Positions 1 to 43,990 of a stretch of 43,990 nt of DNA are shown piece after piece. Source of the DNA: Glycomyces salinus (GTDB lineage: Bacteria > Actinomycetota > Actinomycetes > Mycobacteriales > Micromonosporaceae). Made by a program: the position numbers and the translations under genes. Under the pieces are notes generated by a model that had not been told where the DNA came from, did not search any database, and saw nothing but the letters and a program-made list of their open reading frames with translations. The stretch spans positions 1 to 43,990 of the forward strand of contig NZ_JAELXW010000025.1 in the NCBI RefSeq assembly GCF_016428645.1. Reading direction: 5' to 3'. The first letter of the stretch is position 1. Each line of letters starts with the position of its first letter.

Positions 1-11
1 GCCTCACGAGG

Positions 12-1190
12 TCAGCCGCCGGTTCCCAGCGGGGAGGGCAGGACGCGCACCGGCTCGCCGACGAGCGACCCGATGATCCACTCACCTTCGTGGGGAACGA
101 CGTTCGTGGCCGCCGGGTCGAGCCCCGAGTACCGCTCCGTGATGACGCCGTCCTCGCTCAGGGACAGGACGGAGCCGGTCAGCGGCTCGCCGAGTAGAAC
201 GTCCTCGGGGAGGCGCACGGCGATCTCACGCGCGAGCCGGCTGGGCAGGACGAAATCCTCCAGGACGTCGATGCGTCCGTAGACCGATAGGATCAGGCCG
301 CCCCGCTCGTCGCGGCCGAATCCGTCGGAGATCCCCGGGAGGTCGTCGGCGAGGACGTCGCTGCTTCCGGCCTCGGGCCCGGCGATCCAATGGCGGCTGA
401 TGCGGAATCTGGTCGACTCGCCCACCAGGACGGCGGTCTCTTCGGCGTCGAGCACGACCCCGTTGGGGAAGTAGAGGTCGTCGGAGACGACCTCGGTGTC
501 CTCGGTGGCGGGGTCGTAGGACAGCAGTCGCCCGAGCGGCCGTCCTTCGAGGAAGTCGTAGAGGGAGTACGAGGTCCGCTCCCCGAGAGTGGTGCTGTTG
601 TACTTGCGGTTCGAGTCGGTGAAGTACACGACGCCGTCGGAGGCGATGTCGAGGTCGTTGGCGGCCAGCACCGGCTCGCCGCCGGCGGTGCCGGTCAGCA
701 GCCGCACCTCTCCGCATGGCGAAACGGATTGGAGTCCGAGACCGTGGTTGGCGACGATGAGGTCGCCCGCGGCGTCGAATGCCAATCCGAGGGGCCTGCC
801 GCCCACGTCGGCGTACTCCTCGCTCGCGCCGGTGGCGGGGTCGATGCGGACGATCAGGCCGTCGATCGTTCCGGTGTAGACCATGCCCGTCCGGTCGACC
901 GCGATGTCCTCGGGGCCTGCGAGCGTCTCGGCCGACAGATCGCTCACCGAGGCGCCGATGTCGATGCCCTCGACGTGGTCGGCCCGCTCCGGCGACCAGG
1001 TTCGCGGTTCGAACGGCTCGACCGGCGGCGAAACGATGAGCAGGAACGCGCCGACGGCCACGACCGGCAGGAGGAGCACCGCGGCCGCGGTGCTCGCAAT
1101 GATCTTCCGGGCCCGGCGCCGGGTCTTCGCACCGGTCCGGTGCCGCGCCCGATCCGGCGCGTCCGCGGCCGGACCGTCCGCCTCGCTCAT
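12..1190 (-). CDS. Membrane-anchored SMP-30/strictosidine synthase-like beta-propeller protein
   Basis: A 392-residue protein. Residues 1-30 are basic, followed by one hydrophobic segment (about 31-53), so it is probably a type II membrane protein with its domain outside the cell. The rest reads as a six-bladed propeller of the SMP-30/strictosidine synthase/APMAP group: GPEDIAVDRTG, GLAFDAAGDLIVAN, NDLDIASDGVVYFTDS and the family signature YFPNGVVLD. Relatives are lactonases, arylesterases or lack known activity, so the substrate cannot be named. The ATG overlaps the stop of the upstream membrane protein gene (ATGA), so it is the last gene of a three-gene unit probably controlled from the palindrome near 1971. 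Family assignment is firm; function is open. Confidence 0.85.
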   Translation of the reverse strand: MSEADGPAADAPDRARHRTGAKTRRRARKIIASTAAAVLLLPVVAVGAFLLIVSPPVEPFEPRTWSPERADHVEGIDIGASVSDLSAETLAGPEDIAVDRTGMVYTGTIDGLIVRIDPATGASEEYADVGGRPLGLAFDAAGDLIVANHGLGLQSVSPCGEVRLLTGTAGGEPVLAANDLDIASDGVVYFTDSNRKYNSTTLGERTSYSLYDFLEGRPLGRLLSYDPATEDTEVVSDDLYFPNGVVLDAEETAVLVGESTRFRISRHWIAGPEAGSSDVLADDLPGISDGFGRDERGGLILSVYGRIDVLEDFVLPSRLAREIAVRLPEDVLLGEPLTGSVLSLSEDGVITERYSGLDPAATNVVPHEGEWIIGSLVGEPVRVLPSPLGTGG

Positions 1191-1534
1191 GCCCGCACCT
1201 CACGTTCGGTCGGTCCCGGCCGGGCGAGGGTGATCGCCGCGGCCGCGCATGCCAGGGCCGTGAGGACGGTGAGCAGGCCCTCATCGATCGCTTCGCGCGC
1301 GACGTAGGAGAACACGGCGGTCGTGATGACTCCGGCCGCGAATCCGAAGGAGACGGCGAGGGCGGGGCGGGCGATCCGCCGCGGCAGCACCGCCGAGACC
1401 ACGAGCGCCGCGCACAGGATGAGATCGGGCACGAAGAACAAGTGGTCGAGCCGCCAGTGGTCGGCGGCTATGAGGAGCGCGAAGGTCGGCAGGCTGACGG
1501 CGAAGGCCAGGGCTCGGGCGACGGCGAGGATCAT
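1187..1534 (-). CDS. Small four-helix integral membrane protein
   Basis: 115 residues, almost entirely hydrophobic, with about four predicted membrane segments separated by short charged loops such as DHWRLDH and RRIARP. I do not recognise a named family. The ATG overlaps the stop of the preceding membrane protein (ATGA at 1531-1534), and its own stop overlaps the start of the propeller gene (ATGA at 1187-1190). This tight coupling implies co-translation and probably a joint role of the three products at the membrane. The same frame is open further upstream, but that extension is arginine-rich shadow sequence and overlaps the previous gene. Confidence 0.75.
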   Translation of the reverse strand: MILAVARALAFAVSLPTFALLIAADHWRLDHLFFVPDLILCAALVVSAVLPRRIARPALAVSFGFAAGVITTAVFSYVAREAIDEGLLTVLTALACAAAAITLARPGPTEREVRA

Positions 1535-1941
1535 GCCCGCGCCTCCCGGCGGCCGCCGGCGAACCGGTGCGCCGCCAGCCCGGTCAGGATCACGATGCAC
1601 GTGAGGTCGAATACGGTGCTGAACAGCGCGAGATCGCCTCGCAGCTCGGGATCGGGCAGGATGAGCGCGAGGAAGGTGGCCTTGGTGGTGATCGCGGCGG
1701 CGGCCGCGGCAATCCTGGCCGGCGGGAAGAACGCGGCCCACACCAGTGCGGCGCCGAGCACGAGTTGCAGCATGCCGCGGTGTTGCAGGAGCGCGACCTC
1801 CATCGGCCCGGAGTCGGTGACCTGGTAGGTCACTTCGAGCGCATAGGTGTCGATGAGGGCGAGGGCCGGGGTGGCGGTGATGGCGCCCATGAGGATGAGC
1901 GCGATCCGGATCGTCAGTTCGAGGCGGCGGGGTGGCGGCAT
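1531..1941 (-). CDS. Small integral membrane protein, first gene of three-gene unit
   Basis: 136 residues with about four membrane helices (near residues 9-28, 50-70, 75-95 and 108-128). The layout resembles DoxX-like or other small uncharacterised actinobacterial membrane proteins, but I see no diagnostic motif and leave it unnamed. The ATG lies 10 nt downstream of a 41-bp nested palindrome (1951-1991) and the Shine-Dalgarno is weak (GTGGG). It is the first gene of a unit with the 115-residue membrane protein and the propeller protein, just downstream of a MarR gene on the same strand. MarR control is therefore likely, but this is inference. Confidence 0.75.
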   Translation of the reverse strand: MPPPRRLELTIRIALILMGAITATPALALIDTYALEVTYQVTDSGPMEVALLQHRGMLQLVLGAALVWAAFFPPARIAAAAAAITTKATFLALILPDPELRGDLALFSTVFDLTCIVILTGLAAHRFAGGRREARA

Positions 1942-1950
1942 GGGAGCCCA

Positions 1951-1991
1951 CTTTCGTCAGTAGTCCTGACGATCAGGATAGCTGACGAAAG
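1951..1991. promoter_or_regulatory. Nested 41-bp palindrome, probable MarR operator
   Basis: Outer arms CTTTCGTCAG (1951-1960) and CTGACGAAAG (1982-1991) are perfect inverted repeats. Inner arms TCCTGA (1964-1969) and TCAGGA (1973-1978) share the same centre at 1971. The element sits between the MarR gene end and the start of the membrane protein at 1941. A TATCCT hexamer on the minus strand (1975-1980) is a possible -10 box, so a bound repressor would block transcription of the three-gene unit. A role as MarR terminator is less likely because there is no T-run. Confidence 0.55.
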
Positions 1992-2013
1992 TGATCGGGG
2001 CGAACGGGTTCGT

Positions 2014-2463
2014 TCAGCAGTCGGGTCTGCGCTCGGCGAACAACTCCTTCAGCAGCTCGTTGAGCAGGCGCTGCCGTTCGGCCGACAGGGGCGAGACGAA
2101 CTCGGCCTCGGCCTCGGCCAGCAGAGCGGCCGCCTCGTCGAAGGCCGACCTTCCCTCGTCGGTGGCGACCACCGCCTGCTTGCGGCGGTCGCCGGAGTCG
2201 CTGCGGCGCTCGACCAGACCGAGGTCCTCGAGGCGGTCGACGACGCCGACCATCGTCGTCCGGTCCAGACCGCTCGAGACCACCAGTTCGCGCTGCGAAC
2301 GGCCCCCGGAGTCGACGACGATGCCGAGCACGCGCAGCTCCCTGCCGCGCAGGCCGAGCGGCCGGAGGGTGCGCTCGATGACGCGTCCGGCGCCGATGCC
2401 GAGCCGGTGCAGCAGGAAGCCGGTCGCGTCGCCGAACCTCTCCTCAGAGTTCACGGTGGCCAA
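2014..2463 (-). CDS. MarR-family transcriptional regulator
   Basis: 149 residues with the standard MarR length and fold: dimerisation helices at both ends and a central winged helix. The recognition helix and wing read RTTMVGVVDRLEDLGLVERR followed by SGDRRKQAVVATDEG, the classical DxR wing. The start is TTG with AAGGA about seven bases upstream; an internal GTG at 2454 is possible. The gene begins 2 nt after the stop of the quinone oxidoreductase, so the two are one transcript. Such pairs often respond to electrophiles, phenolics or oxidants. Candidate operators are the palindromes at 1951-1991 and 3455-3474. Family certain; ligand unknown. Confidence 0.9.
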   Translation of the reverse strand: MATVNSEERFGDATGFLLHRLGIGAGRVIERTLRPLGLRGRELRVLGIVVDSGGRSQRELVVSSGLDRTTMVGVVDRLEDLGLVERRSDSGDRRKQAVVATDEGRSAFDEAAALLAEAEAEFVSPLSAERQRLLNELLKELFAERRPDC

Positions 2464-2465
2464 GC

Positions 2466-3443
2466 CTAGTCCTTGGTGAGCACGATCTTGCCGAAGTGGC
2501 CTCCGGCGTCCATGGTGCGGTGGGCGTCGCCCGCCTGGTCGAGGGGCACGCGGGTGGTGGCCACGGGCTTGATCCGGCCCTCGTCGATGACCGGCCAGAC
2601 GTCCGCGAAGACCTCGCCGATGATCTGGCGGCGCTGCTCGATCGGGCGGCTGCGCAGCATGGTGCCGGTGATGCTCTGGCGCTTGGACATCAGGCGGGCC
2701 AGGTCGAGCTCGGCGGTGCGGCCCTTCTGGAGGCCGATGACGGTGAGGCGTCCGTCGACTCCAAGGGCCTTGAGGTTGTCGTCGAGGTAGGCCGCTCCGA
2801 TGTGGTCGAGGACGGCCCTGGCGCCGCCCGCGGCCTGCATCTCGGCGGCGAAGTCGTCCTCACGGTAGTCCAGGACCCGGTCGGCGCCGAGTTCTTCGAG
2901 CCGCTCGGTGGACTCGGCGCGGGCGGTGGTCCAGACTTCGGCGCCGATGAGCTGCTTGGCGTACTGGATCGCGAAGGTGCCGACGCCTCCGGCGCCGCCG
3001 TGGATCAGCACCCTGGGCGCGAAGTCGGCCGTCTTCGGCCCGACGAGGTAGGAGAGGTTGGAGTGGACGGTCGCGGCGGCCTCGGGCAGCGCGGCCGCGT
3101 CGACCAGGTCGACGCCGTCGGGTTTGGGCAGCATCAGTCCGGCGTCGACGGCGACCAGTTCGGCGTAGCCGCCGCCGGGCAGCAGCGCGCACACTTCGGA
3201 GCCGACGAGGCTGGAGTCCTCGTCGCTGCCGACGGCGACGATCGTGCCGGAGACTTCGAGGCCGGGCCAGGCGGGGGCGCCCGGCGGGGGCGGATAGTGG
3301 CCGGCCACCTGGAGCAGGTCGGCGCGGTTGACACCGGCGGCGGCGACTTCTATGAGGACCTGCTCGGGGCTAGGCTCGGGATCGGGCACGTTGTCGGGGA
3401 CCAACTGCCCGTCGGAGACGGTCATGGCAAGCATGAGGGGCAT
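2466..3443 (-). CDS. PIG3-type NAD(P)H quinone oxidoreductase (zinc-free MDR)
   Basis: 325 residues, a medium-chain dehydrogenase/reductase of the quinone oxidoreductase branch. The N-terminal GroES-like domain has AAGVNRADLLQVAGHYPPPP, the mark of the PIG3 group. The Rossmann fold carries LIHGGAGGVGTFAIQYAK near residue 145. Structural and catalytic zinc cysteines are absent, as expected for quinone reductases. It probably reduces quinones or alpha,beta-unsaturated carbonyls with NADPH. It is transcribed with the MarR gene and starts 12 nt after a 20-bp palindrome. The start is ATG at 3443; ATG at 3434 is an alternative. Confidence 0.88.
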   Translation of the reverse strand: MPLMLAMTVSDGQLVPDNVPDPEPSPEQVLIEVAAAGVNRADLLQVAGHYPPPPGAPAWPGLEVSGTIVAVGSDEDSSLVGSEVCALLPGGGYAELVAVDAGLMLPKPDGVDLVDAAALPEAAATVHSNLSYLVGPKTADFAPRVLIHGGAGGVGTFAIQYAKQLIGAEVWTTARAESTERLEELGADRVLDYREDDFAAEMQAAGGARAVLDHIGAAYLDDNLKALGVDGRLTVIGLQKGRTAELDLARLMSKRQSITGTMLRSRPIEQRRQIIGEVFADVWPVIDEGRIKPVATTRVPLDQAGDAHRTMDAGGHFGKIVLTKD

Positions 3444-3454
3444 CCTAGGACAAT

Positions 3455-3474
3455 CTCAAGTGCCCTCACTTGAG
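3455..3474. promoter_or_regulatory. 20-bp palindrome before the quinone reductase-MarR unit
   Basis: CTCAAGTG (3455-3462), spacer CCCT and CACTTGAG (3467-3474) form a perfect 8-bp inverted repeat. It covers the last codons of the ferredoxin-NADP reductase gene and lies just upstream of the oxidoreductase start at 3443. The placement suits an operator for autoregulation by the MarR protein encoded in the same unit. Binding is inferred, not shown. Confidence 0.5.
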
Positions 3475-4433
3475 TGTCCAGGAAAGAGTCGGGCTTCGGG
3501 GTCTATGGTGACCGCGGCGTTGTTGACGGCGGTGGCGGCCTCGCCGAATCCGGTGGCGATGAGCTTGACCTTGCCCGGGTAGGCGGCGATGTCACCGGCG
3601 GCGAACACGCGCGGCAGCGTGGTGGCCATCGTGGAGTCGACCTGGATCGCGCGCTTGTCGATCTTCAGGCCCCAGTCGGTCATCGGCCCCAGGTCGGCGG
3701 TGAAGCCGAGGGCGGCCACGACCGTGTCGGCCGGGAGCCGCCGCGGCCGGTCCTCCCCCTTGACCTCGATGTCGACCTCGGTGACGCGTTCGCCGCCGTG
3801 GAGGCCGGTGACCTGCGCGTTGACGATGATCGGCACCCCGAGCCCGCGGACGCGGTCGATGCTTCCGGGATGGGCGCGGAACTTCTCGCGGCGGTGGACG
3901 AGGGTGACCGAGGCCGCGAGCGGATGCAGGGCCAGGGCCCAGTCGAAGGCCGAGTCGCCGCCGCCGACCACGACCACGTGATGTCCGGTGTGGGCCGCCA
4001 GCTCGGGCACGAAGTAGACCACACCCTCGCCTTCGAAGACGTCGGCGGCCGGGAGCGGCCGGGACGTGAAGCTGCCGATGCCGCCGGTGATGAGCACGGC
4101 GCCGCAGGCGACGCGGGTGCCGTCGTCGAATTCCAGGACCGGTGAGGAGTCGGTGTACTCGAGCTTCTCGGCGCGGCGTCCCAACAGGTACTGAGGTTCG
4201 TACTGGGCGGCCTGGCGCACCAGGTTCTCGACCAGGTCGCGGCCCTTGATCTCGGGGAAGCCGCCCACGTCGAAGATCATCTTCTCCGGGTACATGGCCG
4301 TGACCTGCCCGCCCGGTTCGGGCAGGGCGTCGGCGACCAGGGTCGACAGACCTCGGAACCCGGCGTAGTAGGCCGCGTAGAGCCCCGTGGGGCCGGCTCC
4401 GATGATGGCGAGGTCGACTGTCTTATCGGGCAT
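3456..4433 (-). CDS. Thioredoxin reductase-like ferredoxin/flavodoxin-NADP+ oxidoreductase
   Basis: 325 residues of the TrxR-type ferredoxin-NADP reductase family (YumC/Fnr2 type). The FAD-binding motif IIGAGPTGLYAAYYAG is at residues 10-25, the NADPH-binding motif VVVGGGDSAFDWALAL near 155-170, and the C-terminal FAD motif VFAAGDIAAYPGK near 275-290. The CxxC redox pair of true thioredoxin reductases is missing; only a single Cys is present near residue 109. That argues for electron transfer between NADPH and ferredoxin or flavodoxin. Length matches the family. It ends 12 nt before the oxidoreductase gene, but the palindrome in that gap suggests separate control. Confidence 0.88.
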   Translation of the reverse strand: MPDKTVDLAIIGAGPTGLYAAYYAGFRGLSTLVADALPEPGGQVTAMYPEKMIFDVGGFPEIKGRDLVENLVRQAAQYEPQYLLGRRAEKLEYTDSSPVLEFDDGTRVACGAVLITGGIGSFTSRPLPAADVFEGEGVVYFVPELAAHTGHHVVVVGGGDSAFDWALALHPLAASVTLVHRREKFRAHPGSIDRVRGLGVPIIVNAQVTGLHGGERVTEVDIEVKGEDRPRRLPADTVVAALGFTADLGPMTDWGLKIDKRAIQVDSTMATTLPRVFAAGDIAAYPGKVKLIATGFGEAATAVNNAAVTIDPEARLFPGHSSEGT

Positions 4434-4532
4434 TCGCTGTCACCGACTCCGTTGAGGGATACCTGACCCACATGGTAGCCACAGGTGCGGACGTTCGGGA
4501 GCGGCGCGGATGCTCCCTCGGCGGAACCGCCC

Positions 4533-5672
4533 TCACGCGGACCGGAACGGGCCGGCGACCTCGAAGGTGTAGCCGTCGCTGTTGCGGTCCTGACGGCCGC
4601 GCTGGGACGAGAAGTAGAGTCGGCGACCGGCCGGGTCGAAGGCCGGACCGGTGATCTCCGAGCCCGCGTGGCCGACCACCCGCAGGAACGCCGCTGCGGA
4701 CCGGTCGGGGCCGAGCACGCAGATCTCCATGTTGTCGCCGTCTTCGGCGACGAACAGGTCCCCGGTGTCCTCGGAGACAGTCACGTTGTCGACCCCTCGG
4801 AGCGGGAAGCGCTCCTCATAGAGCTTCTCCAGCCGCTCGTCCTCGGCGTGGTAGGCCCATACCCGGTTGTCGCCCTTGGTGGTGAAGAAGCAGATCCCGT
4901 CCGCGTAGCAGCAGCCCTCGCCGCCGTCGAAGTCCTTCGCGTGCGGCACCTGGTCGCGGGTCTGCTCGCGGCGGGCCAGCGGGTCGGGGACGTCGGCCCA
5001 TTCCAGGCCGGAGCCGTGCTCGGCCAGGACCTGGAGGGTTCCCGAGGACAGGTCGCCCCACGTGTCGGGCACGAACCGGTAGAAGCACCCCTTGGACTTG
5101 TCCTCGGTCAGGTAGACGACCTTCCTGTCGGGGTCGCAGGCGGCGGCCTCGTGCGCGAACCGGCCCATAGCGGGGCGGCGCTCGGCCTCGTCCTCGCCGT
5201 AGGGGTCGGTCTCGTAGACGAAGCCGCGGTCGATCTCCTCGCAGGAGAGCCAGGAGCGCCACGGGGTCGGCCCTCCGGCGCAGTTGCGGCGGGTGCCCTC
5301 CAAGATCGTGTAGGAGTCGACGATCGCCCCGCCGGAGTCGAACCGGATCGCCCCGGCGCCGCCGCCCGGGCCGTCGAGTTCGGAGTTGGAGACGTAGATC
5401 CAGCCGTCTCCGTCGGGGAAGCAGGCCCCGCCGTCGGGGGCGCCGTGCCAGCGGTGGCCGGTCTCGCCGACGGCCTTGCCGGTGCGGGCGACGGCGCGTG
5501 AGGTGAAGCCTTCAGGCAGCCGCAGGCCGTTGTCGTCGGCGGGGAGCATCCGACCGTAGCGGCTGGGCCGGGATTCGGTCGGGACGGCCAGTGACGACCG
5601 GGTCATGGTGAATCCCAGCGCCACCGAGCCGACGCCGATCACCGCTGCGCGGAAGATTTCACGTCGATCCAT
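4533..5672 (-). CDS. PhoX-family (DUF839) exported phosphatase-like protein
   Basis: 379 residues with an N-terminal export signal (MDRREIFRAAVIGVGSVALG), whose RR suggests Tat export, though the second half of the twin-arginine motif is weak. The body is DUF839/PhoX: GGACFPDGDGWIYVSNSE, NCAGGPTPWRSWLSCEE, GRFAHEAAACDP, GCFYRFVP and GEGCCYADGICFFTTKGDNRVWAY. Studied PhoX proteins are iron-calcium alkaline phosphatases; this one is short (characterised PhoX is over 500 residues) and belongs to the small uncharacterised subgroup, so phosphatase activity is uncertain. It is upstream of the ferredoxin reductase on the same strand, with a 99-nt gap holding only a weak GGCGG/CCGCC hairpin. Confidence 0.82.
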   Translation of the reverse strand: MDRREIFRAAVIGVGSVALGFTMTRSSLAVPTESRPSRYGRMLPADDNGLRLPEGFTSRAVARTGKAVGETGHRWHGAPDGGACFPDGDGWIYVSNSELDGPGGGAGAIRFDSGGAIVDSYTILEGTRRNCAGGPTPWRSWLSCEEIDRGFVYETDPYGEDEAERRPAMGRFAHEAAACDPDRKVVYLTEDKSKGCFYRFVPDTWGDLSSGTLQVLAEHGSGLEWADVPDPLARREQTRDQVPHAKDFDGGEGCCYADGICFFTTKGDNRVWAYHAEDERLEKLYEERFPLRGVDNVTVSEDTGDLFVAEDGDNMEICVLGPDRSAAAFLRVVGHAGSEITGPAFDPAGRRLYFSSQRGRQDRNSDGYTFEVAGPFRSA

Positions 5673-5758
5673 CGATGCGTTCCTTTGCCAACGTAGCTGC
5701 AGCTCATGAGTACCACACCGAGGCGCCGAAACGCCGCCACCGTTCCCGGTCCCGGCAT

Positions 5759-8700
5759 CTAGCGGGGCGGGTCCAAGACCGCCAGCGCGGCGCCTGGCGC
5801 GACCTGGCCCCCCGCTTCGGCCAGGACCTTCAGGACCCGGCCCGCCTGCGGCGCGAGCACCGGAGTCTCCATCTTCATCGCCTCCAGCACGAACAGCGTC
5901 TGCCCCGCCTCCACGTCCTGGCCGGGCTCAACGGCGACCTTCCAGACCGCCGCCGCCAGCGGCGACTCGACGACCGCTCCCCCGGGCGGAGCCTCGATCG
6001 CCGAGGCTCCGGCCGCGGGCGGCTCGGCCTGCTGGCGGTCGAACTCGCCCGAGGCCTCCCAGGCGGCCCGCTCGGCGGCGAACGCCGCCGACTGCCGCGA
6101 CTTGAACGCGGCGATCCCGGCCGCCTCCCGGTCCAGGAAGGCGCGGTAGTCGCCGTACCGGAACTCGCCGTCGACGATCTCGGGCGTGAACCGCCCGGCG
6201 GCCGACTCCGCCCGCAGCTCCCCCAGCTCCTCGGAGGAGACCGGATACCAACGGATCCGGTCGAAGAACCGCAGCAGCCACGGCTTGCCCGCCTCGAACG
6301 CGCCCCGCTGCCGGTGGGTGTTCCACACCTGCACCGTCCGGCCCACGAACTGGTAACCGCCGGGCCCCTCCATGCCGTAGACGCACAGGTACGCCCCGCC
6401 GATCCCGACCGCGTTCTGCGGAGTCCAGGTCCGGGCCGGGTTGTACTTGGTCGTCACCAGGCGGTGGCGCGGATCAAGCGGCGTGGCGACCGGAGCGCCG
6501 AGGTAGACGTCTCCGAGCCCGAGCACCATGTACTCGGCGTCGAACACGATCCGACGCACCGCGCCCACATCGTCCAGGCCGTTCATGCGCCGGATGAACT
6601 CGATGTTCCACGGGCACCAGGGCGCGTCGTCGCGCACACCGTTCATGTACCGGTCGATCGCCTCCCTGGTGGACGGGTCGTCCCACGACAGCGGCAACCG
6701 CACCTCGCGGCTGGGCACGACCAGCTCCGCCGTGGACGGCAGGTCCGCCTCGGTCTCCGCCAGGAGGTCGACGACCTCGCGCTGCCCGATGCGGTTCGCG
6801 TCGAAGTGGATCTGGAGGCTCCGCACACCGGGGGTGAGGTCGACCAGGTCCTCGCCGAGACGCGCGTCGACGGCCTCGGCGAGCGCGTGGACGCGCATCC
6901 GCAGCGCCAGGTCGAGGGTGTGAGGGCCGTATTCGACCAGGACGTTGTCGTCGCCGGAGCGCCGGTAGACGGCCTCGGGGCGGTCGTCCCCGGCCGGGAG
7001 CTCGGCGAGGACGGCGGGCACGTCGTCGACCCGCCCGAAGCGCACCGTGTCGCCGGGCCGTAGCTGGCCGAGACGCCAGCGCTCGGATGCGACCACCGTG
7101 GCCGGGCATACGAATCCGCCGAGGCTCGGCCCGTCGGGGCCGAGCAGGACGGGCATGTCGCCGGTGAAGTCGACCGCGCCGATCGCGTAGGCGTTGTCGT
7201 GGATGTTCGAGGGGTGGAGCCCGGCCTCGCCGCCGTCCTCACGGGCCCACCGGGGCCTGGGACCGATCAGGCGCACACCCGTTCGCGCGGAGTTGAAGTG
7301 GACCTCCCAGGCCGCGGAGTAGAACTCGGCCATGTCCTCGGGCGTGAAGAAGTCCGGGGCGGCGTGCGGTCCTTCGACGACCGGCAGCTCCCAGTCGTTG
7401 GAGAACCGGGGCCGCCGCGATTCGGGCACCCGTCCGCGCCATTCGGGTTCGGTTTCACCGACCGGATCGGCCGGGCGCAGCACGTCCGCTGTCCGTAGCG
7501 CCGCGCCGGTGGTTCCCCCGATTTGCCCCAGCGTGAAGGTCGCGGCCGATCCCAGGTATGCCGGGGCGTCCAATCCACCTCGGAACAGCACGTAGGTCCG
7601 CAGGCCGGTCTCCTCGGGCGCGGACACCGACAGCTCCCCCCCGGCCCGGACCGTCACCGCCTCCCATTGCGGCACCGGAGCGCCGTCCACGGTCACCTCG
7701 GCGGGGGCGCCGGTCACGCACACCGTCGTCTCGGCGCCGAACCGCAGCCGCGGCCCCTGGGCGACGCACTCCAGTCCGGGCGCCCCCTCGGGATTGCCCA
7801 GGGCCAGGTTGCCCAGCCGGAAGGAGCGGTCGTCCATCGGGCCGGACGGGGGCAGGCCGACCTGCCAGTACCCCACGCGTCCCGGCCAGTCCTGGATCGT
7901 CGTCTGGGTGCCGCCGGAGAGCACGTCGATGCGCGGGCGCGGATCGGCCACGTCGGCGAGCGTCGCGGTGGTGTGCCGGGCCTCGGTGAAACCCTCGCAG
8001 GCCAGTGCGGCGGCGAGTTGGCCCTGGTTGGTCTCGACGCCCGCGATCTCGAGCTCGGCGAGTGCGCGCGAGGCCGAGTCGATCGCCGCGCGCCGGTCCG
8101 GGCCGTGCGCGATGAGCTTGGCGATCATGGGGTCGTAGTGCGGTCCGATCTCGGTGCCCGGTTCGATCCAGGTGTCGATCCGGATCCGCTCGGGCAGGCG
8201 CAGGTGCGTGACGATGCCGGTGGAGGGCCGGTGGTGCTCGCTGGGGTCTTCGGCGTAGAGGCGGGTCTGGATGGCGTGACCGCTCGGCTCCAGCAAATAC
8301 CTCATCATCGATATATCTTCTTTTGCGAGTCGGATCATCCACTCGACCAGGTCGATGCCGAACACGGCCTCGGTGACCGGGTGCTCCACCTGGAGCCGCG
8401 TATTGACCTCCAGGAACGACACCTCGTCGCGCTCGGTGTCGTAGAGGAACTCCACGGTCCCGGCCGAGCGGTATCCCACCGAGGCGCACAGACGCCTGGC
8501 GGCCTCGTGCATGGACCGCCGCAGGCGCGCGGGGAGGTCCGGCGCCGGGGCCTCCTCGATCACCTTCTGGTTCCGGCGCTGCAGCGAGCAGTCGCGGTCC
8601 CCGATGACGGCGACCTCGCCGCGCCCGTCGCCGAAGACCTGGGCCTCGACGTGCCGGGCGCGCCGAACCTGCCGCTCCAGGAACAGCCCGGCGTGGCCGA

Positions 8701-9274
8701 ACCCGGTCTCGGCCACCCGCCGCACCCCGTCCCACGCCTCGCGCAGCTCCTCGGGGTTCGCGGCGGGCCGCATGCCGATCCCGCCGCCGCCCCCGGTGGC
8801 CTTGAGCATGACCGGGTAGCCGATGCGGTCGGCCTCGGCCAGGGCCGCTTCGAGGCCCGCGAGCAGGCCGGTGCCGAGCATGAGCGGGACCCCGGCGTCC
8901 TCGGCCGCGGCGCGTGCGGTGTGCTTGGCGCCGAACAGCTCCAGGTGTTCGGGGGAGGGACCGACGAAGGCGAGGCCCGCCGCCTCGACCGCCTCGGCGA
9001 AGGCGGCGTTCTCGGACAGGAAGCCGTAGCCGGGGTGGATCGCCCCGGCCCCGGTCGCGGCGGCGGCCTCGAGGACGGCCTCGGTCCGCAGGTAGGAGTC
9101 GGCCGGCGCGGGGCCGCCGATGCGGACGGCCCGGTCGGCGGCGTCGACGTGGGCCGAGCCTCGGTCGGCGTCGGAGTACACGGCGACGGTCTCCAGGCCC
9201 ATGCGTTTGGCGGTGGCGATCACGCGCACGGCGATCTCGCCGCGGTTGGCCACCAGGAGCGTGCCGAAGGTCAA
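5759..9274 (-). CDS. Biotin-dependent urea/guanidine carboxylase
   Basis: A 1171-residue multidomain enzyme. Residues 1-445 are biotin carboxylase ([36 protein letters not shown]). About 450-740 is the KipA/AHS2 half of the carboxyltransferase ([20 protein letters not shown]). About 760-1000 holds the KipI/AHS1 half and the family block [18 protein letters not shown]. The C-terminal biotinyl domain has EAMKMETP with Lys1134 as the biotin site. It carboxylates urea or guanidine with ATP and bicarbonate. The chosen TTG start (9274) overlaps the UAAP2 stop (TTGA) and begins right at the fold; upstream codons in this frame are shadow. The deiminase genes in the same operon point to guanidine. Residues 318-328 are encoded by strikingly AT-rich codons. 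Confidence 0.93.
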
Positions 9275-9912
9275 GCCCGCCCACCGCCCTCGGTGGCGCG
9301 GTCCGCCGCGGTCACGACCGCTTTGACCGGTGTGGGGTCGAAGGCGTTGCAGGGGTTGTTGATCTGGGGGCAGTTGGAGATCAGCGCGATCAGGTCCCGC
9401 TCGGCGCGCATGGTCACCTGGAGACCGGGCGCGGAGAGGCCGTCGACGATGCCCAGGCATCCGTCGTCCTCGACCGGCACGTTCATGAACCAGTTGACGT
9501 TGCCGGTCAAGTCGCGTTTGCCCAGGCCCCAGCGGGCTCCTTCGTGGAGGAAGTTCTCGACGCATGCGTGCTGGCCCCAGGCCTGGTGGCCGTAGCGGAG
9601 GGTGTTGGACTCCTTGGAGCAGGCGCCGCCGATGGTGTCGTGGCGGCCGCAGTCGTCGGCGGTGACGGTCGCCATCGGACGGTGCTCGACGTCGCGCAGG
9701 ACCGAGCCGGTGGTCAGGAACAGCGCCCCGGCCGCGGCGACGGTGTTCTGGGCGCTGTAGCGCAGGTCGGTGTCGGCGGCGTCGTAGAGGAGGAAGTCGA
9801 CGGCCTGGTTGCCGCCGAGGTCGACGATCGACAGGAACTGCCCGGCTCGTACGAGGCCGGACCAGGGCGCGCGTGCGGGTACGACGGTTTCGCTGACGGT
9901 CTCGGCGCTCAT
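9271..9912 (-). CDS. cgdB: Urea amidolyase-associated protein 2 (carboxyguanidine deiminase subunit CgdB-type)
   Basis: 213 residues of the DUF1989 family in its UAAP2 form: [24 protein letters not shown], the segment [17 protein letters not shown] with conserved His and Cys, and [23 protein letters not shown] near the C terminus. UAAP1 and UAAP2 homologues are known as the two subunits of carboxyguanidine deiminase, which converts the carboxylase product to allophanate and ammonia. The ATG overlaps the UAAP1 stop and the stop overlaps the TTG of the carboxylase, so all three genes are translationally coupled. The exact substrate here is inferred from this arrangement. Confidence 0.88.
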
Positions 9913-10778
9913 GCTGCGGCTCCCAGGAACTCGGCGGTGTTGGACAGGGCGCGGCGGATCTCCGGTGTGGATTCCCACAGCGGGTCGTCGGGGGCGGTGG
10001 GCCGGTCCTTCCAGGCGAGGACGCGCAGGCTGGAGACCGTGTAGTCCTCCCTCGGATCCAGCGGGTGCGGGGTGTTGGCGAGCATGACCAGCAAAGGGGC
10101 CTCGGCCCGGATGCGGACCCTCGCCCCGGCCCCGGCCCCGCCGGTCCACCGGAGGCGGCCGTCGGGGTCGGCCTTGACGCCCTTGAACAGGCTCACCGTC
10201 GGCGGGAGGTCGCGGGGGGCCAGGTCGTTCTTGGCGGCGGCGAGTTTGAGCAGTTCGCGGGCGGCCGGAGTGGCCGACCAGGGCTCGCCGTCGCCGAAGC
10301 GCTCGCGGTTCTGCTCGGCGGTGGCGGCACCGCAGAAGGTGTCGTGGCGGCCGGACTCGTCGAGGTCGAGACTGGCCAGCGCGCGCCCCTGGTCGCTGAG
10401 GAGGAGCGCCCCGGCGCCGAGGTAGGCGTTCCACTGGACCTTGACGGTGTCGGCCACGCAGAGCCGTTCCCAGGGGCGCCCGGCCCAGAACAGGGCGAGC
10501 TGGGCACAGGACTCGCCTTCGAGGTCGGTCAGTTCGACGACGGCGCCGGGGGCGAGGACCTTGTGCGCGTACCCGCCTCCGGCGACGGTCTCGGCCCAGA
10601 CGAGCCGTTGGCCCTCCGGGTGGTCCGTGGTGTCCGGGAAGGTGTCGGCCGGGACCCAGGACCGGTCGGCGACGGTGGCGGCGGACTCTTGGGCGCGCGC
10701 GTGGTCGCGGGCGGCGTAGGTGGTGGCGGTTGCCGAGTCCTCGGGCGTGTCGGCCTGTGCGCTAGCTGATCCGGTCAC
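9909..10778 (-). CDS. cgdA: Urea amidolyase-associated protein 1 (carboxyguanidine deiminase subunit CgdA-type)
   Basis: 289 residues, DUF1989 family, UAAP1 form. The first 70 residues are a variable polar leader. The conserved core contains [40 protein letters not shown] and [12 protein letters not shown] (His and Cys shared with UAAP2), then [16 protein letters not shown] and [14 protein letters not shown]. The start is GTG at 10778 with a strong GGAGG five bases upstream. It is the first gene of the coupled UAAP1-UAAP2-carboxylase operon. Just upstream, at 10800-10819, lies a near-perfect palindrome also found before the symporter gene at 14281. I find no guanidine-I riboswitch-like leader; the promoter region is short. 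Confidence 0.88.
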
Positions 10779-10799
10779 GTCGACCTCCGCTCGATCGAA

Positions 10800-10819
10800 T
10801 TTCTATCATTTGATAGAAA
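10800..10819. promoter_or_regulatory. Operator O1 of the putative guanidine regulon
   Basis: TTTCTATCATTTGATAGAAA has 9-bp perfect arms around TT. It lies 22 nt upstream of the UAAP1 start and would overlap its promoter. The same motif, TTTCTATC-N4-GATAGAAA, recurs at 14303-14322 (one arm mismatch) and 14338-14357 (two changes), both before the divergently oriented symporter and TetR genes. The shared site ties the three loci together; the TetR protein is the simplest candidate for binding. Confidence 0.65.
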
Positions 10820-10934
10820 CTACCGTCGAAAGCGTTCGGCGGCGTGAATCCCTGGTTTCGGGCCGGTTTCGACCCCGGCCCGCCTTCCGCGGCGCCGTCG
10901 GTGAGCCCCACCCACGCATGAATGTAAAATATTC

Positions 10935-10963
10935 TTGACATGATGTCAGATCTGTTTTACTCT
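10935..10963 (+). promoter_or_regulatory. Sigma70-type promoter with palindrome over the -35 box
   Basis: TTGACA (10935-10940) is followed after 17 bp by TACTCT (10958-10963). A perfect inverted repeat TGACAT-G-ATGTCA (10936-10948) overlaps the -35 box. The start codon at 11005 is 42 nt downstream, with GGAGG at 10990. The palindrome is well placed for repression by the small XRE regulator encoded second in this transcript. Confidence 0.6.
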
Positions 10964-11004
10964 TGGAGCATGAACCAGCTTCGACACACGGAGGTCGCGC
11001 CGTC

Positions 11005-11448
11005 ATGAGCGGTAGTCCCGAATCCCCCGGCGAGCCCGCCCTGCCGTACGGCGAGCGCTACACGTGGGGCTATCTCGCCACGGCGGTCGTGGTGATCTCG
11101 GCATATGTCGTGTACATGCTCGTCCAGTTGGCGGACACACCGGTCGACGAGATCGGCTTCCAGAAGCCGCTGCTCGTCGCCATCGGCGCCTCCATCGTCC
11201 TCAACATGTTCTTCGCCCCGCAGCCCCGCAAGGGCCGGGACCGCCGCGACGAGCGGGACACCCTCATCGCCCGGCACGGCGAGCGCATCGGCTTCATGGT
11301 CTTGGCGATCGCGTTCCTCGGCCCGTTCACCCTGGTGATGTTCGAGGTCTCCTACTTCTGGATCGCCAACGCGATCTATCTTGCCTACTGCCTGTCGGCG
11401 ATAGTCGAGTCCGTGGTCAAGATCGTGGGCTACCGGCGGGGATTCTAA
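11005..11448 (+). CDS. Four-helix membrane protein paired with an XRE regulator
   Basis: 147 residues with about four membrane helices: YLATAVVVISAYVVYMLV, PLLVAIGASIVLNMFF, IGFMVLAIAFLGPFTLVMF and a last one ending in a short basic tail. A conserved cytoplasmic loop RKGRDRRDERDTLIARHGERIG lies in the middle. The arrangement resembles DUF2178-type membrane proteins, which commonly sit before a small XRE regulator as here. The ATG at 11005 is chosen because GGAGG precedes it; the frame opens 14 codons earlier at a TTG lacking an RBS. Function unknown. Confidence 0.75.
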   Translation: MSGSPESPGEPALPYGERYTWGYLATAVVVISAYVVYMLVQLADTPVDEIGFQKPLLVAIGASIVLNMFFAPQPRKGRDRRDERDTLIARHGERIGFMVLAIAFLGPFTLVMFEVSYFWIANAIYLAYCLSAIVESVVKIVGYRRGF

Positions 11449-11470
11449 GGCATCGACGAGGATACATACT

Positions 11471-11698
11471 GTGGCCAAACGGACGAAAGTCACCAACAAC
11501 ATCCGGGCGCTTCGCTTCGCCAACGGCGAGATGACCCAGGCGCAGCTCGCGGACCGCATCGACGTCACCCGCCAGACGGTCATCGCGATCGAGCAGGGCC
11601 GCTACTCCCCCTCGCTGGAGATGGCCTTCCAGATCGCCAGGGTCTTCAAAGTCCCGCTCGACGAGGTCTTCGGATACGACGAGTCTATAGGGGACTGA
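11471..11698 (+). CDS. Small XRE-family (YgzD-like) transcriptional regulator
   Basis: 75 residues, essentially only a Cro/C1 helix-turn-helix: NIRALRFANGEMTQAQLADR, then VTRQTVIAIEQGRYSPSLEMAFQIARVFKVPLDEVF. This is the pattern of the short regulators encoded behind membrane proteins in many Firmicutes and actinomycetes. The start is GTG at 11471, 22 nt after the membrane protein stop, so the two form an operon. It probably represses its own promoter at the TGACAT-G-ATGTCA palindrome. Family certain; target inferred. Confidence 0.88.
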   Translation: MAKRTKVTNNIRALRFANGEMTQAQLADRIDVTRQTVIAIEQGRYSPSLEMAFQIARVFKVPLDEVFGYDESIGD

Positions 11699-11766
11699 CC
11701 AGCGACGAAGCGGCCGTCCGAGGACCGCCGGCCCTTCACCCCCGCATCTGCAACCGAGGAGCCCCC

Positions 11767-12747
11767 ATGAAAGCCATCGTCCAAGACATATACGGACCGC
11801 CCGAAGTGCTGCGGACCGACGAGGTCGACCGCCCGGCGGCCCGCTCCGGTGAAGTCCTCGTCCAGGTCGAGGCGGCCGGGCTCGGCCCCGAGGTCTGGCA
11901 CCTGGTCGCCGGGATGCCGCGCGTCGTCCGGCTCGGCACCGGCCTCGGGCGGCCACGGCACCCGGTCGCCGGCCGCGACCTGGCCGGCCGCGTGGTCGAG
12001 GTCGGCGAGGGCGTCACCGAATTCGGTGTCGGGGACGCCGTGTTCGGGACCGGATGGGGCACCTTCGCCGAATACGCCCGCGCCCCCGTCTCCCGCCTCG
12101 CCCGCAAGCCCGACCGGGTCGGCTTCGCCGCGGCGGGGGCGGCGCCCGTCTCCGGCCTGACGGCCCTCCAGGCGCTGCGGGACAAGGCGAGGATCGGCCC
12201 CGGCGACCGCGTCGCCGTCATCGGCGCCGGAGGCGGCGTGGGCACCTTCGCCGTCCAGATCGCGAAGATCATGGGCGCCGAGGTCACCGGCGTGTGCGGC
12301 ACGGATAAGACCGATCTGGTCCGATCCCTGGGCGCCGACCACGTCGTCGACTACCCGCGCGAGGACTTCACCGCCACCCCCGACCCGTACGACGCCATCG
12401 TCGACACCGCCGGGCACCGGTCGGTGCGGGCGCTGCGCAGGGCCCTCGCGCCGCGGGGAACCCTGGTCATCGTCGGGTCGGAGACCGGCGGCCAGTGGCT
12501 CGGCGGCCTCCAGCGGTCCATGGGCTCCGCGCTGCTCGCGCCGCTCACCGGTCACCGGATGCCGCTGTTCCTCTCCACGGAGGAGCGGGCCGACCTCGAG
12601 GCGCTGGCGGAATACATGGCCGACGGCCGGCTCTCGCCGGTCATCGGCCGGTCCTACCCGCTCGAAGAGGTGCCCGAGGCGCTGCGGCGCTGGGCCGAGG
12701 GGCACGCCCGCGGCAAGACCGTCATCACGATCGGGACCGGCGAGTGA
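11767..12747 (+). CDS. NAD(P)-dependent MDR oxidoreductase (zinc-free)
   Basis: 326 residues, medium-chain dehydrogenase/reductase fold. The N-terminal GroES-like half has AGLGPEVWHLVAGMP and HPVAGRDLAGRVVEVGEGV. The cofactor motif VAVIGAGGGVGTFAVQIAKIMGAE is near residue 155. Zinc-ligand cysteines are lacking, so quinone or enone reduction is more likely than alcohol oxidation. The start is ATG with AGGAG six bases upstream. It lies 68 nt after the XRE gene, probably in the same transcript, and ends only 13 nt from the convergent symporter gene with no room for a separate terminator. Substrate unknown. Confidence 0.85.
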   Translation: MKAIVQDIYGPPEVLRTDEVDRPAARSGEVLVQVEAAGLGPEVWHLVAGMPRVVRLGTGLGRPRHPVAGRDLAGRVVEVGEGVTEFGVGDAVFGTGWGTFAEYARAPVSRLARKPDRVGFAAAGAAPVSGLTALQALRDKARIGPGDRVAVIGAGGGVGTFAVQIAKIMGAEVTGVCGTDKTDLVRSLGADHVVDYPREDFTATPDPYDAIVDTAGHRSVRALRRALAPRGTLVIVGSETGGQWLGGLQRSMGSALLAPLTGHRMPLFLSTEERADLEALAEYMADGRLSPVIGRSYPLEEVPEALRRWAEGHARGKTVITIGTGE

Positions 12748-12760
12748 GCGCGGGCCCGAG

Positions 12761-14281
12761 TCAGTCCTCGGCGCCGACCGCGACCCGCTCCGACTCAGCG
12801 GCAGCCGGTACCGGCGCCTGTGCGGCGGCCCTGGCCGGGCGGAGCGCGGCGGTGACCGCGTAGGCGACCAGTCCGGCGGCGACGGCGATGAAGGTCGGCC
12901 ACCCGTCGAAGGCGGCCGTGACGGTGTCGTTGTCGAGGTAGAGCAGGTCGTTGGGCGCGCCGTAGATCGTCGGGGTCACCGCGAACAGGGCCAGTCGCAT
13001 CCCGGTGCCGACCGCCATCGCCACGGCGGCGGCGTGGGCGCCGCCGCGCTTCCACCAGTGGCCGAGGATGAACGGCACCGCCAGCCCCGCGAGCATGAGG
13101 TCGAAGGCGAGCGTCAGCAGGATGCCGGTCTGCGGGACCCGCACGGCCATCAGGATCGACAGGAGCACGATCGGGAACATGGCCCAGCGGCTCGCCCGCA
13201 GGAGTGGATCGCGGCCGGCGCCGAAGATCCGCAAGCCCGGCAGCTTGCCGTCCTCGGTGTTCTTGATCCCGGCGATGTTGCGGGCCACCACCGCCCCGGT
13301 GCCGAGGATGGCGCCGTTGGCCGTTGAGCAGGAGGCGGCCACGATCGCGGCCAGGACCGCCATCGCCAGCGCGGTCGGGGCGTGCTCGTCGAGCAGGGTG
13401 AACAGGACCGCTTCGCCGCCGCCTTCGGCCCCGACGATGTCGACCGCCGACAGGGCGACGTAGGTGAAGGGGATGCCGACCAAGAGGGTCCCGGCGGCGC
13501 CGAGGAAACAGGCGCGGCGGGCCGTGTTCGGGTTCTTGGCCGCGAAGATGCGCTGCATGAAGTCGATGGCGACGATGTCGCCGACGCCGAGGGCGATGAG
13601 GGCGGCCCAGTTGATCGGCCCGCCTCCGGCGGTGGTGGTGAGCTGGTCGAGGTCGAAGGCGCCCATGCCCTCGGGCACGGAGATGCCGTGGGTGGCGGCG
13701 ACCCAGATGAACAGGGCGGCGGTGGCGACCAGGGTGATGGCCATCTGGGCGGCGGCGGTGTAGGCGTCGGCGAACATGCCGCCGGCGACGGTGTAGGTGA
13801 GGACGACGGCCACGATGAGGAGGACTCCTATCGTGTAGTCGATGCCGAGGAAGTGCTCGAACAGGAAGCCTCCGGCCACTAGGTTGCCGGCCAGGAGGAC
13901 AACGTAGGCGATGACCATCAGGACCGAGGAGGCGACCTCGATCGGGCGGCCGTAGCGGCGGGCGTACCAGTCGGGCAGGGTCAGCAGCTTGGCGGCGTTC
14001 ATCGGGCGGGCGAAGAAGATGCCGGTGAGCACCAGGCACAGGGCGAGGCCGATGGGCAGGCTGGCCCCGGCCCAGAAGCCGAAGCCGTAGGCGAGGTCGG
14101 TATTGCCGAGGGTGGCGTTGGAGTCGACGGCCTGGGCCATGAGCCCGGCGGCGACGAGCGGCAGGCCGAGGGTGCGGCCCGCGACGAGGTAGCGTCCGGA
14201 GTCGCCGTCGACCTTGCGGGAGACCGCCAGTCCGATGGCCAGGACGATGAGGATCGAGAGTCCCACACCGAGGAGTATCAT
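12761..14281 (-). CDS. Sodium:solute symporter (SSS family), possible guanidine/urea-type uptake
   Basis: 506 residues with about 13 membrane helices, typical for the SSS family. Conserved parts include SGRYLVAGRTLGLPLVAAGLMA near the N terminus, TLGNTDLAYGFGFWAGASLPIG, PDWYARRYGRPIEVASS and the TYTVAGGMFADAYTAAAQM segment. Characterised SSS members include DUR3-type urea transporters as well as proline, sugar and carboxylate carriers. The substrate cannot be read from sequence, but the two operators before this gene match the one before the deiminase/carboxylase operon, which suggests guanidine, urea or a related nitrogen compound. GGAAGG lies six bases before the ATG. Confidence 0.85.
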   Translation of the reverse strand: MILLGVGLSILIVLAIGLAVSRKVDGDSGRYLVAGRTLGLPLVAAGLMAQAVDSNATLGNTDLAYGFGFWAGASLPIGLALCLVLTGIFFARPMNAAKLLTLPDWYARRYGRPIEVASSVLMVIAYVVLLAGNLVAGGFLFEHFLGIDYTIGVLLIVAVVLTYTVAGGMFADAYTAAAQMAITLVATAALFIWVAATHGISVPEGMGAFDLDQLTTTAGGGPINWAALIALGVGDIVAIDFMQRIFAAKNPNTARRACFLGAAGTLLVGIPFTYVALSAVDIVGAEGGGEAVLFTLLDEHAPTALAMAVLAAIVAASCSTANGAILGTGAVVARNIAGIKNTEDGKLPGLRIFGAGRDPLLRASRWAMFPIVLLSILMAVRVPQTGILLTLAFDLMLAGLAVPFILGHWWKRGGAHAAAVAMAVGTGMRLALFAVTPTIYGAPNDLLYLDNDTVTAAFDGWPTFIAVAAGLVAYAVTAALRPARAAAQAPVPAAAESERVAVGAED

Positions 14282-14301
14282 CTGGAACCTTCCGGGAGCT
14301 G

Positions 14302-14323
14302 ATTTCTATCGAATGACAGAAAT
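14302..14323. promoter_or_regulatory. Operator O2 before the symporter gene
   Basis: TTTCTATC-GAAT-GACAGAAA (14303-14322) is an inverted repeat with one mismatched pair, extended by A and T at the ends. It lies 22 nt upstream of the symporter ATG, the same distance as O1 from UAAP1. It matches O1 in the left arm and all but one base of the right arm. Confidence 0.65.
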
Positions 14324-14337
14324 TAACCTTCCGAGAG

Positions 14338-14357
14338 TTTCGATCGATCGATAGAAT
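14338..14357. promoter_or_regulatory. Operator O3 in the symporter/TetR intergenic region
   Basis: TTTCGATC-GATC-GATAGAAT fits the same 8-4-8 design as O1 and O2 with one change in each arm. O2 and O3 are 35 bp apart centre to centre, so two dimers could bind the same promoter region. It faces the divergent TetR gene, which may therefore be autoregulated. Confidence 0.55.
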
Positions 14358-14363
14358 TTATTT

Positions 14364-14377
14364 CGTTCATATGAACG
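14364..14377. promoter_or_regulatory. Perfect 14-bp palindrome, second operator type
   Basis: CGTTCAT|ATGAACG is a perfect palindrome of the kind TetR-family dimers bind. It differs in sequence from O1-O3 and sits between O3 and the TetR gene start (14488). A TAGAAT hexamer at 14444-14449 is a plausible -10 box for the TetR gene further downstream. Confidence 0.5.
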
Positions 14378-14487
14378 TCTCCGCACGGCCGAAACCGATC
14401 GGTACGGGCCGTCTCCGAGCCGTCCCGATTCCCCGCGCTGCATTAGAATTGGCCGCGCACCGCGACAGGAAGGCGTGACCGGACCCG

Positions 14488-15309
14488 ATGGCAGCCAAGG
14501 AGCGCATGATCGAACACCCCCGCAGGGCGAGGCCCGCCGCGACGGCGGACGAGCCCGAGCCCGGGGAGGCGGCACCGGTCCGCCGCCGGGTCGGTCGACC
14601 GCGCGCCGCGCCGGCCGACGGCGAAGGGGAGCCGCGCGAGCAGCTTTTGGCCGCGGCCGCCGAACTGTTCACCGCCCAGGGCTACACCGCCACCTCGACC
14701 CGGGCCATCGCCGCGCGGGCGGGCATGCGCCAGGCGAGCATGTACTATCACTTCTCGTCCAAAGAGGAGCTGCTGCGCACGCTGCTGGAGACCACGGTCG
14801 CCCCCTCCCTCGAATTCGCCGAGTGGGCCCTGACCGAGCGCAGGGCGATGGCCGAGGCCCGGCTGTGGGCCCTGGTCCGCATCGACGCCGCGCAGTTGGC
14901 GGGGGCCGAGCACAATCTCGGCGCTCTCTACCTGCTGCCGGAGGTGCGCCGGGACGAGTTCGCCTCCTTCCGCGACATGCGGCGGCGCTTGCGGGAGACC
15001 TACCGGGAGCTGCTGTCGCTGACCGCGATCGGCGCCCAGTGCTCCCCCGACGACCTCAATCAGCGCTCGCGGCTGATCTTCGGCCTGGTCGAGGGCGTCA
15101 TCCTGGCCCGCCAGGACCGGGCCGTGGTCTCCGACCCGGTGTGCTTCTCGGTCGACGTCGCCGACGGGGCCATGCGCCTGGCCGAGGCCGGCGACATCAC
15201 CGGGGCCCGCGAGCAGGGCAAGCGGCTGTGCGCCGAGTGGCTGGGCCGCTCGGCGCGCTACGGCGGGCCGCAAGGGCGCGCCTCGGCCGCCCCCCCGAGG
15301 GGGCGTTGA
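14488..15309 (+). CDS. TetR-family regulator of the nitrogen block
   Basis: 273 residues. The first 50 are a low-complexity charged extension, unusual for the family. The DNA-binding domain is [20 protein letters not shown], then [31 protein letters not shown], a textbook TetR helix-turn-helix. The C-terminal ligand domain is not recognisable by eye. It is divergent from the symporter gene, with O2, O3 and another palindrome in between, and is the natural candidate for repressing both the symporter and the deiminase/carboxylase operon. Start: ATG at 14488; a later ATG at 14506 would trim six residues. Regulator family certain; regulon inferred. Confidence 0.88.
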
Positions 15310-15310
15310 G

Positions 15311-16300
15311 TTGGCACGGACCGCGCTGATCACGGGCATCACCGGCCAGGACGGCTCGTACCTGGCCGAGCTGCTGCTGGCCAAGGGCTACGAGGTGCAC
15401 GGGATCGTCCGGCACACCTCGTCGCTGATCGCCAACACCACGCGCCTCGACGACGTCTACCAGGACCCGCACGAGTCGGGACGCCGCCTCTTCCTGCACA
15501 AGGGCGACGTGACCGACGCCGGGCTGCTGGTCAACCTCATCCGCGACATCCGGCCCGACGAGATCTACAACCTGGCCGCCCAGAGCCACGTGCGCGTCAG
15601 CTTCGACCTGCCCGACTACACCGCCAACGTCGCCGCCCTCGGCGCGATCCGACTGCTGGAGGCGGTCCGGGCCTCGGGGATCGACACCCGCTACTACCAG
15701 GCTTCCACTTCGGAGATGTTCGGGCTGACCGCGCCGCCGCAGAACGAGGCCGCGCCGTTCCATCCCCGCAGCCCCTACGGGACGGCCAAGCTGTACGCGC
15801 ACTGGTCGACGGTCAACTACCGGGAGTCCTACGGGATGTTCGCCGTCAGCGGCATCGCGTTCAACCACGAGAGCCCGCGACGCGGCGAGACGTTCGTGAC
15901 CCGCAAGATCACGCGGGCCGTCGCCCGGATCGCGGCCGGGATCGAGAAGAAGGTCTACCTGGGCAACCTCGACGCCGTGCGCGACTGGGGCTACGCGCCC
16001 GAGTACGTCGAGGCGATGTGGCGGATGCTCCAGGGCGCCGAACCGGTCGACTACGTGATCGCCACCGGCCGGGCCGCGACCGTCCGCGAGTTCGCCGAGG
16101 CCGCGTTCTCCCACGCCGGGCTCGACTGGCGCGACCACGTCGAACACGACGAGCGCTACGAGCGGCCCGCCGAGGTGCCCGTGCTGATCGGCGACCCGAC
16201 CGAGATCGAGCGCCGGATCGGCTGGAGGGCCGAGGTGCACTGGGATGAACTGGCGCGCGTCATGGTCGACGCCGACCGCGAGGCGCTGCGGGCGCCGTAG
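15311..16300 (+). CDS. gmd: GDP-mannose 4,6-dehydratase
   Basis: 329 residues, extended SDR family. The Rossmann motif is [19 protein letters not shown], followed by the Gmd marker [20 protein letters not shown]. The active site is visible as STSEMFG (Thr/Ser and Glu) and Tyr-x-x-x-Lys in [12 protein letters not shown], and [19 protein letters not shown] is also typical. It makes GDP-4-keto-6-deoxymannose, precursor of GDP-fucose, GDP-rhamnose or GDP-perosamine. The TTG start follows the TetR stop by one base, implying translational coupling. No partner reductase, epimerase or glycosyltransferase is nearby, so the final sugar cannot be named. Confidence 0.92.
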
Positions 16301-16361
16301 CGCGTCTCCGAACGGCGGTGATCGGGTTCGCGCCCGCGGGCGGCTGGCTACCATCGCGGGC

Positions 16362-17198
16362 ATGAACGAACTGAGCGCACCGATCAGACTCAACGACGGC
16401 GTCGTCATGCCCCGCATCGGCTACGGCACCTACAAGGTCGGCGACGACGAGTCCCAGCGGACCGTCGAGACCGCCCTGGAGCTGGGCTACCGCCTGGTCG
16501 ACACCGCCGAGATGTACGGCAACGAGGTCGGCGTCGGCCGCGCCGTCGCCGCCTCCGGCATCCCGCGCGACGAGGTCTTCCTGACCAGCAAGGTCTGGAA
16601 CGACCACCACGGCCGCGACGCGGCCCGCCGGGCCCTCGAGCAGTCGCTGGAGCGGTTGGGCGTCGACTACCTGGATCTCTACCTGATCCACTGGCCCTCG
16701 CCGAAGCAGGGCCTCTACACCGAGACGTTCCAGGCGATCCTCGACGCGAAGGAGGAGGGGCTGGTCCGCTCCGCGGGCGTGTCGAACTTCCTGCCCGAGC
16801 ACCTCGAGCGGGTCCGCTCCGAGACCGGCGTGTGGCCCTCGGTCAACCAGATCGAGCTGCACCCGTACTTCAATCAGGCCGACGTGCGGGCCTGGCACGC
16901 CGAGCACGGGATCGTCACCGAGTCGTGGGGGCCGCTGGGGCAGCGAACCGGTTCGCTCCTGGCCGAGGAGCCGGTGGCCGCCGCTGCCGCCGCGCACGGC
17001 AAGTCGCCGGCGCAGGTGGTCATCCGCTGGCACCTCCAGCGCGGCTGCGCGGTGATCCCCAAGTCCGCACGCGCCGAGCGCATCGCCGAGAACCTGGAGG
17101 TGTTCGACTTCGAGCTCACCGGCGAGGAGCTGACCGCGATCGACGGTCTGCACACCGGCCGCCGCCAGGGGATCGACCCCGGCGGCCACGAGCGGTAG
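16362..17198 (+). CDS. Aldo/keto reductase (AKR5-like, diketogluconate reductase type)
   Basis: 278 residues, the usual length for this branch. The catalytic tetrad is visible: Asp and Tyr in LVDTAEMYGNEVGVG, Lys in LTSKVWNDHHG and His in LYLIHWPSP. The NADPH-binding end has AVIPKSARAERIAENLEVFDFEL. It reduces a carbonyl substrate with NADPH; physiological substrates of such enzymes are rarely known. The ATG at 16362 places the family motif LNDGVVMPRIGYGTYKVG at residue 10, while the frame open further upstream overlaps gmd. It ends 11 nt from the convergent hydrolase gene. Confidence 0.9.
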   Translation: MNELSAPIRLNDGVVMPRIGYGTYKVGDDESQRTVETALELGYRLVDTAEMYGNEVGVGRAVAASGIPRDEVFLTSKVWNDHHGRDAARRALEQSLERLGVDYLDLYLIHWPSPKQGLYTETFQAILDAKEEGLVRSAGVSNFLPEHLERVRSETGVWPSVNQIELHPYFNQADVRAWHAEHGIVTESWGPLGQRTGSLLAEEPVAAAAAAHGKSPAQVVIRWHLQRGCAVIPKSARAERIAENLEVFDFELTGEELTAIDGLHTGRRQGIDPGGHER

Positions 17199-17209
17199 CG
17201 GATCGTGCC

Positions 17210-18037
17210 TCAGGCGGTGAGGTCGAGGCCGTCGGCGAGTGCCTCGACCGCCCCGATCACGTCGGGTCCGGCGCCCAGGACGAAGTCGTTGTGGCCCTCG
17301 GCCTCGACCTCGACGGCGGTGACCCGCCTGCCGGCCTCCTCGGCGGCGGCGGCGACCTCCAGGCTCTGCTCGGCGGACACGACCTCGTCGTCGGCGGCGT
17401 AGACGACCACGACCGGGCCGCTCCCCCGCTCCAGGTGCTCGACCACCGGGTAGCGGTCGCGCAGCAGCAGGTCGACCGGCAGGAGCGGGTAGTGCTCGCT
17501 CCCGGCCGCGGCCAGGCTGGTGAACGGCGAGCGGAACACCAGACCGGCCGGGCCGGTCTCGGCGTCGAGGCGGGCGGCCACGCCGGAGCCGAGGCTCTCT
17601 CCGAACAGGATGATCCTGTCGGCCTCGAAGTCCTCGCGGAGCAGGTCCCAGGCGGCCAGGGCGTCCTGGTGGAGCCCGTCCTCGGTCGGTGAGCCGGGGT
17701 TGCCGCCGTAGCCGCGGTAGTCGACCAGCAGCGCGGTGAATCCGGCTCCGGCCAGGCTACGGCCGAGTTCGGCCCGGCCGCCGCGGTTCCCGGCGTTGCC
17801 GGGCAGAACCATCACGGCCGCCTCGCGGTCGGCCCCGGTGGGCGGGAACCGCCAGGCGGTCAGTTCGAGTCCGTCGCCGGTGCGCAGCGCCGCTTCCTCG
17901 GCGTCGGCGGGCGGTTCGGGGTCCGAAATGTCGGGGTGGTAGATCAGGGCGCGCTGGCCGAGCCAGGCCGCCACCAGGACCAGCACCCAGGCGAGCACGA
18001 CGACGAGTGCTACGCGCACGATCCAGGCCCACGGCAT
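17210..18037 (-). CDS. Membrane-anchored alpha/beta hydrolase
   Basis: 275 residues. An N-terminal hydrophobic helix (about 5-28) anchors the protein or exports it. The fold shows VDYRGYGGNPGSPTEDGLHQD, the nucleophile elbow GESLGSGVA, the acid in VYAADDEVVSAEQ and the base in EAEGHNDFVL. This matches the YfhR/Bem46-like group (ABHD13 relatives), serine hydrolases whose substrates are mostly unknown. It is a single gene divergent from the MFS exporter (214-nt gap) and convergent with the aldo/keto reductase. Confidence 0.85.
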   Translation of the reverse strand: MPWAWIVRVALVVVLAWVLVLVAAWLGQRALIYHPDISDPEPPADAEEAALRTGDGLELTAWRFPPTGADREAAVMVLPGNAGNRGGRAELGRSLAGAGFTALLVDYRGYGGNPGSPTEDGLHQDALAAWDLLREDFEADRIILFGESLGSGVAARLDAETGPAGLVFRSPFTSLAAAGSEHYPLLPVDLLLRDRYPVVEHLERGSGPVVVVYAADDEVVSAEQSLEVAAAAEEAGRRVTAVEVEAEGHNDFVLGAGPDVIGAVEALADGLDLTA

Positions 18038-18118
18038 GACCGCATTATGCCGGTAACTCGGGCCCGAGCGCGACCCTCGCGCCGGTACTGGTGTGACGAG
18101 CGATACCGCTTATTCGAA

Positions 18119-18149
18119 TTGGCAACGACTGTCCGGACGGACGTAGAAT
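18119..18149 (+). promoter_or_regulatory. Candidate promoter of the MFS exporter gene
   Basis: TTGGCA (18119-18124) and TAGAAT (18144-18149) are separated by 19 bp, slightly longer than optimal. The region is AT-richer than its surroundings. Transcription from here gives a leader of about 95 nt before the ATG at 18252, which has a GGAAGG Shine-Dalgarno. Confidence 0.4.
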
Positions 18150-18251
18150 GCGTTATCGTGCGCGGCGCGCACCTCCGAAGTCCATTGCGGTCGGTCAGCG
18201 GACGACTTCGGGCGCCGGCTCTCTCCTGCCACACCCTAAGGAAGGCGCTGC

Positions 18252-19748
18252 ATGAGCGTGGACCAAAAATCCTCCGAGACCCCCGAATCGCCCCCCGAGA
18301 CCTCGGGATCGTCCGGCTGGGGCATGTCGCGGACGAGCAAGCTAGTCATCGTCATCCTCCTCATCGCCTCGTTCGTCATGATCCTCAACGAGACCGTGAT
18401 GAGCGTGGCGCTGCCGACCCTCATGGAGGAGTTCACGGTCAGCGCCCCGACGGCGCAGTGGCTGACGACCGGGTTCATGCTGACCATGGCGGTGGTCATC
18501 CCGGCCACCGGCCTGATCCTCCAGCGGTTCACCACCCGCGCGGTGTTCATCGCGGCGATGTCGCTGTTCACCGCCGGAACGGCGCTCGCGGCCGCCTCCT
18601 CGGTCTTCGGCATGCTCATCGCCGCCCGCGTGGTCCAGGCCAGCGGCACCGCCGTGATGCTGCCGCTGCTGATCACCACCGTGCTGACGTACGTCCCCGC
18701 CGACCGGCGCGGCCGCGTCATGAGCCTGATCACCATCGTCATCTCGGTGGCTCCGGCCGTCGGGCCGACCTTCTCGGGCTTCGTGCTGAACTCGCTGAGC
18801 TGGCGGTGGATGTTCCTGTCGGTCCTGCCGATCGCGCTGCTGGCGCTCGTCGTCGGCGGATCGATGGTGAAGAACCTCGGCGAGACCAAGGCGGTCAAGT
18901 TCGACGTGCTCTCGATCGTGCTCTCGGCGCTCGCCTTCGGCGGCCTGATCTATGGTCTCAGCAGCCTCGGGGAGGCCGCCGAGGCCGGGGCGCCCGTGCC
19001 GCCGGCGGTGCCGCTCGCGGCCGGGACGGTCTCGCTGGCCCTGTTCGTGTGGCGGCAGATCCTCCTCCAGCGCACCGGTTCGCCGCTGATGGACCTGCGG
19101 ACCTTCCGCAACCGCGACTTCCTCGTCGGCGTCGTCATGCTGCTGCTGGCCATGGGCACCCTCTTCGGCGCCCTCATCCTGCTGCCGCTCTACCTCCAGA
19201 ACGTGCTGGGGAAGACCACGTTGGAGACCGGTCTGGTGCTGCTGCCCGGCGGCTTGGCCATGGGGCTGAGCGCGCCGGTCATCGGGAGGCTGTTCGACCG
19301 ATACGGGCCCCGGCCGCTGGTCATTCCGGGCACGTTCGCGATCGCGATCTCGCTGGGCATGCTGACGCAGCTCGGCGAGTCGACCTCGACCGGGCAGGTC
19401 GTGGTCTCGCACCTGCTGCTCATGGTCGGCCTCGGCATGGCCATGACGCCGCTGATGACCTCCGCGCTGGGTTCGCTCGAGCAGGATCTGTACTCGCACG
19501 GCTCGGCGATCGTCAACACGCTTCAGCAGATCGCCGGGGCCGCGGGCACCGCCCTGTTCGTGACGCTCATGACCAGCGCGACCGCCGCGAACATCGAGAG
19601 CGGGATGGCTCCGGTGGCGGCCGAGGCCGAGGGCATCAGCGGCGCGCTGCTGTGGGGCGCGGGCCTGGGCGTCCTGGCCGTGGCCGCCTCGTTCCTGGTC
19701 AGGCGGCCCCCGACCGAATCGGCGCCCGAAGGGGCCCCGGCGCACTGA
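18252..19748 (+). CDS. MFS exporter, DHA2 (EmrB/QacA, 14-helix) family
   Basis: 498 residues with about 14 membrane helices. The family motifs are NETVMSVALPTLMEEF in helix 1, TAQWLTTGFMLTMAVVIPATG, LPLLITTVLTYVPADRRGRVMSL and the motif C region VAPAVGPTFSGFVLNSLSWRWMF. DHA2 proteins export drugs, dyes or lipids by proton antiport. No regulator lies directly beside it, so the substrate is open. Its stop codon lies inside the stem-loop at 19733-19763. Confidence 0.9.
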   Translation: MSVDQKSSETPESPPETSGSSGWGMSRTSKLVIVILLIASFVMILNETVMSVALPTLMEEFTVSAPTAQWLTTGFMLTMAVVIPATGLILQRFTTRAVFIAAMSLFTAGTALAAASSVFGMLIAARVVQASGTAVMLPLLITTVLTYVPADRRGRVMSLITIVISVAPAVGPTFSGFVLNSLSWRWMFLSVLPIALLALVVGGSMVKNLGETKAVKFDVLSIVLSALAFGGLIYGLSSLGEAAEAGAPVPPAVPLAAGTVSLALFVWRQILLQRTGSPLMDLRTFRNRDFLVGVVMLLLAMGTLFGALILLPLYLQNVLGKTTLETGLVLLPGGLAMGLSAPVIGRLFDRYGPRPLVIPGTFAIAISLGMLTQLGESTSTGQVVVSHLLLMVGLGMAMTPLMTSALGSLEQDLYSHGSAIVNTLQQIAGAAGTALFVTLMTSATAANIESGMAPVAAEAEGISGALLWGAGLGVLAVAASFLVRRPPTESAPEGAPAH

Positions 19749-19763
19749 ACTCACGCCGGGGCC
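19733..19763 (+). terminator. Terminator hairpin of the MFS gene
   Basis: GGCCCCGGCG (19733-19742) and CGCCGGGGCC (19754-19763) pair perfectly across an 11-nt loop that contains the TGA stop. There is no T-run, as is common in actinobacteria. Confidence 0.55.
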
Positions 19764-19788
19764 GTCGGATTCTGACCCGCGGTCCCGG

Positions 19789-20823
19789 CTAGAAGGCCAC
19801 TTCCCAGGTGACGATCTCCTGGAGTCCGTTCGGACTGAACTTCCTTCCGCTCTCCTTCTCGGTCACTTCACTGGCCGGAGTGAAGAACACCTTGAACTCG
19901 GCGGTCTGGGCGGGTACTTCGAAGATCACCGTCGTCAACTGCCAGCCGTTCTCCTCAGGTTCGTCCTGGACCCAGTCGAACGGCTCGAAGAATTGAGAAC
20001 CGTCAGAAACGGCCACCGCCCGCCGCACATCGAGTGTCCAGGTCACTTCTTCGAAGACTTCTTCGCCACCGCACCACCAGAACTCGACTTCAAGGAATGC
20101 GGAACCCTCCGGTGCCCACCCTTGATCCGGCAACCACATCGAGCGCTCAACGGTGGCCCAATCGTCCCGGCATGAGACCGTCCACGACGTTCCGCCGTTC
20201 CACAACTCGACATCCCAGAACTCCCAGCCCTCGGTCGTCACGGACGAGATGCCAGGGTCCCCGTAATAGCCCTCGACCGGATCGATATGGGCACCGGTGC
20301 GAAGGTCGATTCCCTGGGCGCGGCCTTGGTCCTCGACCCACAGGACGGTTTCCGCTCCAGCGGGCACGGCGACGGCGAGGTAGTCTCCGCGTATCGGCAG
20401 GGCGTCCAGGTCGATCCTTCGGCCGTCGGCCTCTATCCACGGCTCCAGACCCTCGCCGCCGGCGTCCATCTCATGGGCCGGCTTGAACGCCAATTGGTTG
20501 ATCAACAGCTCGGCGCCTTCTAGGAGCGCCGGCAGTTCGGCGAGCTGCTCGATTTCGGCGGCAACGTGGTCGGGCACCTCCGTGCCCCCGAAATGGCACC
20601 GCATCGAAAGGGAGAAGTTCGGGCCCACGAGATCGGCCCCGGGTGCTAGAAACGGGCCATCGTCTTCCTCCTGACACCAGGTCGTCTTGGAATGGCCGGT
20701 GAAGACTTCGTAGAGGCCGGTCCTCTCCAGGGGCTCGATCTCGGCGCAGGCCGCAAGGCTCATGGCCAACGCAGCGAGAGGGACGAGAAGTCTTCTGGCA
20801 GGGGAATTCTGCGAGCGGGGCAC
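19789..20823 (-). CDS. Putative lipoprotein of unknown function
   Basis: 344 residues. The signal peptide ends in a lipobox SLAAC with Cys26 as the lipidation site. The mature part is rich in Trp, Glu and Asp and shows beta-type segments (EGWEFWDVELWNGGTSWTVSC; EVEFWWCGGEEVFEEVTWTLDV), suggesting a secreted beta-sandwich with a few cysteines. I recognise no family. The start is GTG at 20823 with no clear Shine-Dalgarno. It follows the response regulator gene by 46 nt on the same strand and could be its target or cotranscribed. Base composition is less GC-rich than its neighbours, hinting at acquired DNA. Confidence 0.7.
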   Translation of the reverse strand: MPRSQNSPARRLLVPLAALAMSLAACAEIEPLERTGLYEVFTGHSKTTWCQEEDDGPFLAPGADLVGPNFSLSMRCHFGGTEVPDHVAAEIEQLAELPALLEGAELLINQLAFKPAHEMDAGGEGLEPWIEADGRRIDLDALPIRGDYLAVAVPAGAETVLWVEDQGRAQGIDLRTGAHIDPVEGYYGDPGISSVTTEGWEFWDVELWNGGTSWTVSCRDDWATVERSMWLPDQGWAPEGSAFLEVEFWWCGGEEVFEEVTWTLDVRRAVAVSDGSQFFEPFDWVQDEPEENGWQLTTVIFEVPAQTAEFKVFFTPASEVTEKESGRKFSPNGLQEIVTWEVAF

Positions 20824-20869
20824 GCACGGACCCTAGGCGAACACGCCACGTCACGCCTCAGTAGACCGA

Positions 20870-21499
20870 TCAGCCGATACCGTGCCGAACGGCCCACAGG
20901 GCCGCCTGGGTGCGGTCGGCGGCGCCTATACGCCGCAGCAGGTTGGTCACGTGGGTCTTGACCGTCTTCTCCGAGACGCCCAGGGCCCGGGAGATCTGGC
21001 GGTTGGTCTGGCCGCGCGCGATCAGGCCCAGCACTTGGCGTTCGCGCGGAGTCAGCGTCGGCTGGGCCGAGCCGGTGCTGCCGGTCATCAGGCCGCGCAT
21101 CGCCGCGGGCGACAGGAGGGTCTGGCCGGCGTGGACGGTGCGGATCGCCGAGGCCAGGGCGTCGGGGTCGATGTCCTTGTAGACGAACCCGGACGCGCCG
21201 GCCTCGATCGCGGCCGGGACGCGTTCGGCGTCGGTGGCCGAGGTCAGGACCAGGATGCTCGGCGCGTCGTCGTCGGGCAGGTCGAGGCGTTCGAGCACGC
21301 CCTGGCCGTCGAGGCCGGGCATCTTGAGGTCGAGCAGGACCACGTCGGGTACGTGTTCGGCTATCGCTGCCAGCGCTTCGTCGCCGTCTCCGGCCTCGGC
21401 GACGACGGTCAGGTCGTCCTCGAGTTCGAGGTAGGCGCGCAGCCCCTGGCGGACCACCGGGTGGTCGTCGACCAGCAGGAGTCGAATCGGATCACTCAC
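20870..21499 (-). CDS. NarL/LuxR-family response regulator
   Basis: 209 residues: a receiver domain (LLLVDDHPVVRQGLRAYLEL; phosphoacceptor Asp in VVLLDLKMPGLDGQ; Lys in FVYKDIDPD) and a C-terminal LuxR helix-turn-helix (LTPRERQVLGLIARGQTNRQ, then ALGVSEKTVKTHVTNLLRRI). It overlaps the 3' end of the upstream histidine kinase gene by 8 nt, so the pair is translationally coupled. The partner kinase and the downstream lipoprotein suggest an envelope or redox signal, which is inference. Confidence 0.93.
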   Translation of the reverse strand: MSDPIRLLLVDDHPVVRQGLRAYLELEDDLTVVAEAGDGDEALAAIAEHVPDVVLLDLKMPGLDGQGVLERLDLPDDDAPSILVLTSATDAERVPAAIEAGASGFVYKDIDPDALASAIRTVHAGQTLLSPAAMRGLMTGSTGSAQPTLTPRERQVLGLIARGQTNRQISRALGVSEKTVKTHVTNLLRRIGAADRTQAALWAVRHGIG

Positions 21500-22613
21500 T
21501 GATCAGCTCCATGGTGATGACGGTGCCCTCGCCGGGGGCGGTGGCGACTTCGAGGCGGCCGCCGAGGGCCTCGGCCCGCTCGCTCATCGACAGCATCCCG
21601 AGCCCGCGTGTGGCGGCCTCGTCGGCGTCGAAGCCCTTGCCGTCGTCGGCGATCACGATCCGTTCACCTTCGACGGTCAGTTCCACATGCCGGGCCTCGG
21701 CGTGCCGGAGCGCGTTGCGCAGGGCCTCCTGGACCAGGCGCAGGACCTCGACTTCGCAGTCCTTGGACAGGTCTACGGGAGCCTTCAATGTGAACTTCAC
21801 TTCGGTGTCGTGGAGGCGGTCCAGGAGCGCGACGTGGCGGCGCAGCGTCTCGACCAGCCCGTGGGTGTCCAGGTCGGCCGGTCGAAGCTCCACGATGACC
21901 CCGCGGAGCTCGGTGATCGCCTCGGCCGCGAGGTTCTCGACCTCGGCGATGCGGTCGGCGGCCGCGGACGGGTCGGTGTCGACCAGTTTCGCCGCCGCCC
22001 TGGTGGACAGCCGCAGCGAGAACAGCCGCTGCATGACCGCGTCGTGGAGCTCGCGCGCGAGCCGGTTGCGCTCCTCTACGACGGTCAGCTCGCGGCTGCG
22101 CTCGTAGAGCCGGGCGTTGGTCAGCGCGATCGCCGCGTGCGAGGCCAGCAGCTCGATCAACTCGACGTCCCGGTCGGAGAACTCGGGGCCGCCGAGGTCG
22201 TTGGTGAGCACCACGATCCCCATGTTCTGCCCGCGCTCGCGGATCGGGACGCCCAGCAGCGCGGCCATTTTCGGGTGGGCCTTGGGCCACCACTGGTAGC
22301 GAGGGTCGCGGCGCAAGTCGGGCAGGCGGATCGGTTCGGTCTCGGCGAGGATCGCCGCGAGCATGCCGTGCTGGCGCGGCAGCGGCCCGATCTCCAGGCG
22401 CTGCTCCTCGCTGATGCCGTCGGTGATGAACTCGGCGAATCCGCCGGTGTCGTCGGGGATGCCGATGGCCGCGTAGTCGGCGCCGACCAGCCGCCGCGCC
22501 GAGGCGACGATCACCTCCAGCACCTGCGCGACGGACAGGTGCCTGGTGATGGCGCCGGCGGCGGCGGACACCTCGTGCATCAGCAGGGTGCAGTCGTCTG
22601 ACGAAGCGGTCAC
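21492..22613 (-). CDS. GAF-domain sensor histidine kinase (HisKA_3)
   Basis: 373 residues without membrane helices. Residues 20-170 form a GAF domain (VLEVIVASARRLVGADYAAIGIPD through SHAAIALTNARLYERS). The HisKA_3 dimerisation segment has the phosphoacceptor His in RNRLARELHDAVMQRLF. The ATPase domain carries LVQEALRNALRHA (N box), VIADDGKGFD (G1) and GLGMLSMSERAEALGG. This is the layout of DevS/DosT-like cytosolic kinases, but I cannot tell whether the GAF binds heme. The start is ATG at 22613. It is paired with the NarL-type regulator downstream. Confidence 0.92.
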   Translation of the reverse strand: MTASSDDCTLLMHEVSAAAGAITRHLSVAQVLEVIVASARRLVGADYAAIGIPDDTGGFAEFITDGISEEQRLEIGPLPRQHGMLAAILAETEPIRLPDLRRDPRYQWWPKAHPKMAALLGVPIRERGQNMGIVVLTNDLGGPEFSDRDVELIELLASHAAIALTNARLYERSRELTVVEERNRLARELHDAVMQRLFSLRLSTRAAAKLVDTDPSAAADRIAEVENLAAEAITELRGVIVELRPADLDTHGLVETLRRHVALLDRLHDTEVKFTLKAPVDLSKDCEVEVLRLVQEALRNALRHAEARHVELTVEGERIVIADDGKGFDADEAATRGLGMLSMSERAEALGGRLEVATAPGEGTVITMELISE

Positions 22614-22735
22614 GCCTCCAACTTAGTCGAATTCGCGGCCCGCGCACTCGGGCGCTGGTCTTAGGACCCCCGGAGTACGACCGTCCAGACCTCAGCCCGA
22701 TGTGCCGGACCGGTCGCGGCCATAGCTTCGAAGGC

Positions 22736-23434
22736 ATGAACACCGAAGCAACACGAACCGCAATCATCACCGGCGCATCGGCCGGGCTCGGCAAGGCGCT
22801 CGCCGAGCGGCTGGCGTCCGACGGGTGGCGTCTCATCCTGACCGCTCGCGGCGCCGAGCGCCTGGCCGAGGTCGCCGAAGCGCTCGGGGCGGAATACCTG
22901 GCCGGGGACATCGCCTACCATCCGGAGCACCGCGAACAGCTGATCGCGCTGGCCGACGGACGCCTGGACCTGCTGGTCAACAACGCCTCGACCCTGGGCG
23001 AGCTGCCGATGCCGAGGCTGGCCGAGGCCGACCTCGGCGCCTGGCCGGAGGTATTCGAGCTGAACATGCGCGCCCCGATCCACCTGGTGCAGCTGGCACT
23101 CCCGACACTGCGGGAACGCCGGGGCGCGATCGTGAACATCACTTCCGACGCGGCCACCGGTCCGTACCCGACCTGGGGCGCCTACGGCGCTTCGAAGGCC
23201 GCCCTCGACCAGTTGTCGAACGTGCTGGCCGCCGAGGAGCCGGACGTGAAGGTGTGGGCGGTCGACCCCGGTGAGATGAGCACCGCGATGCTCGCCGCCG
23301 CGGTCGGCGCAGAAGAGGCCGGACAGGCCGACCCGCCAGAGAGGGCCGCCGAGGGGATCGCCCGGATCGTCGCGGCCCGTCCCGAAAGCGGCCGCCTGGA
23401 GGCCGCGAGTTTCAGAGAGGGCGCGGCACTATGA
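22736..23434 (+). CDS. Short-chain dehydrogenase/reductase
   Basis: 232 residues, classical SDR. The cofactor site is IITGASAGLGKALAERLASDG; the structural motif NNASTLG is near residue 82; catalytic Ser, Tyr and Lys appear in NITSDAATGPYPTWGAYGASKAAL. The ATG at 22736 has GAAGG just upstream and puts the Rossmann motif at residue 8; the frame opens 12 codons earlier without support. Its stop overlaps the start of the QueA-like gene (ATGA), so both are made together. Substrate unknown. Confidence 0.88.
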   Translation: MNTEATRTAIITGASAGLGKALAERLASDGWRLILTARGAERLAEVAEALGAEYLAGDIAYHPEHREQLIALADGRLDLLVNNASTLGELPMPRLAEADLGAWPEVFELNMRAPIHLVQLALPTLRERRGAIVNITSDAATGPYPTWGAYGASKAALDQLSNVLAAEEPDVKVWAVDPGEMSTAMLAAAVGAEEAGQADPPERAAEGIARIVAARPESGRLEAASFREGAAL

Positions 23435-24447
23435 GCACCACGCTGACTTCCCCGTTCGCATTCGCGTTGGACGCCGCGTTGGAGGCCGACCGGCCCGCCG
23501 AGGCACACGGATGGACCGCTTCGAGGTCCGACGTGCGGCTGCTGGTGAGCGATCGTGACACCGGGGCGATAACGCACCACCGGTTCGCCGACCTGCCGTC
23601 GCTGGTGCGGCCCGGTGACCTGCTGGTCGTCAACAACTCGGCGACCATGCCGGCTTCGGTGCCGACCAAGCACGGCTGGCGCCTGCACTTCTCCTCGACC
23701 AGGCCGGACGGCTCTTGGCTGGTGGAGCTGCGGGACGGCCCGAACCCGTATCTGGGCGACGTGCCGGGCCGCGCGGTCCACCTGCCCGGCGGGGTGAAGC
23801 TGCACTTGGAGGAACGGTTCGGCAAGCGGCTGTGGGTGACGCGGCCGCTGCTCGATTCGGTCCCGGACTACTTGGAGCGGCACGGCAAGCCGATCAGGTA
23901 CTCGTACGTCGACCGGGACTGGCCGATCGAGACCTACCAGACGGTGTTCGCCACCGTCCCGGGCTCGGCCGAGATGCCGAGCGCGGCGAGGCCGTTCACG
24001 GCACAGATCGTGACGCGGCTGGTCTCGGCCGGGGTCGGGATCGCCCCGATCACCCTGCACACCGGGGTGGCGTCGCTGGAGAGCGACGAGGACCCGTACC
24101 CGGAGTGGTTCGAGGTCGGCGCCTACACCGCGAGGGCGGTGAACGCGACCCGTGAGGCCGGGGGCCGAGTGATCGCGGTGGGCACCACGGTGGTGCGGGC
24201 ACTTGAGAGCGCGGTCGACAACGGCCGGGCGGTACCGGCGTCGGGCCACACGAGCCGGATCATCTCCCCCACCGAACCGCCGGAACTGGTGGACGGCCTG
24301 CTGACAGGCTTTCACGAGCCGCGCTCGACGCACCTGTCCATGCTGGAGGCGATCAGCGACACCGAGCTGCTGCGCGAATCCTACGAGGCCGCGATCGAGC
24401 ACCGCTACCTGTGGCATGAATTCGGAGACGTCCACCTGATCGCCTGA
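23431..24447 (+). CDS. Divergent QueA-like (SAM:tRNA ribosyltransferase-isomerase family) protein
   Basis: 338 residues, close to QueA length, and collinear with it: RLLVSDRDTGAITHHRFADL, RPGDLLVVNNSATMPASV, WPIETYQTVFATVPGSAEMPSA, GIAPITLHTGVASL, VIAVGTTVVRALES, GLLTGFHEPRSTHLSMLEAI and YLWHEFGDVHLIA. QueA makes epoxyqueuosine in tRNA. Several normally strict QueA blocks are altered: the PTAGLHFT block reads PSAARPFT, the LHVGxGTF block reads LHTGVASL, and the C-terminal YRFxSYGD block reads YLWHEFGD. No other queuosine gene is in the window. It may be a paralogue with another substrate. It overlaps the upstream SDR by 4 nt. Confidence 0.85.
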   Translation: MSTTLTSPFAFALDAALEADRPAEAHGWTASRSDVRLLVSDRDTGAITHHRFADLPSLVRPGDLLVVNNSATMPASVPTKHGWRLHFSSTRPDGSWLVELRDGPNPYLGDVPGRAVHLPGGVKLHLEERFGKRLWVTRPLLDSVPDYLERHGKPIRYSYVDRDWPIETYQTVFATVPGSAEMPSAARPFTAQIVTRLVSAGVGIAPITLHTGVASLESDEDPYPEWFEVGAYTARAVNATREAGGRVIAVGTTVVRALESAVDNGRAVPASGHTSRIISPTEPPELVDGLLTGFHEPRSTHLSMLEAISDTELLRESYEAAIEHRYLWHEFGDVHLIA

Positions 24448-24481
24448 GCCCCGACCAGGAAACCCACCCCTGCACCCCGAA

Positions 24482-24541
24482 GCCCGCCCGACCGACGTCC
24501 GAGAGGCCGATCCCAGCGGCCCCGGGCCCGGTCGGGCGGGC
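24482..24541. terminator. Bidirectional terminator between convergent genes
   Basis: GCCCGCCCGACCG (24482-24494) and CGGTCGGGCGGGC (24529-24541) form a perfect 13-bp stem. The 34-nt loop holds a further short GC-rich hairpin. It lies between the QueA-like gene and the convergent gene ending at 24554. Confidence 0.6.
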
Positions 24542-24553
24542 CGACACGTGCCC

Positions 24554-25168
24554 TCAGACATACTCCTTGAATCGCTCGAACACTTGACCGCCCATCGTCT
24601 CGGCGACGACGAGCGCGTCATCCGTCTCGAAACCACCGGGCTCCGCCTCCAGTACGACCGAGACGACCAGGCGATCGGCCGCGGCGTGCAGGTCGAAGAG
24701 CTGCTTCGACTCCGTAGCGCCCGAGAAGGTGAAACCCACGAAGTCGCCGTTGTCGAAGTCCTTGATTGCGTTGGGGAATTCGGTCTCCCACGCCTGGCGG
24801 GTCATCTCCAGTGAACTCGCCCAGTACGCTTCGGAGGTGTCGGTGGCAGCGGTGATGGTGAGCGTCATGCCGGACCCAGAGGTGTACTGGCAGGAGAGGC
24901 CGTGCATATCCGGGTCGGGGTACAGGTCGGCGTTCGCGGTCGAACGTTCGGCCGCGCCTCCGGACAGCGCCGCGAATGAGGCGAGGTCGAAGTCCGCACA
25001 GGTGGCCGTCGCAAAGTCGGCCTCGGCGTCCGATGTGTCGTCCAAGATGAGGTTGATGAACAGGTAGACGGCGGCCAGGACGGCGAGAGCCAATCCAGCG
25101 GGCAAGAGGTCGAAGAGCCGATTGCGGGGTCGGCGAACCGGCCGCGGCCGGTTCGAGGGGGAGGTCAA
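24554..25168 (-). CDS. Membrane-anchored extracytoplasmic protein of unknown function
   Basis: 204 residues. After a proline/arginine-rich start, one membrane helix (LLPAGLALAVLAAVYLFINLIL, given here as residues about 20-41) leads to an extracellular domain of about 160 residues. That domain has two cysteines (ATCADFD and GLSCQY), probably a disulfide. The pattern C...DF...F....G...C.Y recalls the actinobacterial DUF3558 family, but the match is loose. The start is TTG at 25168, supported by AGGAG seven bases upstream. It is a single gene. Confidence 0.7.
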   Translation of the reverse strand: MTSPSNRPRPVRRPRNRLFDLLPAGLALAVLAAVYLFINLILDDTSDAEADFATATCADFDLASFAALSGGAAERSTANADLYPDPDMHGLSCQYTSGSGMTLTITAATDTSEAYWASSLEMTRQAWETEFPNAIKDFDNGDFVGFTFSGATESKQLFDLHAAADRLVVSVVLEAEPGGFETDDALVVAETMGGQVFERFKEYV

Positions 25169-25299
25169 GCTTTCGCTCCTGAGGCTAGGGCCGGGCGTCG
25201 TCCACTGGGCCGAGGTGGCCAGATGGAACCAAGGGGATTGGGCACAGAAGACGATACCGGGCGGTCGAATCTCGTAAGCGACCGTAGTGCCAGGGCTGT

Positions 25300-25914
25300 C
25301 TACTCTGGTGAACCAACCTCACCGTGCGCCAGATCGCGGTCCGATTCGGCACTTCGAAATCCTCCGCCGACCGGCTCTTCGACGACCTCGCGCCGCATCT
25401 GCACGCAAGTCGTCTTGTACCACTCGATCCGGCCGTCTGGGTGCTGCTGGTCCCAGCCGTCGGGAACCGTGCCGTATGCGGTGTAGCCGAGTCGTTCATA
25501 GAAGGCGCGGTTCCCTGTCGCACGCTCCTCGTAGCGCAGCTCCGCGCGGGAGCGGCCGCGAGAGCGGATGCGGTCTTCCAGCGCACCGACCAGCAAGGTA
25601 CCTATGCCGCAGCGCTGCAGGATGGGGTGAACGGCCAACTGCCACAGGTATCCCGCGTCGGGGAACGGGGCGAAGTCGACCCCGCCGATCGCGACCGGGA
25701 CTCCTGACGGGGCGCAGATCGCCAGATAGTCGACCTCACCGGCCTCGGCTCGGGTCAGCTCACCGGCCACCGCCTCCAGATGCGATGGACCGCCGGACCA
25801 CCCGCACTCGGACAGATCGTCTCGGGACAAGTCTCGGATCGCAAGCGACAGCATGACCTCGCCGTGTTCCGCCGTCCCAGGACTGTCGGGCTGCTTGCCT
25901 CGCCGCTGATCCAT
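25300..25914 (-). CDS. GNAT-family N-acetyltransferase
   Basis: 204 residues if started at the ATG at 25914; the ATG at 25854 (184 residues) and a GTG at 25944 are alternatives. The acetyl-CoA motif A reads LWQLAVHPILQRCGIGTLLV, with the pyrophosphate loop QRCGIGT, and motif B has NRAFYERLGYTAYG. The C-terminal 30 residues (after EWYKTTCVQM) are an unusual polar tail. GNAT enzymes acetylate amines on small molecules or proteins; nothing here indicates the substrate. It lies next to degraded DNA (DUF397 relic), an accessory setting. Confidence 0.82.
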   Translation of the reverse strand: MDQRRGKQPDSPGTAEHGEVMLSLAIRDLSRDDLSECGWSGGPSHLEAVAGELTRAEAGEVDYLAICAPSGVPVAIGGVDFAPFPDAGYLWQLAVHPILQRCGIGTLLVGALEDRIRSRGRSRAELRYEERATGNRAFYERLGYTAYGTVPDGWDQQHPDGRIEWYKTTCVQMRREVVEEPVGGGFRSAESDRDLAHGEVGSPE

Positions 25915-26102
25915 GCAGCGAGCCTGCCAGCACCGGGTCGACACCGCAACGGGTTACTCTGCGGCGGTTCAGGGCAGATTCCAGCCGGTAACTCTCCGCG
26001 AAGTGCTCGCCGAGTTCTGGCGATGACGTCGGTCGACACGCTGTGGGCCGCCCGGTGCTGGTCCACTTCTGAGAGCAGTTCGGCGGCGGTGCGTTGGCCG
26101 TT

Positions 26103-26213
26103 GAAGTCGAACTCGCCGTCCTTTGCTCCTGCAAGGAAGGCGGCCCACTCGGCGCGGGTGTACACAACCACCGAACCGTCCGGGTGGTGAGAGTGCTGCA
26201 CCGCGACCCGGCC
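26103..26213 (-). pseudogene. DUF397 gene relic
   Basis: The minus strand encodes GRVAVQHSHHPDGSVVVYTR followed by AEWAAFLAGAKDGEFDF, an unmistakable C-terminal half of a DUF397 protein. The N-terminal half, normally WRKSSYSG....C, is missing: a TGA stops the frame a few codons upstream and no matching sequence appears in other frames. Downstream the frame runs on into the GNAT gene as non-DUF397 sequence. DUF397 genes usually accompany an XRE regulator, absent here. The rest of the gap (25,915-26,411) has no gene that I recognise apart from the structured leader at its end. Confidence 0.6.
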
Positions 26214-26311
26214 CGAACCATCGGCCCAGCCTCAATGGATTCTGTGATGTGCAATGCCACCAAACAAGCGTGATCGACTCGCTACAGGATTCCGGTGACG
26301 GGGTTCGCGGA

Positions 26312-26404
26312 GGCGGGCATTCCACGCTCTCCACAGAAGCCGACCGGGGCGGGTCCGAAAGTTCGGTCGCTGGATGCCCGCCCCGGTCTTGAGAACAACG
26401 GAGG
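26312..26404 (+). ncRNA. Structured leader upstream of the Cys-rich small protein
   Basis: GACCGGGGCGGG (26342-26353) pairs perfectly with CCCGCCCCGGTC (26377-26388); inside it CCGAA/TTCGG (26355-26366) forms a second hairpin. An earlier segment, GGCGGGCATTCCA (26312-26324), can instead pair with TGGATGCCCGCC (26371-26382), competing for the same 3' strand. The Shine-Dalgarno GGAGG (26400-26404) lies 11 nt after the stem. This could be a terminator of upstream transcription or a switching leader; no T-run follows. Confidence 0.45.
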
Positions 26405-26411
26405 TAAAACC

Positions 26412-26729
26412 GTGCCCTCACCCATTGTCGCCCAGCCGCCCGCGACGGCCAAGTCCCATCCGCCCGCCGCGCCGCAAGCGTTCACCATCCGGTGCGCCGG
26501 GTGCGACGGCGATGAGGGCCTTCACACCTCCGATTGCCCTGATGTGCTGGCCATCGGCTATGACACCGGCACCGGCACAGCCTCCATGAGCGTCTATCCC
26601 GAAGCCGGAGCGACCCTCACCAAGCACGCCGATGCCGTCCGGTCCATGCGCTTCTACCTCTTCTTCGGTCCGGTCGAGCTCCACCTGGAGGACGGCACCG
26701 TCATCACCTTCGATGAACTCATCCGTTGA
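26412..26729 (+). CDS. Small Cys-rich protein, unknown function
   Basis: 105 residues. The GTG at 26412 is chosen because a full GGAGG lies seven bases upstream; the frame opens 39 codons earlier through the structured leader. The first 22 residues are Pro/Ala-rich. CAGC (Cys28, Cys31), His38 and Cys42 could form a zinc site. The rest is a small alpha/beta-looking domain ending in VELHLEDGTVITFDELIR. I recognise no family. It stands alone, convergent with the SnoaL-like gene (20-nt gap), behind a strongly structured leader. Confidence 0.65.
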   Translation: MPSPIVAQPPATAKSHPPAAPQAFTIRCAGCDGDEGLHTSDCPDVLAIGYDTGTGTASMSVYPEAGATLTKHADAVRSMRFYLFFGPVELHLEDGTVITFDELIR

Positions 26730-26749
26730 GCCCGATCGACTCCGCACCT

Positions 26750-27184
26750 CTACTCGCCGAGGCCGCTCAGGGCCTGGCTGATCGCCGGGAGGTTCTGGTA
26801 CTCGCGCCAGTGCATGATCAGGCCGTCCCGGACACGGAGCACGCCGATCCCGTTCACCGAGTCGCGCATGCCGGTGGCGGCGACAGTGCCTCCCAGCTCG
26901 TATTCGACGACGATGACCTCGGGATCGGCGGTCCGGTGGGTGGCCAGTTCGCGGAAATCTTCGAACCGAATCACCAGGCCCGCGCCGTGCGCACGGTAGA
27001 AGTCCAGCCACGCCTGGCGGCCGTCGATGCGCCGGGCCCCGGGCGGGGAGAACGGGGTCTCGACCACGAGGTCCTCGACCAGAAGCTCGGCCGGGAGCAG
27101 CGTGGCCTCCTCTGCGAACAGCGCTTCCTGCATGCGCCGGTAGATCTCCAGCGGTCCCGCTGCGGAAGTTGCCGACTGTGCCAT
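26750..27184 (-). CDS. SnoaL-like (NTF2 fold) protein
   Basis: 144 residues with the NTF2-like layout: helices at the start (GPLEIYRRMQEALFAEEA), then ELLVEDLVVETPFSPPGARRIDGRQAWLDFYR and a sheet ending GIGVLRVRDGLIMHWREYQN. This matches SnoaL_2/polyketide cyclase-like and ketosteroid isomerase-like proteins; the nuclear transport factor fold is clear but activity is not. The start is ATG at 27184 after a G-rich Shine-Dalgarno. It is divergent from a TetR gene, with two operator copies between, so it is very likely the repressor's target. Confidence 0.82.
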   Translation of the reverse strand: MAQSATSAAGPLEIYRRMQEALFAEEATLLPAELLVEDLVVETPFSPPGARRIDGRQAWLDFYRAHGAGLVIRFEDFRELATHRTADPEVIVVEYELGGTVAATGMRDSVNGIGVLRVRDGLIMHWREYQNLPAISQALSGLGE

Positions 27185-27205
27185 GGAGGCACCCCCTCTT
27201 GTAAG

Positions 27206-27246
27206 GTGAGTGGTACTCAATAAACACTATAGTGAGTTCGACTCAC
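27206..27246. promoter_or_regulatory. Twin TetR operators in a divergent promoter
   Basis: Two 15-bp inverted repeats: GTGAGTGGTACTCAA (27206-27220, one mismatch) and GTGAGTTCGACTCAC (27232-27246, perfect 6-3-6). Centres are 26 bp apart. The -10-like TATAGT (27228-27233) reads rightward, and its overlap ACTATA (27227-27232) gives TATAGT leftward. Larger arms TAAGGTGAGT and ACTCACCTTA enclose the region. Confidence 0.7.
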
Positions 27247-27267
27247 CTTATGGAGAGAGGGGTGCCA

Positions 27268-27858
27268 GTGGACCGAGACCACGTGCCGCCAGGCGGGACC
27301 GGCGAGCGGCCGCTCCGCGCCGACGCCCGCCGCAACCGCACGCTCATCCTGGAAGCGGCCGAGTCCGTGTTCGCCGAGCACGGCGCGTCGGCCTCGACGA
27401 AGATCGTCGCCGAGCGGGCCGGGGTCGCCATCGGCACGTTGTTCAAGCACTTCCCGACCAAGCCCGACCTGCTCAAGGCGGTCGTGATGAACCTGCGGGA
27501 CCGACTCGTCACCGAAGTCGACGCGCTGGTAGCCGCCCCGGGGACCCCGGACGCCCTCTTCGAGTTCTGCTCCCGCGTCATGGCGATCGGCGTGGGGAAC
27601 CGGGCCGTGTTCGAGCGCCTCGCCGAGACCGGGACCAGGGTGCACGTCGGGGACGCCCTGGGCCAGCTCCGGCCCTCGATCGACCTGCTCGTCGAGCGCG
27701 CGCAGGCGGCGGGCTCGATCCGGGGCGACGTCCTTGCCTCCGAGCTGATCCCCCTGCTCGCCGCGATCTGCCAGGAGGCGATGGCCGACGACTGGAGCGA
27801 GCCGTTCCGCCGGCGCGCCCTGACTCTCCTCTTCGACGGTCTGCGCCTGAGCGGATGA
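27268..27858 (+). CDS. TetR-family regulator of the SnoaL-like gene
   Basis: 196 residues from the GTG at 27268, which has a GGAGAGAGGGG stretch upstream; an ATG at 27250 is an alternative. The DNA-binding domain is RRNRTLILEAAESVFAEHGA, then SASTKIVAERAGVAIGTLFKHFPTKPDLLKAV. The C-terminal domain (residues 80-196) belongs to the common AcrR-like group (ERLAETGTRVHVGDAL; LLAAICQEAMADDW). It is divergent from the SnoaL-like gene, with twin GTGAGT-N3-ACTCAC operators in the promoter, and is probably a self-limiting repressor of both. Ligand unknown. Confidence 0.88.
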   Translation: MDRDHVPPGGTGERPLRADARRNRTLILEAAESVFAEHGASASTKIVAERAGVAIGTLFKHFPTKPDLLKAVVMNLRDRLVTEVDALVAAPGTPDALFEFCSRVMAIGVGNRAVFERLAETGTRVHVGDALGQLRPSIDLLVERAQAAGSIRGDVLASELIPLLAAICQEAMADDWSEPFRRRALTLLFDGLRLSG

Positions 27859-27897
27859 GGAATCCGCGGGCGCGATCGTGTTCTCCTCCACCTGGGC

Positions 27898-28020
27898 GTG
27901 ACGGCGCAGATTGACCGCCGAGGCGAGTCCGGCCCTGGTAGCGATGGCCTCGATTGACAGATCGGTCCGCTCCGGCAGGACTCGTGCCGAGTCAAGGCGC
28001 CGACCGAGCGGCAAATCCCT
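27898..28020 (-). pseudogene. GlxA/AraC-type regulator relic
   Basis: The minus strand encodes LGRRLDSARVLPERTDLSIE followed by AIATRAGLASAVNLRRH, the second helix-turn-helix of GlxA-like AraC regulators. The first helix-turn-helix and the whole sensor domain are absent, and after NLRRH the frame turns into unrelated sequence antisense to the TetR gene. This is a decayed fragment of about 41 codons. The rest of the 27,859-28,143 gap shows no other gene. Confidence 0.55.
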
Positions 28021-28143
28021 CATGGAGAACGCGCCCGACCAGGTCGCCCGCGTCCTCACCGACTTCTTAGACACCTGAGAGATATCGGGTGACGTAGTCT
28101 TCCTGGACGCGGCACGACACCTTCACCGTATGAATGGACGACG

Positions 28144-29112
28144 ATGCATCCCAACGACAGTCTTGACGTTCCGCCAGACCTCACCCGATGGGGGCTCCAT
28201 GCATTCGCGCTCGGCGCCCGCAGTACACCGCACGCGGTCGTGGCCCTCGACGACAACGGCGCGCTGCTCTATCGGGCTCATGAAGGCATTGCGCTCGCCG
28301 GGCTCGAAGCCCATGGCATCACCCCTTCCCAAAGCCAGCTCAAGCTGCTGCAGACTTACGGCTTGATCGCGGTCGACGGCGACTGGATCACCACCGCGTT
28401 CCCCGTCGTGGGGCCCGAAGTTCTCGATTCGCTGCGGCCGCGCGTCCGAGAGCTCGCTGCGGATTTGGCGGACCGGGTCAGCGGCGAAGTTCAAGGTATC
28501 TGCGCGGAACTGCGTCGACGCGGTCACGCCGGACACGACTACGCCGTAGTCTTCGGACACGCCGTAGACGGACTGCTCTGGGACCGACTGCGGGCCCATG
28601 ACCAGGTGCCCTCGACTGAACTCAGTATCGAGCGCCCCTTTTGGAACGGTGCGTTCTGGGCGGTCTACCCGCCCGTTCCAGGCGGCGCCGGCGTCAACGA
28701 ACTCTCCGGGCCCGCGGCGACGCTCATCATGGTTTGGACCGGTGGAACGAGCGATGCTCTGTGGGAGCTGGCCCGATCCGAGACGACACAGCAGATGCTG
28801 ACAGACCCGACCGGTCAAACCACGATCCCGGTCGTGGCGATGGACGAGAGCGACGGCCTCCACCGCCGCAGCCTGAACATCGCCGACACGATCGCGCAGG
28901 CCCTCAGATCCGATCCGAATGCGGGGGCGCTCCTCGAAGCGATCCCCAACGCCAGTCCCCATGAGCGCACACTCATCCTGGCGCACGAACTCGTCTGGAA
29001 CCTGATGGAGGCGCTGCTGGCAGCCGGATACGTGCGGCCCTTGGCAGGGAACAGTCCCCCGGGACCGGCATCCCCGGACCTACGCGAGCACCTGCTGCTC
29101 CGCCTCGAATAG
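28144..29112 (+). CDS. Conserved-looking protein of unknown function
   Basis: 322 residues, soluble, without signal or membrane segment. The N-terminal third (GITPSQSQLKLLQTYGLIAV, then DGDWITTAFPVVG) looks like a winged helix-turn-helix. The middle (DYAVVFGHAVDGLLWDRL; FWNGAFWAVYPPVPGG) and C-terminal helices (SPHERTLILAHELVWNLMEALLA) match nothing I know. A regulatory or effector-binding role is possible. The start is ATG at 28144 with a weak GGACGA upstream. It is a lone gene in the accessory stretch; codon use fits a real high-GC gene. Confidence 0.65.
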   Translation: MHPNDSLDVPPDLTRWGLHAFALGARSTPHAVVALDDNGALLYRAHEGIALAGLEAHGITPSQSQLKLLQTYGLIAVDGDWITTAFPVVGPEVLDSLRPRVRELAADLADRVSGEVQGICAELRRRGHAGHDYAVVFGHAVDGLLWDRLRAHDQVPSTELSIERPFWNGAFWAVYPPVPGGAGVNELSGPAATLIMVWTGGTSDALWELARSETTQQMLTDPTGQTTIPVVAMDESDGLHRRSLNIADTIAQALRSDPNAGALLEAIPNASPHERTLILAHELVWNLMEALLAAGYVRPLAGNSPPGPASPDLREHLLLRLE

Positions 29113-29379
29113 CACCACATACGCCCAGCCCCACGATCGCGCCCCCGCACGTCCGCCATCGCTACCGAGAAGACCGAGCGCGTTCTCCCTGGCAAACCCC
29201 ACCGGCCACGAATGGCCTGCCGCATGGCCTTGCACCGCCCCGCGCCCGACCCCAACATCGGTGGTGACGAGACGACCGAACCCAACCGGCAGCCTGGGGC
29301 AACGGGCCGGCCGACGGACCCCGCGATCCCCCTTCGCCCGTGCCCGGCCCCTCGGAACCGATCAGCATCTGGAGAACCC

Positions 29380-29853
29380 TTGAAACGAAGAATCGTCGGC
29401 ATCCTCGCCGCCCTCGCCATCGCCATCGGACTCGCCGCCGTTCCGGCCACCTCCGCATCGGCCGAGGCGGAAGTCCAAAGAGATCCGGGCGTGTACTGCT
29501 CCTCGAAACTCTGGGCCGCCACAGGCTACGGCCCGGTGAAACTCTGCACCCAGTTCGCGTACTACGGATTCCAGCAGATCCAACGACCCGTCATGAAGAG
29601 CGGGCTCACCGGAGAGATCAGCCCGCACGGGGACTGGCGCCACACAGCCGACGACAAGTTCGACCAGATCGAATTCAAGAACGGGGTGTTCAACGCACAC
29701 GGAGTGTACGAGAGCGGCTTCGGACCGGGCATGTACGGCACTTTCCACCAGCATCTCGGCGGCGGCTGCTACCAGGTTCGCTGGGGCAACTACAGCACGG
29801 TCACAAAGGAGTTCCACCCCGACTCGGGATGGTTCAAGACCACCACCTGCTAG
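29380..29853 (+). CDS. Small secreted protein with four cysteines
   Basis: 157 residues from the TTG at 29380, supported by GGAG five bases upstream. A clear Sec signal peptide (residues 1-28) ends in ATSASA. The mature 129 residues hold Cys40, Cys56, Cys130 and Cys157, consistent with two disulfides, and many aromatic residues (QFAYYGFQQIQ; NGVFNAHGVYESGFGPGMYG; CYQVRWGNYSTVT). I recognise no domain. It is followed by strong hairpins. The 267 bases before it (29,113-29,379) show no convincing promoter or other gene. Confidence 0.7.
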   Translation: MKRRIVGILAALAIAIGLAAVPATSASAEAEVQRDPGVYCSSKLWAATGYGPVKLCTQFAYYGFQQIQRPVMKSGLTGEISPHGDWRHTADDKFDQIEFKNGVFNAHGVYESGFGPGMYGTFHQHLGGGCYQVRWGNYSTVTKEFHPDSGWFKTTTC

Positions 29854-29867
29854 TAGCGGCCTGAGCT

Positions 29868-29908
29868 GCGGCGGCGCGCTGGAGGCGCGCCGCCGCGCTT
29901 CGCGGCGG
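29868..29908 (+). terminator. Compound hairpin terminator
   Basis: GCGGCGGCGCGC (29868-29879) pairs perfectly with GCGCGCCGCCGC (29885-29896) over a 5-nt loop. The latter also overlaps CCGCCGCG (29890-29897), which pairs with CGCGGCGG (29901-29908) over CTT. The two stems are mutually exclusive. They lie directly behind the secreted protein gene. Confidence 0.55.
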
Positions 29909-29948
29909 TCCACGGTCATCTGACGCCGGACCTGCAACCGCCCCGCTT

Positions 29949-29977
29949 ACCGGCGGTTTGAAGGCGAACCCGCCGGT
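29949..29977 (-). terminator. Terminator hairpin of the HSDL2-like SDR gene
   Basis: ACCGGCGG (29949-29956) pairs with CCGCCGGT (29970-29977), with TT/AA extending the stem across a small bulge. It lies 16 nt beyond the SDR stop codon (minus strand) and could also stop rightward transcripts. Confidence 0.45.
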
Positions 29978-29992
29978 TCCGTGGACTATCGA

Positions 29993-30841
29993 TCAGTCCA
30001 CGTAGATGTCGGGCTGGAAGTCGTTCTGGCCGGGCAGCACGGCGTAGCCGGACAGGTCGGTGACGCCCTCGGCGGCGAGGACGTCCTCGACCAGGACCGC
30101 GTTGCCGGTGTACGCCTTCGGGTCCTTGGCCAGGACCGCCAGGGCGGCGTCGGCGACGATCTCGGGCTTGCGGCTGCGCTCGACCATCGGCTTGCCGCCG
30201 AGCGCGAACTCGACCGCTGCGGTGGCGATGGTGGTGGCAGGCCACAGGCAGTTCGCGGCCACGCCCGGTTCGGTGTTCGCCGCGCCGAGGGTCATGATCG
30301 TCATCGCGTACTTGGTGGCCGTGTAGGGACCACCGTCGAACCACTTCGAGTCGGTGTTCAGCGGCGGGGCGATGGTGAGCAGGTGGGCGTGGTCGGATTC
30401 GCGCAGGTGGGGCAGGGCCGCGGTGACAGTGGCGAAGGTGCCTCGCATGTTGACCTGGCTGATGAGGTCGAACTTCTTGAGGCTCATCTCGCCGATTGGG
30501 CTCAGGTCGAGCGCGGAGGCGTTGTTGACGCAGATGTCGAGGCCGTTGAACTGGGAGGCCGCGCGGTCGACCGCCTCGGCCACGGCATCGGCCTCGCGCA
30601 GGTCGCCGACGATCGGCAGGGCGGTCCCGCCGGCCTCCTCGATCTCGGCGGCGGTCTCGTAGAGCGTCCCCGGCAGCTTGGGGTGCGGTTCGGCGGTCTT
30701 GGCGAACAGCGCGACTCTCGCTCCGGCCGCGCCGAGCGCGACGGCGATGGCCTTGCCGATCCCGCGGCTGGCGCCGGTGACGAAGGCGGCCCGGCCGTCG
30801 AGCCGGATTCCGAGGGGGTTGTCGTTGACGGCTGGCTCCAT
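29993..30841 (-). CDS. HSDL2-like short-chain dehydrogenase with altered catalytic Ser
   Basis: 282 residues. The cofactor motif is FVTGASRGIGKAIAVAL (residues 20-36), then NNASALDLSPIGEM, VNMRGTFATVTAALPHL and Tyr173/Lys177 in PYTATKYAM. The block LLTIAPPLN corresponds to the SPPLN block of hydroxysteroid dehydrogenase-like protein 2, but the usual Ser is Ala158. The C-terminal LWPATTIATAAVEFALGG also matches HSDL2; the SCP2 domain of the animal protein is absent, as in bacterial forms. GGGAGG precedes the ATG at 30841. It is a single gene, with a TACTC-TT-GAGTA palindrome upstream. Confidence 0.85.
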   Translation of the reverse strand: MEPAVNDNPLGIRLDGRAAFVTGASRGIGKAIAVALGAAGARVALFAKTAEPHPKLPGTLYETAAEIEEAGGTALPIVGDLREADAVAEAVDRAASQFNGLDICVNNASALDLSPIGEMSLKKFDLISQVNMRGTFATVTAALPHLRESDHAHLLTIAPPLNTDSKWFDGGPYTATKYAMTIMTLGAANTEPGVAANCLWPATTIATAAVEFALGGKPMVERSRKPEIVADAALAVLAKDPKAYTGNAVLVEDVLAAEGVTDLSGYAVLPGQNDFQPDIYVD

Positions 30842-30877
30842 TGCTCTGCCTCCCATTGGTCGAGTGACACCCGATAC

Positions 30878-30889
30878 TACTCTTGAGTA
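30878..30889. promoter_or_regulatory. Small palindrome upstream of the HSDL2-like gene
   Basis: TACTC-TT-GAGTA is a 12-bp inverted repeat 37 nt upstream of the SDR start. Similar sites bind TetR-type repressors of lipid and steroid catabolism genes. No regulator gene is adjacent, so the assignment is tentative. Confidence 0.3.
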
Positions 30890-31040
30890 ACTTATCAGGG
30901 GTCCGAGCTGAGCGAAAGCTGGGAGCCGCTCCAGAAGTGCCGTGGAATGCGCGTCGAACCCTTTCAGCGACGGACCGCGGTGAAATAGGCTGGCCGGGCA
31001 GCACTTCAGAGCCACAATGAGCGAGAACAAGGAGCGGTGG

Positions 31041-31802
31041 ATGACTTCGACCAGCGGGCCCGCCGGCGCCGTGCCACCGGAGGTGCCGCTCCGGCCCGAC
31101 GGGTCGCCGTCGCGGCTCCTCGTGGTGGACGACGAGGAGAGTCTGGCGGACCTGCTGGTAGAGGCGCTGTCCTTCCAGGGGTACGAGGTGACCTCCGCCG
31201 GATCGGGCACGGCCGCGCTGACCTCGGTCGAGGAGTCCCGTCCCGACCTGATCATCCTGGACGTCAACATGCCCGGTCTGGACGGCTTCGAGGTCGCCGA
31301 CCGGCTGCGCTCGGCAGGCGACCTGACCCCGATCATCTTCCTGACCGCCCGCACCGCCCCCGACGACCTCCGCGAGGGCTTCGGTTCCGGCGGCGACGAC
31401 TACCTGATGAAGCCGTTCCGGCTCGAGGAGCTGTCGCTGCGCGTCTCGGCGGTCCTGCGGCGCACCATCGGGCAGGACGCGGCCGCGCCCCGCGCCGAGG
31501 ACAAGGTCACCGTCGCCGACCTCAGCCTGGACCTGGCCGCGCACCAGGTGACCCGCGCCGACAAGACCGTCGACCTCTCCCCCACCGAGTTCCGGCTGCT
31601 GCGCTACCTGGCGGCCAACGCCGGGCGGGTGGTGTCCAAGCAGGAGCTGCTCAAGCAGGTGTGGGGCTACGACTTCGACACCGAGTCGAGCCTGGCCGAG
31701 ACCTACGTGTTCTACCTGCGCCGCAAGCTCGACAAGCTCGGCCCGCGGCTCATCCACACCGTCAGGGGCGTCGGCTACATGCTGCGCCCGCCGCAGGAGT
31801 AG
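31041..31802 (+). CDS. OmpR-family response regulator
   Basis: 253 residues from the ATG at 31041, chosen because AAGGAG lies six bases upstream; an ATG at 31017 would add eight residues. The receiver domain holds LLVVDDEESLADLLVEAL, phosphoacceptor Asp in LIILDVNMPGLDGFE, and Lys in YLMKPFRLEEL. The winged-helix output domain reads VDLSPTEFRLLRYLAANAGR, then VVSKQELLKQVWGYDF and RRKLDKLGPRLIHTVRGVGYML. It precedes its histidine kinase by 3 nt. The kinase layout resembles MprB/CseC-type envelope-stress sensors. Confidence 0.94.
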   Translation: MTSTSGPAGAVPPEVPLRPDGSPSRLLVVDDEESLADLLVEALSFQGYEVTSAGSGTAALTSVEESRPDLIILDVNMPGLDGFEVADRLRSAGDLTPIIFLTARTAPDDLREGFGSGGDDYLMKPFRLEELSLRVSAVLRRTIGQDAAAPRAEDKVTVADLSLDLAAHQVTRADKTVDLSPTEFRLLRYLAANAGRVVSKQELLKQVWGYDFDTESSLAETYVFYLRRKLDKLGPRLIHTVRGVGYMLRPPQE

Positions 31803-31805
31803 GCC

Positions 31806-33233
31806 GTGGCGATCCGCACCAAGATCGCCATGGCGATGGCGATCCTGCTTCCGCTGGCAGTCTCGATCATCGGCTTCGTGACCGTCCAGATCGTCTCGGA
31901 CAAGCTGACCGGCCAGGTCGACGAGCAGATCCAGAAGATCATCAGCCCCGGCAACCTCGAGGTCTGGGTGAATCAGGTCAGGCTCGCCGACCGGCTCTCG
32001 AACGAGGACTCCGGCGACCTGGTGCCGAGCCCGTTCCAGGAGTACGCACTGATGGTCTTCGACAGCTCTGGCGACCTGGCGATCAAATCCGAGGCCGGCA
32101 CCCCGGAGGACTACGAGGCCCTCCCCGACATCTCCACCGACCCCACGACTGGCCAGTACTTCAACATCGACTCGACCGACGGGTCCATCACCTACCGGGC
32201 CCTCGCGCAGGACTACAAGATGACCTTCGGCAACGGTGAGACCGCCACCTACACGTTCGTGGTGGCGACCCCGCTCACCGAGGTGCAGGACTCGATCGGC
32301 ACCCTCACCCGCACCGTCCTGATAACCGGCATGGCCGTCTCGGCCATCGGCATCGCCGCGGCCTGGCTCATCGCCCGCCGCGGACTGCGGATCGTCGACC
32401 AGATGGTCGCCGACGCCGAATACGTCTCCACCGGCTACTTGAACCACCGCATCACCCCGGCCGAACCGCAGACCGAGATGGGGCGGCTGTCGCTGGCGCT
32501 GAACCGGATGGTCTCCCGCCTCACCGAGGCGATCGCCGAGCGCGACCGCCAGCACGAGCGGCTGCGCCAGTTCGTCGCCGACGCCGGGCACGAGCTGCGC
32601 ACCCCGCTGACCGCCATCGGCGGATACGTGCAGCTCTACCAGTCCGGGGCGGCCGCCGAGGGCGAGAAGCTCAACCGGGCCATGGATCGCATCGGCAGCG
32701 AGAACGCGCGCCTGGCCAACCTCGTCGACGACCTCATGGTGCTCTCGCGACTGGACGAGGAGGTCGGCGGCGACCGCGAGCTGGTGGAGCTGGCCCGGCT
32801 CGCCCAGGACGCGGTCGACGACGCCGAGGTCTCCGACGCCGAGCACCTGATCGAGCTGCACGCCGACGGCGAGGTCACGGTGGTCGCCAACGAGGGCCAG
32901 CTGCGGCAGGTGCTGGTGAACCTGCTGACCAACGCCCGCGTCCACACCCCGGCCGGCACCCGCATCGAAGTCACGGTGACGACCGACCACGACTGGGCGG
33001 TCCTGCGCGTGGCCGACCAGGGTCCGGGAATCCCCGCCGAGCACCGGCAGCGGATCTTCGACCGGTTCTACCGGGCCGACCCGTCGCGCTCGCGCGCCAC
33101 CGGCGGCTCGGGCCTGGGCCTGTCGATCGTGGCCTCCATCGTGGCCCGACACGGCGGACGCGTGGACCTGTCCAGCGAACCGGGCGAGGGTACGGCGATC
33201 GAGGTGCGCATCCCCAAGGCGCATATCGAATAG
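31806..33233 (+). CDS. Sensor histidine kinase (two membrane helices, HAMP)
   Basis: 475 residues from GTG at 31806. Helix 1 (about 8-30), an extracellular sensor domain of about 130 residues, and helix 2 (TVLITGMAVSAIGIAAAWLI) precede a HAMP domain. The phosphoacceptor His is in FVADAGHELRTPLTAIGGYV. The ATPase domain has VNLLTNARVHTP (N), VADQGPGIP (G1), IFDRFYRADPSRS (F) and GGSGLGLSIV (G2). It is paired with the OmpR-type regulator just upstream. The signal is unknown; the adjacent iron uptake locus is convergent and has its own iron boxes, so no link is evident. Confidence 0.94.
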   Translation: MAIRTKIAMAMAILLPLAVSIIGFVTVQIVSDKLTGQVDEQIQKIISPGNLEVWVNQVRLADRLSNEDSGDLVPSPFQEYALMVFDSSGDLAIKSEAGTPEDYEALPDISTDPTTGQYFNIDSTDGSITYRALAQDYKMTFGNGETATYTFVVATPLTEVQDSIGTLTRTVLITGMAVSAIGIAAAWLIARRGLRIVDQMVADAEYVSTGYLNHRITPAEPQTEMGRLSLALNRMVSRLTEAIAERDRQHERLRQFVADAGHELRTPLTAIGGYVQLYQSGAAAEGEKLNRAMDRIGSENARLANLVDDLMVLSRLDEEVGGDRELVELARLAQDAVDDAEVSDAEHLIELHADGEVTVVANEGQLRQVLVNLLTNARVHTPAGTRIEVTVTTDHDWAVLRVADQGPGIPAEHRQRIFDRFYRADPSRSRATGGSGLGLSIVASIVARHGGRVDLSSEPGEGTAIEVRIPKAHIE

Positions 33234-33317
33234 GCGCGGGTGGCGGTGTTCATTGCCGACATGGCCGCGATGGCGGCCGTGCCCGCCGCCGAGCCGCGGC
33301 AGTTCGGTCCGCCCTCG

Positions 33318-33382
33318 GACCCCGCTTCAGGTCCCTCGGTCAAGCCCTCAGACCCCGCTTCAGGTCCCTCGGTCAAGCCCTC
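33318..33382. repeat. Tandem 33-bp repeat at the end of the siderophore ATPase gene
   Basis: A 32-bp unit starting GACCCCGCTTCAGG and ending AAGCCCTC occurs at 33318-33349 and again at 33351-33382, with one base between (period 33). The second copy covers the ATPase stop codon and last codons; the first duplicates them downstream, including the TGA in frame. Two copies only, without spacers. Confidence 0.85.
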
Positions 33383-34224
33383 GGGATCACCAGCGGCGTA
33401 GCCGTCTCCGGGTCCTCGATGATCCGGCAGGGCAGGTCGAAGACCTTCTCGACGGCCTCGGCGGTGACGATCTCGGCGGGGGCGCCCTCGGCGACCACCG
33501 CGCCGTCGCGCATCGCGATAAGGTGGGTGGCGTAGCGGGCGGCCTGGTTGAGGTCGTGCAGCACCGCCACCAGGGTGCGGCCGGAGCGGTGGAGCTTGCC
33601 GCACAGGTCCAGCACCTCCATCTGGTGGGTGATGTCCAGATAGGTCGTCGGCTCGTCCAGCAGGAGCAGCGGCGTCTGCTGGGCCAGGACCATCGCGATC
33701 CACACCCGCTGGCGCTGGCCGCCGGAGAGCTCGTCGACCCCGCGCGAGGCCAGGTCGGTGACATCGGTGGCCTCCATCGCCTCGCCCACTACCCGCTCGT
33801 CCTCGGCCGACCACTGCTTGAGGATGCCCTGGTGCGGGTAGCGGCCGCGTGCGACCAGGTCGGCCACGGTGATCCCGTCGGGCGCGATCGGCGACTGCGG
33901 CAGCAGCCCCAGGCGGCGGGCCACGGCCCGGGTCGGCTGGGAGTGGATGTCCTTGCCGTCCAAGACGACCCGCCCGGCCGCGGGCTTGAGCATCCGGGCC
34001 AGGGCCTTGAGCAGGGTCGACTTGCCGCACGCGTTGGGTCCGATGATGACGGTGAACTCGCCCTCGGGGACCTCGACGGTCAGCCCCTCGGAGATGGCGA
34101 CCCGGCCGTATCCGAGCGTCGCGTCCTCGGCGAACAGCGGGCTCGGAGCCCCCTCGGTCGCACCCGCGGGGCCGCGGTTCGGCCCCTCGGCGACGCTTGC
34201 GGAGCTGTAACTTGGCCCTGTCAC
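33373..34224 (-). CDS. Iron-siderophore ABC transporter ATPase (FecE type)
   Basis: 283 residues. Walker A GPNACGKST, the signature DELSGGQRQRVWIAMVL, Walker B LLLLDEPTTYLD and the H-loop VLHDLNQAAR are complete; LGLLPQSPIAPDGITVADLVARGR is typical of FepC/FecE ATPases. A low-complexity N-terminal extension of about 30 residues (SVAEGPNRGPAGATEGA) is unusual. The GTG start overlaps the stop of the permease gene (GTGA), the third coupling in this operon. It energises ferric-siderophore import through the two FecCD permeases upstream and is expected to be iron-repressed through the box at 36351. Confidence 0.92.
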   Translation of the reverse strand: MTGPSYSSASVAEGPNRGPAGATEGAPSPLFAEDATLGYGRVAISEGLTVEVPEGEFTVIIGPNACGKSTLLKALARMLKPAAGRVVLDGKDIHSQPTRAVARRLGLLPQSPIAPDGITVADLVARGRYPHQGILKQWSAEDERVVGEAMEATDVTDLASRGVDELSGGQRQRVWIAMVLAQQTPLLLLDEPTTYLDITHQMEVLDLCGKLHRSGRTLVAVLHDLNQAARYATHLIAMRDGAVVAEGAPAEIVTAEAVEKVFDLPCRIIEDPETATPLVIPRA

Positions 34225-35297
34225 GACATGACCCCCTTCTTGCGGTGGATGACCAGCAGCCACATGAGGTAGACGCCGCCCACGACGCCGGTGACGACGC
34301 CCGTGGGCAGCTGGCGCTCGCCGATGCCGCTCACGGCCGCCGCGTCGGCGGCGGTCACGAGCAGGGCCCCGACCAGCATGGCGCCGATGAAACTGCGGCC
34401 CGAGCGGGTCAGGCGCGCGGCGATGTGCGGGGCGGCCAGCGCCACGAACGCGAGCGGCCCGGAGACCGCGACGCCACCGGCGGCCAGGACCGAGGCGGTG
34501 ATGAGCGCGGCGACCCTGGTCGAGCCCACGTCGACGCCCAGGCCGGTGGCGGTGGCCTCGCCCAGTCGCATCGCCTCCAGGCCGCGGGCGAGCACGGCCG
34601 CCGCGATGCCCCCGACGACCAGGACGGAGGCGACCGTCGCGGCCTGGTCCCAGTTGCGGTCGGACAGGTCGCCGGTGAGCCAGAAGACCGCGCGGGAGGC
34701 GTCGATGATGTCGCTGCGGGTCAGCAGGTAGCCGTTGACGCCGGCCAGGATCGCCGAGACGCCGATGCCGATGAGCACCAGCCGGTATCCGGACGGGTCG
34801 GTGCCGCGGGTGAGCAGGTAGATGACCAGGCCCGCGCCGAGCGCGCCGACCGCCGCGGAACCGGCGACCACGGTGGTCGAGGCCCCCGAGAGGAAGACGA
34901 TCGCGACCAGTGCGCCGGACGAGGCGCCCTGGGTCAGGCCCAGGATGTCCGGGCTGCCGAGGGGGTTGCGGGTGAGGGTCTGGAAGATCGCCCCGGACAG
35001 GCCCAGGCAGGCGCCGACGGCCAGGGCGGTGGCCAGGCGCGGCAGGCGGATCCGCCAGACGATGAACTCCTCGGCGGGCGTGGCGGCACCGTTGAGCGCC
35101 GCCCACAGCCGGTCGGGAGCGAGCGGGAAGGAGCCGGTCGAGACCGTCCAGGCCACGGCTCCGGCCAGCGCCACCAGGATCGCCGCGAGCGCGGCGATCG
35201 TGCGGCCGCGCACCCGGATCGAGTAGTCCCCCAGGCGGATGGCCTTCGCGCGTCCGGCTCTGAACGCCGCCGGAGAGGCAGTGGTCGCGGTCCTCAT
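34221..35297 (-). CDS. Iron-siderophore ABC permease (FecCD type), second subunit
   Basis: 358 residues with about nine to ten membrane helices. FecCD motifs: RLPRLATALAVGACLGLSGAIFQTLTRNPL, listed here in part as RLPRLATALAVGACLGL, then NPLGSPDILGLTQGAS, EATATGLGVDVGSTR and VSGPLAFVALAAPHIAARLT (the coupling region facing the ATPase). The ATG overlaps the stop of the first permease (ATGA at 35294-35297). A 50-residue cytoplasmic N-terminal tail is basic. It forms a heterodimer with the neighbouring permease. Confidence 0.92.
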   Translation of the reverse strand: MRTATTASPAAFRAGRAKAIRLGDYSIRVRGRTIAALAAILVALAGAVAWTVSTGSFPLAPDRLWAALNGAATPAEEFIVWRIRLPRLATALAVGACLGLSGAIFQTLTRNPLGSPDILGLTQGASSGALVAIVFLSGASTTVVAGSAAVGALGAGLVIYLLTRGTDPSGYRLVLIGIGVSAILAGVNGYLLTRSDIIDASRAVFWLTGDLSDRNWDQAATVASVLVVGGIAAAVLARGLEAMRLGEATATGLGVDVGSTRVAALITASVLAAGGVAVSGPLAFVALAAPHIAARLTRSGRSFIGAMLVGALLVTAADAAAVSGIGERQLPTGVVTGVVGGVYLMWLLVIHRKKGVMS

Positions 35298-36322
35298 AGC
35301 CTCGCGACCTTCCTGCGGCTGACCAGGTACAGGAAGAACGGCCCGCCGGCCACGGCGCACACGATCCCGACCTGGAGCTCGGCCGGGCGGGCCAGGAGGC
35401 GGCCGAGCACGTCGGCGGCCAGCATGAACACCGACCCGGCCAGGGCCGAATACGGCAGCACCCAGTTCTGGTCCGGGCCGGTGAAGGCGCGCACGATGTG
35501 GGGCACGACCAGGCCGACGAAGACGATCGGCCCGCAAGCGGCCGTGGCGGTCCCGGCCAGGACGGTGATCATGGCGATCCCGGTCGCGCGCAGCACGCGC
35601 GGGTCGACGCCCAGGCCGGTGGCGGTGGCGTCCCCGAGGGCGAGGGCGTTGAGCGGCCGGGCCAGTAGGACGCCGCCGACCGAGGCCGCGAAGATGAGTC
35701 CCACCACGAGCCGCAGTGGGACCGTGTGCGCGTTGACCAGCGATCCGACAGACCAGAACCGCATCTGCTCGAGGGTGGCGGTGTCGAGGATCTGGATGGC
35801 CGAGACGTAGGCGAACCCGGCGGCGGTGACCGCCGCACCGGCCAGGGCCAATCGCGCTGGGGTGGCGCTGGCGGCCCCGGCGATGAGGTAGCAGCCCACG
35901 GCGGCGATCGCGGCCCCGGCGAAGGCGAAGCCGAGGGTGCCGATGAAGCTGGAGAAGCCGAGGAAGTAGACGGAGGTGACCACCGCCGCCGCCGCTCCGG
36001 TGTTGACGCCGAGCAGGCCCGGGTCGGCCAGGGGGTTGCGGGTCATCGCCTGCATGAGCGCTCCGGCCAGGCCGAGCGCGGCCCCGGCGGCCAGGCCGAG
36101 GGCGGTGCGCGGCAGGCGCAGCTCGGTGACGACCGGGTAGGCGTCGGAGGCCGGGTCGGTCAGTCCGGTCCAGACCTCGCTCAGGCCCATCGCCCGCGAT
36201 CCGAGGGCGACACTGAGGACTGCCAGCACGGCGATGACCCCGACCAGGACTGCGAGGCCGGTGACGCGGCGGCCGCGGCCCGGCTGTGCGGCCGGGGGCG
36301 CGGTGGTCGTGATTGCAGACAA
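35294..36322 (-). CDS. Iron-siderophore ABC permease (FecCD type), first subunit
   Basis: 342 residues, nine to ten membrane helices. Motifs are RLPRTALGLAAGAALGLAGA, NPLADPGLLGVNTGAAAAVV, DATATGLGVDPRVLRATGI and CGPIVFVGLVVPHIVRAFTG. It is the first gene of the permease-permease-ATPase operon. The start is ATG at 36322. The promoter region of 90 nt is shared with the divergent binding-protein gene and contains a DtxR/IdeR iron box, so both transcripts should be repressed by iron-loaded regulator. Confidence 0.92.
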   Translation of the reverse strand: MSAITTTAPPAAQPGRGRRVTGLAVLVGVIAVLAVLSVALGSRAMGLSEVWTGLTDPASDAYPVVTELRLPRTALGLAAGAALGLAGALMQAMTRNPLADPGLLGVNTGAAAAVVTSVYFLGFSSFIGTLGFAFAGAAIAAVGCYLIAGAASATPARLALAGAAVTAAGFAYVSAIQILDTATLEQMRFWSVGSLVNAHTVPLRLVVGLIFAASVGGVLLARPLNALALGDATATGLGVDPRVLRATGIAMITVLAGTATAACGPIVFVGLVVPHIVRAFTGPDQNWVLPYSALAGSVFMLAADVLGRLLARPAELQVGIVCAVAGGPFFLYLVSRRKVARL

Positions 36323-36350
36323 GCGGTGGCTCCGGAGGGACGGACGTTAT

Positions 36351-36369
36351 TTTGTTTAGGCTAACCTAA
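36351..36369. promoter_or_regulatory. DtxR/IdeR iron box 1 (divergent promoter)
   Basis: TTTGTTTAGGCTAACCTAA matches the consensus TTAGGTTAGGCTAACCTAA at 17 of 19 positions. It lies 28 nt before the permease start and 43 nt before the binding-protein start, in the middle of the divergent region. Confidence 0.88.
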
Positions 36370-36412
36370 GCCACACGTTCGCGACAGGCTCACCCACCCT
36401 GAGGAGTACCTC

Positions 36413-37453
36413 ATGTCACTCGCCTCCCCCCGGCCCCGCAACGCCGCTGCTCGCGGCCTCGCCCGAGACCTGCGTCTGCAACGGCGCGCGCTGCTGTCGG
36501 CCGGCGGCGGCCTCGGCACGGCCGCCCTCCTCTCGGCCTGCGGCGGCGTCGAGAGTTCGAGTTCCTCGGGTGGCGACTGGAGCTTCACCGACGACCGGGA
36601 CGAGACCGCCGAGCTGGGCGTGCGCCCGACTTCGGTGGTGGCCTTCACCGGGACGGCGGCGGCGCTCTACGACTTCGGTGTGGAGGTCGGCGCCGTCTTC
36701 GGCCCCACCGTGACCGCCGACGGCGAGCCCGACCTGATGGCCGGACGCATGCCGGTCGATGACCTGGAGATCATCGGGAACGTCTTCGGGGAGTTCGACG
36801 TCGAGAAGTTCGCCGCGACCGAACCGCAGGTGCTCGTGACCCAGTACAAGGAGGGCTTCGGGGAACTTTGGTACGTGCCCGAGGAGAGCGTCGACGAGGT
36901 CGAGGCGCTCGCGCCGGTCATCGCGATCGCCAGCGGGGACCGCCCGATCGAGGAGGTCATCGACCGCCACGCCGAGCTGGCTGAAGCGCTCGGCGCCGAC
37001 CTCGATTCCGAGGCCGTCGCGGCCGGGCGCGAGCGGTTCGACGCCGCGGCGGAGGCCGTGAGCGAGGCGGCCGCGGCCAACCCGGTGCGGGTCATGCCGT
37101 GCTCGCCGACGGCCGAGGCGTTCTTCGTGGGCGCCGCCGGGGCCTTCGACCTGCTGGCGCTGTGCGTCGATCTCGGCGTCGAATTCGTCGACCCCGCCGA
37201 CCCCGACGTCTACTGGGAGCAGCTGTCGTGGGAGACCGCCGACCGCTATCCGGCCGACCTGATCCTGCTGGACCGGCGCACCTACAACCCGCGCACCGAG
37301 GACCTGGCCGACTTCCCCACCTGGAACGCCCTGCCGGCCGTCGCCGCCGACCAGGTCATGCAGTGGAACCCCGAGCCGATCTACTCGCACGTCGGCGCGG
37401 CGGTCGAGCTCGAGGCGCTCGCCGAGGCCCTGAGCAGCGCGCAGGCGCTGTAG
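36413..37453 (+). CDS. Iron-siderophore-binding lipoprotein (FecB type), copy 1
   Basis: 346 residues. The signal has a twin arginine (LQRRALLSAGGGLGTAALL) and lipobox LSAC with Cys43, a Tat-exported lipoprotein. The binding domain is FecB/TroA-like (PTSVVAFTGTAAALYDFGVE; FGEFDVEKFAATEPQVLVTQ; VIDRHAELAEALGADLD; DFPTWNALPAVAADQVMQWN). It captures a ferric siderophore for the divergent FecCD/FecE transporter. It begins 44 nt after iron box 1. A close paralogue follows 107 nt downstream behind its own iron box. Confidence 0.93.
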   Translation: MSLASPRPRNAAARGLARDLRLQRRALLSAGGGLGTAALLSACGGVESSSSSGGDWSFTDDRDETAELGVRPTSVVAFTGTAAALYDFGVEVGAVFGPTVTADGEPDLMAGRMPVDDLEIIGNVFGEFDVEKFAATEPQVLVTQYKEGFGELWYVPEESVDEVEALAPVIAIASGDRPIEEVIDRHAELAEALGADLDSEAVAAGRERFDAAAEAVSEAAAANPVRVMPCSPTAEAFFVGAAGAFDLLALCVDLGVEFVDPADPDVYWEQLSWETADRYPADLILLDRRTYNPRTEDLADFPTWNALPAVAADQVMQWNPEPIYSHVGAAVELEALAEALSSAQAL

Positions 37454-37494
37454 TGGCTGACGACACGTCCTGGACACGGACCTGGACCCACGGG

Positions 37495-37513
37495 TTTGAT
37501 TAGGCTAACCTAA
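37495..37513. promoter_or_regulatory. DtxR/IdeR iron box 2
   Basis: TTTGATTAGGCTAACCTAA matches the iron-box consensus at 17 of 19 positions and differs from box 1 at one base. It lies 47 nt before the start of the second binding lipoprotein, showing that this gene has its own iron-repressed promoter. Confidence 0.88.
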
Positions 37514-37560
37514 CTCGGCACCCTGACACGGTCACCGGCCCTTCACTAAGGAGATTCACT

Positions 37561-38595
37561 ATGGCATTCGACGCCGACAGACTCAAGCTCGGCCGACGCG
37601 GCCTCCTCGCCGGCGGCGGCGCCCTCGGCCTGACCGGCGCCCTGACCGCTTGCGGCGCGGGCGAAGACGACTCCTCCAGCGACGAGGAGACCCCGACGGG
37701 CCCGTGGTCGTTCACCGACGACGCCGGAGAGACCGTCGAACTCGACGCGGCCCCGAGCAGCGTCGTCGCCTACACCGGCCTGGCCGCCGCGCTGTACGAC
37801 TTCGGCATCGAAGTCCAGGGCGTCTTCGGCCCCACTGTCGACGACGAGGGCAACCCCACCACGCAGGCGGGAGACCTCCCGGTCGACCAGTTGGAGATCA
37901 TCGGCAACACCTACGGCGAGTTCGACACCGAGGCATACGCAGGCATGGTTCCTGAGGTCCTCATGACCCACTACTACCTCGACCCGACCGACATGTGGTA
38001 CGTGCCCGCCGAGAGCGCCGACGAGATCACCGAACTGGCGCCGGTGGTCCTGCTGAACGCCAACGACGGCGAGAACACCCTCGAAGACGTCATCGACCGC
38101 CACGCCGCGCTGGCCGAATCCCTCGGCGCCGACCTCGACTCCGACGACAACACCGCCGCGCGCGAGCGCTTCGACGCCGCCGTCGAGGCCCTGCGCACGG
38201 CCGCCGCCGACAACCCCGTCAAAGTCCTCGCCTGCTCGGCCGGCGCGGAGACCTTCTGGGCCTCCAACCCCGAGAGCGGCAACGACATGCGGTTCTTCCA
38301 AGAGCTCGGGGTCGACTTCATCGTCCCCGACAACCTCGACGAAGGCGGCTACTACGAGAGCCTCTCGTGGGAGAACGCCGACAAGTACGACGCCGACCTG
38401 CTGTTCCTCGACGCCCGCCCCCAGTCCCTCCAGCCCGACGCCCTGACCGAGTTCCCGACCTGGAGCGCCCTCCCGGCCGTCCAGGAGGGACAGATCGTCG
38501 GCTGGGACGCCGAGCCGCTGTACTCCTACGGGCTCGCGGCCGGCTCGATCGAAGCCCTGGCCGAGGCGATCACGAACGCCAAGAAGCTGTCCTGA
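37561..38595 (+). CDS. Iron-siderophore-binding lipoprotein (FecB type), copy 2
   Basis: 344 residues, clearly paralogous to copy 1 through most of its length (WSFTDDAGETVELDAAPSSV; LYDFGIEVQGVFGPTV; LEIIGNTYGEFDTE; VIDRHAALAESLGADLDSD). The twin-arginine signal (LKLGRRGLLAGGGALGL) ends in lipobox LTAC with Cys31. An acidic linker (EDDSSSDEE) follows the lipid site. Sequence differs most in the C-terminal lobe near the presumed siderophore cleft (ACSAGAETFWASNPESGNDM against PCSPTAEAFFVGAAGAFDLL), so ligand range may differ. It ends before a strong bidirectional terminator. Confidence 0.93.
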   Translation: MAFDADRLKLGRRGLLAGGGALGLTGALTACGAGEDDSSSDEETPTGPWSFTDDAGETVELDAAPSSVVAYTGLAAALYDFGIEVQGVFGPTVDDEGNPTTQAGDLPVDQLEIIGNTYGEFDTEAYAGMVPEVLMTHYYLDPTDMWYVPAESADEITELAPVVLLNANDGENTLEDVIDRHAALAESLGADLDSDDNTAARERFDAAVEALRTAAADNPVKVLACSAGAETFWASNPESGNDMRFFQELGVDFIVPDNLDEGGYYESLSWENADKYDADLLFLDARPQSLQPDALTEFPTWSALPAVQEGQIVGWDAEPLYSYGLAAGSIEALAEAITNAKKLS

Positions 38596-38606
38596 CCGGA
38601 CTGCGA

Positions 38607-38652
38607 GAGCGGAGCGGGGGCCGGGCGGATTCGCCCGGCCCCCGCTTCGCTC
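38607..38652. terminator. Strong bidirectional terminator
   Basis: Two 21-bp arms (38607-38627 and 38632-38652, core GGGGGCCGGGCG / CGCCCGGCCCCC) pair with one mismatch around a GATT tetraloop. It separates the convergent siderophore-binding and nuclease genes. Confidence 0.8.
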
Positions 38653-38659
38653 CGTTCGT

Positions 38660-40888
38660 CTACCAGAGCCTGCGCAGATTCAGCGTGACGACCTCGGGGT
38701 CGTGGTCCGAAACGCCGTAGGCGCCGTAGGCCGGCTCCTCACCGGGAGCGTCGGCCGGGTAGTCGGCGTTGATGTGCGCCGTGGCCACGTCGGTCACGGC
38801 CCAGTCGAGCCACCAGGAGGTCCACATCTGATCCAGCGTCTGGGACTGCCCCTGGTAGGTGTACGAGTAGGCCGCCTCCGGCTGCCTCCACAGGGCGGTG
38901 TCGTACAGGTTGCACAGCCCCGAGTCCTCGTACATGGCCGCGAGCTGGTCCGAAGGGCCGGTCCAGTCCCCGGCGATCGTCTCGCCCTCGGCGAAGGGAT
39001 CGTCCGGCCTCGGATAGACGTTGAGGTCGCCCCCGGCGAGGACGTTCGCCCTCCAGTCGTGGCGGAGGATCGTGCTGGAGACCGCGGCCAGGTAGGCGGC
39101 CTGCTCGGTGCGGTGCAGCACCCGGCCGTCCGGGCCCGAGGAGAAGTGGTTGTTGATCAGGTACAGCTCGGCGTCCCGGCCGCGCTTCTCCACGACGAAC
39201 TTGGCGACCTGGGTCGGGCGGCTGAACACGTCGTGGCCGTCGCAGGCGTACACGCCCGAAGAGGTGCACCGGTCGAGCACGTCCTGCGGCAGGGAGGCGT
39301 TGAGCGCCTTGGGGTTCTCGACGTCGGCGTTGATCTCGTCGGCCTCGGTCCCGTAGTCGACGCCGGGCGATCCCCCGAAGACCGGGTCATCGGCGTCGAC
39401 CTCGGCCAGGGAGACCCGGTCGGCCTGGTAGAGGAAGCCGGTCATGATCCCGCGCGTGTCGGACGAGTCGAGGTCGCCGACGGCCGTGTACTCGGGGCCG
39501 CCGAGCTCGGCGATGATCAGCGCGAGCTCCTGGAGCGAGTCGGGGACGCCGTCGCGCTGCTCGTTGTCGGCCCCGGCGTTCTCCAGGTCGCACACGAGCC
39601 GGTCGGCGCCGAGGTCGGAATCGGTCGTCCACTCCGGGTTGACCGAGCACACGTCCTGGGCCTCGCCCTCCTGGGTCATCAGGATCTCCGGGCCGTGCAG
39701 GTCGTCGATGATCTGCTCGGCCTCGCGCAGCATCCGGGTCTCGTACGCCTCGTAGGAGGCCGGCACGTAGTTGAACGGCGGGGTCACCTGGTCGTCCTCT
39801 TCGACGCAGCCCTCGTTGCCCTCGAAGTCGCAGCCGGAGTCCGGGCTGTCGCGGAAGTCGTAGAGGTTCTCGATGTTGTAGGAGGCCACCGAGATCTCGC
39901 CGCGGCCGGGCGGCTCGACCGGGTGGTTGCCGGCCGGTTCGAGGCCGGCCTCGAGTTCGAGGTTCTCGGCGACGTTCACGGTGTACTTGCCGAAGGTGTA
40001 GTACACGCCGCCGGTGGTCGCCTCGCCGATGACGTCGTAGGTCTTGGCCGGGGCGATGACCGCCTCCGGGTCGTCCTCGGTGGCCTTGACGCCGAAGGAT
40101 CCGAGGACGAACAGGTAGCCGTTGCCGTCGTCGAAGGTCTCCTCTGGGACGTTGTCGAGCGGGTGGGCGTCCCGGAAGGCGCGCTGCGAGTAGCCGTCGC
40201 GCTGGGCCACCTCGTGGTCGCCGCGCATCGCCCAGACCTCGCCGTCGCTGCCGAACACGTCGCGACCGGCGGTGACGACCGACTCGGCCGGGACGGTCAT
40301 CTGCATGCCCAGGTGGCGGCGGAAGTAGCGGGTCGAGTCGTCGGCGTCGTCGGGCGGGGACACCTCGACGGTCTCGACGACCTCGAGCGGATCCAGCCCG
40401 GTGTCGACCACGTCGTACACGAAGGCGGAGCCGCCGCTGAACTGGATGTTCCCGTAATAGGAGCCGACGTCGGCCTGGAGGACGATCTCGTCGCCGAGCG
40501 CGACGTCCCAGCGGGAGCCGATCTCCTCTTCGGCCGGGGAGCCGTAGAGGGTGCGCAGGCTGTCGTAGGAGCTGTTGAACACGAAGATCCCGTCCGAGGA
40601 GTCCGGGTCGCCGTCGGTGGCGTCGGCCCGCTCCTGGAGGAAGAATCCCTGGTTGCCGCTGCTGTCGAGGTACAGCTGCGAGACCACGCCCTGGACGCGG
40701 ACGGTCTCGCCGGCCAGCGGCGAGGAGAAGTCGGTCTCGTCGTCGCCGATGGAGCCCTGGACGCCGCCGATGTGGATCAGCTCGGGTTCTTGGGCCTGGG
40801 CCTGAGAGGTGAGAGCGAGGCCGCTGATCACGACCGCCGATGCTACGGCGGCGGTCGTCGCGCGGGCTCTCCGTCGAAGGAGGGACAC
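38660..40888 (-). CDS. Secreted extracellular nuclease (ExeM/NucH-like, EEP domain)
   Basis: 742 residues from the GTG at 40888, chosen for a GGAG nine bases upstream and because it begins a perfect signal peptide (SLLRRRARATTAAVASAVVI, cleavage after SQAQA); earlier GTG codons add 15 residues. An OB-like domain follows (GETVRVQGVVSQLYLDSSGNQGFF). The endonuclease/exonuclease/phosphatase domain has VASYNIENLYDF, ILMTQEGEAQDV, LINNHFSSGPDGR, GGDLNVYPRPDDPF and the closing SDHDPEVV. It degrades extracellular DNA, possibly for phosphate or biofilm turnover. Cysteine pairs suggest disulfides. Confidence 0.9.
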   Translation of the reverse strand: MSLLRRRARATTAAVASAVVISGLALTSQAQAQEPELIHIGGVQGSIGDDETDFSSPLAGETVRVQGVVSQLYLDSSGNQGFFLQERADATDGDPDSSDGIFVFNSSYDSLRTLYGSPAEEEIGSRWDVALGDEIVLQADVGSYYGNIQFSGGSAFVYDVVDTGLDPLEVVETVEVSPPDDADDSTRYFRRHLGMQMTVPAESVVTAGRDVFGSDGEVWAMRGDHEVAQRDGYSQRAFRDAHPLDNVPEETFDDGNGYLFVLGSFGVKATEDDPEAVIAPAKTYDVIGEATTGGVYYTFGKYTVNVAENLELEAGLEPAGNHPVEPPGRGEISVASYNIENLYDFRDSPDSGCDFEGNEGCVEEDDQVTPPFNYVPASYEAYETRMLREAEQIIDDLHGPEILMTQEGEAQDVCSVNPEWTTDSDLGADRLVCDLENAGADNEQRDGVPDSLQELALIIAELGGPEYTAVGDLDSSDTRGIMTGFLYQADRVSLAEVDADDPVFGGSPGVDYGTEADEINADVENPKALNASLPQDVLDRCTSSGVYACDGHDVFSRPTQVAKFVVEKRGRDAELYLINNHFSSGPDGRVLHRTEQAAYLAAVSSTILRHDWRANVLAGGDLNVYPRPDDPFAEGETIAGDWTGPSDQLAAMYEDSGLCNLYDTALWRQPEAAYSYTYQGQSQTLDQMWTSWWLDWAVTDVATAHINADYPADAPGEEPAYGAYGVSDHDPEVVTLNLRRLW

Positions 40889-40982
40889 GGGGAGTTGCTC
40901 CAATGCTGTTATGAGGGTACGGCTCACCCTCACTCAAGCGCAGGGAGCCGAAGCGCGCAAGACCTGAGGGTGAATTCCTCGT

Positions 40983-40995
40983 ATCATCCTATGAT
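40983..40995. promoter_or_regulatory. Palindrome upstream of the nuclease gene
   Basis: ATCAT-CCT-ATGAT is a perfect 5-3-5 inverted repeat about 95 nt upstream of the chosen nuclease start, in a locally AT-rich patch. It may be an operator or part of the promoter; no regulator gene is adjacent. Confidence 0.3.
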
Positions 40996-41027
40996 CGGCT
41001 GCCGCCCCGGCCCGGCACGGGTGGAAC

Positions 41028-41061
41028 GGAAGCGGGGGCCGCCAAGGCGGCCCCCGCTTCC
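41028..41061 (-). terminator. Terminator of the rhamnogalacturonan lyase gene
   Basis: GGAAGCGGGGGCCGCC (41028-41043) and GGCGGCCCCCGCTTCC (41046-41061) form a perfect 16-bp stem with AA between them, 24 nt beyond the lyase stop codon. Confidence 0.8.
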
Positions 41062-41084
41062 TGCATTACCTCAGTTCGTCCCGC

Positions 41085-43655
41085 TCACTCGAGCTGCTCG
41101 AGCAGCTGCTCGGCCTCGTAGACCAGGACGGTCCCGGCGTCGCCGCGCACCCGCTCGGCGTGCCGGATGAAGCCCTCCAGGGCCCGCTCGGCCAAGTGGA
41201 CCTTGCCCTTGTCCAGGAAGTGCTCGACCGATCCGAGCTTCCAGTTCAGGATCATGTACTGCGACCAGCGCAGGTCACCGGAGTCCCGGTACTCCTCCAG
41301 CAGGCTCCGCAGGTCGTCGATCGAGCCCGGGGCGTGGAAGTCCGGGGTCGGGACGTCGGCGAAGTCCATGTCGGAGGCCATGTAGAAGCTGGTGTACTGC
41401 GGCTGGTTGTAGGTCGTCTGCTGGTTGGCCACGCCGACGCGGTACTGCGGGTCGTGCATCAGCGTGTACAGCTTGTGGTCGGTCACCTCGGTGGAGAGGT
41501 GGATCCGGAGCGCGTCGCTGTCGACGGTGCGGGTGATCAGCTCCTCGCGCCAGTCGCCGAACACGTCGGCGACCAGGCCCGGGTTGCCCTTCGACCAGTT
41601 GTTGTTGAGGGTTCCCTCGTCCTCCAGGACGACGCCGTCCTCCCAGTCGTGGATCCGGGTCGGGGTCGTCTCGGTGGTCTGGTGGCCGGTGATCCACTGC
41701 GTGGTCAGGTCGGCGCCCCAGCGGATGCTCATGTTGGTGCCCGGGGTGGGCTCCTCGATGGGCTCGCCGGCGGCGGTGAACAGCCCCTCGGGGTTGCCGT
41801 CCTGGCCCGGCGGCAGGGAGGCCCAGACCTCCAGGCCGGGGATGTCGGGGTCGATGTCGCCGGCCATGCCGCGGCCGGTGTCGCGGCCGGAGTAGCCGCC
41901 CCACAGGACCTCGCCGGTCTCGGCGTCGCGCATGGCGTAGCCGTACGGCGCCCACGGGCCGCCCTCGAAGACCGAGAAGATCTCCAGGCCCTCATTGTTC
42001 GGGTCGAGGTCGCCCAGGTGGTGGGCGTCGCCGTGGCCGAGCTTGACGTACTCACCGGGTACGTTCGACTCCGGCGGCGCATAGTCGTAGGAGGAGTACA
42101 GCAGCGAGCCGTCGTCATCGAGGGTGGCGGCGCCGTAGATGACCTCCTGCTTGCCGTCGTCGTCGACGTCGGCCACGCCCAGCGAGTGGTTGCCCTGCGT
42201 GGTGAGGGTTCCCCACTCGGGATCGGGACCCTCGATGCCGTGCGGTCCGTCGTTGAACGGGTTGGACATCGGCGCGTGCCCGGAGTCGGCCAGCCAGCGC
42301 TGGGTCAGCTCCTTGCCGTCCCAGTCGTAGGCGGCGATGGTCGACCGGGTGTAGTAGCCGCGGGCGAAGATCGCCGAGGGGCGCTCTCCGTCGAGATAGG
42401 CCACACCGGACAGGAAGCGGTCGACGCGGTTGCCCGGCTCGATGCGGGACATGGCGTAGTCGCCCCACAGGAGCCCGTCGTCGCCGCGCGGGACCGGGTA
42501 GTCGATCGTTTCGAGCTCGAGGCCGGTGGAGCCGTCGAAGACGGTCAGGTACTCGGGCCCGGAGATCACGAAGCCCTCGAAGTTCCGCAGGTCGTTGCGC
42601 GCGGAGCGCGAGGGCGCGTAGACGTCGACGAAGTAGTCGACCAGCGTCCGGGCATCCTCTTCGGACAGCGGGTACTCGAGGTCGAACTCGTCCTCGGCCC
42701 CGAGCGCCTCCTCGATGGTCGCGGGCCAGTCGCCGCCGGCCACCTCGGGGTGCTCGTGCCAGCCCATGAACATCTCGACCAGGTGGTCGTAGTAGTCCTC
42801 GGCGCTGTAGCGGTAGTCGTCCTCGTGGGTGACCCCGGCGTCGACGTCGCCCTCGGGGAGGGTGATGAACTCCTCCTCATCCTCCACGTACGAGGTCGAC
42901 TTGACTCCGGGAGCGGTCTTGAACATCACCTCCGAGATCCCGTCCCCGTCGAAGTCGTAGACGTCGAACTGGGTGTAGTGCGCGCCGGCCCGGATGTTGT
43001 CGCCCAGGTCGATCCGCCAGAGCTGCTCGCCCTCCTGGGTGTAGGCGTCCAGGTAGACCGGTCCGGTGTAGCCGACCTGCGAGACGTCCTTGGAGTTCGA
43101 GGGGTCCCACTTGACGATGTACTCGTACCGGCCGTCCCCGTTCAGGTCGCCGACGCTGACATCGTTGGCGCTGTAGGTGTACTCCTCCCCCGCGGGCGTG
43201 GTCCCGTCCTCGGGCTTGTTGAGCGGGACGTCGAGGTACTCCTGCGACCAGGGGCTGACGGTGTCGGAGAAATCCACTTCCTCCCCGTCGACGACGGCCA
43301 CGACCCGGTACTCGGCCTCACCGTCTCCCTCGGCATCGAGATAGTTGGTGCTGTCGGCGACCGTGGCGACCAACTCGCCGTCCCTGTAGAGGTTGAAGTC
43401 GACTCCGGTCACGCCTGAATCGTTATAACCGGACACTTCACCAGCAAGCAGACGCCAGCTGAGAAACACCCCATCGTCGGTGCTGGCCGCGACCAGCCCC
43501 CGGTCGAGATTCTCGAGCTGCACACCGGTCCCGGCACTCCCACCGCCGGAACCACCGTGCCCATACGCGGCACCCGAGGCCGACAACCCGGCACCGGCCA
43601 CCACGACGGCCATCGAAACCGCCGTGACCCGGCGAAAAATCTTAGGAGGACTCAT
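41085..43655 (-). CDS. Secreted rhamnogalacturonan lyase, polysaccharide lyase family 11
   Basis: 856 residues from ATG at 43655 (AAGGAG nine bases upstream). A signal peptide of about 32 residues is followed by QLENLDRGLVAASTDDGVFLSWRLL, the PL11 start, and calcium-type repeats of the eight-bladed propeller (DLNGDGRYEYIVKWDP; DFDGDGISEVMFKTAPG; DVDDDGKQEVIYGAA; GHGDAHHLGDLDPNN; DIDPDIPGLEVWAS). It cleaves the pectin backbone (galacturonate-rhamnose) by beta-elimination. The end, after HAPGSIDDLRSLLEEYRDSG, is an added helical domain of about 75 residues (FIVAR-like). A LacI-type site lies upstream. No intracellular pectin genes are seen in the window. Confidence 0.92.
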   Translation of the reverse strand: MSPPKIFRRVTAVSMAVVVAGAGLSASGAAYGHGGSGGGSAGTGVQLENLDRGLVAASTDDGVFLSWRLLAGEVSGYNDSGVTGVDFNLYRDGELVATVADSTNYLDAEGDGEAEYRVVAVVDGEEVDFSDTVSPWSQEYLDVPLNKPEDGTTPAGEEYTYSANDVSVGDLNGDGRYEYIVKWDPSNSKDVSQVGYTGPVYLDAYTQEGEQLWRIDLGDNIRAGAHYTQFDVYDFDGDGISEVMFKTAPGVKSTSYVEDEEEFITLPEGDVDAGVTHEDDYRYSAEDYYDHLVEMFMGWHEHPEVAGGDWPATIEEALGAEDEFDLEYPLSEEDARTLVDYFVDVYAPSRSARNDLRNFEGFVISGPEYLTVFDGSTGLELETIDYPVPRGDDGLLWGDYAMSRIEPGNRVDRFLSGVAYLDGERPSAIFARGYYTRSTIAAYDWDGKELTQRWLADSGHAPMSNPFNDGPHGIEGPDPEWGTLTTQGNHSLGVADVDDDGKQEVIYGAATLDDDGSLLYSSYDYAPPESNVPGEYVKLGHGDAHHLGDLDPNNEGLEIFSVFEGGPWAPYGYAMRDAETGEVLWGGYSGRDTGRGMAGDIDPDIPGLEVWASLPPGQDGNPEGLFTAAGEPIEEPTPGTNMSIRWGADLTTQWITGHQTTETTPTRIHDWEDGVVLEDEGTLNNNWSKGNPGLVADVFGDWREELITRTVDSDALRIHLSTEVTDHKLYTLMHDPQYRVGVANQQTTYNQPQYTSFYMASDMDFADVPTPDFHAPGSIDDLRSLLEEYRDSGDLRWSQYMILNWKLGSVEHFLDKGKVHLAERALEGFIRHAERVRGDAGTVLVYEAEQLLEQLE

Positions 43656-43740
43656 CAGAAGGGGCTCCTTTGTCTCTGAGAGGCAGCCGAATCCGCGCAG
43701 AGGAGCGAGCAAAGGGGGAAGCACGCTCGACCACCTCGTT

Positions 43741-43754
43741 TTGAAACGATTTAA
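43741..43754. promoter_or_regulatory. LacI-type operator before the lyase gene
   Basis: TTGAAACGATTTAA is a CG-centred imperfect palindrome of the kind bound by LacI-family repressors (consensus GAAACGTTTC-like); five of seven positions are symmetric. It lies about 86 nt upstream of the lyase ATG, suggesting sugar-dependent induction. The regulator is not in the window. Confidence 0.5.
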
Positions 43755-43872
43755 CGCATCGAAGGCTATCGACCAATCCCCCCGATGTCAAGCACGCGAC
43801 CCCGAAAAACCACCCCAACCCAACCCCCGCCACCGCCCACCCCACAACCTGTTGTAAAGTTCTATCGGCCCC

Positions 43873-43944
43873 GGACGATTAGCTCAGCGGGAGAGCACTG
43901 CCTTCACACGGCAGGGGTCACTGGTTCGATCCCAGTATCGTCCA
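43873..43944 (+). tRNA. tRNA-Val (CAC)
   Basis: 72 nt, full cloverleaf: acceptor GGACGAT/ATCGTCC with discriminator A, D arm AGCTCAGCGGGAGAGC, anticodon stem CTGCC/GGCAG with loop TTCACAC (anticodon CAC), and T arm CTGGTTCGATCCCAG. The 3' CCA is not encoded (ACA follows). About 45 AT-rich bases after the gene remain in the window with nothing identifiable. Confidence 0.97.
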
Positions 43945-43990
43945 CAGAATCGGACATATAGGCAGTTACATCTCATATCAAATGATCCGG

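Follow-up and report, generated by a model that had tools for sequence, protein, structure and literature searches.

Known AmtR regulons and guanidine carboxylases

The TetR-family repressor AmtR of Corynebacterium glutamicum has been described as binding the box tttCTATN6AtAGat/aA and as controlling a regulon of at least 35 genes that is linked to GlnK (PMC2723105). Jessberger et al. (2013) described AmtR in ten actinobacteria alongside a permease gene, two uncharacterised frames, a 'urea carboxylase' and an amidase. Control of the amtR/permease/urf1-urf2/'urea carboxylase' set by AmtR has been known since then (PMC4222082). In that study an amtR mutant of Mycobacterium smegmatis gave stronger transcript signals for msmeg_2184, 2187 and 2189 (the results for 2187 and 2189 appear as data not shown), and the msmeg_2184 promoter was gel-shifted by M. 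smegmatis AmtR (PMC4222082). Urea and amino acids were without effect on this binding; the paper does not contain the word guanidine, nor is the compound listed with the effectors tested (PMC4222082). The M. smegmatis AmtR was placed under GlnR, its genes being GlnR-dependent (PMC4222082), and a review describes control by a cis-encoded small RNA together with competition with GlnR (PMC10704036). The homologues for which box binding and repression are documented in print are those of M. smegmatis and C. glutamicum (PMC4222082, PMC2723105). For the enzymes, the rule has been put forward that Asp at the position of Kluyveromyces lactis residue 1330 tells guanidine from urea carboxylases (PMC11410670). 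A literature search joining AmtR and guanidine returned insect papers only, and one for 'guanidine carboxylase' with TetR gave, judged mostly from the listing, nothing about such a regulator.

The Glycomyces locus

The stretch analysed here (the window, 43,990 nt) is the whole of contig C130 of a Glycomyces salinus draft genome of 5.37 Mb in 211 contigs. An earlier note on this DNA had proposed a guanidine regulon, in which a TetR-family repressor connects a UAAP1-UAAP2-carboxylase operon with a sodium:solute symporter. This proposal is supported and is the best reading of the locus, DNA binding and the response to guanidine being the parts that we infer. The reading as a regulon stands, but the repressor that the note left unnamed is on sequence grounds AmtR, whose control of such a gene set had already been published (PMC4222082). 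With a probability of about 0.8, a figure that leaves out guanidine sensing by AmtR, we regard the locus (Table 1) as the form that the actinobacterial AmtR regulon takes in Glycomyces, its job probably being guanidine assimilation.

Table 1. Features of the AmtR locus in the window
Feature	Coordinates	Strand	Basis
Biotin-dependent carboxylase, guanidine type, TTG start	5759..9274	-	TIGR02712 over cut-off; Asp at K. lactis 1330
UAAP2, other deiminase subunit (putative)	9271..9912	-	TIGR03424 over cut-off; DUF1989
UAAP1, carboxyguanidine deiminase subunit (putative), GTG start	9909..10778	-	TIGR03425 over cut-off; DUF1989
O1, perfect AmtR box before UAAP1	10800..10819		Motif scan; predicted site
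GlnR-like block GAAAC-N6-GAAAC-N6-TTCAC, just upstream of O1	10844..10870	-	Pattern scan, box consensus PMC10704036
Sodium:solute symporter, 506 aa; candidate guanidine importer	12761..14281	-	Pfam SSF; NCBIfam sss superfamily below cut-off
O2, AmtR box, 22 positions from symporter start codon	14303..14322		Motif scan; predicted site
O3, degenerate AmtR box between amtR and symporter	14338..14357		Motif scan; predicted site
amtR, TetR-family repressor, 273 aa	14488..15309	+	Best PDB matches AmtR; Pfam TetR_N

The repressor and its predicted operators

The best matches of the repressor in the PDB were six AmtR sequences (E 5e-39 to 4e-30), the next-best TetR protein following at E 3e-11, and no curated AmtR family model was among its NCBIfam matches. 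An unrelated or new TetR protein was rejected on these PDB matches. The identification of the protein divergent from the symporter as AmtR, and of the motif as the AmtR box, thus comes from sequence comparison, and we hold box, repressor and guanidine-type enzymes, taken jointly, with high confidence.

The motif TTTCTATC-N4-GATAGAAA was found at three places with up to three mismatches in the whole window, starting at 10800, 14303 and 14338, with 0, 1 and 2 mismatches respectively to the 20-bp palindrome, and at the same tolerance it was not found in any of 100 dinucleotide shuffles of the window. These are the coordinates that the earlier note had given as the only ones, and the equal 22-nt spacing that it had reported for O1 and O2 was likewise recovered, counted from the first start-codon base to the beginning of each box. 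The published box tttCTATN6AtAGat/aA is matched by O1 and O2. O3, which is spaced 35 nt from O2, is degenerate in that one half reads CGATC in place of CTATC, and all seven Glycomyces examined share this G. A separate 14-bp palindrome, CGTTCATATGAACG, lies at 14365-14378 between O3 and amtR and is partly conserved in related Glycomyces.

A genome-wide scan for the 20-bp motif, which the note had suggested as a check, found nine places in the draft genome with up to three mismatches: only O1 and O2 have none or one, O3 and two others have two, and four others have three. The pattern read backwards, used as a control, gave a single place. Codon periodicity suggests that the off-window sites on C57 (two), C156 and C171 lie in coding sequence, and for those on C155 and C162 there is no clear call either way. 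The idea that the motif is scattered over the genome was rejected, the other copies having two or three mismatches and four of the six being apparently intragenic.

The carboxylase operon and its substrate

UAAP1 and UAAP2 overlap by ATGA, and the UAAP2 stop and the TTG start of the carboxylase by TTGA, the pattern to be expected if the three genes form one operon. Two DUF1989 subunits beside a carboxylase are the arrangement by which the carboxyguanidine deiminase CgdAB is recognised, and UAAP1 and UAAP2 would be these subunits. The window carboxylase has Asp at K. lactis 1330 (VDFTGD), and Asp at both 1330 and 1584. A second carboxylase of the genome, on contig C90, has Asn at the first of these residues (VNFTGD) and is flanked by the urea-transporter subunit UrtE, a GntR-like gene and an allophanate hydrolase, the only one in the genome over the cut-off. 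By these residues the genome seems to have a carboxylase for guanidine and another for urea, and the finding of a guanidine-type Asp in the window enzyme and a urea-type Asn in the second is new.

It might be supposed instead that the operon serves urea, with a urea carboxylase and its accessory proteins under a urea-responsive AmtR; this agrees with the family names (TIGR02712, UAAP1/2) and with the 2013 interpretation (PMC4222082). We consider it improbable and rejected it on the specificity residue and on the separate urea-type operon, in which the paralogue beside a urea transporter gene has Asn where the window enzyme has Asp. Moreover, there would be no role for deiminases in urea carboxylation, the permeases of AmtR loci resemble those under guanidine riboswitches (see below), and urea was without effect on M. 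smegmatis AmtR (PMC4222082). The view taken in the note, that the regulon concerns guanidine, is supported by the Asp of the window enzyme and the Asn of the paralogue beside UrtE.

In the part of the window that was analysed there is no gene for an allophanate hydrolase. An AmtR box before the C90 hydrolase was considered and rejected, there being none with up to four mismatches in the 14-kb stretch around that gene (L019). Both observations count against the guanidine regulon.

The symporter and other transporters

The nearest solved chains to the symporter are choline transporters, which carry a cation, and guanidine is a candidate substrate to which the gene context points. The note had called the symporter distant. 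It does lie apart in this genome, where three other genes separate it from UAAP1, but not by design: in the six other Glycomyces that have these genes it adjoins UAAP1 and stands directly between UAAP1 and amtR. The three plus-strand genes in this gap (region 10930-12747), which are preceded by the palindrome TGACATGATGTCA, occur in this genome only among seven Glycomyces; they encode a small protein (11005-11448) and a short HTH-like protein (11473-11697), both without a family match, and a zinc-type dehydrogenase (11767-12747).

Among 51 loci a symporter of this kind was found only in G377, G257 and G056, as an SSF protein beside amtR or UAAP1 as in Glycomyces, and in the six Glycomyces stretches that include this position. 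All the permeases tested, five of them at AmtR loci and two at riboswitch loci, belong to the APC (amino acid permease) proteins. Comparing a permease of an AmtR locus with one of a riboswitch locus gave 57% identity for one pair and 53% for a second, a link between AmtR operons and guanidine that does not depend on the residue in the carboxylase. No paper joining guanidine riboswitches with sodium:solute symporters came up in a literature search. The presence in Glycomyces of a sodium:solute symporter in the permease's place is new.

Conservation among Glycomyces and across the class

Conservation in the genus was assessed in 22 Glycomyces genomes including this one, within a set of 61 genomes, with UAAP1 counted if over the cut-off, AmtR if its E was below 1e-20 and the motif if it had no more than one mismatch. 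All three occur together in the same seven of the 22. O2 and O3 are conserved in all seven and O1 is at its place in five; the other two (L156, L159) have UAAP1 after the symporter and no box separating the two genes. The motif was found without AmtR or UAAP1 in two of the 61 genomes. One of these, the Glycomyces genome G010, has four copies with at most one mismatch (L161:8947, L162:4746, L163:3314, L164:8840), which may reflect another regulator using a like site, and G030 has one copy, AmtR and UAAP1 not being found.

For the class, 394 actinomycete genomes were sampled, 41 of which had UAAP1 over the cut-off, and stretches of up to 19 kb around 40 of these 41 genes were compared together with part of the window. 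The stretches hold 36 carboxylases of the Asp type and three with Met in place of Asp/Asn, and two lack a carboxylase. AmtR lies within 33 of the 36 Asp-type stretches, and within none of the three Met-type or the two carboxylase-less ones. At the level of whole genomes AmtR was found in 36/36 with an Asp-type operon as against at least seven of the other 358 (Fisher p 2e-44, relatedness not corrected for), up to six candidates per genome having been scored, so that absences are soft.

The box TTTCTRTC-N4-GAYAGAAA was present with up to two mismatches in 23 of the 36 Asp-type stretches, and the core CTRTC-N4-GAYAG alone in a further ten (box or core, 33/36); L141, L146 and L149 had neither. 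In the 728 kb of L110-L149 the core occurred 49 times, and patterns with swapped halves or with N3 or N5 spacing not at all. Reportedly, Petridis in 2016 gave CTGTC-N4-GACAG as the motif of M. smegmatis AmtR and saw no interaction with adenylylated PII; if so, the core had been published before. A relaxed box was then sought within 500 nt upstream of the UAAP1 core in a larger set, rich in Streptomyces, of 131 loci, of which 122 are distinct and 119 have sufficient sequence on that side: 83 of the 119 loci had a perfect box, seven one with 1-3 mismatches and 29 none, while 595 shuffles and the reversed pattern, as controls, gave nothing better than four mismatches. When 24 loci, mostly without a close box before UAAP1, were rechecked with the core, seven proved to have it before the permease, and four Amycolatopsis loci among the 24 had no core. 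These four loci, the three stretches with neither box nor core, and the motif copies in G010 and G030 speak against the regulon as read here.

These counts bear on the suggestion that the shared motif is due to chance or is the site of a regulator other than AmtR. The copies in the two relatives without AmtR speak for it, but the expectation of zero from the shuffles, the joint presence of motif, AmtR and UAAP1 in the same seven of 22 Glycomyces, and the occurrence of box or core in 9/10 families with Asp-type operons make it scarcely credible.

Two further arrangements were seen in the comparison. In L135 and L136 (G170, G249) UAAP1-UAAP2 is followed by an allophanate hydrolase, while neither a carboxylase nor AmtR lies in the stretch, a deiminase pair that would have some other partner. 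Five AmtR copies elsewhere (L264:7778-13187, L167:4511-9907, L256:8244-13639, L262:3034-8413, L255:3771-8574) have two AmtR core boxes about 75-95 nt apart before a divergent Opp-type ABC transporter, followed in four of the five by a gene for an isochorismatase-like hydrolase. The best NCBIfam match of two such hydrolases tested was biuret hydrolase, far below the cut-off; guanylurea hydrolase belongs to the broad family of these hydrolases (PMC9800807).

Riboswitch or repressor

A search of the window with all Rfam families found no guanidine riboswitch. The whole genome gave no match to Guanidine-I and one to Guanidine-III, on C127, at 28.7 bits against a cut-off of 36, with no SMR gene following within the 250 nt read. 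The note's suggestion of a protein repressor in place of a guanidine riboswitch at this operon therefore agrees with what the window appears to hold, AmtR boxes and no aptamer.

Among 50 genomes with UAAP loci, Guanidine-I exceeded the cut-off in five (G039, G054, G074, G081, G143), in each of which a switch stands at the UAAP operon, and in none of 42 Asp-type genomes, three of which had weaker matches away from UAAP1; this whole-genome search used stricter filters and scored part of the candidates. The five are 5/6 of the Met-type genomes, and no AmtR was found in them (soft absences); the sixth, G227, has a 5-kb contig at the operon and no Guanidine-I match. A search of 40 short loci around UAAP genes also gave no Guanidine-I, its scope missing the switches of G039 and G054, which lie about 1.6 kb upstream. 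Guanidine-III exceeded its cut-off in 23 of 51 genomes and by coordinates was never near UAAP1. Four such switches that were inspected precede SMR proteins with SugE as best model, one of the four being over its cut-off. The division that emerges is new: all 36 Asp-type genomes of the 394 have AmtR, none of the 42 Asp-type genomes searched has Guanidine-I over the cut-off, and 5/6 Met-type genomes have the riboswitch and no AmtR. Met-type carboxylases stand beside UAAP1/UAAP2 in L142, L143, L150, L151, L152 and also L130, and their substrate may be guanidine or a relative. Since Met-type enzymes occur under a guanidine riboswitch, some carboxylases linked to guanidine fall outside the Asp/Asn rule.

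What AmtR might sense

In 108 AmtR sequences from UAAP1 loci (14 of 122 distinct loci gave no hit or fell under 90 bits and were dropped) five residues of the sensor domain are almost invariant: D133 (108/108), E152 (106/107, with one D), F161 (107/107), Y172 (106/106) and E202 (105/105). In a predicted model (mean pLDDT 85) they would fall in helices 122-139, 151-154, 156-177 and 187-210. M. smegmatis AmtR has all five, and C. glutamicum AmtR reads E, I, Y, F and M. As the near-invariant acidic residues are missing in C. glutamicum, guanidine becomes a testable candidate effector. Thirteen AmtRs away from UAAP1 served as a control. Two of them depart from the pattern, G432 being C. glutamicum-like and G331 different. 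The remaining 11 (five from genomes without UAAP1 over the cut-off, three distant AmtRs of Asp-type genomes and three second copies) keep D, E, F and Y, and E202 is kept in eight, replaced by Asn in two and not covered in one. The residues thus mark AmtRs outside Corynebacterium and not guanidine operons as such, and their use as a mark of guanidine linkage is weakened, AmtRs of genomes without UAAP1 also keeping them.

It is possible, though we are inclined to doubt it, that AmtR outside Corynebacterium is a guanidine receptor, in which guanidinium held by D133, E152 and E202 with F161 and Y172 would release the repressor. Many actinomycetes would then sense guanidine by RNA for export (Guanidine-III, SugE-type) and by AmtR for assimilation, Guanidine-I and AmtR replacing each other on the assimilation operon.

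We would put even odds on the same guanidine regulon being run by an AmtR blind to guanidine, which reports nitrogen status through competition with GlnR, through the level of AmtR (antisense RNA) or through PII as in C. glutamicum. Here the GlnR-like block adjoining O1 is relevant. It fits published GlnR boxes of the gTnAc-n6-GaAAc type (PMC10704036) and supplies two of the three matches with at most one mismatch that the window has, both strands counted. It is conserved in related Glycomyces and degenerate in the window: the half-pair GAAAC-N6-GTNAC is perfect in three of the five Glycomyces with O1, the window having one mismatch in each of two overlapping frames and L154 one and two. Ahead of the symporter, this test showed no consistent match in the Glycomyces stretches. 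Activation by GlnR at O1 is likely by analogy and conservation. In M. smegmatis the AmtR genes are GlnR-dependent and urea and amino acids leave binding unaffected (PMC4222082), with a small RNA and GlnR competition acting on AmtR (PMC10704036), and the AmtRs of genomes without UAAP1 keep the sensor residues. Against a nitrogen-status signal, the AmtR known to be linked to GlnK, that of C. glutamicum, is without the acidic residues (PMC2723105), the 2013 paper does not list guanidine with the effectors it tested (PMC4222082), and AmtR co-occurs very tightly with guanidine-type genes.

A working model

For the AmtR-controlled guanidine regulon preferred here, AmtR dimers on O1 and O2 would block transcription, and under nitrogen limitation GlnR would bind upstream of O1 and activate. 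Guanidine would be taken up through the symporter, carboxylated and then deiminated to allophanate, which the allophanate hydrolase encoded on C90 would split. The most speculative step is that guanidine or a close derivative might bind the acidic and aromatic sensor residues of AmtR and cause its release from DNA.

The soil actinobacterium Glycomyces would on this evidence have its guanidine-use genes apparently under an AmtR-type repressor and not under the RNA switches known for guanidine. If this is true, a regulon called one of urea metabolism would be re-labelled, and the missing riboswitches in the sampled Asp-type actinomycete guanidine operons would be explained. The AmtRs of guanidine operons are also concrete candidates for protein guanidine sensors, given a solved AmtR structure, 5E57, and known operators.

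Comparison with known systems

The Glycomyces locus is best read as the known pair of AmtR and 'urea carboxylase' operon in a sodium-symporter variant, now taken to serve guanidine assimilation. With the regulon of M. smegmatis and nine other actinobacteria it has in common AmtR as the (here predicted) repressor, two frames (UAAP1/2 by position) and the carboxylase, and GlnR above AmtR, a feature of the M. smegmatis regulon, probably applies in Glycomyces as well. The differences are that the transporter of the 2013 regulon is an amino acid permease, whereas in Glycomyces it is a sodium:solute symporter; that an amidase lies inside the 2013 gene set, whereas Glycomyces has an allophanate hydrolase on another contig; and that the 2013 regulon was read as urea metabolism and the present one as guanidine. 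C. glutamicum AmtR shares the DNA box and is a TetR-family repressor as in Glycomyces, but its sensor domain is without the D133, E152 and E202 of the Glycomyces type. Operons under Guanidine-I or Guanidine-II riboswitches share with Glycomyces a guanidine carboxylase, a carboxyguanidine deiminase and an import gene (PMC12186494, PMC11410670). In contrast to them, the Glycomyces operon is without a riboswitch and carries protein repressor boxes, and its symporter is of another family.
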